Virus record (IMG/VR): IMGVR_UViG_3300019889_000024
Location: 1 to 42,561 of that record
Length of the DNA stretch: 42,561 bases
Reading direction: 5' to 3' (one strand)
From: a virus
Shown here: piece by piece, positions 1 to 42,561 of the stretch
Numbering within the stretch: position 1 is the stretch's first letter
How the letters are laid out: each line of letters begins with the position of its first letter
The notes under the pieces: generated by a model
Database searches by the model: none
What the model was told of the DNA's origin: nothing
What the model saw: the letters and a program-made list of their open reading frames with translations, nothing else
Translations under genes and position numbers: made by a program

Positions 1-142
1 GCGACGCGGGCCGAAGAGACCATGTTGCACGACGGCGGCGATTGGGAGGTGAAGCACGAGCAGCGCGTCAAGGAGGAGAAGTTGCGCAAGCAGGGCGGGC
101 TCGCTCCTCCCGCCGCGCCGGCAGCGCCCGCGCCCCCGCCTG
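1..142. repeat. Left copy of contig-terminal overlap
   Basis: Bases 2-142 match 42421-42561, with mismatches only at base 8 (g against t) and base 135 (c against a). Both lie close to an end of the overlap, which fits read-end error or minor strain variation. The repeat lies in the middle of the portal coding frame and reads through without a break, so it is best taken as an assembly overlap of a circular or circularly permuted genome, not a natural terminal repeat. Confidence 0.9.
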
Positions 143-378
143 GTGATGAACAGGCCGTCGCGGTATCGCCTTCGTCATTCTCTGGAGTCGAAGCCGGCGG
201 GGTCGCGGTGCCGGCGCCCGTGGTGCACGTCGACGGCCCTCAGCCGGTCGTCAACGTCGAGGTGAAGCCGCCCGATATCCGGGTCGAGGCCCCGGTGGTC
301 AATGGCGCACCAACGGATCCTCGAATACCTGTTTGCGCTCCGGGCGCCCATCATCAACCCAGAGGTAGAGGACGATGA
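1..378 (+). CDS. Portal protein, C-terminal part (continued from the right end of the window)
   Basis: This is the last 125 or so codons of the lambda-type portal gene that starts at 40959. Joining the two window ends through the terminal overlap gives one 612-residue reading frame. This part is a low-complexity tail: a Pro/Ala-rich stretch, then Val/Pro-rich repeats of the VVHVDGPQPVVNVEVKPPDI type. The last 27 or so residues are encoded, in a different frame, by a duplicated copy of the start of the downstream S49 protease gene (see 298-337). The in-frame ATG at 22 is an internal methionine (residue 495), not a start. Confidence 0.9.
   Translation, partial: ATRAEETMLHDGGDWEVKHEQRVKEEKLRKQGGLAPPAAPAAPAPPPGDEQAVAVSPSSFSGVEAGGVAVPAPVVHVDGPQPVVNVEVKPPDIRVEAPVVNGAPTDPRIPVCAPGAHHQPRGRGR
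298..337 (+). repeat. 40-bp duplication, copy 1 (portal end / S49 start)
   Basis: Bases 298-337 match 2557-2596 at 38 of 40 positions. In copy 2 this DNA starts the S49 protease gene (MAHPRILEYLFA). Here it ends the portal gene in another frame and also opens a 27-codon remnant beginning MAHQRILEYLFA. The two copies flank the 375-2540 cassette exactly. Confidence 0.9.
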
Positions 379-385
379 CCGCTAA
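302..385 (+). pseudogene. Duplicated 5' stub of the S49 protease gene
   Basis: ATG at 302 opens 27 codons whose first 12 residues match the real S49 protease start at 2561 except for one change (P to Q). It then diverges and stops at 385. It lies inside the portal 3' end and runs into the start of the next gene at 375. I read it as the leftover of a duplicated portal/protease gene overlap, not as a working gene. It might still be translated and couple the gene at 375. Confidence 0.6.
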
Positions 386-650
386 CGTATCAATCGCCAA
401 CAACAACGAGCGTGGGGCGTGGACCTATGCCGCCGGAACGAACGGAACCGTGGTCGTGGCGGCCGGAAAGCGGGTGATTGGGATCGCCGCCTATTCCACG
501 GCCGGCGGCACGCTGACTATCGATGGCGGTGATTCCGTGGTGATCCCTGCGGGCGCCGCTATCAGCGTCGAGCCCAAGGGAAACCTGGTAGCACCGACCA
601 TCGTTTTCTCCGCGGGCGTGACTTCTTATTTCGTTGAAACGGTGAACTGA
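375..650 (+). CDS. Small beta-rich virion-type protein, 91 aa
   Basis: Not recognised as a named family. The 91 residues are rich in Ala, Gly, Thr and Val with alternating hydrophobic residues, as in a small beta-sandwich, and have no signal peptide or membrane segment. Motifs include AAGKRVIGIAAY and GGTLTIDGGDSVVIPAG, the kind of short ligand-binding or decoration fold common in phage structural genes. It is the first gene of the cassette inserted between portal and protease and starts within a few bases of the portal stop. Role on the virion surface is inferred from neighbours only. Confidence 0.75.
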   Translation: MTANVSIANNNERGAWTYAAGTNGTVVVAAGKRVIGIAAYSTAGGTLTIDGGDSVVIPAGAAISVEPKGNLVAPTIVFSAGVTSYFVETVN

Positions 651-652
651 TT

Positions 653-751
653 ATGCCAGTCGCTTACCAAACCCCAGGCTCCGGTGTTTCCGGTTCAGTG
701 AGCAGCCCCGCTGTTAAACTCCTCAACGCCTACATGTTCGGAGGGCTGTAA
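653..751 (+). CDS. Small cassette peptide, 32 aa
   Basis: ATG at 653, two bases after the preceding stop, gives 32 residues (MPVAYQTPGSGVSGSV...) ending in a hydrophobic segment (LLNAYMFGGL). The next gene starts with GTG directly after its stop. The tight head-to-tail packing and same strand support translation. Function unknown. Confidence 0.5.
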   Translation: MPVAYQTPGSGVSGSVSSPAVKLLNAYMFGGL

Positions 752-1168
752 GTGGCCGCTAACACCTCCCCCATCTTCCCGCTCAGCCCCAGCATTCAAT
801 GGGGTGCCACGGCGCTGGCAACGGCCAACACCGCCAAGGACGGCACGGGCACGGTCTTGACCGCTTTCACCGCCGACGCCACCAACGGCTCGCGCCTCGA
901 TTACCTCAAGGTCCGGGCGATCGGATCCAACGTCGCGACGGTGCTGCGCGTATTCATCAACAATGGCGCGACCAATGCCACGGCGGGCAATAATGTGCTG
1001 TTCATGGAGCGCACCATCCCCGCGGCGACCCTCTCCGAGGTTGCCGAGCTGGCCGACACGTACATCCCGCTCGATATCAGCCTGCCGGCCGGGTACAAGG
1101 TTAACGTGACCATCGGGACGACGGTGGCGGCGGGTTTGATGGTTTCGGGCGTCGGCGGGCACTACTAA
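752..1168 (+). CDS. Beta-sandwich-like cassette protein, 138 aa
   Basis: GTG start at 752 abuts the previous stop. The 138 residues begin AANTSPIFPLSPSIQWG, followed by alternating hydrophobic strands (RLDYLKVRAIGSN, VLRVFINNGA, YKVNVTIGTTV). No cysteines or membrane segments. This pattern is familiar from small uncharacterised phage structural proteins but I cannot name the family. It lies in the inserted cassette immediately before the YadA-like repeat protein, so a role in the same surface structure is likely. The long reverse ORF across it is a shadow. Confidence 0.75.
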   Translation: MAANTSPIFPLSPSIQWGATALATANTAKDGTGTVLTAFTADATNGSRLDYLKVRAIGSNVATVLRVFINNGATNATAGNNVLFMERTIPAATLSEVAELADTYIPLDISLPAGYKVNVTIGTTVAAGLMVSGVGGHY

Positions 1169-1169
1169 G

Positions 1170-2267
1170 ATGTTCGCGGGAACCGCGAGAGATCGGCAAA
1201 ATTGCCGCGTTTATCCGATCGCGAACGCGGGTACGCGCATCGCACTCAAGGGCGATGATCCCGATTTCATCGTCCTCGAAGCCGTCAACACCAATTTTGA
1301 TTCAGCCTCGATAACGCTGCCCAACACCGCGCCGATCGGTAAGACGTTTTGCTTTGTTCTCACAGCGAATCCGCAGATACTTCCGGCGCTCACGACCCAC
1401 AGCGTTGCCATCAACGTCCCTGGCGAGCGCGTACTGCCAGCATTTAACTGGATACTACGAGCCGGACAAGAGGCTAGATTTATCTATACGCCTAACGGGT
1501 GGCTTACGCCGCGAGGGGTTAACAGCGGAACGGATGGGATTGCTTCTTCGTCCGGTATCGCCTTCGGCGAAGGATCAACCGCAGCCTCTCTTGGGATAGC
1601 GATCGGGCGTAGCGCAAGCGGTTACTCTAGCGGTGTTTCGATTGGTTATAATTCTGTCGGAAATATCAGCGGAGTGGGGGTCGGGCAAGCTGCTGCTGGG
1701 GCTACCAACGGCGTGGCACTTGGCCACACCGCGATCGCGACCATCAATGGGGTGGCAGTTGGGTTCCAAGCCAGCACAAACACCAAGGACGCGGCAGTCG
1801 CGCTCGGGTACAACTCCAAAGCCGAGCGTTACCGCGAGCTTGTCAAATCCGCAGACCGCGCCACCGTCTGCCTCCAGTCCTTTTCGATCCTCGACTGGTA
1901 CGGCGACACCGCCAACGCAACCCCTACTGAGATCCTGCTCGGTGGTACGGCGAGCCAGTTCGCAAACCTGCTGAACTCTTCGGCCTTCATGTTCAGGCTG
2001 AGCGCTATCGCGCGCAACAACGCGGATGATGTCAACGCCTGCTGGAGCCTGACGGGAGGCATTAAACGTGGTGCGGCAGCGGTAAACACCACACTCATAG
2101 GGATCGTTACCAAGACCATCATTGGCGCCGACGCGGGCGCCGCGACCTGGGATATCGACGCGACCGCCGACACCACGAACGGATCACTTAAAATCACCGT
2201 TACCGGCGAGGCCGCGAAGACGATCCGCTGGAATGTCCGTGGCGATATTTCAGAATTGAGGTTCTAG
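1170..2267 (+). CDS. Virion surface protein with YadA-like beta-roll repeats, 365 aa
   Basis: Residues about 120-220 carry six or seven 14-16-residue repeats of the form GVAIGxxSxAxxxG (SGIAFGEGSTAASLG, GIAIGRSASGYSSG, GVSIGYNSVGNISG, GVGVGQAAAGATNG, GVALGHTAIATING, GVAVGFQAST, AVALGYNSKA). This is the signature of the left-handed beta-roll head of trimeric autotransporter adhesins such as YadA. The N-terminal 110 residues form a beta-rich base and the last 140 residues form another beta-rich domain. In YadA this fold is an obligate trimer that binds host surfaces, so a trimeric receptor-binding or head-fibre role is inferred. Its placement inside the head gene module is unusual. Confidence 0.75.
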   Translation: MFAGTARDRQNCRVYPIANAGTRIALKGDDPDFIVLEAVNTNFDSASITLPNTAPIGKTFCFVLTANPQILPALTTHSVAINVPGERVLPAFNWILRAGQEARFIYTPNGWLTPRGVNSGTDGIASSSGIAFGEGSTAASLGIAIGRSASGYSSGVSIGYNSVGNISGVGVGQAAAGATNGVALGHTAIATINGVAVGFQASTNTKDAAVALGYNSKAERYRELVKSADRATVCLQSFSILDWYGDTANATPTEILLGGTASQFANLLNSSAFMFRLSAIARNNADDVNACWSLTGGIKRGAAAVNTTLIGIVTKTIIGADAGAATWDIDATADTTNGSLKITVTGEAAKTIRWNVRGDISELRF

Positions 2268-2270
2268 CCC

Positions 2271-2540
2271 ATGGCAATCCGTAAAAGCTGGCTAACCGCT
2301 CAAGGTCTCACCCTTCCCCAAGCCTACCTCCGGGTGACGTTCTTCTCCGGCAACACGAAGCACATTCAGTACAGCGTCCAGATCTGGAACAACGCCCAGG
2401 CGCGCAACGAGGAGCGCGCCATCTTCGAGGAGCAGAATTTCAGCTTCGAGTATCCACCCGGCGGCACCGGCGACATCGTGACTCGTTGTTACCAGCATCT
2501 GAAGTCGCTGCCCGAGTTCTCCGACGGTGTGGACGTGTAA
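2271..2540 (+). CDS. Cassette protein of unknown function, 89 aa
   Basis: ATG at 2271, three bases after the preceding stop. The 89-residue product has one apparent beta-rich domain (AYLRVTFFSGNTKHIQYSVQ) and an acidic C-terminal half ending in a short helix. Small proteins of this general look follow fibre genes in many siphophages, but I cannot assign a named family. It is the last gene of the inserted cassette; the 40-bp duplication begins 17 bases after its stop. Confidence 0.7.
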   Translation: MAIRKSWLTAQGLTLPQAYLRVTFFSGNTKHIQYSVQIWNNAQARNEERAIFEEQNFSFEYPPGGTGDIVTRCYQHLKSLPEFSDGVDV

Positions 2541-2556
2541 AGGCTCTGGAGCCCGA

Positions 2557-2596
2557 GTCAATGGCGCATCCACGGATCCTCGAATACCTGTTTGCG
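2557..2596 (+). repeat. 40-bp duplication, copy 2 (S49 start)
   Basis: Second copy of the 298-337 sequence. In the portal reading frame this copy still encodes a plausible portal end (VNGASTDPRIPVCEP and on to a stop at 2617-2619). This shows that portal and protease overlapped by about 60 bases before the cassette came in. Confidence 0.85.
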
Positions 2597-3928
2597 AACC
2601 ATTGGGCGATCCTGCCTGAGGTGCTGCAGACGATGCTCAGCATCGCCCAGGGCGAGAACGAATCGCCCGAGGCGGTGGCAGAGAGGCTGGGGCGGCCGCT
2701 TCAGAACACGCGCACCGTGATCAATCGTGATGGTGTGGCGGTGCTGCCCGTGGGCGGGCCCATCTTCCGTTACGCAAACATCCTGACGGAGATCAGCGGG
2801 GCTACCTCCGTCGAAGTGCTGGCGACCGACTTTCGCGCGGCGCTGGAGGATGCCGATATCCGAGGCATCGTGCTCGAAATCGATTCCCCGGGCGGCCAGA
2901 TCGCGGGGATCTCGGAGTTCGCCGATCAGGTTGCCGCCGCCGGCAAACCGACCGTGGCCTACATTTCCGACGTCGGCGCCTCAGCCGGCTACTGGATCGC
3001 GAGCGCCGCCGATCAGGTCATCATTCGCGACACTGCCGTGGCCGGATCGGTGGGGGTAGTTGCGACCTTGCGGCGCGACAAAAAGGACGGCGACCGGATC
3101 CAGATCGTCTCCTCGCAATCGCCACGGAAGCGCCTAGACCTCGACACGGAGGAAGGCCGCTCGGTGCTGCAAGCAGTGGTCGACGACATCGCCGACGTGT
3201 TCATCGCCCGGGTCGCATCGTATCGTGGCGTGAGCGCCGAGCACGTCCTGGAGCACTTCGGACAGGGGGGCCTCTTGGTCGGGCGCCACGCCGTGAGCGC
3301 GGGGCTGGCCGATGGGCTAGGATCTTTGGAATCCATCATCGCCGGCCTGGCCGGTAAAGCACTTGGAGGCAAGAGCACCATGAGAAAGACTGAACCGGCG
3401 ACAGCCGCACAACCCGCTATCCTCGACCGCGACACCTTAGAGGCCGAGCATCCCGAGCTATTCGCCACGATCGTCGAAGAGGGGCGGGCCGTCGCTTTCG
3501 GGCTGGGAGAGACGAAAGGAAGGGCCGAAGGCTACCGCGAGGGCGCAGAAGAGGAGCGAGCCCGCATCAAGGCCGTGAAAGCGGTTTTGCTCCGGGGACA
3601 CGAGGATCTTATCGAGCGCCTGATGTTCGATGGCGTCACTGGTGGGCCCGAGGCCGCGGCCCTGGTGATCGAGGCTGAGAAAAGCAAACACGTCTTGCAC
3701 CTGAAAGCCATCAAAGACGACGCGCCGCGGCCCGTGACGCACGCCGTGGCGCCCGAGCAGGAGGCGGCTGCCGCTGCCGATGCCGCGCTGCCGCTCGAAG
3801 ATCGCTGCAAGCGCGAGTGGGATGGCGATCCGAAGCTGCGGACCGAGTTCGGCGACTCTTACGGGAGCTATCTGGCCTTCCGCAAGGCCGACGAGAAGGG
3901 ACGCGTGAAGATATTGCGCCGGGCCTGA
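2561..3928 (+). CDS. S49-family head maturation protease fused to scaffold (lambda gpC-like), 455 aa
   Basis: Start chosen at ATG 2561 (MAHPRILEYL), because the longer upstream extension lies in duplicated, non-conserved sequence. Residues about 55-270 form the ClpP/S49 fold: strands VLPVGGPI and GIVLEIDSPGG (101-112), then DVGASAGYWIASAAD (137-151) with the likely nucleophile Ser141, and a later Lys near 190 as candidate base. The C-terminal 180 residues are charged, helical and coiled-coil-like, typical of a scaffold. In lambda, gpC and the nested Nu3 scaffold guide prohead assembly and are processed away. Portal lies upstream, decoration and capsid genes downstream. Confidence 0.9.
   Translation: MAHPRILEYLFANHWAILPEVLQTMLSIAQGENESPEAVAERLGRPLQNTRTVINRDGVAVLPVGGPIFRYANILTEISGATSVEVLATDFRAALEDADIRGIVLEIDSPGGQIAGISEFADQVAAAGKPTVAYISDVGASAGYWIASAADQVIIRDTAVAGSVGVVATLRRDKKDGDRIQIVSSQSPRKRLDLDTEEGRSVLQAVVDDIADVFIARVASYRGVSAEHVLEHFGQGGLLVGRHAVSAGLADGLGSLESIIAGLAGKALGGKSTMRKTEPATAAQPAILDRDTLEAEHPELFATIVEEGRAVAFGLGETKGRAEGYREGAEEERARIKAVKAVLLRGHEDLIERLMFDGVTGGPEAAALVIEAEKSKHVLHLKAIKDDAPRPVTHAVAPEQEAAAAADAALPLEDRCKREWDGDPKLRTEFGDSYGSYLAFRKADEKGRVKILRRA
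3380..3928 (+). CDS. Nested head scaffold protein (Nu3-like), 182 aa
   Basis: An in-frame ATG at 3380 follows a purine-rich ribosome-binding site (TTGGAGGC, about 9 bases upstream), exactly where the protease domain ends and the charged helical part begins (MRKTEPATAAQP). Independent translation from here would give a 182-residue scaffold, as with lambda Nu3 inside C. The sequence is rich in Ala, Glu and Lys with long helices (EEERARIKAVKAVLL, EAAALVIEAEKSKHVLH). The nested start is an inference from lambda and from the local ribosome-binding site. Confidence 0.65.
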   Translation: MRKTEPATAAQPAILDRDTLEAEHPELFATIVEEGRAVAFGLGETKGRAEGYREGAEEERARIKAVKAVLLRGHEDLIERLMFDGVTGGPEAAALVIEAEKSKHVLHLKAIKDDAPRPVTHAVAPEQEAAAAADAALPLEDRCKREWDGDPKLRTEFGDSYGSYLAFRKADEKGRVKILRRA

Positions 3929-3962
3929 TCTCCCCCACCTTTCTACAAATCGGAGAAACCCT

Positions 3963-4514
3963 ATGACCACTCTCGCTACGGATAAGCCCCGCGCCTACGA
4001 GCTCGGGGAGTTCAATTCATTCCCCGTAATCGCCGCCGACATCATCTATGAGGGGGCGGTGGTCGGAGATAACGCCTCGGGGTTTGCGCGACCGCTGGCC
4101 GCCGCCGATCCTTTCCTCGGCTTCGCCCAAGAGAAAGTCGATAACTCGACTGGCGCTGCCGGCGACAAGCGGGTGCGGGTGCACGACGCGGGCAAGATAG
4201 TCCTGCCGATCACTTCGCTGGCCATCACCGACCGAGGGAAGCCGGTCTATGCGTCGGACGATGATACGTTCACGCTTACCGCGACCGGCAATACTTACAT
4301 CGGCATGGTGGTGCGCTGGATCTCCACGGGGATCGGACTCATCGCGTTCAACGCGAAACGCGGCGGCGCTATCACCGCGTTGACCGACAGCTCGGGCGGC
4401 ACCGCTGCCGACACGCTTCCGGCCATCGAAGGTACGTACACGGAAGCCACGATCGAGACCACGGTCGCCTCGCTTGCCCGTAAGGTCAACTTGCTCATCG
4501 CGATGCAGAAGTAA
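3963..4514 (+). CDS. Head decoration/cement protein, 183 aa
   Basis: Begins MTTLATDKPRAYELGEFNSFPV after a ribosome-binding site (CGGAGAAACCCT). The pattern of short beta strands, Gly/Ala-rich loops and a DUF2190-like core (GAVVGDNASGFARPL, VRVHDAGKIVLPI) fits the capsid cement proteins found between scaffold and major capsid genes. In lambda the same slot holds gpD, which trimerises on the capsid at expansion. The last 50 residues, after ITALTDSSGGTAADT, resemble an extra C-terminal module. Family assignment is by resemblance and position. Confidence 0.75.
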   Translation: MTTLATDKPRAYELGEFNSFPVIAADIIYEGAVVGDNASGFARPLAAADPFLGFAQEKVDNSTGAAGDKRVRVHDAGKIVLPITSLAITDRGKPVYASDDDTFTLTATGNTYIGMVVRWISTGIGLIAFNAKRGGAITALTDSSGGTAADTLPAIEGTYTEATIETTVASLARKVNLLIAMQK

Positions 4515-4544
4515 TCGGCTTTTCATTCACAGAGGATCACTGAT

Positions 4545-5486
4545 ATGGGTGCGAAAACACTGGGGAGCCGAGCCATCATCGGCGAGTTCTACATGCGGTT
4601 GGAGCAGGACCTCGGCGCAACGTGGGTGCCGCAGGTATCGATGCTCTTCCAATCCGATCAGGAGTCGGAGACCTACCCGTGGCTCGGCATGGCGCCGGCA
4701 ATGCGGGAGTGGATTGGGGGGCGGCAGGCGAAGGGATTCCGGGAGAACGGGATCACCATCACCAACAAGAAATATGAGTCCACGCTGGAGGTCCCGGTCG
4801 ATTGGATGCGCCGCGACAAGACCGGGCAAATCATGGTTCGGATCGCCGAGCAGACCGAACGCGCAAACGCGCATTGGGCGAAGCTTCTGAACCAGCTCAT
4901 CCTCGATGGCGAAGCTACGGTCTGTTACGACGGCCAGTTCTTCTTCGATACCGATCACTCGGAGGGGGATTCTGGCACGCAGGACAACGACATCGCCGTC
5001 GATATCACCACGACTACCGCACCCACGACGGGCGAGATGGAAACGGCCATCATGAGGGCGATCCAGCAGATCATTTCGTTCAAAGATGATCAAGGGGAGC
5101 CGATGAACGAGGCCGCCCAGAAGTTCCTGGTCATGGTTCCGGTGCCGTTCATGTCGGCCGCGGCGGCGGCGCTCGGTAGTAGCATCATCGTCGATGCCTC
5201 GACCTCACGGTCGAATACGATCCTTACGCTCTCCTCGATGTCCGGGTTTCAGGTCGCGCTGGCGGTTTCCCCGCGGCTCACCTGGACCACGAAGTTCGCG
5301 GTATACCGTGCCGATGGACAGTTGGCGGCCTTCATCCGGCAGGAAGAAGAAGACATCACGGTCGATGCGATTGCGGATGGTTCCGAGGAAGAATTTAAGA
5401 ACGATCGACACCTATACGGCATTAAGGCGATCCGCAATGTGGGCTATGGCTATTGGCAGAAGGCGTGCCTGGTGACGTTCACCTGA
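4545..5486 (+). CDS. Major capsid protein, Mu gpT-like, 313 aa
   Basis: The protein builds the icosahedral head. It resembles the Mu gpT family of HK97-fold capsid proteins: an N-terminal segment with a WLGMAPAMREWIGGRQ motif (about residues 45-60), TITNKKYESTLEVPVDWMRRD, a central FFDTDHSEGDSG, and a C-terminal YGIKAIRNVGYGYWQKA. The length of 313 fits the family (about 300). It is preceded by an AGAGGATCA ribosome-binding site and follows the cement gene. Combining a Mu-type capsid protein with a lambda-type terminase, portal and protease is a known mosaic pattern. Confidence 0.9.
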   Translation: MGAKTLGSRAIIGEFYMRLEQDLGATWVPQVSMLFQSDQESETYPWLGMAPAMREWIGGRQAKGFRENGITITNKKYESTLEVPVDWMRRDKTGQIMVRIAEQTERANAHWAKLLNQLILDGEATVCYDGQFFFDTDHSEGDSGTQDNDIAVDITTTTAPTTGEMETAIMRAIQQIISFKDDQGEPMNEAAQKFLVMVPVPFMSAAAAALGSSIIVDASTSRSNTILTLSSMSGFQVALAVSPRLTWTTKFAVYRADGQLAAFIRQEEEDITVDAIADGSEEEFKNDRHLYGIKAIRNVGYGYWQKACLVTFT

Positions 5487-5527
5487 TTTTCGTGCCCGCC
5501 GTCATCATCCTTCAGGCAATCACCTAA

Positions 5528-5806
5528 ATGAGCAACTATAGAGTCACCGAAGCCTCGATCAATATCCACGCGGGCGTCCTGCTCCTGGACCCTTCCCAGG
5601 CCGAGCCTCGCAAGCACCGGCTTACCGCGCTCGGAGGCAACCGCTATGACGTCACCGATCCGCCGGTGACCTTCAAGCGCGGAGAGGTATTCGAACTGGA
5701 GGGGGAGCTGCCGAAAGCGCTGGTGCAATCTGTCGAGCAGGCCGAGGGGTTTCCCAAGGTAAAGACGTGGAACCCAAAGCCGGTGGAGGCGAGACGAAAG
5801 AAATAA
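5528..5806 (+). CDS. Head-region protein, 92 aa
   Basis: Unrecognised. The 92 residues begin MSNYRVTEASINIHAG and contain a beta-rich middle (LTALGGNRYDVTDPPVTFKRGEVF) and a basic C-terminus (EARRKK). It sits between the capsid gene and the FII-like joiner. In lambda that slot is occupied by FI, a packaging accessory protein, but no sequence similarity to FI is evident. Only one base separates it from the next gene. Confidence 0.7.
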   Translation: MSNYRVTEASINIHAGVLLLDPSQAEPRKHRLTALGGNRYDVTDPPVTFKRGEVFELEGELPKALVQSVEQAEGFPKVKTWNPKPVEARRKK

Positions 5807-5807
5807 C

Positions 5808-6086
5808 ATGGCCTTCACCGAGGACCTCGACGCCTTCTTTTCCGACGACGACTTTGCGGTCGCCGTCACCTGGGGGGCGCAAACGGCGACCGGGATCCTC
5901 AACGCGCCGGACGAGACGGCGGGCGGTGCGCTCTCGCGCGAGTACCTGCTCATCTACCCGGTCACCAAGCTGGTCGGGCTTGCGACGGGGCAGGCGCTTA
6001 CGGTGGACGGGAGCGCCTACACGGTGCGCGACGTGCGGGCTACTGATGACGGGAAGATCATGAACGCGACGCTCTCGAAGAACTGA
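5808..6086 (+). CDS. Head-tail joining protein, lambda FII-like, 92 aa
   Basis: A compact 92-residue protein beginning MAFTEDLDAFFSDDDFAV, with VTWGAQTATGILNAPDE and a C-terminal strand pair (GSAYTVRDVRATDDGKIMNATL). This matches the usual look of the gpFII / head-tail attachment family: acidic start, a small beta barrel, and a closing DGxxxxATL strand. In lambda FII forms the ring that receives the tail. The gene follows capsid genes and precedes tail genes, as expected. Confidence 0.8.
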   Translation: MAFTEDLDAFFSDDDFAVAVTWGAQTATGILNAPDETAGGALSREYLLIYPVTKLVGLATGQALTVDGSAYTVRDVRATDDGKIMNATLSKN

Positions 6087-6100
6087 GGAGGGGTTTTACC

Positions 6101-6181
6101 GTGCTCCCCATAGGTGTCATCGTTGGTGCCTGCACAGTGATCGCCATCATCACGATTATCAAGGCCGTTCGACTTGGCTAG
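6101..6181 (+). CDS. 26-aa single-pass membrane peptide
   Basis: GTG at 6101 sits 8 bases behind a strong GAGGAGGGG ribosome-binding site. It encodes 26 residues that are almost entirely one hydrophobic helix (LPIGVIVGACTVIAIITIIK) with a short basic end (AVRLG). Its stop overlaps the start of the next gene by 8 bases. The position between head-joining and tail genes is unusual for a membrane peptide. A holin-like or superinfection role is possible but unsupported. Confidence 0.6.
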   Translation: MLPIGVIVGACTVIAIITIIKAVRLG

Positions 6182-6599
6182 CCTGCGCGAGCAGATCGTC
6201 GCCGCCGTCGCGGCGACCCTCACCGGCACCCCGGCCGGGAGCAGTGTTTTTCGCTCCCGCTCCATCCCGATCACCCGTGCCCTGAGCCCGGCGATCGTGG
6301 TTACCCCGCTGGTCGAATCGAATCCAACGATGACGATGGGCGGCCGCGCCCAGCGCCAGTTGGAGGTGCGGGTCGAGGTCATCGCGCGCGGCGCGATCCC
6401 GGATTCACTCGCCGACGCCACTTGCGTGTCGGCGCACACCAAGATCATGGCGGACACCCGCCTCGGCGGACTTTGCATAGACATCCAGGAGGGAGGCTCC
6501 GAATGGGTTATCCAGGATGCCGATCTCGACACGGTGCAAATCCAGACCACCTACACGGTCCTCTACGAAACCCAGCGGAAACGCATCGACCTGCAATGA
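6174..6599 (+). CDS. Tail terminator/completion candidate, 141 aa
   Basis: TTG start at 6174, inside the end of the upstream membrane peptide. The 141 residues begin ASLREQIVAAVAATLTGT, a helix, then beta strands (RQLEVRVEVIARGAIPDS) and end with LDTVQIQTTYTVLYETQRKRIDL. The helix-then-sheet layout, the terminal TVLYET strand and the size (lambda gpU is 131) fit tail terminator proteins. So does its place directly before the tail tube gene. Sequence identity is too low for certainty. Confidence 0.65.
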   Translation: MASLREQIVAAVAATLTGTPAGSSVFRSRSIPITRALSPAIVVTPLVESNPTMTMGGRAQRQLEVRVEVIARGAIPDSLADATCVSAHTKIMADTRLGGLCIDIQEGGSEWVIQDADLDTVQIQTTYTVLYETQRKRIDLQ

Positions 6600-6610
6600 G
6601 GGAGTAATTC

Positions 6611-6991
6611 ATGCCTGCTATCTCACCTGACTGCGGTCTAGGAACCGCGATCACCTTTTCTTCCGGTTTTCTCGCCCGCGTCCAGTCCATCGAGCTAAGC
6701 GGCATCGAACGCGCGGAACTGGAAAGCACTACGATGGCTAGCACCGGAGGCGCGAAGACGTTCCTGCCGGCCGATCTCTACGATCCGGGCGAGATGTCGA
6801 TCGAGATGCAGTTCGATACCGATGTGGCGCCGCCGATAGGGGGGGCCACGGAAACGGTCACGATCACATGGCCGGACGCAGAGACCTGGGCATGCTCGGG
6901 GTTTTTGAAATCGTTCTCGGTGAACGCGCCGGTGGAAGAGATCATGACAGCCACGGCGGTGATCAAGTTCACGGGGGCGTGGACGTTCTAG
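6611..6991 (+). CDS. Major tail tube protein, 126 aa
   Basis: Starts with ATG after GAGGGAGTAATTC. The 126-residue product shows the tube-protein pattern: N-terminal beta strand (GTAITFSSGFLARVQSIELSG), a loop with MASTGGAKTFLPADLYDPGE, then EMSIEMQFDT and a closing strand MTATAVIKFTGAWTF. It is shorter than lambda gpV because it lacks the C-terminal Ig domain. It is followed by the chaperone pair and tape measure, the standard long-tail order. Confidence 0.85.
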   Translation: MPAISPDCGLGTAITFSSGFLARVQSIELSGIERAELESTTMASTGGAKTFLPADLYDPGEMSIEMQFDTDVAPPIGGATETVTITWPDAETWACSGFLKSFSVNAPVEEIMTATAVIKFTGAWTF

Positions 6992-6993
6992 CC

Positions 6994-7191
6994 ATGAGCC
7001 TAATCTCGCTTGTTATTACCCTGATCGTCGTCGGCGTTCTTCTGTGGCTGGTGAACGCTTATATCCCGATGGACGCGAAGATCAAGCAGATCTTGAACGC
7101 CGTCGTGGTTATCGCGGTGGTCCTGTGGCTGTTGACCGTCTTCCTCGGCCATGGCTGGCTGACTGATATCCGCGTAGGCCCGGTGCGCTGA
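6994..7191 (+). CDS. Thivi_2564-like two-pass membrane protein, 65 aa
   Basis: ATG at 6994, three bases after the tail tube stop. The 65 residues form two hydrophobic helices (about 2-22 and 35-52) joined by a short polar hairpin (NAYIPMDAKIKQILNA). The sequence closely resembles the small Thivi_2564-family membrane proteins of bacteria (MSLISLVITLIVVGVLLWLVN-type start). Finding it between tail tube and tail chaperone genes is odd. It may act as a holin-like protein or be an acquired host gene. Family call from memory. Confidence 0.75.
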   Translation: MSLISLVITLIVVGVLLWLVNAYIPMDAKIKQILNAVVVIAVVLWLLTVFLGHGWLTDIRVGPVR

Positions 7192-7192
7192 C

Positions 7193-7549
7193 TTGCTCAC
7201 CCGCGATCAAATCATGTCCTGCGACGATCTCCAGCGCGAGCTCGTCGACGTCCCCGAGTGGGGCGGTGATGTCTACGTCCGCACGATGACCGGATCCGAG
7301 CGCGATGCCTACGAGATGAGGATGGTGGCCGATCGGGACAAAGGCGGCATCACCGGCATCCATGATATCCGTGCGACCCTCGCTGCGCTGACGGTCTGCG
7401 ATGAGGACGGCGCGCCCCTCTTCTCTCTCACCGACATCGAGGCGCTGGGCCGGAAGTCCTGCGCCGCCCTGGACCGAGTCTGTGAGGTCGCGCAGCGGCT
7501 CAATAGGCTCACCGCCGCGGACATTGTCGAGCTAAAAAAAAGCTCCTAG
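7193..7549 (+). CDS. Tail assembly chaperone (G-type), 118 aa
   Basis: TTG start at 7193 right after the upstream stop; an ATG at residue 8 is an alternative. The 118-residue helical protein (WGGDVYVRTMTGSERDAYEM near residues 22-40) lies between tube and tape-measure genes, where siphophages encode the short form of the tail chaperone that coats the tape measure during assembly. Its last codons contain an A-run (7534-7540) where a -1 shift would fuse it to the downstream frame, as with lambda G and GT. Confidence 0.85.
   Translation: MLTRDQIMSCDDLQRELVDVPEWGGDVYVRTMTGSERDAYEMRMVADRDKGGITGIHDIRATLAALTVCDEDGAPLFSLTDIEALGRKSCAALDRVCEVAQRLNRLTAADIVELKKSS
7534..7540 (+). promoter_or_regulatory. 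-1 frameshift slippery site A AAA AAA
   Basis: Eight consecutive A residues at 7533-7541 region place a perfect X XXY YYZ heptamer (A AAA AAA) in the zero frame, three codons before the stop of the upstream chaperone. Shifting back one base enters the frame that continues to 7899 without a stop. This matches the conserved programmed frameshift of tail chaperone genes. Confidence 0.85.
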
Positions 7550-7899
7550 AACGGCCGGAGCGGCGTCTATGGTTCCGCCTCGCGCTTGCTCTCGGGATGT
7601 CGGTGCGGCAGGCGCAGGCCGAGATCAGCGGCAATGAGTTCGCTTGGTGGCTGGCCTACATGGAACTCGAGCCGTTCGGCGAGGAGCGCGGCGATCTGCG
7701 ATCTGCGATCATCGCCAGTACCATAGCGAACGCGCACCGGAAAAAGGGGGCGCGTCCGTTCAAGCCCGAGGAGTTCATGCCTGACTTCGATGGTTCGAGG
7801 AAGGCTGCGAAGCGGTTGACCGCTAAGAACTGGCGCTCGCAGCGGGCCGGGATGAAGGCGATGCTGCAGGCGATGGGGAACCGAGGCAAAGGCCCCTGA
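7540..7899 (+). CDS. Frameshift-encoded T extension of tail chaperone
   Basis: Reading in the -1 frame from the slippery site gives KLLERPERRLWFRLALALGM followed by the DUF4035-like domain (SVRQAQAEISGNEFAWWLAY, then LEPFGEERGDLRSAIIAS, then KKGARPFKPEEFMPDFDG). This is the usual T-part of tail chaperones in lambda-like phages. Joined to the 116 upstream codons it makes a product of about 235 residues. There is no good start codon with a ribosome-binding site at its own beginning (the first ATG is at 7597), supporting expression only by frameshift. Its stop overlaps the tape measure start. Confidence 0.85.
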   Translation, partial: KLLERPERRLWFRLALALGMSVRQAQAEISGNEFAWWLAYMELEPFGEERGDLRSAIIASTIANAHRKKGARPFKPEEFMPDFDGSRKAAKRLTAKNWRSQRAGMKAMLQAMGNRGKGP

Positions 7900-9305
7900 T
7901 GGCGAACATTTCCAACATTGCGGTCAACATCACCGCCAGGGTCGCGGACCTGAAAAGAGGCCTCGGTCGAGCCGCCGGCTTGATCGGCAGATTCGGGAGC
8001 GGCGTCGCTTCGGCATCCAGGGGGATCGGCATACTCGGCGGCCTGGGTGTGGGAGTCGGGGCGGTTGGACTCGCCACGTTGGCCAAATCGAGCATCGACA
8101 CGCTGGACAGCTTGTCGGAGCTGACGGCGATCACCGGGCTCACCGCCGATCAGTTCCTCGCCTACCGGCACTCCGCGGAGCTTGCCGGCGTCGGTCAGGA
8201 GCAATTTGACAACAGCCTCTTGAAATTCGCAAAGACGGTGGGCGAGGCGAAGATCGGGACAGGGGCGTTCGTCAAGACGGTCGACAAGATCATCCCGGGA
8301 TTCAGCGGGGCCATTGCGGCGACCAAGACCCAGGACCAAGCACTGCGCCTGGTGGCGCAGGCCTATGCGGCCACGGACGACGCCGCGATCCGGGCGCTCA
8401 TCGCGACGGCCGCGTTTGGGCGCACGGGGGCCCGCATGGGCGAGTTCCTGGCCGGCGGGGCGAAGGGGCTCGATGCCGCAACGAAGGCGCTCAAAAAGTT
8501 CGGGATCGCGATCAGCGAAGAGGACACCGCCAACGCCAGCGCGGCGGCGGATGCGATAGACAGCCTGGCTTTCGTTCTCAAAAACAAGCTCCTGGTAACG
8601 GTGGGGAAGCTCACGCCCTTCATTGCCGAGGCGACGAAGAAGCTCCTGGACCTCACCACCTCATCGAACCTCTCCGCGCCTGCGCTCGCGGGGGCCTTTC
8701 GGGCGGGAGTGCTCGGCGCGGCCAAGCTCGCGGATACGTTCAGCCTCCTCAAAGGCCTCGCCTTTGGATTTAAGGGCATCGTCGAAGGAGTGGCGGGAGC
8801 TTTGATCAACATCCCGAACTTGATACAGCGCGGGGCCGTTGGCGTGCTCAACCTTATCCCGGGCGTGAAGATCGATCCCGAGGACTTTGCCCTGAGCCAA
8901 CAGGCGAAGGCGTTTGCCGAAGCCACCGACAAGTCATTCAGCGCTGCGAGCGAGGCCCTGGCCGCCTTCTCGCGCGGGGACGCGGCCCAGGCGACTTCCG
9001 CTTTTTTCGACCAGATCGAGGCCAAGGCGAAGCTGGCAGCCGCCGCGGCGACCGGGGCCGCTGGGGCTCTAGGCGGTGCAAGGGATAAGCTGCAAGAAAA
9101 TGCCGCCGTCGAGCGCGCCACCAAGCTCCAGGCCGCCGATGTCGGGCGAGCCCTCACCATCGACCTCGCCAGGACTGTGATCGGGTCTGGAATGCAGGGC
9201 CCGCGGGTCCAGGAGGTGCGCTCCCCGCAGCTCGAGACGATCGCGCAGCTCCTGCGGAAGGGTTTGCCGGCGCTGGCAGGGGGATCGGTGCCGGTGGCGG
9301 GATGA
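7899..9305 (+). CDS. Tail tape measure protein, 468 aa
   Basis: ATG overlaps the preceding stop (ATGG/TGATGG). The product is a long Ala/Gly-rich helical protein beginning MANISNIAVNITARVADLKRG, with hydrophobic segments near 35-65 and 270-320, and ending in the typical tape-measure tail EVRSPQLETIAQLLRKGL. Tape measure length sets tail length at roughly 0.15 nm per residue, so the tail should be short, about 70 nm. A second, decayed tape-measure C-terminus lies at 13921-14330. Confidence 0.9.
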   Translation: MANISNIAVNITARVADLKRGLGRAAGLIGRFGSGVASASRGIGILGGLGVGVGAVGLATLAKSSIDTLDSLSELTAITGLTADQFLAYRHSAELAGVGQEQFDNSLLKFAKTVGEAKIGTGAFVKTVDKIIPGFSGAIAATKTQDQALRLVAQAYAATDDAAIRALIATAAFGRTGARMGEFLAGGAKGLDAATKALKKFGIAISEEDTANASAAADAIDSLAFVLKNKLLVTVGKLTPFIAEATKKLLDLTTSSNLSAPALAGAFRAGVLGAAKLADTFSLLKGLAFGFKGIVEGVAGALINIPNLIQRGAVGVLNLIPGVKIDPEDFALSQQAKAFAEATDKSFSAASEALAAFSRGDAAQATSAFFDQIEAKAKLAAAAATGAAGALGGARDKLQENAAVERATKLQAADVGRALTIDLARTVIGSGMQGPRVQEVRSPQLETIAQLLRKGLPALAGGSVPVAG

Positions 9306-9379
9306 TGGTCTCGAGTGAGATTGTCCTCCCGTTACCCGCCCACTGCGATTGCGTGCAGCCGGCGATGGGTGCAGCGTGA
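9302..9379 (+). CDS. 25-aa peptide overlapping the tape measure stop
   Basis: ATG at 9302 overlaps the tape measure TGA by the ATGA arrangement used throughout this genome. It encodes MMVSSEIVLPLPAHCDCVQP plus five residues. Nothing is recognised. Support is only the stop-start overlaps on both sides. Confidence 0.4.
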   Translation: MMVSSEIVLPLPAHCDCVQPAMGAA

Positions 9380-9465
9380 GCCGTGGCCCGATCAAACTCT
9401 TTACTCCTCTGCATGTGCGGAGCGTTCGCGATAAGAACGGAGCCATCCGCTCAAATGCGGGATGA
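9376..9465 (+). CDS. 29-aa basic peptide
   Basis: GTG at 9376 overlaps the preceding stop (GTGA) and its own stop overlaps an ATG at 9462. The product, beginning MSRGPIKLFTPLHVRSVRDK and ending in NGAIRSNAG, has a protein-like composition, but no family is recognised. Confidence 0.45.
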   Translation: MSRGPIKLFTPLHVRSVRDKNGAIRSNAG

Positions 9466-9638
9466 TGAATAGCGATCGCCGGTCGAGAGTCGTGAGACAA
9501 CCGGCCATAACCGGCATACCGGCGGTCGCTCCCCAGACTGGGGTAATTGGGGTACTTGCTCAATTTCACCCCCATTACCCCAGTTTACTTCGGCGCCGGA
9601 CTGAGGTATGGCCCGCCTCGAGCGCATCGACGTCGTAG
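9462..9638 (+). CDS. Possible 58-aa peptide over a hairpin region
   Basis: ATG at 9462 overlaps the previous stop and opens 58 codons. The second half crosses a long inverted repeat (9537-9584) and the start of the next gene, and reads as low-quality Pro/Arg sequence. It may be spurious; the overlap chain is the only argument in favour. Confidence 0.25.
   Translation: MMNSDRRSRVVRQPAITGIPAVAPQTGVIGVLAQFHPHYPSLLRRRTEVWPASSASTS
9537..9584. other. Long hairpin between tape measure and tail-tip genes
   Basis: ACTGGGGTAAT (9537-9547) pairs with ATTACCCCAGT (9574-9584), and the adjacent GGGG pairs with CCCC, around a loop of roughly 17 bases. It lies 23 bases before the ATG at 9608. There is no T-run behind it, so an attenuator, RNA-processing site or translation control element is as likely as a terminator. 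Confidence 0.6.
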
Positions 9639-10405
9639 AGGGAGGCGCCCTCAACGAGACCCAGGACGGCTATGAGGTCGTTCGCGTGGCCTGGGTGGAA
9701 GAGCTCTCCGGCCGCGCCGACGAGCGCCTGTACAACGCGGTGCGCGCCGCAGGCGTGCCACGGTACGGGGACCCGCACCCCAGCATCCCACACCTGCGCG
9801 TCGTGCAGCGCAGTGCTGCCTTCGAGGGGGGCAACGACCGCGTTGTCGTGACACTCACCTATCGGGTCCCGCAGGCGAATGAGGCCCCTCCTTCCGATCC
9901 GACCGGGAACACCCAGCCCGGCATCGTGCGCGTGGGGAGCACCATCCAGGGTGCGATCACCCAGAAGGACGTCTATGGGGAGGCGATCATGGTCCGACAT
10001 GTCTTCCCGGACGATCACGAGGAGTTCCCCGGCCGGGATATCACCCAGGGCGCCGATGTCGAGCTGAGCATCCCGCAACTCGTGCTCACCGAGACCCGTA
10101 GGGAAAGCGCCACTCCGGCGAACACCGCGCGTGCCTACGTCGGCAAGGTCAACCAGTTCGCATGCTTCGGGGGCGCCGCGCGGACCTGGCTCTGCACGCG
10201 CATCGAGGGGACGACGAACGATCGCGGGGCGAGCTACGAGGTCACCTACGAGTTCCAGTACAACGAACAGACCTGGGATGCCGTGGTTGTTTTCCGGGAC
10301 CCGAATACTCAGCGGCCGGTCGATGAGCCGGTGGACGGGGAGGGCATCAAGACCGTGCAGGTGTACTCGGTGGCGAATTTCGCGGCGCTGGGGTTGTCGC
10401 TGTGA
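9608..10405 (+). CDS. Tail-tip region protein, 265 aa, unassigned
   Basis: Begins MARLERIDVVEGGALNETQD. The 265-residue protein looks mainly beta with regular domains (DRVVVTLTYRVPQ, IVRVGSTIQGAITQKDVYGE, GASYEVTYEFQYNEQTWDAV). No family is recognised. Position right after the tape measure, where lambda has M and L, suggests a distal tail or baseplate hub component. No lambda-type J, K or I homologue is present in the window, so this and the following genes probably build an alternative tip. It overlaps the next gene by GTGA. Confidence 0.75.
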   Translation: MARLERIDVVEGGALNETQDGYEVVRVAWVEELSGRADERLYNAVRAAGVPRYGDPHPSIPHLRVVQRSAAFEGGNDRVVVTLTYRVPQANEAPPSDPTGNTQPGIVRVGSTIQGAITQKDVYGEAIMVRHVFPDDHEEFPGRDITQGADVELSIPQLVLTETRRESATPANTARAYVGKVNQFACFGGAARTWLCTRIEGTTNDRGASYEVTYEFQYNEQTWDAVVVFRDPNTQRPVDEPVDGEGIKTVQVYSVANFAALGLSL

Positions 10406-10590
10406 CAGACGAAGCCGCGGAGCTCGCCATCCGCGTGGTAGATAGGTGGTTCCCAGGTGAGGACGCCTACCACTATGCCGAGGAGCGAGATGACTTGATT
10501 CGCATAATTGTGGAAGAGCTGCGGGTCGGCGGATGGCAGAAGCGCGGAGTCCCGGAAGGCGTGGACATGGCTGGGGCCACCTTCAGTTGA
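10402..10590 (+). CDS. 62-aa acidic protein, unknown
   Basis: GTG at 10402 overlaps the upstream stop (GTGA). The product is 62 residues, mostly helical and acidic (YAEERDDLIRIIVEELRVGG). No recognised domain. Its stop overlaps a TTG start for the next gene, so the three genes are translationally coupled. Confidence 0.6.
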   Translation: MTDEAAELAIRVVDRWFPGEDAYHYAEERDDLIRIIVEELRVGGWQKRGVPEGVDMAGATFS

Positions 10591-11102
10591 GCGGCCTTCA
10601 ACCCCTCCGCTGGAAGCGCGGCGACAAAGTGCTCGCCAGCAGGCTCAACGAGCCGGTCGACCGGCTCATCGCGCTATCGGGCGGGGTGGGGCTCCCAGCC
10701 GCCAAGCCAGGGCAGAGGGGCGGGGTGACGTTTCAGCAGTTCGCCGTCCACGAGGTCGAGGGCGATTATTTGATTTGCCATTCGATCACGTTGGACGTGA
10801 ACGGGGAGATGGCCGAGGGGACGGTGGAGATCAAGATCGCGAAGCCCTACTTGCTCAGGACCTCGATCACGGAGCGCGAGACGACCGATGGCGTCGTCAC
10901 TTACATTTACGCGTCTCACACGGAGCGAACGGCGACGTTGGATGCAATATCGGAGACGCAGAAGATCACCCCGGACTATGCTGATGGCGATGTGATCTTG
11001 GCCGTGCGCGGGATCGTTGGTGGCACGCTCGTAAGAGATGACGATGACGTTCCGGTCCAGTGGATGGACCTCACGCCGCGGGCGTGGGCTAAGGTTACGT
11101 GA
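10587..11102 (+). CDS. Tail-region protein, 171 aa, unassigned
   Basis: The TTG at 10587 is chosen as the start because it overlaps the preceding stop (TTGA) and directly precedes a natural N-terminus (SGLQPLRWKRGDKVLASRLN). The longer upstream extension from 10533 reads as out-of-frame sequence. The body is beta-rich (VTFQQFAVHEVEGDYLICHS, VVTYIYASHTERTATLDAIS). The motif W-K-x-G-D-K near the start followed by a beta domain is common in small phage tail-tip proteins, but no family is assigned. Confidence 0.7.
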   Translation: MSGLQPLRWKRGDKVLASRLNEPVDRLIALSGGVGLPAAKPGQRGGVTFQQFAVHEVEGDYLICHSITLDVNGEMAEGTVEIKIAKPYLLRTSITERETTDGVVTYIYASHTERTATLDAISETQKITPDYADGDVILAVRGIVGGTLVRDDDDVPVQWMDLTPRAWAKVT

Positions 11103-12665
11103 ATGGATGATCACGGCAGGTCTGCGGTCGGGGAGTTTCTGAGATCGGCAATCGGAGATTACAGGAAAGCGGTCGCTCCTACTCAAGAACGCATAGGCAA
11201 CGAGCTCTTCCAATCCTACATTATTGGACCGGTTGACACTGGGACGGCGCTCGCGTTTGCCATTCAAACCAATGCGAATCTGACCGGCAGCCCAGACATT
11301 GAGGTCGTGGGCATGATGCTCGTGGCCTACGACTTTTCTGAGGTAATAGCGTTGCATGTAATTGAGGGCGCCGTCCTTGAGGACGGGATCACACAGTTAG
11401 AAATGGTCGGCGACTCGGTGCGGATGACGTCAACCGACGAGGTTAGCGAGATCGGCTTTACTCTCGATGTCCCTTCCGCCGGAGACGCTTCGATAATCTC
11501 CAGCGACAGGGGGGTCATTTCCGCACTATATGAGCATGGCGGGGGTTGGACTGCAGTATTCCTCTTTACGAGTAGCGGTCCCGGAGTTGGCGCGTTTGAC
11601 TCGGCCGGTGTTTACAGCGATATGTACGTGTTTTACAAGACAAGCCTTGCAGATATGGTGGCGAGCAGGGTTCCATTCTACGACGGGGCGTCGGTATTCA
11701 TGGGGTTCAGCAGATCCACGTCGAGAGGGATTATCAAAATAGACGCTTCGGATCCAGCCAACGCTGAAGCGGTAACCTTCAGCGCGGCCGGGACATTGGG
11801 AGCCGTGACACTGGTTGGCGGCAGCAGTTCTATAGTGGCTGGCCTCATTGCCAGGGGCACAAACTCCCCGATCTTGTTTGGGCTGAATACGGACTTAACG
11901 GTGGCGTGGGCGAAGTCTACAAAAAAGCAGGAATCGACTGTAACTATCGTGGTGAACGATACCGGGTCCACCTATCGAATCACCATCGGCGGCACGCAGT
12001 TCGCGCAGGTGACCGGGGATGCCGGCGGGGCAGCGGCAACCGCAACCGCCTTGAAGAATGCATGCGCAGCATCGGTCCAGAGTCAATTCACGGCGCGCAC
12101 ATTCACGGTATCAGGAGATACTGTTACGGTGCAGGCAAACTTCCCCGGGATCCTATATACATTCTCCTCGACCGTTACCGGTGGCACAGGGACAGTGAGC
12201 ACAACGAATAATCGGCACGCAATGCCAGCGACACTTGTGCCGACGACGGCGCAGCTCGCGGACCCGGAAGGTCACTTGGCTATCCCATGCGGCCCGTATG
12301 GCGTCTTCGTGATCGACATAGATGACGGCGCCCTTATCTCGGCCGCGATTGTGGAAAACCCCGCAACGGTGCAGTTTTTATCGAAAGGCGCAACCATCAT
12401 CGATGGGGTAACCTACCTGTCGGCCCAAACCGAGTTCCCGGAATCTTTTGGATCCTCTGGAGATCAAGACTGGCAGATATTCAGGTTTGACGAGCCTCCC
12501 GACAACAGGACCGTGCTTTTTGAGGATGTGGCGCTGACAGTGACCTCTTATTCCACCGTCACGGAAGAACCTGAGCCGGCGGGATTCGACCTCGACGTAG
12601 TAACGAATCCGGTGGCATCACCGCTTGACACATTCGAGACTCTCGAAACGGAGTACGTGTACTGA
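11103..12665 (+). CDS. Fibre-like tail protein with beta module, 520 aa
   Basis: Starts with ATG at 11103 directly after the upstream stop. The N-terminal 45 residues are helical (RSAVGEFLRSAIGDYRKAVA) and may anchor to the tail. The middle is a repetitive beta-strand region like a propeller or fibre shaft. Residues about 282-370 form a module (STYRITIGGTQFAQVTGDAG, TATALKNACAASVQSQF, TFTVSGDTVTVQANFPG) that recurs near the start of the next protein. Base composition is slightly more AT-rich than in the neighbours, fitting an exchangeable receptor-binding region. Confidence 0.75.
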   Translation: MDDHGRSAVGEFLRSAIGDYRKAVAPTQERIGNELFQSYIIGPVDTGTALAFAIQTNANLTGSPDIEVVGMMLVAYDFSEVIALHVIEGAVLEDGITQLEMVGDSVRMTSTDEVSEIGFTLDVPSAGDASIISSDRGVISALYEHGGGWTAVFLFTSSGPGVGAFDSAGVYSDMYVFYKTSLADMVASRVPFYDGASVFMGFSRSTSRGIIKIDASDPANAEAVTFSAAGTLGAVTLVGGSSSIVAGLIARGTNSPILFGLNTDLTVAWAKSTKKQESTVTIVVNDTGSTYRITIGGTQFAQVTGDAGGAAATATALKNACAASVQSQFTARTFTVSGDTVTVQANFPGILYTFSSTVTGGTGTVSTTNNRHAMPATLVPTTAQLADPEGHLAIPCGPYGVFVIDIDDGALISAAIVENPATVQFLSKGATIIDGVTYLSAQTEFPESFGSSGDQDWQIFRFDEPPDNRTVLFEDVALTVTSYSTVTEEPEPAGFDLDVVTNPVASPLDTFETLETEYVY

Positions 12666-13924
12666 TGACAACGAAACGATGGCTCGGAACCGCGCCCGCG
12701 GTGGCGCAAGTATCCACGGCGGTGATCACTGGCTACGACGTGGGGACTACCTACACGGTAACGATCGGGGGCGTCGCGGTTTCGGTACTGGGGACGGGCG
12801 GCACCGCGGCGACGACCGCGACGGCGCTGCGCGCCGCGCTGAACGCATCGACGCACCCCTACTTTTCCGCGATCACGTGGTCCGGCTCGAGCGCGGACAT
12901 CACGGGCACGGCAGATACCGCGGGCGTCCCTTTCGTCGCCACGTCAAGCGTGGCCGGTGGAGCCGGCACCTTCGGAGCGTTCTCGACCACCACCGCGAAC
13001 GCGGGCCCGAGCGACTGGAGCACCGCGGCGAATTGGTCGGGCGGCGTGGCGCCGGTGAGCACCGACGATATCATCATCGAAGGGAACGACCGGAACATCA
13101 TGTGGGGACTCGACCAGAGCGCGGTCGATCTCACGAGCCTCAAGATATTGCAGTCCTACACCGGCAAGATAGGGATGAACACCGAGCAGTTCGCCACGTC
13201 CGCGGATGGCGAGACGGCCAACACCGCCAAGACCGAGTACCGCCAGTCGTACCTCAAGATCGGGTGGGACCGCGCGGACATCGGCCAATCCTATGGGCCG
13301 AGCGCGGCCAGCGGGTCGCAGCGCATCAAGCTCAACAATGACAAGGCCGGTGCCGGGATCACGATCATCCACGGCAGCGCCTCGGCCGGATCGGACACGA
13401 ACCTGCCGGCGATCAGGCTGCTCTTTTCCCACGCCTCTCACGATCTCTACGTGCGATCGGCGCCGGGCGGGGTGGGTGTCGCGTGCGAGAACGCGAGCGA
13501 GACCAGCACCATGGGGCGGCTCTCCTGCAGCGACACGAGCAGTGGGAGCCGGGTGTCGACCGGGCCGGGCGTCACGCTGGCGTCATGGGACCAGCTCGGG
13601 GGGGCGAACGTGCTACAGGCGGCGGCCACCATCACGTCGGTCGATGTCGATGGCGGCACCCTCCAGCTCGAGGGCGACTACACGGTCACGACCCTTACCC
13701 AGACCGCTGGCACGGTGACGGATAATCACCGCAAGGCGAGCGGGAACGCAATCACCACGCTCAACGTCCAGGGCGGGACCTACAATGCCAAGGGCAACAA
13801 TGAGGCGAGGACCGTGGCCACGCTGAACCTTTCGGTCGGGGCCATTCTGGCGGCGGATGGGGGGGTGATGACGTTCACGGCGCGGAACTTCCCGGGGGGG
13901 CCTTACACGCTGGCGGTTACGTGA
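12665..13924 (+). CDS. Fibre/adhesin-like tail protein, beta-helix type, 419 aa
   Basis: ATG overlaps the upstream stop by one base. Residues about 15-100 repeat the TYTVTIGG...TATALRAALNAS module also seen in the preceding protein. After a WSTAANWSGGVAPVSTDDII motif the sequence becomes a long run of short beta turns with Gly, Asn and Thr (VDVDGGTLQLEGDYTVTTLT, LNVQGGTYNAKGNN), as in right-handed beta-helix spikes. I infer a surface-binding fibre or spike. No enzymatic residues can be assigned. Confidence 0.75.
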   Translation: MTTKRWLGTAPAVAQVSTAVITGYDVGTTYTVTIGGVAVSVLGTGGTAATTATALRAALNASTHPYFSAITWSGSSADITGTADTAGVPFVATSSVAGGAGTFGAFSTTTANAGPSDWSTAANWSGGVAPVSTDDIIIEGNDRNIMWGLDQSAVDLTSLKILQSYTGKIGMNTEQFATSADGETANTAKTEYRQSYLKIGWDRADIGQSYGPSAASGSQRIKLNNDKAGAGITIIHGSASAGSDTNLPAIRLLFSHASHDLYVRSAPGGVGVACENASETSTMGRLSCSDTSSGSRVSTGPGVTLASWDQLGGANVLQAAATITSVDVDGGTLQLEGDYTVTTLTQTAGTVTDNHRKASGNAITTLNVQGGTYNAKGNNEARTVATLNLSVGAILAADGGVMTFTARNFPGGPYTLAVT

Positions 13925-14330
13925 TCCTGGGGGGCTCGATCGCTTCGGTAGCCTCTTCAAGACGACGAAGAAGGGTACCGGCGGCGGGGGATTCCTAGAC
14001 AGTCCTGGGAAGCCATGTTCCACCAGGGCGGGATCGCCGGTCTTCCTGGCCCCGGCCGGGCGGGTCCCTGCCCTGGCCTTCGCCGGCGCCCCGCGGCTCC
14101 ATGACGGCGGGACGCTGGGCATCCGTTCGAACGAGGTCCCGGCCATCCTGCAGCGCGGCGAGGAGGTCCTAACCCGGGGCGATCCGCGCCATCGGGCGAA
14201 TCAAGGCGGCGAGGTCAAGGTGATCATGAACATCACGACCCCGGACGTGCAGGGCTTCCGGCGGTCGGCGGGCGAGATCGCGGTCCAGGCCTCCACGGCG
14301 ATCGGGCGGGCGGCGAGGAATCGGCCGTGA
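13921..14330 (+). pseudogene. Decayed tape-measure C-terminal fragment
   Basis: Two frames carry pieces of the usual tape-measure C-terminus. MFHQGGIAGLPGPGRAG starts at 14014 in one frame. After a shift the sequence VFLAPAGRVPALAFAGAPRL continues into HDGGTLGIRSNEVPAILQRG, then EEVLTRGDPRH and VIMNITTPDVQGFRRSAGEI, ending at the stop 14328-14330. These motifs (GGIAG, LHDGG..IRxxEVPAILxRGEEVLT) are hallmarks of tape-measure ends. The intact tape measure at 7899 ends differently, so this is an orphan remnant. The last 70 codons could still be translated from an internal start. Confidence 0.7.
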
Positions 14331-14548
14331 GTGCGAATACTCTGGATGAGGATGCGGAACGCTTGGATAACGCACGGCGCGTACAAATTGAGATGGCTGC
14401 GGCGGGCTGCGTCAGTGGAACCTTAGCGCAGTGGCCGCTCTTGCGCTCGGCGCTGAAGGCGCGCGGGCACGACCTTCCACTCATGACCCCCGCCTCCGAG
14501 TTGAAGCGGGTTTGTCGGGATCTCGCTCAGGGGGAAGTGACGCGGTGA
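14327..14548 (+). CDS. 73-aa helical protein, unknown
   Basis: GTG at 14327 overlaps the stop of the tape-measure remnant (GTGA). The 73 residues (MSANTLDEDAERLDNARRVQ..., ending LKRVCRDLAQGEVTR) look soluble and helical. No family recognised. The overlap shows that the remnant stop is still used as a coupling point. Confidence 0.55.
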   Translation: MSANTLDEDAERLDNARRVQIEMAAAGCVSGTLAQWPLLRSALKARGHDLPLMTPASELKRVCRDLAQGEVTR

Positions 14549-14586
14549 GCACCGATTTCGAGGAGGTGCGCCTTGGAGAATGCTAA
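14545..14586 (+). CDS. 13-aa coupling peptide
   Basis: GTG at 14545 overlaps the preceding stop and encodes MSTDFEEVRLGEC. It contains GGAGGTGCG, which can serve as a ribosome-binding site for ATGs just downstream. It probably matters for translational coupling rather than for its product. Confidence 0.25.
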   Translation: MSTDFEEVRLGEC

Positions 14587-14610
14587 TATGTATGCCATAG
14601 GACTGTCGCT

Positions 14611-14811
14611 GTGAGCCTCGAGCCTGCGTGTTTGGCAATGATCCAGAATGCCTCGGCGGCCAATGTCGTGGTTATCCATATGCACTGTCCATTCGGGCAT
14701 GAGCACCCACAACCATTCGTTTGGGGAGATAAGCAACTGTGTGGTCGTTGCTGGCACGTGGAGGGCATCAAAACCGTGATGGTGCCTTGCACGTTGGATG
14801 TTTGCGAATGA
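14611..14811 (+). CDS. Small Cys/His-rich protein, possible zinc ribbon, 66 aa
   Basis: GTG at 14611 overlaps the stop of an 8-codon leader ORF (14588-14614). The 66 residues contain MHCPFGHEHPQP and LCGRCWHVEG, then VPCTLDVCE. This gives two CxxH/CxxC-like knuckles that could bind zinc. No known family is recognised. It is the last gene of the rightward tail block before the leftward genes begin. Confidence 0.5.
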   Translation: MSLEPACLAMIQNASAANVVVIHMHCPFGHEHPQPFVWGDKQLCGRCWHVEGIKTVMVPCTLDVCE

Positions 14812-14815
14812 CTGA

Positions 14816-14842
14816 CGCCCGGAGCCCCGCAGGGGTGGGGCG
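14816..14842. terminator. Possible hairpin between convergent genes
   Basis: CGCCC and CCCC on the left pair with GGGG and GGGCG on the right around a short loop. It lies exactly between the end of the rightward block (14811) and the end of a leftward gene (14844). There is no clear T-run on either side, so termination is only a suggestion. Confidence 0.25.
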
Positions 14843-14843
14843 C

Positions 14844-15161
14844 TTACCGGCGAGCCCAGGGCGGGGGATCAATATCCAGGGACCGGCAGAGTGCTCGGGC
14901 CACGGCCGGGTTGTTGTTGGTTCGAGCGGCCTCTAGGGCAGCAATAACATCTTCCGACAGCTCCGGTGGGTACTCGACCGGTTCGTCGCGCGACACGGGC
15001 TCCTGCCACTGGGCGCCCTCCTCCACCCAGGGTGGCCAGTTATCTTGAGGCTCTTGAGCCCCGAGCAAAAGGATCCTGGCCCTACGTCTCAGAGAGGAGG
15101 CGTAGTTGTCGGTGGTCTTGGGGTCGGTTGCTTTATTGTAGATCCTGTTGAGTTCTTCCAT
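14844..15161 (-). CDS. Leftward protein of unknown function, 105-116 aa
   Basis: Start uncertain: ATG at 15161 (MEELNRIYNKATDPKTTDNY) gives 105 residues, and ATG at 15194 adds 11 basic residues. The longer start lies beside an overlapping short ORF that couples to the stop of the next upstream gene. The protein is acidic in the C-terminal half and ends with ALEAARTNNNPAVARALCRS and a Pro-rich tail. No family recognised. Third gene of a leftward unit with the AlpA-type regulator. Confidence 0.55.
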   Translation of the reverse strand: MEELNRIYNKATDPKTTDNYASSLRRRARILLLGAQEPQDNWPPWVEEGAQWQEPVSRDEPVEYPPELSEDVIAALEAARTNNNPAVARALCRSLDIDPPPWARR

Positions 15162-15203
15162 GGTCGAGCTTCGTTGCGATCTGTTCCTTCTCATGTGAAT
15201 TGT

Positions 15204-15410
15204 TCATGGCCAAATTACGCGCGACACGATCCCAAGCACACCCAGAATAAACGTGCCAAGCAAAATCCTGTTTTGCCAAACCCAGTGTCGTTCTTGCTGC
15301 TCCCAGTTGAGCCGCTGGCGCATCAAGGTTTCGGCCTGCTCTCGCTCGCGGGCAATTTCGGCCCGGAGCTTTTCGAGATCGAGGATATCGCGACGGATCT
15401 CGGCGCTCAT
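15204..15410 (-). CDS. Coiled-coil protein with C-terminal membrane anchor, 68 aa
   Basis: ATG at 15410 overlaps the stop of the upstream AlpA-type gene. Residues 5-40 form a charged coiled coil (LEKLRAEIAREREQAETLMR), and residues about 46-66 form one hydrophobic helix (RILLGTFILGVLGIVSRVIW). The layout resembles small phage accessory membrane proteins, including some holins and superinfection-exclusion factors, but the function is unknown. Confidence 0.65.
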   Translation of the reverse strand: MSAEIRRDILDLEKLRAEIAREREQAETLMRQRLNWEQQERHWVWQNRILLGTFILGVLGIVSRVIWP

Positions 15411-15673
15411 TCGACCGCCTCCACCAACGGCGCCGCGGTCTTTCGTCTGGCAACAAGCTGCTTCACGAGCTCGCGGAGCTGGGCCTTGTCCCAGCCGGCG
15501 ATCCGAGCCCGAATGATTTGGTCAATCTCGTCTGAGGGCCAAGCGGACCATCTCGATCCGAGCTGAATTGGGGGCGGCATCAGGCCGTCGTGAATGTCGT
15601 TATGGAGCGTGGCCCGCCCCTTCCCCAGCCGATCGCAAACCACCCGGGACCGCTGTAGCGAAATTTCAGTCAT
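15407..15673 (-). CDS. AlpA-type helix-turn-helix regulator, 88 aa
   Basis: Start chosen at ATG 15673 (MTEISLQRSRVVCDRLGKGR), because the upstream 46-codon extension is not protein-like. The sequence follows the AlpA / HTH_17 pattern: a short N-terminal helix, the HTH around GKGRATLHNDIHDGLMPPPI, and the closing LGSRWSAWPSDEIDQIIRAR. AlpA proteins act as transcription activators and excisionases of P4-like elements. It is one of three such proteins in this genome (others at 21942 and 35927). It heads a leftward three-gene unit. Confidence 0.8.
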   Translation of the reverse strand: MTEISLQRSRVVCDRLGKGRATLHNDIHDGLMPPPIQLGSRWSAWPSDEIDQIIRARIAGWDKAQLRELVKQLVARRKTAAPLVEAVE

Positions 15674-15760
15674 GGGAACGTCCTGGAAAGCATGTGGGCA
15701 TCCTACCAAACATGCACAGGACAAATCAAGGGCTGAAGGGAGGCCCCCGCGCTGGCCATG

Positions 15761-15790
15761 TTTATACCCCCTGGGTGAACATGGACGCAA
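15761..15790 (-). promoter_or_regulatory. Candidate sigma-70 promoter for the AlpA unit
   Basis: On the - strand TTGCGT (15785-15790) and TATAAA (15761-15766) are separated by 18 bases, about 85 bases upstream of the AlpA start at 15673. Three direct copies of CCCTGGGTG lie nearby at about 15770, 15830 and 15842 and could be regulator sites. Confidence 0.4.
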
Positions 15791-15930
15791 ATTAGAGGGC
15801 CGGAAGCCCACTGTCTGTCAATATGACGCCCTGGGTGTCGCCCTGGGTGCAGGAAAACTCTAAGACGGGCAAGGTGTTGGCGCGCGACCCACAAGCGACC
15901 CGCAAGTGAGGGTTGCGGGCAAAGCGACAG

Positions 15931-16237
15931 TTACTGTCGGGCTGGACTCTCGGGCTTGGCCTTAGCGACTCTCCGTGCCTTTGCGAGCTGTTGCCGTATC
16001 CAGCTTTCTGACTTGCCCTGTTCCTCTGCCACCGTCTTGGTCGGATGCCGGTTTCCGGCTGCTTTCAATTCCTCATGCCTTGCTGCGGTCCTCGCGGCCC
16101 GATCGGCCGGCGTTTCGTTTTGCTGTTTTAGCGGTGTCAGATCACTATTCTCCGCGCCCTTGGCCTCGGGGTGAATTCGTGAATTAACTTCGTGAATTCG
16201 TGAATTTCTGGTGTCCTTATTGCCTCTCCCCGCGCGC
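15931..16237 (-). pseudogene. Leftward coding-like stretch without a start codon
   Basis: From about 16254 down to the stop at 15931-15933 one - strand frame stays open and reads as a plausible charged protein with an HTH-like end (KTVAEEQGKSESWIRQQLAK). A 21-bp DNA repeat in it encodes NSRIHEV and NSRIHPE. No ATG, GTG or TTG opens this frame near its 5' end. An ATG at about 16239 is in another frame and hits a stop after seven codons, which fits a frameshifted start. It lies antisense to the end of the intergenic region before the endolysin. Confidence 0.4.
16171..16206. repeat. GTGAATT direct repeats
   Basis: GTGAATTCGTGAATT occurs at 16171-16185 and again at 16192-16206, so GTGAATT appears four times. 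The 21-bp period keeps reading frame on the - strand. The block lies 33 bases upstream of the endolysin start and could also be a regulator binding site. Confidence 0.7.
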
Positions 16238-16238
16238 C

Positions 16239-16598
16239 ATGGGTGAGACCGTCAAGCCTCAAACGCTACGGCAAAAGCAGAACCAGTTTGCCGGTATGGT
16301 GGCGCGCCTCCTCCTCCGGGCTCAGGAGATGGGCTACGAGGCGACGCTCGGCGAGGCCTACCGGACCCCAGAGCAGGCCATACTCAACGCGAAGAAGGGG
16401 ACCGGGATCCGGAACAGCCTGCACAGCGCGCGGCTCGCGATCGATATCAATCTATTCCTGAACGGCCAATGGCTCGTCGGCAGCGAGGATCACCGCCCGC
16501 TGGGGGAGTGGTGGGAGTCGATCGGGGGCGCCTGGGGCGGGAGATTCAAGCGCCCCGATGGGAACCACTACTCTTTGGAGCACGAGGGCAGGAAGTAG
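16239..16598 (+). CDS. M15-family peptidoglycan peptidase (endolysin), 119 aa
   Basis: Cleaves peptide cross-bridges of peptidoglycan for host lysis. The zinc-site motifs are visible: H62 and D69 in SLHSARLAIDINLF, and H110 in DGNHYSLEHEG; YRTPEQA at 41-47 is the typical leading motif. Length is that of phage L-Ala-D-Glu endolysins with a catalytic domain only and no cell-wall binding part. ATG 16239 is preferred; GTG 16200 would add 13 unconvincing residues. It is the only substantial + strand gene in an otherwise leftward region, so it needs its own promoter or late read-through. Confidence 0.85.
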   Translation: MGETVKPQTLRQKQNQFAGMVARLLLRAQEMGYEATLGEAYRTPEQAILNAKKGTGIRNSLHSARLAIDINLFLNGQWLVGSEDHRPLGEWWESIGGAWGGRFKRPDGNHYSLEHEGRK

Positions 16599-16840
16599 GG
16601 CGAGAGTGAGGGCAGATCGCGGATGTACGCACCGCCGGCCCTGTCGATGTCACAAAGCGCCTCAGATAAACCGCTCCAGATCCCAGGGGACCACCGGTGC
16701 GTGATGTCGGCCCGACGCTCATGCACCAACTGGTAGAGGATCTGCGCCTGGTCCTTGGTCAGCGCTAGCCAGCTTACCTCGCTGGATGGCGCCAGCATGG
16801 CGCGTTCGCGGATAGTCGGCGCTGGCGCTGGGTCGGACAT
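16568..16840 (-). CDS. 90-aa leftward protein, unknown
   Basis: ATG 16840 (MSDPAPAPTIRERAMLAPSS) is the likely start. The body is helical (WLALTKDQAQILYQLVHERR). The 3' end overlaps the endolysin 3' end by 31 bases on the opposite strand. No family recognised; the Trp- and Leu-rich central part may be a small regulatory fold. Confidence 0.55.
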   Translation of the reverse strand: MSDPAPAPTIRERAMLAPSSEVSWLALTKDQAQILYQLVHERRADITHRWSPGIWSGLSEALCDIDRAGGAYIRDLPSLSPYFLPSCSKE

Positions 16841-16947
16841 GGGGTGTGAAGCTGGGCCTACCTTTTTGTCATGTCTTCTGTGGGAGGATACCACCTTACC
16901 CCTTCACCAGCCGAGACGCAGCGCCGCGGTTGCTGTCCCTGGCTAAC

Positions 16948-17160
16948 CTAGCCCGCCCAAGTGCTCCATGCCGGCGTATCGACCGTGCGCGCGGCCCGCA
17001 GGGCGGTCCGCTCCGCGAGCCATTGCGCGAGGGGCGAGGCGTCGACGGCGCGACGGCGCGCAGCCCAGGTATCCTGATACCGTCCGTCGAGCATGCTATC
17101 AACGGCGAGTTCGTGCTCGGCGTAGAGGGGCTCATGGCATGCGTAGAGTTGCGGGATCAG
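16948..17160 (-). CDS. 70-aa protein, probably starting at CTG
   Basis: The frame reads LIPQLYACHEPLYAEHELAV, then DSMLDGRYQDTWAARRRAVD and a basic helical end. This is good protein-like sequence, but there is no ATG, GTG or TTG in front. A CTG at 17160 overlaps the upstream gene's stop as CTGA, the same pattern as the ATGA, GTGA and TTGA overlaps elsewhere, and AGGAAGGA lies about 11 bases upstream. Otherwise translation would begin at ATG (residue 23) and lose a third of the sequence. Function unknown. Confidence 0.5.
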   Translation of the reverse strand: MIPQLYACHEPLYAEHELAVDSMLDGRYQDTWAARRRAVDASPLAQWLAERTALRAARTVDTPAWSTWAG

Positions 17161-17354
17161 CGGGGACGTATCCTTCCTATGGTCTTCGCCCGCCGCTCGA
17201 AGACCGTGGCGCTGCGACGAAAGACCGCGGCATTAGGGGTACAGAAGATCTCAGGCACACCATCCGGCGAGATCCGAATCTCTACGTACTCCTCGAACGC
17301 TGGGATCCAGACCTCTAGCTCGTCGCCCACGGCAAGGGTGTGATAGGCGATCAT
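17157..17354 (-). CDS. 65-aa beta-rich protein, unknown
   Basis: ATG at 17354 opens MIAYHTLAVGDELEVWIPAF, continuing with EEYVEIRISPDGVPEIFC and a basic C-terminus. The alternating strands suggest a small beta fold. Its stop overlaps the CTG start of the next gene. No family assigned. Confidence 0.6.
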   Translation of the reverse strand: MIAYHTLAVGDELEVWIPAFEEYVEIRISPDGVPEIFCTPNAAVFRRSATVFERRAKTIGRIRPR

Positions 17355-17368
17355 TCCGTTGCCTAGAT

Positions 17369-17584
17369 TCAGTTATTTTTGGCGATCGCCTGCTTGATCC
17401 GTGGATCATCCGCGTTCCTGTTCTGTAACAGAAGCCCCTTCAGATCCTCTATCGTCTGCAACGCCTCGGAGAGGCGCGAATTGACGAGCTTGTGGATCTG
17501 ATCGAGCTTCCGGTTCTGCCACCACGCTAACGCCAATATGATGGCGACAATCAGCATGCCGGCGACAATGAAACCTGTGCTCAC
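17369..17584 (-). CDS. Single-pass membrane protein with coiled coil, 71 aa
   Basis: GTG at 17584 overlaps the stop of the upstream gene (GTGA). Residues about 4-22 are one hydrophobic helix (GFIVAGMLIVAIILALAWW), followed by a polar coiled coil (KLDQIHKLVNSRLSEALQTI). Its central HKLVNSRL recalls QIVNNNLTALK in the upstream protein, so the two may be partners or distant relatives. Holin or spanin-like roles are possible, but no diagnostic motif is present. Confidence 0.65.
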   Translation of the reverse strand: MSTGFIVAGMLIVAIILALAWWQNRKLDQIHKLVNSRLSEALQTIEDLKGLLLQNRNADDPRIKQAIAKNN

Positions 17585-17979
17585 TTTTCGTTACCTCGAT
17601 CGCTGCTTACTAGGACCGGCGGTGAGGGCGATGCGGCCCCCATTGCCACGGCCGCTCCCGTAATACCGATGAGCGCCGTTCCTCCGGCAGGCCCGGCTGG
17701 GCCTGCCGGCCCGGCGGGGCCAGCGGGTCCCGGGGCGATGACCGGCGTAATGAGTTTGCGGATGTGGGAGTTGGCCACCGAGAGCTCGCTTTGCATCTCG
17801 AGTATTCGACTGGTCGCGACGTTCAGCTCTGTTTTGAGCGCGGTTAGGTTGTTGTTAACTATTTGGTGGACCGCTTCTACCTGTCGGCCATTTCTGACGG
17901 AAACGATCAGCGCACCGAGCGCGGCGATGGTGGTTGGAATTACGGCGACGACGGCGACAACGGTGGTATCGGATAACAT
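17581..17979 (-). CDS. Membrane protein with collagen-like GPA repeats, 132 aa
   Basis: ATG 17979 follows GAGG at about 9 bases. Residues 6-26 form a membrane helix (TVVAVVAVIPTTIAALGALI) and residues 33-75 a coiled coil (VEAVHQIVNNNLTALKTELN). At about residues 83-98 there is a collagen-like run of five GPA triplets (GPAGPAGPAGPAGPAGG), followed by a Gly/Ala/Pro tail. Collagen-like Gly-X-Y tracts are common in phage fibres but unusual in a small membrane-anchored protein. A trimeric membrane stalk is a reasonable inference. Confidence 0.7.
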   Translation of the reverse strand: MLSDTTVVAVVAVIPTTIAALGALIVSVRNGRQVEAVHQIVNNNLTALKTELNVATSRILEMQSELSVANSHIRKLITPVIAPGPAGPAGPAGPAGPAGGTALIGITGAAVAMGAASPSPPVLVSSDRGNEK

Positions 17980-17996
17980 GCAGGAAAACCTCGCAA

Positions 17997-18470
17997 TCAG
18001 TGGATCGGTAGGATCCGTACCCGGGCCAGCCCCGCTTTCTTGATGCCGAGTTCTGCCGCGGCGGCCCGCGAGAGATCGATGATCCGGCCGCGGATGAAGG
18101 GCCCGCGATCGTTGATCCTTACCTCGACCGATCGCCCGTTTTTCGGCTTGGTCACCACCACGATGGTCCCGAAGCGGAGCGTCCGGTGCGCCGCGGTCAT
18201 CTTGTCCTGGTCGAAGCGCTCACCGCTCGCCGTCCTCCTGCCATGGAAGCGCGGCCCGTACCACGAAGCAATGCCGCCCTGGGTGAGGTGGCGGGCGTAC
18301 CAGGAGGTGATCGTATCGGGCTTGGACGGGCCGAGCGGGAGCAGGCTCAGGACGTACAAGGACACGGCGAGGCTAAGCGCGGCCACCGCAAGGATGAGGC
18401 CGAGCCCGACGAGTAGCCCTGCTGTTCGGAAGTGGGTCGAGGCCATGGTCGTGCGTGACGTGAAGGTCAT
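17997..18470 (-). CDS. RlpA-like double-psi beta-barrel protein, membrane-anchored, 157 aa
   Basis: ATG 18470 overlaps the upstream stop (ATGA), which fixes the start. A membrane helix or uncleaved signal spans about 17-46 ([20 protein letters not shown]). Residues 64-155 match the RlpA barrel: [62 protein letters not shown]. Bacterial RlpA binds or cleaves glycan strands lacking stem peptides; the Asp in INDRGPF is the conserved catalytic position. A role in lysis, or in cell-wall change during lysogeny, is inferred. Confidence 0.8.
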
Positions 18471-18625
18471 GGCTGGCCGTCGAACCATAGGAACGTGAGG
18501 ATCACGGCTGCCGCGCCTGTAAAGCCAAGAGGCCCGACGTACCATCCTGTGGGCGGTGTACTGAAGTAGGCGGACCCCCAGGCAATGACGCACATCCCGG
18601 CCATGACTAAAATGGCGTTTCTCAT
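18467..18625 (-). CDS. Two-pass membrane peptide, 52 aa
   Basis: ATG 18625 ([20 protein letters not shown]) chosen over an upstream ATG that adds 18 unlike residues. Two hydrophobic segments, about residues 3-21 and 31-47, flank a short PPTGWYVGP loop. The stop overlaps the RlpA-like gene start, so the two are coupled. It could be a holin by size and topology. Confidence 0.6.
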
Positions 18626-18706
18626 AAGGGGTCGCCTCCACTCGGCGCGATGAAAAGGCGCCTGAGAGGGTAGCGGCACTAAGCGGCGGTGTCGGGAGGG
18701 CGCCGG

Positions 18707-19148
18707 TCAGCCGCGGATGAGTAGCCAGAGGTTGGCGACGGCCAGCGCGAGAAGGAAGCCGAGCATCCACTTCATGAGCCGGACGTCGGCCTTGACATCG
18801 GCGAGGTCGCGCTCGACGGCACGCAAGCGGTCCTCCATCCCCGTCAATCGGTCCTCGATGCGCCGCAAGTCGTCTTGGCGAACCACGTGTATGGCCTCGG
18901 CCGCAGCCGCGGCCTTCTCCTCGGTGGCGCCGGCCTCCTTCAGGGCCTCGTAGGCCGCGAGGCCGGCGCAGAACTCGACCGCCCGAGTTGTCCGACACTG
19001 CGGGCAGGCGTGAAACGTGACCGGCCGGTAGCCGGTAAACCAGTCCCAGCCCTGCTCCCCCGGCAAAGACGGCGACCTTTCGCCCCGGCGGCGCCTGCAA
19101 AGTTTCGCCGCATAGGTCGCATATGACCTTATCGTCGCCCTGGTACAT
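18707..19148 (-). pseudogene. Zinc-ribbon/coiled-coil/membrane protein, frame interrupted at a G5 run
   Basis: Starting at ATG 19148, [20 protein letters not shown] runs to FAG. The matching continuation [20 protein letters not shown] lies in the neighbouring frame, and the switch point is the GGGGG run (C5 at 19057-19061 on the + strand). Dropping one G joins them into about 146 residues with a complete CxxC...CxxC zinc ribbon, a helix, a long coiled coil ([20 protein letters not shown]) and a C-terminal membrane helix ([17 protein letters not shown]). This is either a homopolymer sequencing error or a real frameshift. Confidence 0.65.
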
Positions 19149-19270
19149 GCGGGATCGGGGGCCTTAAAAGGGGTCTTTCCTCCTCATAGCAGCTTCACGA
19201 TCGCGGCAGGTGGTGGCGCCGGCGGCGATGGTTTTCACAAGGTTAAACGTGGCAAACAATGCTTCCAAGG

Positions 19271-20011
19271 CTACGCCGCAATGAATAGCTGGGGCAGGTC
19301 GAAGAGCGGCGCCACCAGCGCCTCATATTGGTCACACCAGGCGCAGTGATCGTCGTATTCTTGTTGGAGCAAGTCCCGGATCTCCTCTTGATACGCCGTT
19401 CGCTGGGCTTCTTTATCTTCTTCTCGGAATCTTATGTGTTCAGCACACATGAGTTGGTAATCGTTGCACCTGTTTTCGTAGGCCAGATACTCTGGAGACT
19501 TCTTCCATTCCCAATACAGCGGCGTCCCAAACGCTGGCCGTTCAGGTGTATCAGGTGGTCTCAACTCTAGATCCGGCGTCTTTAGATAGAACCGACCGAG
19601 CGGACGCTTTTTCCAAGACCAACCGAGACTGCTATCGGAGGGGAAAAATCCCTGTTTCAGTACACCGTCGTCGTCTCTTTTCGTCGAGTCCATCAATCTG
19701 ATCTCTTCATTCCATTGGTTCTCGTACGACTGGGTCCGTCTATGGTAGTAACGCTCTACGATGCAGCGCCGGAGTTCCTGACCTTTTTGCCACACGAGGT
19801 GAATCGCCTTATCGGGAGGGGATTCGATGAGGTACCGAACATGGCCCCAGCCGACGCCCTTCAAGCGCATCACTTCAAAGTCTACGATCTCCTCCTGCAA
19901 AAGCTGCCGGAACACCGACAGCGTAACCTGCCGGCGTTCGATGGTCAGCGCCCGCACTGTCACCGTGGCCGTGATGATCTGCGCGTTCTCAGCGTTCAGG
20001 ATCTTGGTCAT
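19271..20011 (-). CDS. Integrase-adjacent protein of unknown function, 246 aa
   Basis: ATG 20011 (MTKILNAENAQIITATVTVR) has an excellent ribosome-binding site (GGGAGGAATC, then AAAA). The N-terminal part contains LTIERRQVTLSVFRQLLQEE, a motif I associate with uncharacterised proteins on phages and genomic islands. The middle is rich in aromatic residues (WGHVRYLIESPPDKAIHLVW) and the last 60 residues include CAEH and CAWC, possible metal ligands. It lies between the integrase and the zinc-ribbon gene; codon use is less GC-rich than in its neighbours, suggesting separate acquisition. Confidence 0.65.
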   Translation of the reverse strand: MTKILNAENAQIITATVTVRALTIERRQVTLSVFRQLLQEEIVDFEVMRLKGVGWGHVRYLIESPPDKAIHLVWQKGQELRRCIVERYYHRRTQSYENQWNEEIRLMDSTKRDDDGVLKQGFFPSDSSLGWSWKKRPLGRFYLKTPDLELRPPDTPERPAFGTPLYWEWKKSPEYLAYENRCNDYQLMCAEHIRFREEDKEAQRTAYQEEIRDLLQQEYDDHCAWCDQYEALVAPLFDLPQLFIAA

Positions 20012-20080
20012 TTTTGATTCCTCCCGCAGGGCAGTCACCCTCGTCGTCGTAGCGGCCGGGACCTAGGGCCATGGGGTCAC

Positions 20081-21307
20081 TTACGCTCTGCCGTGCAGCG
20101 CCACCACCTCGGCACCGTTCTTCAGGCCGTCCAGGTAGTCGGCCCAGGCCTGCATCATGCGCCGCCGCTCGGGCAGGTGCTCGGCGTAGTTGTAGGCGGC
20201 GCGCACCGCGTCTCGCTCGCCGTGGGCAAGCTGGCGCTCGATGGCGTCGCGGTTCCAGCCTTGCTCGTTCAGGAGCGTCGACGCCATCGACCGGAACCCG
20301 TGGCCGGTCATCTCATCCTTCGCGTACCCGAGCCGCCGGAGCCCTGCGTTGACCGTGTTCTCACTCATCGGCCGGGTGGGGGTGCGCAGGCCGGGGAAGA
20401 CGTAGCGGCCGGTGCCGGTGAGCGGGTGTAACTCGAGCAGAATGCCGACAGCCTGGACCGACAGCGGGACGATGTGCGGAGCTTTCATCTTCATCCGCTC
20501 TTTGGGGATGCGCCATTCGGCGCTATCGAGGTCGAGCTCCGGCCATTCGGCCCGCCGTAGCTCGCCGGACCTCACGAACGTGAGGGCTGTCAGGCGCAGG
20601 GCGCACTGGGTCAGGACGCTCCCCTGGTAGCCGCCGATCGCGCGGAGGAGGGCGCCGACCTCCCTGGGGTTCGTGATGGCCGCAAGGTGCTTCTCGTCGA
20701 CCGGCTTCAACGCGCCGCGCAGATCGGCGGCCGGATCACGCTGGGCCCGCCCGGTTGGGATGGCATAGCGGAAGATGGCCCCGATGTACTGATGCACTCG
20801 GTGCGCCAGCTCCACGTTGCCGCGGGCCTCGATCCGTCGCAGGACAGGCAGGATTTCGGCTGCCGTAATCTCGCCTATGGGCGTGGTGCCGAGCGTGCGG
20901 AAGACGTTGCGCTCCAGGCGCCCGATGATCTTGTCGGCGTGGCTTGGCAGCCACACAGAGGTCTGCATCGTATGCCACTCCCGCGCGACGGCCTCGAAGC
21001 TACCTTCGCCACCACGCGCGGCCTTCGCGGCCTTGCGGGCTTTGCTCGGATCGACGCCGGCGGCCACCTGCTTGCGGGCCTCGTCGCGCTTGGCCCGGGC
21101 GTCCTTCAAGCCTACGTCGGGGTAGGTGCCGAGCGATAGGAGCTTCGGCTTGCCCCCGAAGCGGTAAGCGAAGCGCCACCACTTGCCGCCGGCAGGGGAG
21201 ATCTCGAGGTAGAGGCCACGGGCGACACCTCTAGGACCATCGAAGAGGCGATAGGGCTTGTCGCGGGGCGACAGATTGCGGATCTCCATGTCGTTCAACA
21301 TGATCAT
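20081..21307 (-). CDS. int: P4-type tyrosine integrase, 408 aa
   Basis: Catalyses site-specific recombination between attP and the host attB. Residues 1-100 form the arm-binding DUF4102 domain (GLYLEISPAGGKWWRFAYRF). The core and catalytic parts follow, with Arg246 (FVRSGELRRAEW), His336 and Arg339 (GHGFRSMAS), His362 (LAHGERDAV) and the nucleophile Tyr372 in AAYNYAEHLPERRRMMQ. Length fits P4-type integrases (about 400). Both ATG 21307 and 21301 are possible starts. An inverted repeat lies just upstream, and an attP candidate matching a tRNA end lies at 21496. Confidence 0.95.
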   Translation of the reverse strand: MIMLNDMEIRNLSPRDKPYRLFDGPRGVARGLYLEISPAGGKWWRFAYRFGGKPKLLSLGTYPDVGLKDARAKRDEARKQVAAGVDPSKARKAAKAARGGEGSFEAVAREWHTMQTSVWLPSHADKIIGRLERNVFRTLGTTPIGEITAAEILPVLRRIEARGNVELAHRVHQYIGAIFRYAIPTGRAQRDPAADLRGALKPVDEKHLAAITNPREVGALLRAIGGYQGSVLTQCALRLTALTFVRSGELRRAEWPELDLDSAEWRIPKERMKMKAPHIVPLSVQAVGILLELHPLTGTGRYVFPGLRTPTRPMSENTVNAGLRRLGYAKDEMTGHGFRSMASTLLNEQGWNRDAIERQLAHGERDAVRAAYNYAEHLPERRRMMQAWADYLDGLKNGAEVVALHGRA

Positions 21308-21313
21308 TCACCT

Positions 21314-21349
21314 CACGGTAACTACATTTGGGGGCTGACTGTTACCGTG
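21314..21349. repeat. Inverted repeat upstream of int
   Basis: CACGGTAAC (21314-21322) and GTTACCGTG (21341-21349) form a perfect 9-bp inverted repeat around 18 bases that include a CCCCCAAA motif (on the - strand). It sits 7 bases upstream of the integrase ATG, where an operator or excisionase/IHF site could control int. Confidence 0.65.
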
Positions 21350-21800
21350 AAATATTATGACATTTGTGGCCGGTTGTCAACGGAAAGGGCCGGAGAGGCG
21401 CGGAAGGCTACGCTGGTAAAAAGCCACCGATGCCATGGTTTTCAATGTGTTACGAGTCCGCCGACCTCCATATCCTTCCATCCTAAAAGCCCTATTGGCG
21501 CCCTGGGCCGGACTCGAATTGTATCAGCAAATCATTGTATTTGCACAAGTTTATCCATGCCTGCTTTAGCCGGCTACCCCCAAATCTATCCCCACCAGAA
21601 CTGCAATGCGGTTTTCAATGGCTTAGCTTTGCGTTGTCAAGGGACCCACACTTGGTCCGTGTTTCGGACTCGAACTCAACCGTAACGTATCGAATCGAAA
21701 CACTTTTTCATCCATGCTTCACACGGCATCTACCCCCAACGGTACCGGGCTGCGCGTCTTCGGCCTTGTTCCGCGTGTCACTCGGGAATCTACCCCCAAA
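21327..21800. repeat. CCCCCAAA arm-site-like repeats around attP
   Basis: TACCCCCAAA-type motifs occur at 21577-21584, 21733-21739 (CCCCCAA) and 21793-21800 on the + strand, and in reverse at 21327-21334. They flank the tRNA-like attP core on both sides. That is the expected layout for arm-type integrase binding sites. The rest of 21308-21941 holds no convincing gene. Confidence 0.55.
21496..21518 (-). other. attP: attP core candidate (tRNA 3'-end identity block)
   Basis: Read on the - strand, these 23 bases parse exactly as the end of a tRNA: T-loop TTCGAGT, T-stem half CCGGC, acceptor strand CCAGGGC, discriminator G and CCA. The bases before it do not complete the T-stem, so there is no whole tRNA gene. 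P4-type integrases usually recombine inside tRNA genes and carry such a 3' fragment to restore the gene. The candidate lies 190 bases from int. Confidence 0.65.
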
Positions 21801-21941
21801 ATATACTGGGTGGGGGGGGTATTTGCGTCTTCGTTCCCCAACATCCGGAATGCGAGCGTAGCCAGTAACCACGTGCCGCCATTAGAAATAATGGGATCTG
21901 TTTGCCGCGGCCCTTGTCCCGCGGGTCGGCAGTGTGAGTCC

Positions 21942-22277
21942 CTATGTACCGGCGTGTTTCGTTTCTGAGGAGGCTTCGTCGCGCTCGCGGATCCGTGCCT
22001 CGATGTAAGCCTCGATCTCAGACTCGACAAACCGAGGGGTATCGCCCCCGATTCTAACTGGACTTGGCAGCTCCTTCTTTTGGATGCGATCGTAGACCGC
22101 GCTCTTCTTCAGCGTCAGTCGACGTTCGACCTCGGATAGAGGGATGAGCCTGAGTGGAGATCTTTTGATGGCGCTCTCGAGTTCGGCCACCAACTCCTCG
22201 AGCCGGTCCAGGCGGTCTTGGAGGCTTGGCTCCGCGGCAACCTCGTGGTCCGGGCGGGTGGCAGATGCGGTGCGCAT
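21942..22277 (-). CDS. AlpA/excisionase-type DNA-binding protein, 111 aa
   Basis: The first 45 residues contain an Arg/Glu-rich coiled coil (LQDRLDRLEELVAELESAI). The rest follows the HTH_17/AlpA pattern: IPLSEVERRLTLKKSAVYDR, then IQKKELPSPVRIGGDTPRFV and a terminal helix ESEIEAYIEARIRERD. AlpA-like proteins serve as recombination directionality factors for P4-type integrases. Its position next to attP and int makes an excisionase role the best guess. Confidence 0.75.
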   Translation of the reverse strand: MRTASATRPDHEVAAEPSLQDRLDRLEELVAELESAIKRSPLRLIPLSEVERRLTLKKSAVYDRIQKKELPSPVRIGGDTPRFVESEIEAYIEARIRERDEASSETKHAGT

Positions 22278-22293
22278 CAGTTCGATCTCCTCA

Positions 22294-22764
22294 TCATGAG
22301 ATCTGTCGCAGCGAAAGGCCGCGCGTGCTCAAAACGGCAAGTATTTCAGTCAGCGACTTTTTGCCGAGGTTCGGGATTCTTCTCAGATCTGACTCGGTCC
22401 ATGCGAGTAGCGCCTCCACACTACAGATACGCTCGCAAAGCAAGCAATTCTCAGCGCGGACGGTCAGTTCAAGCGTGCTAATCGGTGTCTCTGGCACAGG
22501 CCCCGGCATCACAGAGCGTTTGCTCGATAATGTGTCGGCGAGCCGATTGATTGCATCAGTCAGTTTTTCTAGGTCGCTCATTGCGTCTCGGTCGAATTGT
22601 GCGTACTGCTTCTCCGCGTCCCCCCAATTCCTAACTGATGGGGACGAACCGTCGATGGCTTCGCGAGCCTCCAGCATCCGATTGAACAGCGGCCCGGCAC
22701 ATAACTCTGCGCTGGCCGCCCACGCATCGTAGGCGCGGACGAAGTCGTCGAGCGGATCGGTCAT
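22294..22764 (-). CDS. RNA polymerase alpha C-terminal-domain-like protein, 156 aa
   Basis: Residues 95-152 closely follow the alpha-CTD of bacterial RNA polymerase: LELTVRAENCLLCERICSVE, then LLAWTESDLRRIPNLGKKSL and TEILAVLSTRGLSL. The residues that contact UP-element DNA are kept: Arg103 (R265 in E. coli), Asn106 (N268), Gly134, Lys136, Ser137 and Glu140; Lys271 is replaced by Leu. The first 85 residues are a separate helical domain instead of the alpha N-terminal dimer domain. It may bind promoter DNA or compete with host alpha-CTD. It is part of the leftward early operon. Confidence 0.8.
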   Translation of the reverse strand: MTDPLDDFVRAYDAWAASAELCAGPLFNRMLEAREAIDGSSPSVRNWGDAEKQYAQFDRDAMSDLEKLTDAINRLADTLSSKRSVMPGPVPETPISTLELTVRAENCLLCERICSVEALLAWTESDLRRIPNLGKKSLTEILAVLSTRGLSLRQIS

Positions 22765-22770
22765 GGCGCC

Positions 22771-22968
22771 CTATGCTCCGTCGTCAATCTCGTCGGGAGA
22801 GGACTCGCGCGCCTTGCGCGTTACTCTTCTTCGAATGGACGCCGCGAGTCTGCGTAGGTGATTATTGCCTGGGTTGAGCCATTCCGCTTCGAGTTGATCG
22901 GCGCAGCGCTCCACGAGTTGCGCGCACGCCTCACGCTCTTGACTTCGGTGCATCTCCTCCTGGGTCAT
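22771..22968 (-). CDS. 65-aa charged helical protein, unknown
   Basis: ATG 22968 overlaps the stop of the upstream annealing-protein gene. The sequence (MTQEEMHRSQEREACAQLVE, then WLNPGNNHLRRLAASIRRRV) is strongly charged and helical. No family recognised; co-transcribed with the recombination genes. Confidence 0.6.
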   Translation of the reverse strand: MTQEEMHRSQEREACAQLVERCADQLEAEWLNPGNNHLRRLAASIRRRVTRKARESSPDEIDDGA

Positions 22969-23861
22969 GGCTTTTGCGCCGGGAGCTGCTCGCCGGGCTC
23001 CGTAGCCTTCGATTCCGGCGCCGCACCCTTTTGCGTGCTGGCCTCGGCCTTCGCGCGTAGCCGCTCGTTGAGGTCGGAGCTTTCCGCGGGGGCTTGCGGC
23101 ATGTCGAACCAGTCGCGCGGTGCGCTCATGCCGTCGCGCAGGCTGGCGTAGATTTTCTTGAGGCTCACGACCTGGGCCGGCTGGATGGTGTCGAGCCGAC
23201 GCTGGATGCGCTTCTCGATTTGTTCGCGGGTGACGCCGAAGGCGGCGAAGGCCTCGACCATCTTCTTCATCGCGTCGGGCGAGGTGTCGGCCGAGGTATT
23301 CAGCGTCTTCTCACATTGGAGGACGGCCGCCTCTACGATATCGCCCGGCACGACCGCGATGACGCAGGCGCGCTTGCGGCGGGCCCCCTGGTTGGCCACG
23401 GTCTCGTAAATGTCGCGCTCGTCGGTGAGCACGTAGCCACCCCCACTCTTCCGGTCGCGCCAGTGCTTCACGTGGAACGTCTTGGCGTCGCGAAAGTTGG
23501 TCTCCAGGTCCCAAGCGTAGGCGATGCACTCGGAGTAACCTTCGTGCCGGGAGAGTTCCTTAACCCCGCATTCGAGGTTGCCCCAGCGCCGGCCGATCGC
23601 TTCGGCCAAGCGGATGCTGGGCCCGGTGATCTCAGTGCCGCCGCGGCTGTAGGAGTAGAGCGCGCCCTCGGCGAGCTTGGGGCGCATGCAGTCCTGGAGG
23701 ATCATGTCCATCGCGCGAATGGTGTCACGGGGATTGGCCCGGGCCACGACCATGGCGGCCTGGATCTCGGCGACGGCGCGCTGCTGCTCAACGGCGACGA
23801 GGCCCTGGCCGGGGACCGGGGGGGTGAGGTTGGGGGCTGTCGCTGCTGTTCGTTCGTTCAT
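22965..23861 (-). CDS. Putative single-strand annealing recombinase, 298 aa
   Basis: The N-terminal 240 residues carry a conserved phage pattern: ARANPRDTIRAMDMILQDCM, SYSRGGTEITGPSIRLAEAI, RRWGNLECGVKELSRHEGYS, AYAWDLETN, FHVKHWRDRKSGG, RDIYETVANQGARRKRACVI, and VVPGDIVEAAVLQCEKTL. I associate this with RecT/Redbeta-like annealing proteins, which pair with a 5'-3' exonuclease. An exonuclease of RecE type lies two genes upstream in the same operon. The last 45 residues are a disordered Ala/Glu-rich tail. Family call from memory; function is supported by context. Confidence 0.65.
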   Translation of the reverse strand: MNERTAATAPNLTPPVPGQGLVAVEQQRAVAEIQAAMVVARANPRDTIRAMDMILQDCMRPKLAEGALYSYSRGGTEITGPSIRLAEAIGRRWGNLECGVKELSRHEGYSECIAYAWDLETNFRDAKTFHVKHWRDRKSGGGYVLTDERDIYETVANQGARRKRACVIAVVPGDIVEAAVLQCEKTLNTSADTSPDAMKKMVEAFAAFGVTREQIEKRIQRRLDTIQPAQVVSLKKIYASLRDGMSAPRDWFDMPQAPAESSDLNERLRAKAEASTQKGAAPESKATEPGEQLPAQKP

Positions 23862-24433
23862 GCTTCTATCCTCATTTCCGCTTTCAGTTCGCCTTTTTCT
23901 ATCGCTTCCATGACTTGTCCTAACCTTGAATGGAATTCATCACCTTCATCGAATGTCTCGTCCAGATTGCGAAGGACTTTGTCGGGGTCGATATTAAGCA
24001 TGAGCGCAACCAGTTTCCAAGGTTCGAGCGCAATTTGATCGCGTCGTACGATCGGGCCCCATTTATTCCAATCCGGCGTTCTATCCGACGCCTTCAGGAA
24101 GGCCAGGTGCCTGCGCACGCCATCCATAGCCTCTTCGTAACTATCGACGCGAATGAATTCATCCTTGTCCTTGTGCTTGTAACCGGCCCCGTTATAAAAC
24201 GGCGTAAATCTCCATCGTCCTTCCTCCCACACCGGGACCGCGCATATCCCAGGCCAAATCAGAGCATCGAGAAACTCTTTCGGGTAGCCGTCTGGAATAT
24301 CGGGCGGCGGGTGGGCTTTGCGCCTAGCCTCTAAGGTTGCCATCAACTCCTCGTCCTTGTTGATCACAGAGGTCAACACGCGATGCATTTCTAGTGGGTG
24401 TAGAGCGATGTCGCGGCGGCGACGCTTTTTCAT
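23858..24433 (-). CDS. 191-aa protein within the recombination operon
   Basis: Start at ATG 24433 (MKKRRRRDIALHPLEMHRVL) with GGGGGAATCGCA in front; the longer ORF upstream overlaps the exonuclease. Trp- and acidic-rich middle (ICAVPVWEEGRWRFTPFYNG), then a C-terminal helical part. Its stop overlaps the start of the annealing protein gene. No family recognised; lower GC than neighbours suggests a later insertion into the exo-bet pair. Confidence 0.6.
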   Translation of the reverse strand: MKKRRRRDIALHPLEMHRVLTSVINKDEELMATLEARRKAHPPPDIPDGYPKEFLDALIWPGICAVPVWEEGRWRFTPFYNGAGYKHKDKDEFIRVDSYEEAMDGVRRHLAFLKASDRTPDWNKWGPIVRRDQIALEPWKLVALMLNIDPDKVLRNLDETFDEGDEFHSRLGQVMEAIEKGELKAEMRIEA

Positions 24434-24459
24434 TGCGATTCCCCCATAATGAACCCCCC

Positions 24460-25431
24460 TCAACTGATCGGCACAAACTTCGCCCAGGCCGGCAGTTCTA
24501 GCGTCCGGATCTCTGCCGGGTAACTCGGCCAAGTGTTGCTGGCCAAGCATTCTTGATAGACGCGCAGCGCTTGCCGATAGCGGACCCGGCCGACGCGCAC
24601 ATCCTCGGCGGCCAGCTCGTAGCAGGCCACGGCGTAGGGCGGCTCGGGCTCGGCGCCGACGAAGATGAACTTGTCGTGGGGCTGCTTTACGGCGGCCATT
24701 CCGTCGAGGTAGAAAGCCGCCTGCAGGTGATAGGTGTAGTTCGCGCAGGCCCGAGCGAATACGCCCATGCTCGCGTCCTGGGCGGTCTTTAGGTCCACCA
24801 CCACGTTATGCGCGTGGTTCAAGAAGTCCGGACGCGCCCGGCAAGCGACGCCGGTTTCCTCATCGACCCAGGCGATCGAGACCTCGGCCTCGCCGTCGTC
24901 GGGGGCGAGTAGGATGGAGGCGTAAGGGTGCGCGCGGATCGCGTCCCGCACCGCCTCGATTGCATCCCATTCGTCGGGTTTGAGGAGCGTGCAGCCGGCC
25001 GCGGCCGCCGCGGCGCTCATCTCTTTTCCAGCCTTGGTACGCTTATCAAGGTCGTACGCGTTGGCGTAGCACTGAGAGAATCTATCGGGCTCCAGGATGG
25101 CGGCGTGAACCGCAGCACCGAAAGCCATGGCCGCGGTCCGCTTGCGCGGCTGTTCCAGCGCGGCGCGATAGTGCGCGGGGCTGCGAGCGAGGCTGTCGAG
25201 CTGGTGTTTGCTGACGTTCGGCCAGGCCAAGTAGTCATCGAACGGGACGCCAGGATAGACGCCGGGGGGCTGGGGAGGGGTGCCAATGGCGGCTAAGTCG
25301 AGAGGGTTACCACAAACACCTCGCCCTGTGTCGCCGGGCACCCCGTTTAACTCGCCTCTCGTGTCATGACTTTCGATGTTGCGCAAGGCCTCGGTGATGC
25401 CCTTGGCGTCGGCGTGGCGGGGGGCGCTCAT
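24460..25431 (-). CDS. RecE-like PD-(D/E)XK exonuclease, 323 aa
   Basis: Expected to resect double-stranded ends for the annealing protein. From residue 60 it follows the RecE C-terminal / DUF3799 family: GVYPGVPFDDYLAWPNVSKH, RTAAMAFGAAVHAAILEPDR, and the nuclease core EVSIAWVDEETGVACRARPD, VVDLKTAQDAS (Asp and Lys of the active site), then YTYHLQAAFYLDG. ATG 25431 overlaps the upstream stop (ATGA), fixing the start. The first 20 or so residues (ADAKGITEALRNIES) are not family sequence; they derive from a 44-bp duplication of the neighbouring 403-aa gene. Confidence 0.85.
   Translation of the reverse strand: MSAPRHADAKGITEALRNIESHDTRGELNGVPGDTGRGVCGNPLDLAAIGTPPQPPGVYPGVPFDDYLAWPNVSKHQLDSLARSPAHYRAALEQPRKRTAAMAFGAAVHAAILEPDRFSQCYANAYDLDKRTKAGKEMSAAAAAAGCTLLKPDEWDAIEAVRDAIRAHPYASILLAPDDGEAEVSIAWVDEETGVACRARPDFLNHAHNVVVDLKTAQDASMGVFARACANYTYHLQAAFYLDGMAAVKQPHDKFIFVGAEPEPPYAVACYELAAEDVRVGRVRYRQALRVYQECLASNTWPSYPAEIRTLELPAWAKFVPIS
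25372..25415. repeat. 44-bp duplication, copy 1 (exonuclease N-terminus)
   Basis: Matches 26702-26745 at 43 of 44 bases, same orientation. Here it encodes DADAKGITEALRNIES-type residues at the start of the exonuclease. In the other copy it encodes DADAKRITEALRNIED inside the DUF1351-like protein, where the sequence fits its surroundings. The donor is therefore probably 26702-26745. Confidence 0.85.
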
Positions 25432-25793
25432 GGTTCAGGTTCCCTTTCTAACTGTTCCAGCGCGGCCCGTAGTAACTTCGCAGCCTCGGCGATAATCGCA
25501 TCGATCTGCATATTAAAAGCGGCGTCGAATTCCTCCTTACTGGCGCCTTCGCCCGGTAATTCGGGTACGCCCTCCGGGTCCCTGCTGAGGCCGATAATAA
25601 CCAGGCCATCACACCACTCACGGGGGTCGTCGACGGTCTGTCCTATCCGATGCACTTGGTAAAGGTCTTCCGGGATCACGAGAGGGTCCACCCCCGCCTC
25701 AGGGTTGAGCCCCATCCCTTCGTACATACCCGCGCCCGAGCGCTTCAAGGTGATGAAGCGCCAATGCTCGCCGTTGGGCGCGATCACGGCCAC
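25428..25793 (-). CDS. 121-aa protein, unknown, recombination operon
   Basis: GTG at 25793 overlaps the end of the upstream gene by 10 bases. The protein has a beta-like N-terminal half (GEHWRFITLKRSGAGMYEGM) and a helical C-terminal half (AFNMQIDAIIAEAAKLLRAA) ending in acidic residues. Not recognised. The ATGA overlap with the exonuclease shows coupling. Confidence 0.65.
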   Translation of the reverse strand: MAVIAPNGEHWRFITLKRSGAGMYEGMGLNPEAGVDPLVIPEDLYQVHRIGQTVDDPREWCDGLVIIGLSRDPEGVPELPGEGASKEEFDAAFNMQIDAIIAEAAKLLRAALEQLEREPEP

Positions 25794-26995
25794 TCCGGCG
25801 CTTCTTCAACGAAATCCGCGCCACGCATTAGCAGCGGGATATCCGGCCACTCGGCCTCGTCGAACACCAGCTCGCCATTCTTGGCGAAGGTCAGGCCTAC
25901 CCGTTTCGCCGTGAATACCCGGCAATGGTAATGGCCACCGCGCTTTTCGAACCGGACGCGCATGACGGTCGCGCCGGCGGGGAATAGAAAGCCCGCGGCC
26001 TGAACCTGGGAGACCTGCGGTTCGGAGGGTTCGAATGGTTCCGAGGGGTCGAGCAGTACAGAGGGTTCGGGCGGTTCTGGGGCTTCGGATGGTTCCCACG
26101 GTACGCCCAGCCTTTCCCGGGCCAAGGCATGCTCAGCCGCTATCCGCGCGCGCTCTTCGGCAACTTCCCGCTCGATCCTTGCGTGTTCGACCCGCTGCCT
26201 GTCCAGCTCGGCGCGTGCCTCTGCGGCCCTGCGCTCTGCCTCGGCGCGCTCTGTCGCTTGTTCTTTTGCCCATCGCTCTCGCTCCGCGGCGGCTTCGCGG
26301 ACGGCCTGCTGTCGCAGGGCTTCTACCCGCTCGCGCTCTTCCCGGAGGCGTTTCTCCGCCACGGCTTGTCGTTCGCACTGTGCAGCCTGTTCGGCCTCCC
26401 ATTCAACTCTAGTGGCCAGCATCTCCCGGAGTTTGTCCAGCGCCCGCATCTTCGCGCTGGCGGCCTCCGCGGCGTAGTGGGGAGGGACCTCGGGTGTCGA
26501 TGGAACACCCGTCTGTTCGTATCCGGTGATCGCCTCTCGGATCTCGTCCGCGGTCGACCCAAGACACGATAGGGGCCACGCATTGATGCTCTCGACCATG
26601 TGCCGGAGCTTCGCCTGCTTCTCCATGTCGGCCCGACGCTTCGCCTCCCGGCGCGTCTCGGCGGCCTCTTCCTCGGCCTTCATCTGCGCATCGAGGGGGT
26701 CTTCGATGTTGCGCAAGGCCTCGGTGATGCGCTTGGCGTCGGCGTCGATGAGCCTGCATCGCTCCAGGGCCGGCGCCTTGATCTCTTGGCGCTTGGCCTC
26801 GAGCGAAGTTCGGCAGGTCCGGATCTCGGCGCGCGCAGCGCGGCAGGCCTGCATCCCCTGGGTCGTCGTGACGTCGTGAACGACGCCGGCATGGCGGGTG
26901 TAAAGGTCGTGCAAGGCCGCGGCGATCGGGCGGTACTCGGCGATATCGGTGGTGACCGCGGGCTCAGGGGTCTCGATCGGGTTGGGTTGGCTCAT
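25784..26995 (-). CDS. DUF1351-like coiled-coil protein, 403 aa
   Basis: First gene of the leftward early operon, with ATG almost at the predicted transcription start. Residues 20-110 resemble DUF1351-type phage proteins that accompany recombination genes (AARAEIRTCRTSLEAKRQEI, LIDADAKRITEALRNIEDPL). Residues 190-295 form a long charged coiled coil (RREAKRRADMEKQAK and onward). A Pro/Glu/Ser repeat region (PEPPEPSVLLDPSEPFEPSE) links to a C-terminal 75-residue domain (VRFEKRGGHYHCRVFTAKRV) that looks like a separate small phage protein fused on. DNA-binding or scaffolding role inferred. Confidence 0.7.
   Translation of the reverse strand: MSQPNPIETPEPAVTTDIAEYRPIAAALHDLYTRHAGVVHDVTTTQGMQACRAARAEIRTCRTSLEAKRQEIKAPALERCRLIDADAKRITEALRNIEDPLDAQMKAEEEAAETRREAKRRADMEKQAKLRHMVESINAWPLSCLGSTADEIREAITGYEQTGVPSTPEVPPHYAAEAASAKMRALDKLREMLATRVEWEAEQAAQCERQAVAEKRLREERERVEALRQQAVREAAAERERWAKEQATERAEAERRAAEARAELDRQRVEHARIEREVAEERARIAAEHALARERLGVPWEPSEAPEPPEPSVLLDPSEPFEPSEPQVSQVQAAGFLFPAGATVMRVRFEKRGGHYHCRVFTAKRVGLTFAKNGELVFDEAEWPDIPLLMRGADFVEEAPEWP
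26702..26745. repeat. 44-bp duplication, copy 2 (inside 403-aa gene)
   Basis: Likely the original copy of the repeat also found at 25372-25415. It lies within the conserved N-terminal domain of the 403-residue protein, in frame with its neighbours. Confidence 0.85.
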
Positions 26996-27001
26996 ATAGC
27001 T

Positions 27002-27030
27002 ATGCTACGGCGCGTAGCCGCGGAAGTCAA
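27002..27030 (-). promoter_or_regulatory. Left early promoter with operator (PL)
   Basis: On the - strand TTGACT (27025-27030), a 17-base spacer and TAGCAT (27002-27007) end four bases before the ATG at 26995, so the mRNA should be leaderless or nearly so. The palindrome GCTACG-CGC-CGTAGC (27004-27018) fills the downstream spacer and overlaps the first four bases of the -10. ATCGTATCC (27036-27044) lies 5 bases upstream of the -35. Confidence 0.8.
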
Positions 27031-27097
27031 TACGTATCGTATCCGCCGTGCCCAGCTTTGGGACACGTGGGTGGCAAAGGATAAGGGAATCTGGGCC

Positions 27098-27577
27098 TTA
27101 CATGCTTTGGCGGCGGTCCCGGTTGTCCTGTCGTCGATCCCGGACCTCCCGCCTCGACCAACGCCGTTGATCCGAACCCAAGGCAGACGAGCGCATGACG
27201 TTGTTCGGGAGCAATCCGTTCTCCGTTTCCGGTGCCTCCTGCCAACCGCCGTCTTGAAACTCATGAGCAATCGCTAGAAGGAGCCTCTGACGCCGAGGGG
27301 ATAATGACTGAACGATGCGCAGGAGCCGGGCGGTAAGGGGTTCGATGCCTGGAGCTGGCTCCATCCGCTCAGTGGCGCCCTTGTCCAGCAGCTCCTCCGG
27401 CTCGACTCCCAAGTATCGAGCCAGGGCATAGAACTGCGACAGGCTCATGCCGCGAAGACCGGTAAGTTTGTGGCCCACGGCCGCACGGGTCTTCACGCCA
27501 AGAATCGGTACTAGGTTTTCCTGCGTGAGACCCTTCTGCTTCATCAAGGACCTGATTTTCTTCCTATCTATCAGCAT
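27098..27577 (-). CDS. XRE-type repressor (CI-like), 159 aa
   Basis: Start at ATG 27577 (MLIDRKKIRSLMKQKGLTQE). Residues 6-62 form an XRE helix-turn-helix (MKQKGLTQENLVPILGVKTR, then KLTGLRGMSLSQFYALARYL, GVEPEELLDKG). The remaining 90 residues include a helical stretch (LTARLLRIVQSLSPRRQRLL) and an Arg-rich tail. There is no LexA-type peptidase domain, so induction would not follow RecA cleavage of this protein. It lies between the two operator-bearing early promoters and is transcribed leftward, the classical immunity arrangement. Confidence 0.8.
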   Translation of the reverse strand: MLIDRKKIRSLMKQKGLTQENLVPILGVKTRAAVGHKLTGLRGMSLSQFYALARYLGVEPEELLDKGATERMEPAPGIEPLTARLLRIVQSLSPRRQRLLLAIAHEFQDGGWQEAPETENGLLPNNVMRSSALGSDQRRWSRREVRDRRQDNRDRRQSM

Positions 27578-27607
27578 GTTTTGAGCTCTCGTTGCCAATC
27601 TACATAT

Positions 27608-27622
27608 GATACACAAAGTATC
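27608..27622. promoter_or_regulatory. GATAC-N5-GTATC palindrome in the immunity region
   Basis: A perfect 5+5 palindrome about 30-45 bases upstream of the repressor ATG. Its right arm overlaps the motif ATCGTAACC (27620-27628), a near copy of the ATCGTATCC found beside both early promoters (27036-27044 and 27644-27652). It is a candidate site for repressor autoregulation or the Cro-like protein. Confidence 0.55.
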
Positions 27623-27657
27623 GTAACCAGGCAAGGTCCACAAATCGTATCCAGGCC

Positions 27658-27686
27658 TTGCACTTTCTAGCTACGCCTCGTAGCAT
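27658..27686 (+). promoter_or_regulatory. Right early promoter with operator (PR)
   Basis: TTGCAC (27658-27663), a 17-base spacer and TAGCAT (27681-27686). The transcription start would fall on or next to the A of the ATG at 27693, predicting a leaderless mRNA. GCTACG-CCT-CGTAGC (27670-27684) overlaps the -10 by four bases, exactly as in PL. ATCGTATCC (27644-27652) again ends 5 bases before the -35. Confidence 0.8.
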
Positions 27687-27692
27687 TGACGT

Positions 27693-27950
27693 ATGGTGGA
27701 CGTGAAGCCGAAGAGGAACGTGATCCCAGAGGCACTCGTACGGTGGGTCGACAAGAACGGTGGTGCCGAAGCACGGCGTCGGTTGGCTGCCGCTCTCGAT
27801 TGTTCGGAGGTGGCCGTCAGGAGTTACTGCAATGGGATACGGCGGGTCCCGCCCGAGAGGTGCCCCGACATCGAAAAAGAGACAGGTGGCGAGGTCACAT
27901 GCGAGAAGTTGCGGCCTGATGTGTTCCGCACGCCGCGCAAAGCCGCATGA
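27693..27950 (+). CDS. YdaS/Cro-like DNA-binding protein, 85 aa
   Basis: The sequence follows the YdaS / Cro family: LVRWVDKNGGAEARRRLAAA, LDCSEVAVRSYCNGIRRVPP, then the closing CPDIEKETGGEVTCEKLRPD motif that is typical of these small helix-turn-helix regulators. It is divergent from the repressor gene and first in the rightward operon, the position of lambda cro. ATG 27693 is predicted to be leaderless. GTG at 27720, with AGAGGAAC directly upstream, is an alternative start that would remove nine residues. Confidence 0.85.
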   Translation: MVDVKPKRNVIPEALVRWVDKNGGAEARRRLAAALDCSEVAVRSYCNGIRRVPPERCPDIEKETGGEVTCEKLRPDVFRTPRKAA

Positions 27951-28420
27951 CGCGCGGCGCGTGACGGTGTTACCAACGGAGGACCGCAAGGGGAATGCGG
28001 TTCTGACAGAAAGATAGGAGGTAGCGGGCCGGCCTGGCATGACCGACCCGCTGCCATCGGTCCCGAGGGAGGACGACGATGGGTGGGGATAGCATACCGT
28101 GATCGGCGCGCTCGCATCGCAAGGGCCGCGCCGGCATCCGTGCCAGCCGGGAGGGGGACCATGCCCTCGTTTCGACCAACGGCGCGGCGTTGGGGAACCA
28201 CGCACCAACCGATCCACATCCAATGGCCGGCCCTCGGGCTACTTGGCGTAGCGCGTGCGCTGTGCCGGCCCCGAGACCGCCGGCCACCAATTTGCCGCCG
28301 GCGGCAAAAAGGTTCTCATTGGACCGGCCCCTTATTCTCCCCGGTCCATCCTTGCCCGAAGTGTGTTTCCGCCGCTCCCGCGGCGGAGCCTTCGGGCTTT
28401 CTTATTCCGGGTAGGCCGGA
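27951..28420 (+). other. 470-bp region with only tiny ORFs and hairpins
   Basis: Contains short overlapping ORFs: 27961-28017 (MTVLPTEDRKGNAVLTER) and 28039-28092, and an ATG at 28161 with a strong GGGAGGGGG in front whose frame runs into structured DNA. None is convincing as a conserved protein. An inverted repeat GGACCGG/CCGGTCC (28321-28347) and a terminator-like hairpin (28354-28405) lie at its right end. In lambda the corresponding place holds tR1 and cII/nut sites. Confidence 0.45.
28354..28405 (+). terminator. Terminator-like nested hairpin
   Basis: GCCCGAAG pairs with CTTCGGGC across an inner hairpin CCGCCGC-TCCC-GCGGCGG, followed by TTTCTTATT. It sits between the cro-like gene and the replication genes, as lambda tR1 does. 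An antitermination factor would be needed for the downstream genes, but none is recognised in the window. Confidence 0.6.
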
Positions 28421-28753
28421 GTGATTGACGCGACGGTCAAGCAAACCATCGATGGCGTAGCTGCCGAGTTGAAAAGGATACGGCGGGACCGGGAGATGGT
28501 TATGCGGCAGCGCGAGGAATTGCAGGCCGGGCCGAGCAGCAAGTCTGACTTGCTGAAATTGCTGGACGATATGCGCCGTGCTGTTGAGGTGAGCGACTTC
28601 AGCAGGCTCGAACCGATGAGGGCGATGGATCAACGCATCATTGAGCTTGACGAGCAAGAGCAGGAACTTTTCGAGCAGGCCGAAGCAAATGGGTTGAGGA
28701 TGGTCTGGGGCAGGACGAGGCGGTTGGAAATGGAAGCTATCGACGCGGCATGA
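28421..28753 (+). CDS. Coiled-coil protein, 110 aa, unknown
   Basis: GTG start at 28421 (MIDATVKQTIDGVAAELKRI). The protein is almost wholly helical and charged (RRDREMVMRQREELQAGPSS, RIIELDEQEQELFEQAEANG). No recognised domain. It overlaps the ParB-like gene by four bases, so the two are likely partners in expression. Confidence 0.65.
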   Translation: MIDATVKQTIDGVAAELKRIRRDREMVMRQREELQAGPSSKSDLLKLLDDMRRAVEVSDFSRLEPMRAMDQRIIELDEQEQELFEQAEANGLRMVWGRTRRLEMEAIDAA

Positions 28754-29592
28754 AACGCGAAACGCCCGATATCTTCACCCTGCCGGTACACCCGGCGGCT
28801 GACGTGTTTCCGATGCTGCCGGAGGATGAGCTGGAGGAGCTCGCCGAAAGCATCAAGACCCAAGGGCTGCTGAACTCGATCGTGGTGCAGTCCATTGACG
28901 GCAAGCTCGTTCTGGTCGATGGGCGGAACCGAAGGGAGGCGTGTCGGCGGGCCGGGGTAGAGCCAACCTATACGCTTCTGGACGGGCAGGATGCGACGGC
29001 TTACGTCCTTTCGAGCAACATCAACCGCCGCCACATGACCAAAGGGCAGCGGGCCATGGCGACGGCGATGATTTACCCGGACACCCATCAAGGGAAACGC
29101 ACTTCGGAAAAGATTTCTGAAGTCTCTTCGCGATACGTGAACATGGCCCGCACCGTTCTCCAACACACCCCCGACAACGCTCCATTGGTGCTCACCGGCG
29201 TAATGTCCTTAGACGCCGCCTACAAGCACGCCCACAACGTCAAGCTCTCTGCCGAGGGAGAAGAAGGCGTGATGCAGTCGCTCCGCGCCCAGGCTCCAGA
29301 CCTGGCCGATCAGGTGGTCGAGGGGACGCTGAGCTTGGAGGAAGCGGCTGCGGCCCTTCAGGCGCGCCGGGAAAAAGAGATCACCAACCGCCGCGGGACT
29401 TGGCTCGTGCTCAACTCCGGGTTGAGCTTCGCCTCTGCCTACGGCAATCGGCCGTTTCCTGACATGTCCGGTCATTGGGATGAGTTCAGCGGCACAACTG
29501 GAAATAAACGCTTCGATGTCCTTGCCGCATTCGAGCGGCTTGAACGCAACTGGCCAAGCATATTGGCGTCTATCAGAAACAGCGAGGACTGA
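28750..29592 (+). CDS. ParB-like nuclease-domain protein, 280 aa
   Basis: Residues 8-100 form a ParB N-terminal domain: MLPEDELEELAESIKTQGLL, NSIVVQSIDGKLVLVDGRNR (the DGRNRREA motif), and STNINRRHMTKGQRA-like sequence. It continues with a KorB/HTH-like part and a C-terminal region with WLVLNSGLSFASAYGNRPFP. Phage ParB-type proteins act in replication or partitioning or as CTP-binding regulators. There is no ParA beside it, so plasmid-type partitioning is unlikely. Start fixed by ATGA overlap. Confidence 0.8.
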   Translation: MKRETPDIFTLPVHPAADVFPMLPEDELEELAESIKTQGLLNSIVVQSIDGKLVLVDGRNRREACRRAGVEPTYTLLDGQDATAYVLSSNINRRHMTKGQRAMATAMIYPDTHQGKRTSEKISEVSSRYVNMARTVLQHTPDNAPLVLTGVMSLDAAYKHAHNVKLSAEGEEGVMQSLRAQAPDLADQVVEGTLSLEEAAAALQARREKEITNRRGTWLVLNSGLSFASAYGNRPFPDMSGHWDEFSGTTGNKRFDVLAAFERLERNWPSILASIRNSED

Positions 29593-29594
29593 TC

Positions 29595-30125
29595 ATGGCC
29601 AAGCGTGGAAAAAACGTCGTTCCGATTTTGAACAATCAGACGCTCACGAAGAAGGTCCGTGAAGCGATAGATGGTTTCAAGGGTGAATGGACAGAGGACG
29701 CAGTCTTAACCAAGGTCCGGTCCTCGTTCACGCCTACCGAAAAGGACCTGCAATTCCTCTACGAACGCGCGCTGGACGCTGCTTTTGTCAGTGCCGTCGC
29801 TTCGCGCTCAGGCCCGGCGCGCTCAGACGAAGACGGACAGATTGACTGGGTTGGATGGGAGAATAGCATCATCCGATTGGGAGAAAAGCGTTTCGTCACC
29901 CTCAAGGATGCCGAGATTGACCACCTGGATGCGCGTATCACGCACATCCAACACAACGCGTTGAAGATCGCGCACAGTGCTTTCGAGGAAACGGAGAGGC
30001 TTAAAAAGGTGAAACAGGAGATGGAGCAAAAGGACATCAAAACCGCAGGTTCAGCTTTAATCTCTCTCAAGCTGGTGCCCGACCCCGAGGCCGAGGTCGA
30101 GGGGGCCGAAACCGAGGCCGCATGA
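29595..30125 (+). CDS. 176-aa protein preceding the replication initiator
   Basis: Begins MAKRGKNVVPILNNQTLTKK. Helical throughout with TPTEKDLQFLYERALDAAFV, and a coiled coil near the C-terminus (FEETERLKKVKQEMEQKDIK), ending in an acidic Glu/Ala tail. Unrecognised. It is encoded two bases after the ParB-like stop and overlaps the next ORF, so it belongs to the same operon. Confidence 0.65.
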   Translation: MAKRGKNVVPILNNQTLTKKVREAIDGFKGEWTEDAVLTKVRSSFTPTEKDLQFLYERALDAAFVSAVASRSGPARSDEDGQIDWVGWENSIIRLGEKRFVTLKDAEIDHLDARITHIQHNALKIAHSAFEETERLKKVKQEMEQKDIKTAGSALISLKLVPDPEAEVEGAETEAA

Positions 30126-30274
30126 TAGCCATCGAGATCCAGACCCTTCCGCGTTTGCCGGTTCGCTACCGGCATTCTGGCGCCGCGACGGGAGCGGGGG
30201 GGCGGGCCCGCGGCACCCGTCAGCCGTTTTCTGTGGGGGTAAAATCTGCGAATGGCGCGCACCCGATCGATTAA
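30122..30274 (+). CDS. Possible 50-aa linker peptide
   Basis: ATG 30122 overlaps the previous stop (ATGA) and runs 50 codons across the gap into the initiator gene, overlapping its start by 23 bases. The product starts MIAIEIQTLPRLPVRYRHSG and is then Gly/Arg-rich. It is supported by the overlap pattern only. Confidence 0.4.
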   Translation: MIAIEIQTLPRLPVRYRHSGAATGAGGRARGTRQPFSVGVKSANGAHPID

Positions 30275-31142
30275 ACCAGGGTTCTTCGTGAACGAGCAGC
30301 TGGCCGAGCTTCATCCACTCACACGCATCCTCTTCGCGGGCCTCTGGTGCAACGCAGATCGCGCCGGCAGGCTCGAAGATCGGCCGAAGAAGATCAAGGC
30401 TGAGTCCCTACCTTACGACGATCACGACGTCGATGCAGCTCTGAATGGCCTTCAAGCATCTGGGTTTATCATTCGGTACCGGAATTGCGAAGCCTCGTAC
30501 ATTCAGATACTTGCGTTTGATAGGCACCAGAACCCGCACGTCAAGGAACCACCGAGCACCATACCAGCACCGGACAAGCACGGTTCTAGCACCGGACAAG
30601 CACCGGACAAGCACCGGATTGATGATATCCCCCCTTCTTTCCCCCCAGACCCCCTATACAACCCCCCTCCTTCCACCCTTCCACCCGATCACCTCGAAGA
30701 TGTAAAAAGCAAAGCTACATCTTCGAGGGCATCGCGCAGCGCAAAAAAGCGCGCCGCGCCGATGCCCGCATTGAAGATTCCGGCCGGAAAATCGGCAGGA
30801 GCAGCGTGGGAGTTCTACTCGGCCGCCTATCGTGCTCGGTACGGCGTCGAGCCGGTTCGCAATGGCAAGACCAACGGCTGCATGAAGACTTTGGTCTCCC
30901 GACTTCCGGCGGCTGATCTCGGCGGCGTCGTCGCTTGGTACGTCGGGCATAACGCCGCGGTCTACGTGTCCTCAAAGCATTGCGTCGAGCTGCTGGTGCG
31001 CGATGCGGAAGGAATGCACACGGAATGGGCGCGCGGCGAGCACATGACCAGCAGGCGCGCTCGTGAGGTGGATAGCCTTCAAACCAGCTTCGATGCCGTC
31101 GCGGCAGTAATGAAAAAACACCCTGAATGGGGCGCGGAATGA
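30252..31142 (+). CDS. Replication initiator (lambda O-position) with internal origin, 296 aa
   Basis: The N-terminal 100 residues follow a phage replication-initiator winged-helix pattern: MARTRSIKPGFFVNEQLAEL, HPLTRILFAGLWCNADRAGR, LEDRPKKIKAESLPYDDHDV, YIQILAFDRHQNPHVKEP. The linker at residues 100-155 is encoded by the iterons and a pyrimidine-rich stretch. A conserved C-terminal domain follows (WEFYSAAYRARYGVEPVRNG, VAWYVGHNAAVYVSSKHCVE). As in lambda O, the protein would bind the repeats within its own gene and recruit a helicase loader, probably the next gene. Confidence 0.8.
   Translation: MARTRSIKPGFFVNEQLAELHPLTRILFAGLWCNADRAGRLEDRPKKIKAESLPYDDHDVDAALNGLQASGFIIRYRNCEASYIQILAFDRHQNPHVKEPPSTIPAPDKHGSSTGQAPDKHRIDDIPPSFPPDPLYNPPPSTLPPDHLEDVKSKATSSRASRSAKKRAAPMPALKIPAGKSAGAAWEFYSAAYRARYGVEPVRNGKTNGCMKTLVSRLPAADLGGVVAWYVGHNAAVYVSSKHCVELLVRDAEGMHTEWARGEHMTSRRAREVDSLQTSFDAVAAVMKKHPEWGAE
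30555..30620 (+). repeat. Six tandem 11-bp iterons (origin candidate)
   Basis: Six head-to-tail units: AGCACCATACC, AGCACCGGACA, AGCACGGTTCT, AGCACCGGACA, AGCACCGGACA, AGCACCGGATT. The 11-bp period is not a multiple of three, so it is not a codon repeat. It matches one helical turn, putting every site on the same DNA face. Location inside the initiator gene mirrors lambda ori. Confidence 0.75.
30692..30728. repeat. 13-bp perfect inverted repeat at the origin candidate
   Basis: CCTCGAAGATGTA (30692-30704) and TACATCTTCGAGG (30716-30728) flank the AT-rich loop AAAAGCAAAGC. It follows a pyrimidine-rich strand (30626-30690) downstream of the iterons. Together these form an origin-like module, and the AT-rich loop is a possible melting point. 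Confidence 0.7.
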
Positions 31143-31921
31143 ATCATAAATTACTCGTTCAGTTGGCGGCGACGGCGGAGCTGTGCGGATCGCCTTTGAG
31201 CCAAGCGGCGATCGAGGTCCTGGCCGAGGATCTTGCCGGCGAATCGGAAGGCGCCGTGTTCAGCGCACTATCGGCCTGTCGCATGAGTCACCGCGGACGG
31301 TTGACGGCCGAGGCGATCATGAGTCGTTTGCCTGATGGGCACCTCCCCGCCGACGAGGCCTGGGCGATCGCGATTCAAGCTACGGACGAGAGCGAGACGG
31401 TGGTCTGGACGCAACCGATCGCGGAAGCTTGGGCCTGCGCGCAGATTATCATGCGGGACGGCGACGAGGTCGGTGCGCGGATGGCGTTCCGGTCGGCGTA
31501 TGACCGCCGGGTCGCGGCAGCCCGGGCCAATGGTCTGTCCCCGAAATGGTTCCCATCGCTAGGCCACGACCCGGAGAAACGTGCGACGGCGCTTGCTGCG
31601 GCTGCCGATCGCCTCCAACTCCCACACCTCGCGGAGCAAGCCGCCATTGAGGACCAAAGCCGGCAACAGCCATCGGGAGACGCGGTCGCCTGGATAGCCC
31701 AGGCACGCAGAATGATGTGCTTGCAGGGCCCTAGGCCAAGCAGCGAGGTTCCGCTCGACGAGATAGTTGCAGCGCTGCCAGAGGACTGGGACGCGCGGCG
31801 CAAAGCGCTCGCGGAGATGGCGCCCAGCATGGAGCACCGCGTCAGGCATGTGCTCGGCGAGGCCGAGAAGGAACGGCAGCTCGAAGCGCTCGAGCGTCTC
31901 ATGAGCCCCGAGCGGGCATAG
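31139..31921 (+). CDS. Replication protein, helicase-loader position (lambda P-like slot), 260 aa
   Basis: ATG 31139 overlaps the initiator stop (ATGA). The N-terminal part (LLVQLAATAELCGSPLSQAA, LSACRMSHRGRLTAEAIMSR, LPDGHLPADEAWAIAIQ) is a pattern seen in phage proteins placed after the initiator and thought to load or recruit the host helicase. No Walker A motif is visible, so it is not an AAA+ DnaC type. The C-terminal third is charged and helical. Function is inferred from order. Confidence 0.65.
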   Translation: MNHKLLVQLAATAELCGSPLSQAAIEVLAEDLAGESEGAVFSALSACRMSHRGRLTAEAIMSRLPDGHLPADEAWAIAIQATDESETVVWTQPIAEAWACAQIIMRDGDEVGARMAFRSAYDRRVAAARANGLSPKWFPSLGHDPEKRATALAAAADRLQLPHLAEQAAIEDQSRQQPSGDAVAWIAQARRMMCLQGPRPSSEVPLDEIVAALPEDWDARRKALAEMAPSMEHRVRHVLGEAEKERQLEALERLMSPERA

Positions 31922-31926
31922 AGCCG

Positions 31927-32430
31927 GTGTCCGCCCGCCCCCGATTGACACTTTCTGGCGAGCCGCCGCGGCGCATTTACCGCGGGCTGCGGCGGCTGAA
32001 ACCGCTCGAACAGCAGGTACAGAGCGGTGTCATCGAGCTCTTGCAGCGCATGCCTCACGAGGTCGCTTGGGCGCACAAGGTCCCGGCAGGCGCGTTCTGT
32101 ATCGTCCGTCGTGATCCGAGCTCGGGACTCTCAGCGCGCAAGCAACTCGAAGCCGCTGCGAATGCTGGCTATTTCAAGCTCTCTCAGATCGCTTACATCA
32201 CGGCCGCCCCGGAAGGGGTGCTCGATATCGCGCTCCAGCTCGTCGGCATTCCCAATCACTCGGAGCTTGAGGTGAAACAGCCCGGCAAAAAACCCAGCGA
32301 GGCGCAATTTCAAAGGATGGAGCTTGTACGGGCGAACGGAGGTTTTGCGGATTGGACGGATGACGTCGACGAAGTGCAACGACTAATCCGTCACTGGCGG
32401 GAAGCGGCGAAGTATGACACGCCTCGTTGA
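31927..32430 (+). CDS. VRR-NUC-type nuclease, 167 aa
   Basis: GTG start at 31927. The C-terminal half shows the VRR-NUC pattern: GVLDIALQLVGIPNHSELEV, KQPGKKPSEAQFQRMELVRA, NGGFADWTDDVDEVQRLIRH. Asp in GVLDI and Glu/Lys in ELEVKQ are the probable catalytic set. Phage proteins of this type act on branched DNA or in Holliday junction processing, and often replace RusA in the early region. The N-terminal 60 residues are basic. The 3' end overlaps the next gene by 17 bases. Confidence 0.8.
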   Translation: MSARPRLTLSGEPPRRIYRGLRRLKPLEQQVQSGVIELLQRMPHEVAWAHKVPAGAFCIVRRDPSSGLSARKQLEAAANAGYFKLSQIAYITAAPEGVLDIALQLVGIPNHSELEVKQPGKKPSEAQFQRMELVRANGGFADWTDDVDEVQRLIRHWREAAKYDTPR

Positions 32431-32773
32431 CAGCGAAGGCGCGTCTTTGCCCAAGAATGGGTCGAGAGAGGTGTTCGACGCGTATCTGTGCGATATGAAC
32501 GATGGCAAAGGCCCAGAACTGACAGTTACCGTACCGGAGTGGTTTGTAACCGAGCACGAAGAGGAATACGACGGCTGTGGCGTGCTGTTCGCGCCGCTGC
32601 AGGAAATTCTTGAGCTGTATTTGCAAGAGGAGAAGGGGATCGGCGGCTCGATTATCTCAATGGACAGCGGTGATGGCCTTCCGGCGTTTGTTGCTTGGCT
32701 GCGCGCGTATGCGGAACGGCTTGAAGCCCTTTCTAACGAAATGCGGAGAAACGAAAATGCAACAGCAAACTGA
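32414..32773 (+). CDS. Acidic protein, paralogue of the 36202-36609 product, 119 aa
   Basis: Sequence MTRLVDSEGASLPKNGSREV, GPELTVTVPEWFVTEHEEEY, then VAWLRAYAERLEALSNEMRR. The same frame of motifs (MTxxVDxEGxxLP; GPELxxxxPxxFxV; YDGxGxL; AWLRxYAxRLEA) occurs in the leftward gene at 36202-36609. Strongly acidic centre. No known family; duplicated within this genome in opposite transcription units. Confidence 0.7.
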   Translation: MTRLVDSEGASLPKNGSREVFDAYLCDMNDGKGPELTVTVPEWFVTEHEEEYDGCGVLFAPLQEILELYLQEEKGIGGSIISMDSGDGLPAFVAWLRAYAERLEALSNEMRRNENATAN

Positions 32774-33086
32774 AGTAACCGATCACAAGCGCGGCAATGG
32801 CCGCGCATCCCCGCGAGGCCGAAAGGATCAAACCACCGGCCAGGAAGCGGCGATCTCACTGCGCCCGATCAAGGACGGTATCGAAGATCTCGTGACGCTC
32901 TACCGTCAGCAGGAGGAGAGCGCCGCACGTTGCAGCGATGCGATCAAGGCCGCGGCGGAGAAATCCGGGTTGCTGGCGAACGTCGTGCGGAGATTCGTCA
33001 AGGCGCGAGCTGGGGAGAAGTTTGAGGAGGCGAAACGGACGGTGGAGCAATTGTCGTTGGTGTTCGATGAGGTTGGCGAGGCATAA
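32757..33086 (+). CDS. 109-aa helical protein, weakly GapR/DUF2312-like
   Basis: ATG 32757 with GGAGAAACG 5 bases upstream is preferred to the longer frame starting at 32577, which overlaps the previous gene. The N-terminal 35 residues are basic and disordered. Residues 40-105 are helical (LVTLYRQQEESAARCSDAIK, AAAEKSGLLANVVRRFVKAR), recalling the spacing of the DUF2312/GapR fold of DNA-twist-sensing proteins. The resemblance is weak. Confidence 0.6.
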   Translation: MQQQTEVTDHKRGNGRASPRGRKDQTTGQEAAISLRPIKDGIEDLVTLYRQQEESAARCSDAIKAAAEKSGLLANVVRRFVKARAGEKFEEAKRTVEQLSLVFDEVGEA

Positions 33087-33091
33087 CCGCT

Positions 33092-33160
33092 GTGGACCTA
33101 ATTTCATGGATCCTGAAACTCTTCGTCGGACCTCTGCCGGATATTCATGTCGGGCGATGA
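33092..33160 (+). CDS. 22-aa hydrophobic peptide
   Basis: GTG at 33092 encodes MDLISWILKLFVGPLPDIHV plus two residues. The first 14 are strongly hydrophobic and amphipathic. The stop overlaps the ATG at 33157, beginning a chain of five overlapping small genes. A membrane-active peptide is possible. Confidence 0.4.
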   Translation: MDLISWILKLFVGPLPDIHVGR

Positions 33161-33234
33161 ATCGCTGCGAAATAGGGGATTGCCGGGAGGTGCAGCGGCG
33201 CACTGCCCAGTCGGCCCTCGCACTGGCATCGTGA
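33157..33234 (+). CDS. 25-aa Cys-containing peptide
   Basis: ATG 33157 overlaps the preceding stop (ATGA) and its stop overlaps the next GTG (GTGA). Encodes MNRCEIGDCREVQRRTAQSA plus five residues. The CEIGDC start could be a metal or redox pair. Supported mainly by its place in the overlap chain. Confidence 0.4.
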   Translation: MNRCEIGDCREVQRRTAQSALALAS

Positions 33235-33584
33235 ACCTCCATTCGCCCGACTGTCCGTGTCTTGGCTATGGCCAAGTCTGCTCCGCGCACCCGGACCTCG
33301 CCTGGGGCCCGGGTCTACCGAGTTGGGAGGGGTATCCCCTCTATCGGGTGTGCTGGTGCGGTGCCGGCCCGCGGCCGTGTGCTCCGGGCGAGCGGTTGGC
33401 AGAGGTGGACAGGGTTGCGCTTGAAGTGGACAGGAGCGCGCTCGATTATTGTCGGGAGGGACTCGACCAGCCACCAACGAGCCGTCGCTCCGACCTCGCG
33501 GACATCTTCAGGTGGGCGCTCGTGGCTGCGGCGATCACGGCGGTGTTCGGGCTGGTGCTCAACGTACTCGAGGCGGTGCTGTGA
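33231..33584 (+). CDS. Cys-rich protein with C-terminal membrane helix, 117 aa
   Basis: GTG 33231, overlapping the previous stop, is preferred over the in-frame ATG at 33147, whose extra 28 codons overlap two small genes. The N-terminal 50 residues have six Cys (NLHSPDCPCLGYGQVCSAHP, RVCWCGAGPRPCAPGERLAE), suggesting a zinc or disulphide module. Residues 96-114 form one membrane helix (LVAAAITAVFGLVLNVLEAV). Not recognised. Confidence 0.55.
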   Translation: MNLHSPDCPCLGYGQVCSAHPDLAWGPGLPSWEGYPLYRVCWCGAGPRPCAPGERLAEVDRVALEVDRSALDYCREGLDQPPTSRRSDLADIFRWALVAAAITAVFGLVLNVLEAVL

Positions 33585-33766
33585 CCGAGTACACCTTGGA
33601 GGCCCAGGCCGCGGCCGTGCGTCGCGAGATAGCGATGCGGGAGCGCGCCTACCCGCGGTGGGTCGCGAATGCCAGGATGAAGCCGGAGAAAGCCGTGATC
33701 GAGATCGGCGCCATGAAGGCCGTCCTGGCGACACTGGAGGGCTGCTTGGCAGCGAAGAAGCCGTGA
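33581..33766 (+). CDS. 61-aa helical protein, unknown
   Basis: GTG at 33581 overlaps the upstream stop. Encodes MTEYTLEAQAAAVRREIAMR and ends with AVIEIGAMKAVLATLEGCLA, wholly helical. Such short proteins are common in phage early regions; no function known. It overlaps the next gene through GTGA at 33763. Confidence 0.6.
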   Translation: MTEYTLEAQAAAVRREIAMRERAYPRWVANARMKPEKAVIEIGAMKAVLATLEGCLAAKKP

Positions 33767-33960
33767 CCCCCTCAAATCGCCCAGGGAACCCCAGGGCGCG
33801 ATTCTACGCGACCCGTCGTGATCACCTTCGGGCGCTGTGGGTCGAGCGGCTGCGGGCGGCTGCGGAGGAGAAGGAGGGGGGCGACGGCGACTCCCGTCCC
33901 GGGGCTCAGCGCACTATCTTGCCAACGCCGACAGAATGGTTGGCAAAGGGGGGCGAGTGA
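33763..33960 (+). CDS. 65-aa basic protein, unknown
   Basis: GTG at 33763 overlaps the previous stop. Sequence MTPSNRPGNPRARFYATRRD, then HLRALWVERLRAAAEEKEGG: a basic N-terminus and a helix. No family recognised. It is the last of the tight early overlap chain before the truncated methyltransferase. Confidence 0.6.
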   Translation: MTPSNRPGNPRARFYATRRDHLRALWVERLRAAAEEKEGGDGDSRPGAQRTILPTPTEWLAKGGE

Positions 33961-33967
33961 CAAGCTG

Positions 33968-34537
33968 GTGCTGAAATCGGCGAGCAGGCAGGGGGCCAAG
34001 GAAATCTACGAGCAAACCCTGGCTGAAGCACAAATCGTCGGCGAAAGCGCGCTCTATGCCGAGGCGAGGATGGGAGAGATGCTGGAGCGGATACCGGACA
34101 AGAAAGCGACTTCCGGTGGTGGAAGCCGCTCACTTCCGCCAGGCGTCGACCACAAAGCCTCCCACCACGCGCAGGAGCTTGCCAGGCACCCCGAAGCAAT
34201 CAAAGCGGTGATCGCCGAAGCGAAGAAGCGCGGCGACATTCCCACGCGAAGAGAGGTCCTGGGGGTTATCCGCAAGGACGGGCACGCCGTCCACTACTCC
34301 AGCGAGACGCCCGAGCATTACACGCCGAAGGTCATCCTGGAGGCGGTGGTCGAGTGCCTGGGGGAGATTGACCTCGACCCGTGCAGCAATTCGGGCGACC
34401 CAAACGTGCCGGCCCGGATGCACTTCACGGAGGGCGACCGAGACGGTCGGTGGTTTTGGTCTAACGAATTTTCGGACGGGGACGACGACTGCGAGATAGA
34501 CGCCCCAGAGTATATTCTTTGGATCCGTGACCCATGA
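33968..34537 (+). CDS. DNA N6-adenine methyltransferase (Dam-type), apparently truncated, 189 aa
   Basis: GTG 33968 is the best start; sequence upstream in this frame overlaps another gene. Residues 1-100 are a helical region often found before phage Dam domains (IYEQTLAEAQIVGESALYAE, LPPGVDHKASHHAQELARHP). From about residue 105 the phage Dam family begins: HYSSETPEHYTPKVILEAVV, ECLGEIDLDPCSNSGDPNVP. The frame then degenerates after EGDRDG and stops, so the catalytic NPPY motif and the rest of the domain are missing. The gpZ-like gene starts across its stop. It is likely inactive as a methyltransferase. Confidence 0.7.
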   Translation: MLKSASRQGAKEIYEQTLAEAQIVGESALYAEARMGEMLERIPDKKATSGGGSRSLPPGVDHKASHHAQELARHPEAIKAVIAEAKKRGDIPTRREVLGVIRKDGHAVHYSSETPEHYTPKVILEAVVECLGEIDLDPCSNSGDPNVPARMHFTEGDRDGRWFWSNEFSDGDDDCEIDAPEYILWIRDP

Positions 34538-35103
34538 TCGCCATCGACATCCGTGCCGACGTTGCCCACGCAATCCGGTCTCTCTCGTCGCTGCAACGCA
34601 CCATCATCCCGACGGCCACGGCGCGCGCCCTCAACAAGACCGCGGCCCAGACCAAGACCCAGGCCGGGCGCGAGATCAGCACTCGGTACAACATAAAGAG
34701 CCGGGAGGCCGGGCGCCAGATCAGCGTGGACCGGGCGACCAAAGTCAGCCTCACGGCTATCGTGAAACCCTCGGGGCGCAAGCTTCCGGTCATGGCGTTC
34801 CAGGCCCAGAAAACACCGAGTGGTGTGCGCGTTCACATCAAGCGCGGGTCGCCCAAGGTTATCGCGCACGCCTTCATCGTGAAGCTTAAATCCGGTCATG
34901 TGGGGGTGTTTGCCCGGGGTCGGTATGCAGGAGGCAGATTCGTACACCAGAGGCCGCGCTTACCCATCACCGAGCTGTTCACGGTCGGTGTGCCGCAGGC
35001 GTTCGGATCCAGGTTGGTCATTGAGGCGTTGCAACGCAAGGTGCGCGAGAAGTTCCCGGGGATACTCGAACACGAGATAAGGTTTGCGGTGACGAAGCTA
35101 TGA
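34534..35103 (+). CDS. Tail completion protein, lambda gpZ-like, 189 aa (displaced)
   Basis: Matches the minor tail protein Z pattern: ATARALNKTAAQTKTQAGRE, ISTRYNIKSREAGRQISVDR, and a basic central sheet (MAFQAQKTPSGVRVHIKRGS), then FARGRYAGGRFVHQRPRLPI and a terminal helix. Length 189 is like lambda Z (192). In lambda Z lies between FII and U; here that slot (6101-6174) holds a membrane peptide. The gene sits about 14 kb away on the circle, among early genes, directly joined to a broken methyltransferase gene by ATGA. Confidence 0.8.
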   Translation: MIAIDIRADVAHAIRSLSSLQRTIIPTATARALNKTAAQTKTQAGREISTRYNIKSREAGRQISVDRATKVSLTAIVKPSGRKLPVMAFQAQKTPSGVRVHIKRGSPKVIAHAFIVKLKSGHVGVFARGRYAGGRFVHQRPRLPITELFTVGVPQAFGSRLVIEALQRKVREKFPGILEHEIRFAVTKL

Positions 35104-35297
35104 GCCAACGGAACATGCCTGCTCTCGCCGTGCTAGAGGCGGCGAGGACCCGCTGCCCTCACGGACACTCCTACTCCCCTGAGAACACGTATACGAATAG
35201 AGGCAAGCGTTACTGTAGAGCCTGCCATCGAAGGCATGCCCTTGCTCATTACAAGCGGCAGGGAGGGGACAGCGGGTCCTTCCGCGGCCCTAACTAG
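35100..35297 (+). CDS. HNH-like zinc-ribbon peptide, 65 aa
   Basis: ATG overlaps the gpZ stop. Contains CPHGHSYSPENTYTNRGKRY and CRACHRRHALAHYKR: the zinc-binding front part (CPxGHxY...N...CRACxRR) of phage HNH endonucleases. The catalytic HNH part is absent at this length. It could be an independent small zinc-binding protein or a remnant of an HNH gene. Confidence 0.65.
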   Translation: MSQRNMPALAVLEAARTRCPHGHSYSPENTYTNRGKRYCRACHRRHALAHYKRQGGDSGSFRGPN

Positions 35298-35342
35298 CTG
35301 CGGGTCCAACGACCGCGGAATTGCGCTAGTCCCAGCGATGAA

Positions 35343-35577
35343 ATGAGCATTGCCGTTTCCAAAGCGACCAGGAAAACGAAGCGGCCCGACACCGGGCTTC
35401 AGGTGGCCTTGCGCCCCGTAGAAGACCCTGATCCCCTATGCGCGCAACGCACGGACGCACAGCGACGCTCACATAGCGCAGATCGCCGGTTCCATCCGGG
35501 AGTTCGGCTGGACGGTGCCGGTTTTGCTGGACGGCGCCAACGGCATCATCGCCGGGCATGGGTAGGGTCATGGTGCT
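35343..35577 (+). pseudogene. Broken ParB-domain/DNA methylase gene start
   Basis: ATG 35343 reads MSIAVSKATRKTKRPDTGLQ and VALRPVED. After an extra C in the CCC at about 35428-35430 the expected continuation LIPYARNARTHSDAHIAQIA, GSIREFGWTVPVLLDG and NGIIAGHG follows in another frame and then stops at a second shift near 35565. These motifs open the ParB-like domain of many phage DNA methylases. Two single-base lesions and loss of everything downstream show decay, or alternatively sequencing errors plus a deletion. Confidence 0.7.
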
Positions 35578-35594
35578 GTCCTCTGTGAACCTAG

Positions 35595-35609
35595 ACCGGT
35601 CAGGCCGGT
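35595..35609. terminator. Weak hairpin between convergent units
   Basis: ACCGG-TCAGG-CCGGT followed by TTTCGCT lies between the broken methylase and the end of the leftward operon (35638). The stem is only five pairs, so this is a low-confidence bidirectional terminator. Confidence 0.25.
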
Positions 35610-35637
35610 TTCGCTCGAATCGAGTCTCACGAGCTCA

Positions 35638-35883
35638 TCAGTAGGTGTATACCTCACTCACCCATGCCCATGATGGTAGTTCCGGGGGCGGCTGTTCTGC
35701 CGTGAAAACTCCGCCAAAGTCCAGGGTACTGACCATCTTCAGTCCAGGCCAAAGGGCGTGGATCTCATCGAATGCCGCTACTTCTAGATCCTGGCCTTCG
35801 AGCCCTGGGAAGCACTCATTAAGCGTTTTCGTGTCTTTCTCACTGCCGTAGTCGTTCGGTAGCACGATCCTGTACGTTTTCAT
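35638..35883 (-). CDS. 81-aa protein, unknown, end of leftward operon
   Basis: ATG 35883 (MKTYRIVLPNDYGSEKDTKT) has a strong GAGGAGACAAACT in front, so the upstream in-frame extension is discarded. Compact alpha/beta look (GLEGQDLEVAAFDEIHALWP, then GLKMVSTLDFGGVFT). Its base composition is more AT-rich than most of the genome, as expected for a recently acquired moron. Function unknown. Confidence 0.7.
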   Translation of the reverse strand: MKTYRIVLPNDYGSEKDTKTLNECFPGLEGQDLEVAAFDEIHALWPGLKMVSTLDFGGVFTAEQPPPELPSWAWVSEVYTY

Positions 35884-35926
35884 AGTTTGTCTCCTCAATT
35901 TTAGTGTTAAGCCGCCTCCCATTGCC

Positions 35927-36127
35927 CTACCCGCTCTTAGCAGGCGGGTGCCGCTGTGGCCATCCCGGCGGCCGCGCGGGCGGCAGGACTTCGATTGGGG
36001 GCTCGAAAACCCAGTCCCGGCCGGGCTTAGAGGCGCGGGGAATGCGGCCCGCCGCGGCCAGGCGCGTCGTCTGGCTCGGCGAGAGGCCGAGGAGGGCGGA
36101 TGCCTGGAGCGTCGTAAGGGCGCTCAT
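35927..36127 (-). CDS. HTH_17-type DNA-binding protein, 66 aa
   Basis: ATG 36127 overlaps the upstream stop (ATGA). Residues 1-42 form an AlpA/MerR-like winged helix start (MSALTTLQASALLGLSPSQT, TRLAAAGRIPRASKPGRDWV), followed by a Pro-rich tail. Third AlpA-type protein of this genome. It may regulate its own leftward operon or act on recombination. Confidence 0.7.
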   Translation of the reverse strand: MSALTTLQASALLGLSPSQTTRLAAAGRIPRASKPGRDWVFEPPIEVLPPARPPGWPQRHPPAKSG

Positions 36128-36195
36128 TCGGTCAGCTCCAGGCGGCGCTCGATGCGCTCGAGGCGCGACTCGATCATCCGGACGCGATTCTTCAC
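36124..36195 (-). CDS. 23-aa leucine-zipper peptide
   Basis: GTG at 36195, with AGGGG just upstream, encodes MKNRVRMIESRLERIERRLE plus three residues: a short charged heptad helix. The stop overlaps the HTH gene start, suggesting that the two products may act together. Confidence 0.45.
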   Translation of the reverse strand: MKNRVRMIESRLERIERRLELTE

Positions 36196-36201
36196 TGGCC
36201 C

Positions 36202-36609
36202 CTACGCTCGGGTTTTCCTTTCCGGGATCATGTTCCACATTTCCCGAGCGGTGGGATGCGGAAGGGGCTCGTCTCGTTTCTTGGCCTCAAGCCGATCGGC
36301 ATACGAACGAAGCCAGGCGGCGAACTCGGTAACAAATTCGCCTTCGTCTTGAAATCCGAAGTTCTCCAAATACTCGTCGAAGACATCCCGGAGCGACACG
36401 CTCAGAAGCCCCTCCCCGTCGTATTCCAGTGACTCATCCTCTCCCCAGTACGGGACCTCCCTCGGCTCGTCCGGCACCACCAAAAACCGATCCGGTATCG
36501 AAAGACTCAGCTCCGGTCCCGTCTTCTCGCACCATATGTGAATGTCCCACGAATCACAATCATCCTTTTCCGGCAGATGACCCCCTTCATCGTCCACCAT
36601 CTTGGTCAT
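36202..36609 (-). CDS. Acidic protein, paralogue of the 32414-32773 product, 135 aa
   Basis: Begins MTKMVDDEGGHLPEKDDCDS, with GPELSLSIPDRFLVVPDEPR, EYDGEGLLSVSLRDVFDEYL and AAWLRSYADRLEAKKRDEPL. The motifs line up with the rightward early protein at 32414-32773, with a longer acidic middle. ATG overlaps the upstream stop (ATGA). One copy would be expressed early in lytic growth and the other from the leftward constitutive-looking promoter. Confidence 0.7.
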   Translation of the reverse strand: MTKMVDDEGGHLPEKDDCDSWDIHIWCEKTGPELSLSIPDRFLVVPDEPREVPYWGEDESLEYDGEGLLSVSLRDVFDEYLENFGFQDEGEFVTEFAAWLRSYADRLEAKKRDEPLPHPTAREMWNMIPERKTRA

Positions 36610-36779
36610 CGGATAACCTGATGGTCATTGGCGGCGAGGTGCTGGACCTGGCTCTTGGCCTCGTGGGCCCAGAATTCCTCCTGGGCTTTCCAGTTGTGGC
36701 GCCGCGCCAGTTCGGTTTCGATGTCCTGGACGAGCTTCTGCATTTCCAGAAGATCGCGTCGCATCTCGACGGTGCTCAT
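36606..36779 (-). CDS. 57-aa helical protein, unknown
   Basis: ATG 36779 overlaps the upstream stop, and the stop overlaps the next ATG. Encodes MSTVEMRRDLLEMQKLVQDI and ETELARRHNWKAQEEFWAHE: continuous charged helix, likely coiled coil. Below the usual length cut-off but well supported by coupling on both sides. Confidence 0.6.
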   Translation of the reverse strand: MSTVEMRRDLLEMQKLVQDIETELARRHNWKAQEEFWAHEAKSQVQHLAANDHQVIR

Positions 36780-36871
36780 AGCAGGACCGCTCCTATCGCC
36801 ACCGCCAACATCCAGTACAGGATTACGGCGCCCGTGACCAACCGGAAGTCGTCGAACCAGAAGTCGTTCAT
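36776..36871 (-). CDS. 31-aa single-pass membrane peptide
   Basis: ATG 36871 with AAGGTGGAAGCC directly upstream. Encodes MNDFWFDDFRLVTGAVILYW and a further hydrophobic stretch (MLAVAIGAVLL). Residues about 10-31 form one membrane helix. It is overlapped on both sides by ATGA junctions. Possible exclusion or immunity-type membrane peptide of a moron operon. Confidence 0.55.
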   Translation of the reverse strand: MNDFWFDDFRLVTGAVILYWMLAVAIGAVLL

Positions 36872-37047
36872 GGCTTCCACCTTGGATCGCTGCGTCCAGT
36901 CATGGCGGGAACCATTTTGCCGGCGTCGGCAAGATGGTGGGGGCCTCGTACCGGCAGCGCCCAGCGGGCCAGGGCGAAGTCGCGGCGCGCATCCCCTGAG
37001 AGCCTTCCCCAATTCCGTTTTGTCATTTGGGCGTTCGTATTGTTCAT
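36868..37047 (-). CDS. 59-aa basic protein, first gene of the leftward operon
   Basis: ATG 37047 follows AAGGAGACAAGG about 10 bases upstream and lies about 60 bases from a near-consensus promoter. Encodes MNNTNAQMTKRNWGRLSGDA, RRDFALARWALPVRGPHHLA and a basic end. No family recognised. Its frame is the only one with a ribosome-binding site behind the promoter. Confidence 0.6.
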   Translation of the reverse strand: MNNTNAQMTKRNWGRLSGDARRDFALARWALPVRGPHHLADAGKMVPAMTGRSDPRWKP

Positions 37048-37108
37048 GCTCTGGCTTCCTTGTCTCCTTTTACGTGCCCCGGGGTCACTCCCTGAGCTTT
37101 ATAAAGCA

Positions 37109-37137
37109 ACTATACATGTTAGCGTGCATATTGTCAA
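37109..37137 (-). promoter_or_regulatory. Near-consensus sigma-70 promoter, leftward
   Basis: On the - strand TTGACA (37132-37137), exactly 17 bases, then TATAGT (37109-37114). The -35 is perfect and the -10 differs from consensus by one base. There is no obvious operator palindrome, so the promoter is probably active in the lysogen. It drives the 37047-35638 operon and points away from terS. Confidence 0.8.
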
Positions 37138-37184
37138 GGCCTTTAGGACCCCTCAATTGGGGGGGGCAACGGTGGGGGGGCTGA
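37138..37184. other. G-tract region before terS, possible cos
   Basis: Contains CCCCTCAATTGGGG (a short palindrome), an eight-G run and a seven-G run, followed by CCGCCA triplet repeats inside the terS start. In lambda the cos site lies directly upstream of terS, and gpA-type terminases cut there. The cut position cannot be fixed from sequence alone. Confidence 0.35.
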
Positions 37185-37790
37185 GTGGCCGCCACCGCCA
37201 CCGCCACCGCCGCCATGCTGGCGAAGCTCTTCAACCTGCACGAGCGCCGGGTGCGGCAGCTAGGGCAGGAAGGTATCATCCCGCGCCCGGTACATGGAAA
37301 ATATGACCTCATCGGATCGGTACAAGGCTACGTCAAGTACCTCCAGGAGCGGGCCGAGGGCCGGAGGAACGAGACGAGCGGGGTGCACGATGAGCGCATG
37401 CGGCTGCTCACGGCGCGGGCCGAGCACAAGGAACTGGAGGTCGCGGCGCTGCACCAGTCGCTCCTCCCTTTCGATGAGGTCGTGGCCGCCTGGGAACAGC
37501 TCGTCGCCGCCTTCCGGGCCCGGTGTCTGGCGTTGCCCTCGAAGCTCGCGCCGCGGCTGGCGGTGATCCATGAAAGGAGAAAAATCCAAGACGCCCTCAC
37601 CTCCGAGATCCGCGAAGCGCTCCAGGAGCTCGCCCGCTTCGATCTGGCGGGCAGGGGTCCGGCGCGCGGTGCGCAAGGCCGCCCAGGTCGCGAGCCCCCC
37701 GCCGGAGCTAACGGTAAGTCAGTGGGCCGACCGAAACTTGCGGTTAAGCCCGGAGGACAGCGGCGAGCACGGACAGTACCAGTCCACTAG
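37185..37790 (+). CDS. Terminase small subunit, Nu1-like, 201 aa
   Basis: Recognises the packaging site and delivers DNA to TerL. After a short Ala/Thr repeat the sequence AAMLAKLFNLHERRVRQLGQ, EGIIPRPVHGKYDLIGSVQG, YVKYLQERAEG is a Nu1-type winged helix-turn-helix. A helical dimerisation part follows (LTARAEHKELEVAALHQSLL). GTG 37185 is used; ATG 37215 would drop the repeat. The last 70 codons overlap the large subunit ORF and are Pro/Gly/Arg-rich, so the true C-terminus is uncertain only in composition, not in frame. Confidence 0.8.
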   Translation: MAATATATAAMLAKLFNLHERRVRQLGQEGIIPRPVHGKYDLIGSVQGYVKYLQERAEGRRNETSGVHDERMRLLTARAEHKELEVAALHQSLLPFDEVVAAWEQLVAAFRARCLALPSKLAPRLAVIHERRKIQDALTSEIREALQELARFDLAGRGPARGAQGRPGREPPAGANGKSVGRPKLAVKPGGQRRARTVPVH

Positions 37791-39513
37791 GGCGCCGTAT
37801 CAGGCGGGCATCATGGACGCCTGCTCGGATCCGGCGATCGAGACCGTGATATTCATGAGCTCGTCGCAGGTCGGGAAGACCACGATCTTGAAGGCGGTCG
37901 TCGGGTATTACATCGATCAGGACCCGACCCTGATCCTGGTCATTAACCCGACCCTTGAGCTGGCCGAGACGTTTTCCAAGGACCGGCTGGCGCCTATGAT
38001 CCGGGATACGCCTTGCCTTCGGACCAAGATAGCCGATCCCAAGGCCCGCGATAGCGGAAACACGCTACTCGCGAAACACTTCCCGGGCGGAAGGATCACG
38101 ATCGTCGGATCCAACAGCCCCGCTGGATTGGCGGCGCGGCCGATCCGGGTGGTGCTGGTCGATGAGGCATCGAGGTGCGCGCGGAGCGCCGGCACGGAAG
38201 GCGATCCGATCGCGCTCGGTTTCAAGCGCACTCGCACGTTCTGGAACCGCAAGAAAGTGATGTGCTCGACCCCGACTATCCGTGGAGAGTGCAGGATCGA
38301 GACGGCATACCAGGCCACGGATCAGCGCCGCTACTTCGTCCCATGCCCGCGATGCCGTGAGTATCAAGTCCTGGAGTGGCGTCATGTGACCTGGCCGAAA
38401 GGGAAACCCGCGGAGGCGGTTTACCAATGCCCACACTGCGGCGGGGAGATCGGCGATCAGGAAAAGCTTGTGATGCTTCGCTCGGGAGAATGGCGCCCGA
38501 CCGCCGAAGGCCCCCCGGGCGCAGCGGGGTTTCACTTGAACGAGCTCTACAGCCCATGGTCGACGTTTGGCGAGATCACGAGCGATTTTCTCGAAGCCAA
38601 GCGCGGCGGCCGGGAGACCCTTCAGACGTGGGTCAACACCTCGCTCGGCGAGACATGGGAAGAGGATCAGGGCGAGCGGCCCGAGTGGGCAACCCTGATG
38701 GCGCGGGCTGAACCTTACCAGGTGCTCAGCGTCCCGACGGGTGGACTGTTCCTCACCTCCGGGATCGACGTCCAGGACGATCGGCTGGCGGTCGTGATCG
38801 TCGCCTGGGGCCGCGGCGAGGAATCTTGGCGTGTCTACTGGGGCGAGTTGTACGGCGATCCTTCCGTCGAAGGTGGCGTGTGGACGCAGCTCGACGATCT
38901 CCTGAGCCGCGGCTATGAGCACGAAAACGGTGTGCTTCTTCACGTCACCAGTGCCGCCATCGACTCCGGCCACCACACCCACCACGTCTACAATTACTGT
39001 CGTAGGCGCGCGGAGCGCGTGATGGCGGTCAAGGGCATGGGACAGTTGGGCCGTCCGATCATCACGCCAGCGTCCAAGGTGGAGGTGAACTACAAGGGGA
39101 CGCGCATCAAGAATGGCGTGGTGCTCTGGCCGATCGGCGTGGACGGCGCCAAGCGCCAGATCTACCACCGGCTGAAAACCACCGAGCCGGGCCCGGGCTG
39201 CATGCACTTCCCGATCGGGCTTCCCGAGGATTACTATCAGCAGCTCACGGCAGAGACGCTGGTAACGCGCTATACGCACGGCGTACCCTATACAGAATGG
39301 CACGCGGGTGGCAGGCGAAATGAAGCTCTTGACTGCGAGGTCTACGCCTATGCCGCTGCGATCCGTCTCGGAATGGGTAAGAGTTTGGACTGGGGCCGGC
39401 TCGAACAAAGTCTGGCCCTCCGCTCTGGTTCGGCGGACGTGAATCCTCCGATGGTGCCGCCGGCCGCTATGGCGCAGCCGGTTGGTCGCAGGATGAGGAG
39501 CCGGGGGATCTGA
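37570..39513 (+). CDS. Terminase large subunit, lambda gpA family, 647 aa
   Basis: Packaging motor and nuclease. Walker A-like SSSQVGKT at 97-104 and Walker B VVLVDEAS at 193-200 form the ATPase. A zinc finger-like insert has Cys258/Cys261 (CPRC) and Cys286/Cys289 (CPHCGG). The nuclease domain begins at FLTSGIDVQDDRLAVVIVAW with Asp399. Length matches lambda gpA (641). Start uncertain: ATG 37570 lies within terS, and a GTG near 37668 would still include the conserved PPPELTVSQWADRNLRLSPE. A gpA-type enzyme predicts cos packaging. Confidence 0.95.
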   Translation: MKGEKSKTPSPPRSAKRSRSSPASIWRAGVRRAVRKAAQVASPPPELTVSQWADRNLRLSPEDSGEHGQYQSTRAPYQAGIMDACSDPAIETVIFMSSSQVGKTTILKAVVGYYIDQDPTLILVINPTLELAETFSKDRLAPMIRDTPCLRTKIADPKARDSGNTLLAKHFPGGRITIVGSNSPAGLAARPIRVVLVDEASRCARSAGTEGDPIALGFKRTRTFWNRKKVMCSTPTIRGECRIETAYQATDQRRYFVPCPRCREYQVLEWRHVTWPKGKPAEAVYQCPHCGGEIGDQEKLVMLRSGEWRPTAEGPPGAAGFHLNELYSPWSTFGEITSDFLEAKRGGRETLQTWVNTSLGETWEEDQGERPEWATLMARAEPYQVLSVPTGGLFLTSGIDVQDDRLAVVIVAWGRGEESWRVYWGELYGDPSVEGGVWTQLDDLLSRGYEHENGVLLHVTSAAIDSGHHTHHVYNYCRRRAERVMAVKGMGQLGRPIITPASKVEVNYKGTRIKNGVVLWPIGVDGAKRQIYHRLKTTEPGPGCMHFPIGLPEDYYQQLTAETLVTRYTHGVPYTEWHAGGRRNEALDCEVYAYAAAIRLGMGKSLDWGRLEQSLALRSGSADVNPPMVPPAAMAQPVGRRMRSRGI

Positions 39514-39515
39514 AC

Positions 39516-39677
39516 ATGGCGGGAGCCGTGCCCATGAGTGGGAGGGATGTGCTCTTGGCAGTGGTCATTGTTGCGCTCGTTGGCGCAGTGCACTCCTTTG
39601 CTCGGGCTGTGCAGCGCTTCCGCGAAGCTTCGGCGTTGAGAAACGAGCTCCGCACTATCAGGGAGCGATTGAGTTAG
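39516..39677 (+). CDS. 53-aa membrane-anchored peptide
   Basis: ATG 39516, two bases after terL; MSGRDVLLAVVIVALVGAVH from ATG 39534 is an alternative start. Residues about 11-27 form one hydrophobic helix, followed by a basic helix (FARAVQRFREASALRNELRT). No family recognised. Another of the many tiny membrane proteins in the structural region. Confidence 0.55.
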   Translation: MAGAVPMSGRDVLLAVVIVALVGAVHSFARAVQRFREASALRNELRTIRERLS

Positions 39678-39682
39678 GGCTT

Positions 39683-39907
39683 ATGGCTGGCATCACCCTC
39701 GCCCAAGCCGAGGCCCAGTTGACCGCCTGGCTCGCCGCATCCACAGCAGTATCGCAAGGTCAAGCCTATACTATTGGCACACGTTCCCTTTCGCGGGCGG
39801 ACGCCAAGGAGATCCGTGAGCAAATCAAATTCTGGGATTCCCAGGTGAAGCGGCTGGCAGACGGCTCAGGTGGCGGGATCCGGGCGCGCGGGATCACGCC
39901 GGTATGA
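39683..39907 (+). CDS. DUF6148-like head protein at gpW position, 74 aa
   Basis: Begins MAGITLAQAEAQLTAWLAAS and continues SQGQAYTIGTRSLSRADAKE, with WDSQVKRL and a closing GIRARGITPV. This closely fits the DUF6148 family of short proteins found between terL and portal. In lambda gpW in this slot completes the head so that FII can bind. Functional equivalence is inferred. Its stop overlaps the next ATG. Confidence 0.75.
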   Translation: MAGITLAQAEAQLTAWLAASTAVSQGQAYTIGTRSLSRADAKEIREQIKFWDSQVKRLADGSGGGIRARGITPV

Positions 39908-40161
39908 ACGCGCCCGATGCCGCCGGCAGACTTGCGCGCCTGGCCGCGAGGTTTGCCGCGGAGATGGCCAAACCAAGCGAAGGCTGTGGAAGCCGAGCCG
40001 ATGCTTTGGTAAGGGGGCAGATCCGCTATCTCCAGATCCTAGGCCGCCGGGTGTGCGCCGAGGGCGGCCTCGATGAGCCGCTCTGGGTGAATGACCCTCT
40101 GACGAACGAAGTCACCGCAACCCTTCACATCAACTCAATCGAGGAGATCCATCATGGCTGA
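39904..40161 (+). CDS. 85-aa head-region protein, unknown
   Basis: ATG 39904 overlaps the previous stop. Sequence MNAPDAAGRLARLAARFAAE, LVRGQIRYLQILGRRVCAEG, then a short beta-like end (NEVTATLHINSIEEI). Not recognised. It overlaps the next gene by eight bases. Confidence 0.65.
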   Translation: MNAPDAAGRLARLAARFAAEMAKPSEGCGSRADALVRGQIRYLQILGRRVCAEGGLDEPLWVNDPLTNEVTATLHINSIEEIHHG

Positions 40162-40501
40162 ATACGACATCAAACCCGGCAACCAGAGACACCGCAGGCT
40201 CAACTACACGAAGAAGGACGGCAGTGCCGGCAAGGTTCAGGATCCTCCCACATGGGACCTATCCGCGCCAGAAGGGGTCGATCCGGCGTCCCTTGCTTCG
40301 CTCAACATCGACGGGGACCAGATGCATGGCGTCGTCGGGCACAACGGCGCGATCGGGGATCTCACCATTAGCAGCTTTGCGGATGGCGATGTCGGTCTCG
40401 GCCGACACCCCATCGTCCTCACCGACACTTTCCACATGCTCTCTCCGCTTGATGCAGAGGGCGGCGTCTCCGATGTCGGGGAAGAGGAGCCCATCCCGTA
40501 A
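40154..40501 (+). CDS. 115-aa acidic head-region protein
   Basis: Starts MAEYDIKPGNQRHRRLNYTK and contains DPASLASLNIDGDQMHGVVG, NGAIGDLTISSFADGDVGLG and an acidic end. The PxGxxDPAS...NIDGxxxxxVVG pattern suggests a small Ig-like beta domain, as in proteins that sit on the head surface, but no family is certain. Confidence 0.6.
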   Translation: MAEYDIKPGNQRHRRLNYTKKDGSAGKVQDPPTWDLSAPEGVDPASLASLNIDGDQMHGVVGHNGAIGDLTISSFADGDVGLGRHPIVLTDTFHMLSPLDAEGGVSDVGEEEPIP

Positions 40502-40900
40502 GTGGACACGAAAGGACAGGAGGAGCTGCGGGCCGAGCTCCAAGCAGCCCGGCCGCCGTTCGACGGGATCATGGAGGGGCTCGCGCACGATCTGGAGCAA
40601 CAGGACCTCCCGCCCGAGGCCCGCGGCGAAGTACAGGGGTTGCTGACCGATTTCCAGCGTCGGCTCGCCCTGATGCAAGCCGTGGATACCCACGCGAGCG
40701 CGATGTCCGATGCGGTGGCGGCGCTCCTCGCTGACGGCTTTCCGGCCCTACCCGAACGGGAGATCGATCCGGCGTCATTCGATGAACTCGATCAAAACCG
40801 CAGGACGATCGAACTGGCGCAGGCGCAGTTCAGGCGAAAGGCGATCACCACCGAGGGCACTAGCACGGTGGGGCCGGAGGAGCCGCAGCCGGTCCCGTGA
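40502..40900 (+). CDS. 132-aa coiled-coil protein before the portal gene
   Basis: GTG 40502 directly follows the upstream stop. The product is nearly all helical (GQEELRAELQAARPPFDGIM, LEQQDLPPEARGEVQGLLTD, NRRTIELAQAQFRRKAITTE). It lies right before the portal. A scaffold or packaging accessory function is possible but nothing diagnostic is visible. Confidence 0.6.
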   Translation: MDTKGQEELRAELQAARPPFDGIMEGLAHDLEQQDLPPEARGEVQGLLTDFQRRLALMQAVDTHASAMSDAVAALLADGFPALPEREIDPASFDELDQNRRTIELAQAQFRRKAITTEGTSTVGPEEPQPVP

Positions 40901-40958
40901 CCGCCCCGACACGCAAACTTGACAGAGGACAGAGAGAGATGGTGGCGATCGCATAGCG

Positions 40959-42561
40959 ATGCGCGAAGTCCCCCGCGAAACCGGCCTGCCGGCGGCGCTT
41001 CGTTCGCTCCGCCCCAACCTGGTGGACCGTGCGATCTCGTACTTCGACCCCGTAAAGGGTCTGGAGCGCTACCGCGCCCGCGCCATGCAGCTCACGGCCG
41101 AGAGCTACATCGGGGCGTCGAAGACGCGGCGCTCCATGACCGGCTGGCTCACGCGCCCGAAGTCGGCCGACGGCGATACGCTCCTGGAGCTGCCGGAGCT
41201 CCGCACCCGCTCGCGGGACCTGGAGCGGAATGCGCCCATCGCGACCGGCGCGCTTTCCACGGTCAGGACCAAGGTGGTCGGCACCGGGCTCGCGCTGCAA
41301 TCGAGGGTAAACCGGAAGGTCCTCGGGATATCCGAAGAGGAGGCGTCGGAGTGGCAGCGGCGGACCGAGATGGAGTGGACGCTCTGGGCCGAATCTCCGG
41401 ACTGCGATCTCACGCGGCAACAGAATTTCTATGGCCTGCAGGACCTCGCGTTCCGCTCGGCGCTGGCGTCGGGCGACGTCTTGGTCCTCATGCCCTATCT
41501 CTTGCGCTCGAGCGGGCCCTACGGCCTGAAGCTCCAGCTCATCGAGGCCGATCGGATGGCCAACCCGGCGAACAAGCGCGATACGCCCGAGCTCGCGAGC
41601 GGCGTCGAGATGGACAAGGACGGTGCGCCGATCGCGTACCACGTCCTCAAGCAGCACCCCGGTGGCATAGGCCGGCTGGCGGGTGGCGAGTTAGATAGGG
41701 TGCCAGCCTTTGGCGCCCAGACCGGCCGTCGCAACGCCATCCACCTGTACCAGCGGTCGCGACCTGGTCAGTCGCGCGGGGTGCCGTACCTCGCGCCGGT
41801 CATCGAGACCCTCAAGCAGCTCGACCGCTACACCGAGGCCGAGATCGCCGCGGCCGTGGTGGCAGGGCTCTTCGCGGTGTTCGTCAAGAGCGAAGGCGAC
41901 GGCCTCTCGCCGCTCGAATCCGCCACTCTCGGCATCACTCCGGCGAGCGGCGGCGACACGCCGCAGGCGGGCTGGGACGGCAAGCTGTCCGCCGGGCTGG
42001 TGGCGGATCTGCGCCCGGGCGAGGACATCGTTTCCGCGAACCCGGGCAGGCCGAACGCCGCGTTCGATCCGTTCATGGTCTCGATCCTGCGGCAAGTCGG
42101 CATGGCGCTGGAGCTGCCCTACGAGGTCCTCATCAAGCATTTCCAGTCGTCGTACTCAGCCGCCCGTGCCGCGCTGCTCGAGGCATGGGCACACTTCCGG
42201 TGTCGGCGCAGTTGGCTCGCTACCTATCTCTGCCAGCCCATCTACGAGGTCTGGATCGAGGAGGCAATTGCGCTGGGCCGCATCGTCGCCCCCGGCTTCT
42301 TCTTCGATCCGCTCGTCCGCCATGCCTGGCTTGGCTGCCAGTGGGTAGGTGACGGTCCGGGCTCCATCGATCCGCTCAAGGAGGTCACCGCCGCGCGCGA
42401 GCGGGTGGCGCTCACGATCTCGACGCTGGCCGAAGAGACCATGTTGCACGACGGCGGCGATTGGGAGGTGAAGCACGAGCAGCGCGTCAAGGAGGAGAAG
42501 TTGCGCAAGCAGGGCGGGCTCGCTCCTCCCGCCGCGCCGGCAGCGCCCGCGCCACCGCCTG
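40959..42561 (+). CDS. Portal protein, lambda gpB family, N-terminal part (runs off the window)
   Basis: ATG 40959 (MREVPRETGLPAALRSLRPN) opens a frame with no stop before the window end, continuing at bases 1-378 to give 612 residues. It follows the lambda-type portal family: AISYFDPVKGLERYRARAMQ, LRTRSRDLERNAPIATGALS, LKLQLIEADRMANPANK, YHVLKQHP, LYQRSRPGQSRGVPYLAPVI, PNAAFDPFMVSILRQVGMAL, ELPYEVLIKHFQSSYSAARA, and AHFRCRRSWLATYLCQPIYE. It forms the dodecameric ring at the packaging vertex. The protease gene would follow directly but for the inserted cassette. Confidence 0.95.
   Translation, partial: MREVPRETGLPAALRSLRPNLVDRAISYFDPVKGLERYRARAMQLTAESYIGASKTRRSMTGWLTRPKSADGDTLLELPELRTRSRDLERNAPIATGALSTVRTKVVGTGLALQSRVNRKVLGISEEEASEWQRRTEMEWTLWAESPDCDLTRQQNFYGLQDLAFRSALASGDVLVLMPYLLRSSGPYGLKLQLIEADRMANPANKRDTPELASGVEMDKDGAPIAYHVLKQHPGGIGRLAGGELDRVPAFGAQTGRRNAIHLYQRSRPGQSRGVPYLAPVIETLKQLDRYTEAEIAAAVVAGLFAVFVKSEGDGLSPLESATLGITPASGGDTPQAGWDGKLSAGLVADLRPGEDIVSANPGRPNAAFDPFMVSILRQVGMALELPYEVLIKHFQSSYSAARAALLEAWAHFRCRRSWLATYLCQPIYEVWIEEAIALGRIVAPGFFFDPLVRHAWLGCQWVGDGPGSIDPLKEVTAARERVALTISTLAEETMLHDGGDWEVKHEQRVKEEKLRKQGGLAPPAAPAAPAPPP
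42421..42561. repeat. Right copy of contig-terminal overlap
   Basis: The same 141 bases as positions 2-142, with two mismatches (42427 and 42554), in frame within the portal gene. Removing one copy leaves a 42,419-bp circular map. Confidence 0.9.

Follow-up and report, generated by a model that had tools for sequence, protein, structure and literature searches.

Portal, protease and the genes between them

The window, by which we mean the whole stretch of 42,561 nucleotides analysed here, is a virus contig that starts and finishes with the same 142 bp, apart from 3 mismatches, all near the outer ends. Through this overlap (1-142 and 42420-42561), the seemingly linear contig is effectively a complete circular genome of ~42.4 kb, with the contig break ~155 bp away from the left copy of the repeat described below, inside the portal gene. 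Because the record is effectively circular, the portal ORF is complete across its ends: on the plus strand, it runs from 40959 to 42419 and continues from 1 to 378. Its 5' part extends in the record over 40959-42561, where the last 142 bp repeat the first 142 bp. The S49 head maturation protease gene (2561-3928, plus strand) matches Pfam PF01343, with phrog_53 aligned from residue 1, and is followed on its 3' side by genes for a decoration protein and then a Mu gpT-like major capsid protein.

Between these two genes lies an inserted stretch (338-2556, plus strand) that comprises a leader with the ribosome-binding-like sequence AGAGGTAGAGG, five ORFs in the same orientation (g1 to g5) and a ribosome-binding-like GGAG for the protease. 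The g1 start is located inside the portal stop (ATGA, with the portal TGA at 376-378), and the 20 bp from the end of g5 to the protease ATG contain the GGAG. As the portal stop overlaps the g1 start, we propose that the cassette is translated within the head operon. No transposase, integrase or recombinase was matched among the five inserted ORFs, and no terminal inverted repeats were found for the inserted stretch. A search for an own promoter, made with the sigma-70 consensus only, gave one promoter-like site inside g4, with no excess over shuffles, and 3 terminator-like sites were counted against 2.8 expected. The GC content of the cassette is 59.9%, with 62.4% for the genome and 79 of 807 GC windows as low or lower. 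The cassette is therefore within the genome range, and the case for its foreign origin rests on homologues and not on composition.

The first ORF, g1 (375-650, 91 aa), is predicted to encode a small Gly/Ala/Val-rich beta protein for which no family was found. The short g2 (653-751, 32 aa) ends in NAYMFGGL. Elsewhere, g3 homologues are preceded by fibre-type genes, whose C-terminal tail g2 matches; hydrophobic endings such as YAYKNFGGAL are frequent in the protein encoded immediately before g3. This resemblance suggests that g2 is probably not an ordinary gene but the surviving C-terminal end (YxxFGGL) of a donor fibre gene. If g2 is indeed a broken fibre-gene end, a recombination junction would be placed between g1 and g2.

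The g3 product (752-1168, 138 aa) is predicted to be a jelly-roll-like virion protein. Its model is confident and all-beta (pLDDT 92.8), and the best Foldseek matches are jelly-roll and TNF-like folds, including the PM2 spike P1 and a phage pentameric capsid protein, with TM values of about 0.3-0.5 and none below an E value of 1e-3. The next gene, g4 (1170-2267, 365 aa), encodes a putative fibre whose middle part is a YadA/UspA1-like beta-roll and whose C-terminal domain is conserved. By profile, this middle part carries the same beta-roll repeat as the heads of the trimeric adhesins YadA (1p9h) and UspA1 (3ntn and 3pr7), at E values of 7e-4 to 1.2e-3. Unlike in these adhesins, no autotransporter anchor or stalk was recognised in g4, which lies in a phage head operon and has its own N- and C-terminal domains. 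The single-chain model of g4 was poor (pLDDT 56.5) and was set aside as evidence. The last ORF, g5 (2271-2540, 89 aa), encodes a homologue of PHROG 18037. No relatives of g1, g4 or g5 were found in the phage collection, and none of g4 in plasmids. Judging from these profile and model similarities, the cassette most likely represents a module for an appendage (fibre or spike), probably specifying virion surface fibres.

The 40-bp direct repeat

The first-pass annotation had reported that 40 bp at 298-337 and 2557-2596 match at 38 positions. Our analysis confirmed this direct repeat, with a spacing of 2259 and a self-search E value of 4.4e-12, as the sole such pair in the whole window. A 23-nt core of the repeat, with up to 3 mismatches allowed, occurs at only 2 sites in the window where shuffles expect 0, and a 20-mer core had 0 exact matches in 2.9 million viral contigs, which rules out the widespread site that the same annotation had considered. 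The repeat stops abruptly at both ends: no significant alignment was obtained over the 60 bp upstream or the 65 bp downstream, and the similarity downstream is no better than that of shuffles (191 of 2000 as good). A gapped extension past base 337 ('APIINPEV' vs 'WAILPEV') was not significant and was rejected. A P/Q residue difference, considered as a sign of a drifted copy, was also dropped, as relatives have both residues (P in L009 and Q in L177).

The left copy (298-337, plus strand) is part of the portal C-terminus and at the same time a dead protease start (ATG 302): in the protease frame, it reads MAHQRILEYLFALRAPIINPEVEDDDR followed by a stop, that is, a dead 27-codon start. The right copy (2557-2596, plus strand) begins 4 nt before ATG 2561 and holds the functional S49 protease start. 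The earlier statement that this copy still encodes a portal end in one frame and the protease start in another was borne out by reading the frames, as the portal frame gives ...VNGASTDPRIPVCEPLGDPA and then a stop, being open to TGA 2617-2619, which is 59 nt past the protease ATG. The portal sequence past base 337, about its last 13 residues, is new.

The border and the g3-g4-g5 module in other phages

Single-sequence scans with the window protease gave no match in viral or genome contigs, and alignments were needed to find relatives. Profile searches gathered ~235 loci with portal and/or protease, and the border could be measured in 210. In 162 of these loci, the distance from one gene to the other is between -45 and +60 nt, a 4-nt overlap being the commonest arrangement, whereas 25 loci have more than 400 bp between portal and protease, a count that includes the window and two contigs seen twice. 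Overlaps of 8-92 nt were present in 21 of the 112 non-redundant cassette-free loci, all in phase 2, which is also the phase of the 59-nt overlap proposed for the window. This agreement weakly supports an ancestral 59-nt overlap, as the 4-nt ATGA type is the sole alternative phase. In the nearest cassette-free relatives, L090 and L092 (portals 58 and 55% identical), the genes are ~10 bp or more apart and do not overlap, so that the 59-nt ancestral overlap is something we infer and do not observe. No close relative with an empty site was found, the best portals reaching at most 60% identity and the best proteases about 50-58%. A portal/protease overlap of 59 nt in the ancestry of the window is plausible.

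With an insert scored as present at >=300 bp, the insert state needs 17 changes on a FastTree tree of 136 portal rows, of which at least 13 are forced by well supported branches. As the state changes at least 13 times, the portal/protease border is, on this tree, a recurrent insertion site. Even near-identical portals differ in insert state (L182 with an insert, L181 without), and the nearest relatives of the window by portal (L087, L088 and L089) also have inserts at the border. The contents are mostly unrelated between loci: fibre or hydrolase-like virion genes were inserted in L007, L087, L094, L100 and L106, and other inserts carry a Rha regulator (L069), a DNA methylase (L016), an APH-like kinase (L182) or a YfbU protein (L191). 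The insert of L035 (2423-2944) encodes a signal-peptide-like protein in which the repeat YGYNAHGDYVPVA occurs several times, and ORFs in the insert region of L177 (2907-3460) have long Arg/Ser/Ala-rich simple repeats. Upstream of the protease, L156, L160 and L162 have in common an intergenic sequence of the form TTTGCCCTATTTGAAAC...TTTTGCGAAAGTCA, possibly a terminator or regulatory element.

The long flanking repeat was particular to the window among the 26 inserts compared, with a score of 34 against a maximum of 14 for the null, which consisted of mismatched left and right borders. Beyond the window and, in register, L069, no general flanking repeat was found in these 26 inserts, nor were any ends common to independent inserts. 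The Rha insert of L069 is bordered on each side by 14 bp that copy the ATGA junction exactly (1085-1098 and 1849-1862), and 14 identical bases in the fixed stop/start register were reached by 0 of 4316 mismatched pairs. This copy is only suggestive of a border duplication because of the alanine-rich GCCGCCGC tail. The pair L181 and L182 offers a case of another kind: the empty L181 has a 29-nt overlap (border 5962-5978), and L182 carries a 1-kb APH-like insert (4927-5978), its portal having lost the ~21 last codons of the L181-type end and gained a new end, with the overlap not duplicated. This insertion without duplication indicates that an insert can be fitted in several ways, duplication of the border being one of them.

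Homologues of g3, g4 and g5 were found in the same order in the IMG/VR contig L244, with 86, 67 and 66% amino-acid identity, respectively, and with 72.6% DNA identity to positions 770-2521 of the window over about 1.77 kb. This contig is P22-like (P22 portal, scaffold and P22 coat), and the module is located between its portal and scaffold genes. A GIY-YIG/NUMOD-like homing endonuclease ORF lies at 9933-10772 of L244, just 3' of the P22-like coat gene. More distant g3-g4-g5 copies, again in the same order, occur in L293, between an SU10-type portal and scaffold/MCP, and in L319/L320, among other genes. The modules of L244 and L293 resemble that of the window in having the same genes in the same order, downstream of the portal and before scaffold/coat, but their portal, scaffold and coat belong to other families and the neighbours upstream of g3 are different. 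In every module copy seen, g5 is directly 3' of the g4 gene. Homologues of g3 are present in at least 80 diverse phage contigs, many beside fibre or head genes, and also in Rhodobacter phages, beside a tail gene cluster. From these gene neighbourhoods, g3-g4-g5 look like a mobile appendage module made up of a jelly-roll protein, a YadA-like beta-roll fibre and a small partner.

Origin of the cassette

The first-pass annotation had proposed that the cassette was inserted between portal and protease. This is supported: cassette-free relatives are numerous and normally have the genes adjacent, as counted above, the core of the cassette is transferable, and the repeat is not widespread. Other parts of that description have to be narrowed. 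The ancestral overlap of ~60 nt falls within the size range and phase seen in the family, but is absent in L090 and L092. Its duplication by the cassette is clear for 40 bp in the window and is not general, being long in 1 of the 26 inserts, 14 bp in L069 and lacking in L182/L181. Of the two flanking genes said to have stayed intact, the protease kept a complete frame, whereas the portal had its ~13 last residues replaced. The insertion was not 'traceless' either, as the repeat itself is a trace and the portal end was altered.

The model we favour, with a probability of about two in three, is a staggered illegitimate recombination of an appendage module into an adjacent, probably overlapping, portal/S49 protease pair, the product being kept by selection. 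In the ancestor, portal and protease would have been directly adjacent, with an overlap of probably ~59 nt. The g3-g4-g5 module, with g1 and the remnant g2 in front, would have been gained through an illegitimate recombination or a template switch. On the left, the junction would fall at base 337, 36 nt into the protease gene; on the right, synthesis or joining would have resumed at base 2557, 4 nt short of the protease ATG, so that a stagger of 40 bp would have produced the duplicated protease start. The protease would have kept its complete frame behind a cassette-borne ribosome-binding site, and the portal would have been kept up to the old overlap, acquiring then a new short tail and a stop overlapping the g1 start (ATGA). 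With such a stagger, the protease would survive only if the return is at or before its ATG, while the portal needs merely a stop. The duplication may then have survived through selection for an intact protease together with a tolerant portal tail, and not through dedicated insertion machinery.

The same topology would result from a Campbell-type or homologous single crossover, in which cassette-bearing circular or concatemeric DNA recombined through the common protease start. The repeats would then come from two parent phages and the two substitutions between the copies could be parental differences; donors of such an arrangement exist, as L087, L088 and L089 carry inserts at the border. We consider this unlikely, as the donor must have been ~95% identical at the protease start, where the sampled relatives differ strongly, and the other inserts are without such long repeats. 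Less probable still is a repeat formed later than the insertion, the portal end having been lost or rearranged and the nearby protease start copied onto the portal with no ancestral overlap. The lack of a long overlap in the nearest cassette-free relatives and the variability of portal tails, replaced in L182 vs L181, would fit such a history, but an extra event is required and overlaps of the needed phase and size range do exist in the family.

Flanking direct repeats at a recurrent site could also evoke a transposon-like or site-specific insertion with target-site duplication. This is very improbable, as the cassette lacks terminal inverted repeats as well as a transposase or recombinase gene, ordinary target duplications are shorter than 40 bp, and most other inserts have neither repeats nor common ends. 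Hardly any weight can be given to a role of the repeat in binding, packaging or regulation that has nothing to do with insertion, or to an error of the assembly, even if the contig was broken within the portal gene at 155 bp from the left copy: there are two copies only, both exactly at portal/protease gene borders, the 20-mer core is absent from viral contigs, and the copies differ at two bases and in their flanks and so are not one collapsed sequence.

Staggered recombination into the head operon brings to mind phage morons, accessory genes inserted by nonhomologous recombination (Hendrix-type model). As with morons, the extra genes of the window sit between genes that are adjacent in relatives, the flanking genes are functional and the contents differ between relatives. 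Unlike morons, the cassette has no own promoter or terminator that we could detect, consists of co-oriented virion genes of which the first has its start overlapping the portal stop, and has on either side a copy of the neighbouring gene's start, duplicated over 40 bp. The RcGTA head spikes and phage head fibres (PMC7296036, PMC12796354) are accessory virion appendages with which the putative appendage module of the window may be compared. In the open literature, to which our search was restricted (subscription papers lay outside it), no paper on this insertion site or on the junction duplication was found.

Tentatively, one could imagine that a large phage group exchanges its appendage modules preferentially at the border between portal and maturation protease, and that junction duplications (40 bp here, 14 bp in L069) form a readable scar that would date and polarise swaps, including those between unrelated head modules. 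If so, insertions could leave a duplicated border because the genes there often overlap. The window provides a concrete case of an accessory virion module entering a packed head operon without killing either neighbour, at a gene border that can now be pinpointed as repeatedly used for module entry in a large phage group. The presence of a common module in phages with other head families indicates that appendage genes are transferred block-wise between virion types, and that such a block can be inserted right after the portal gene. One predictable position thereby becomes available for testing how accessory virion genes evolve.
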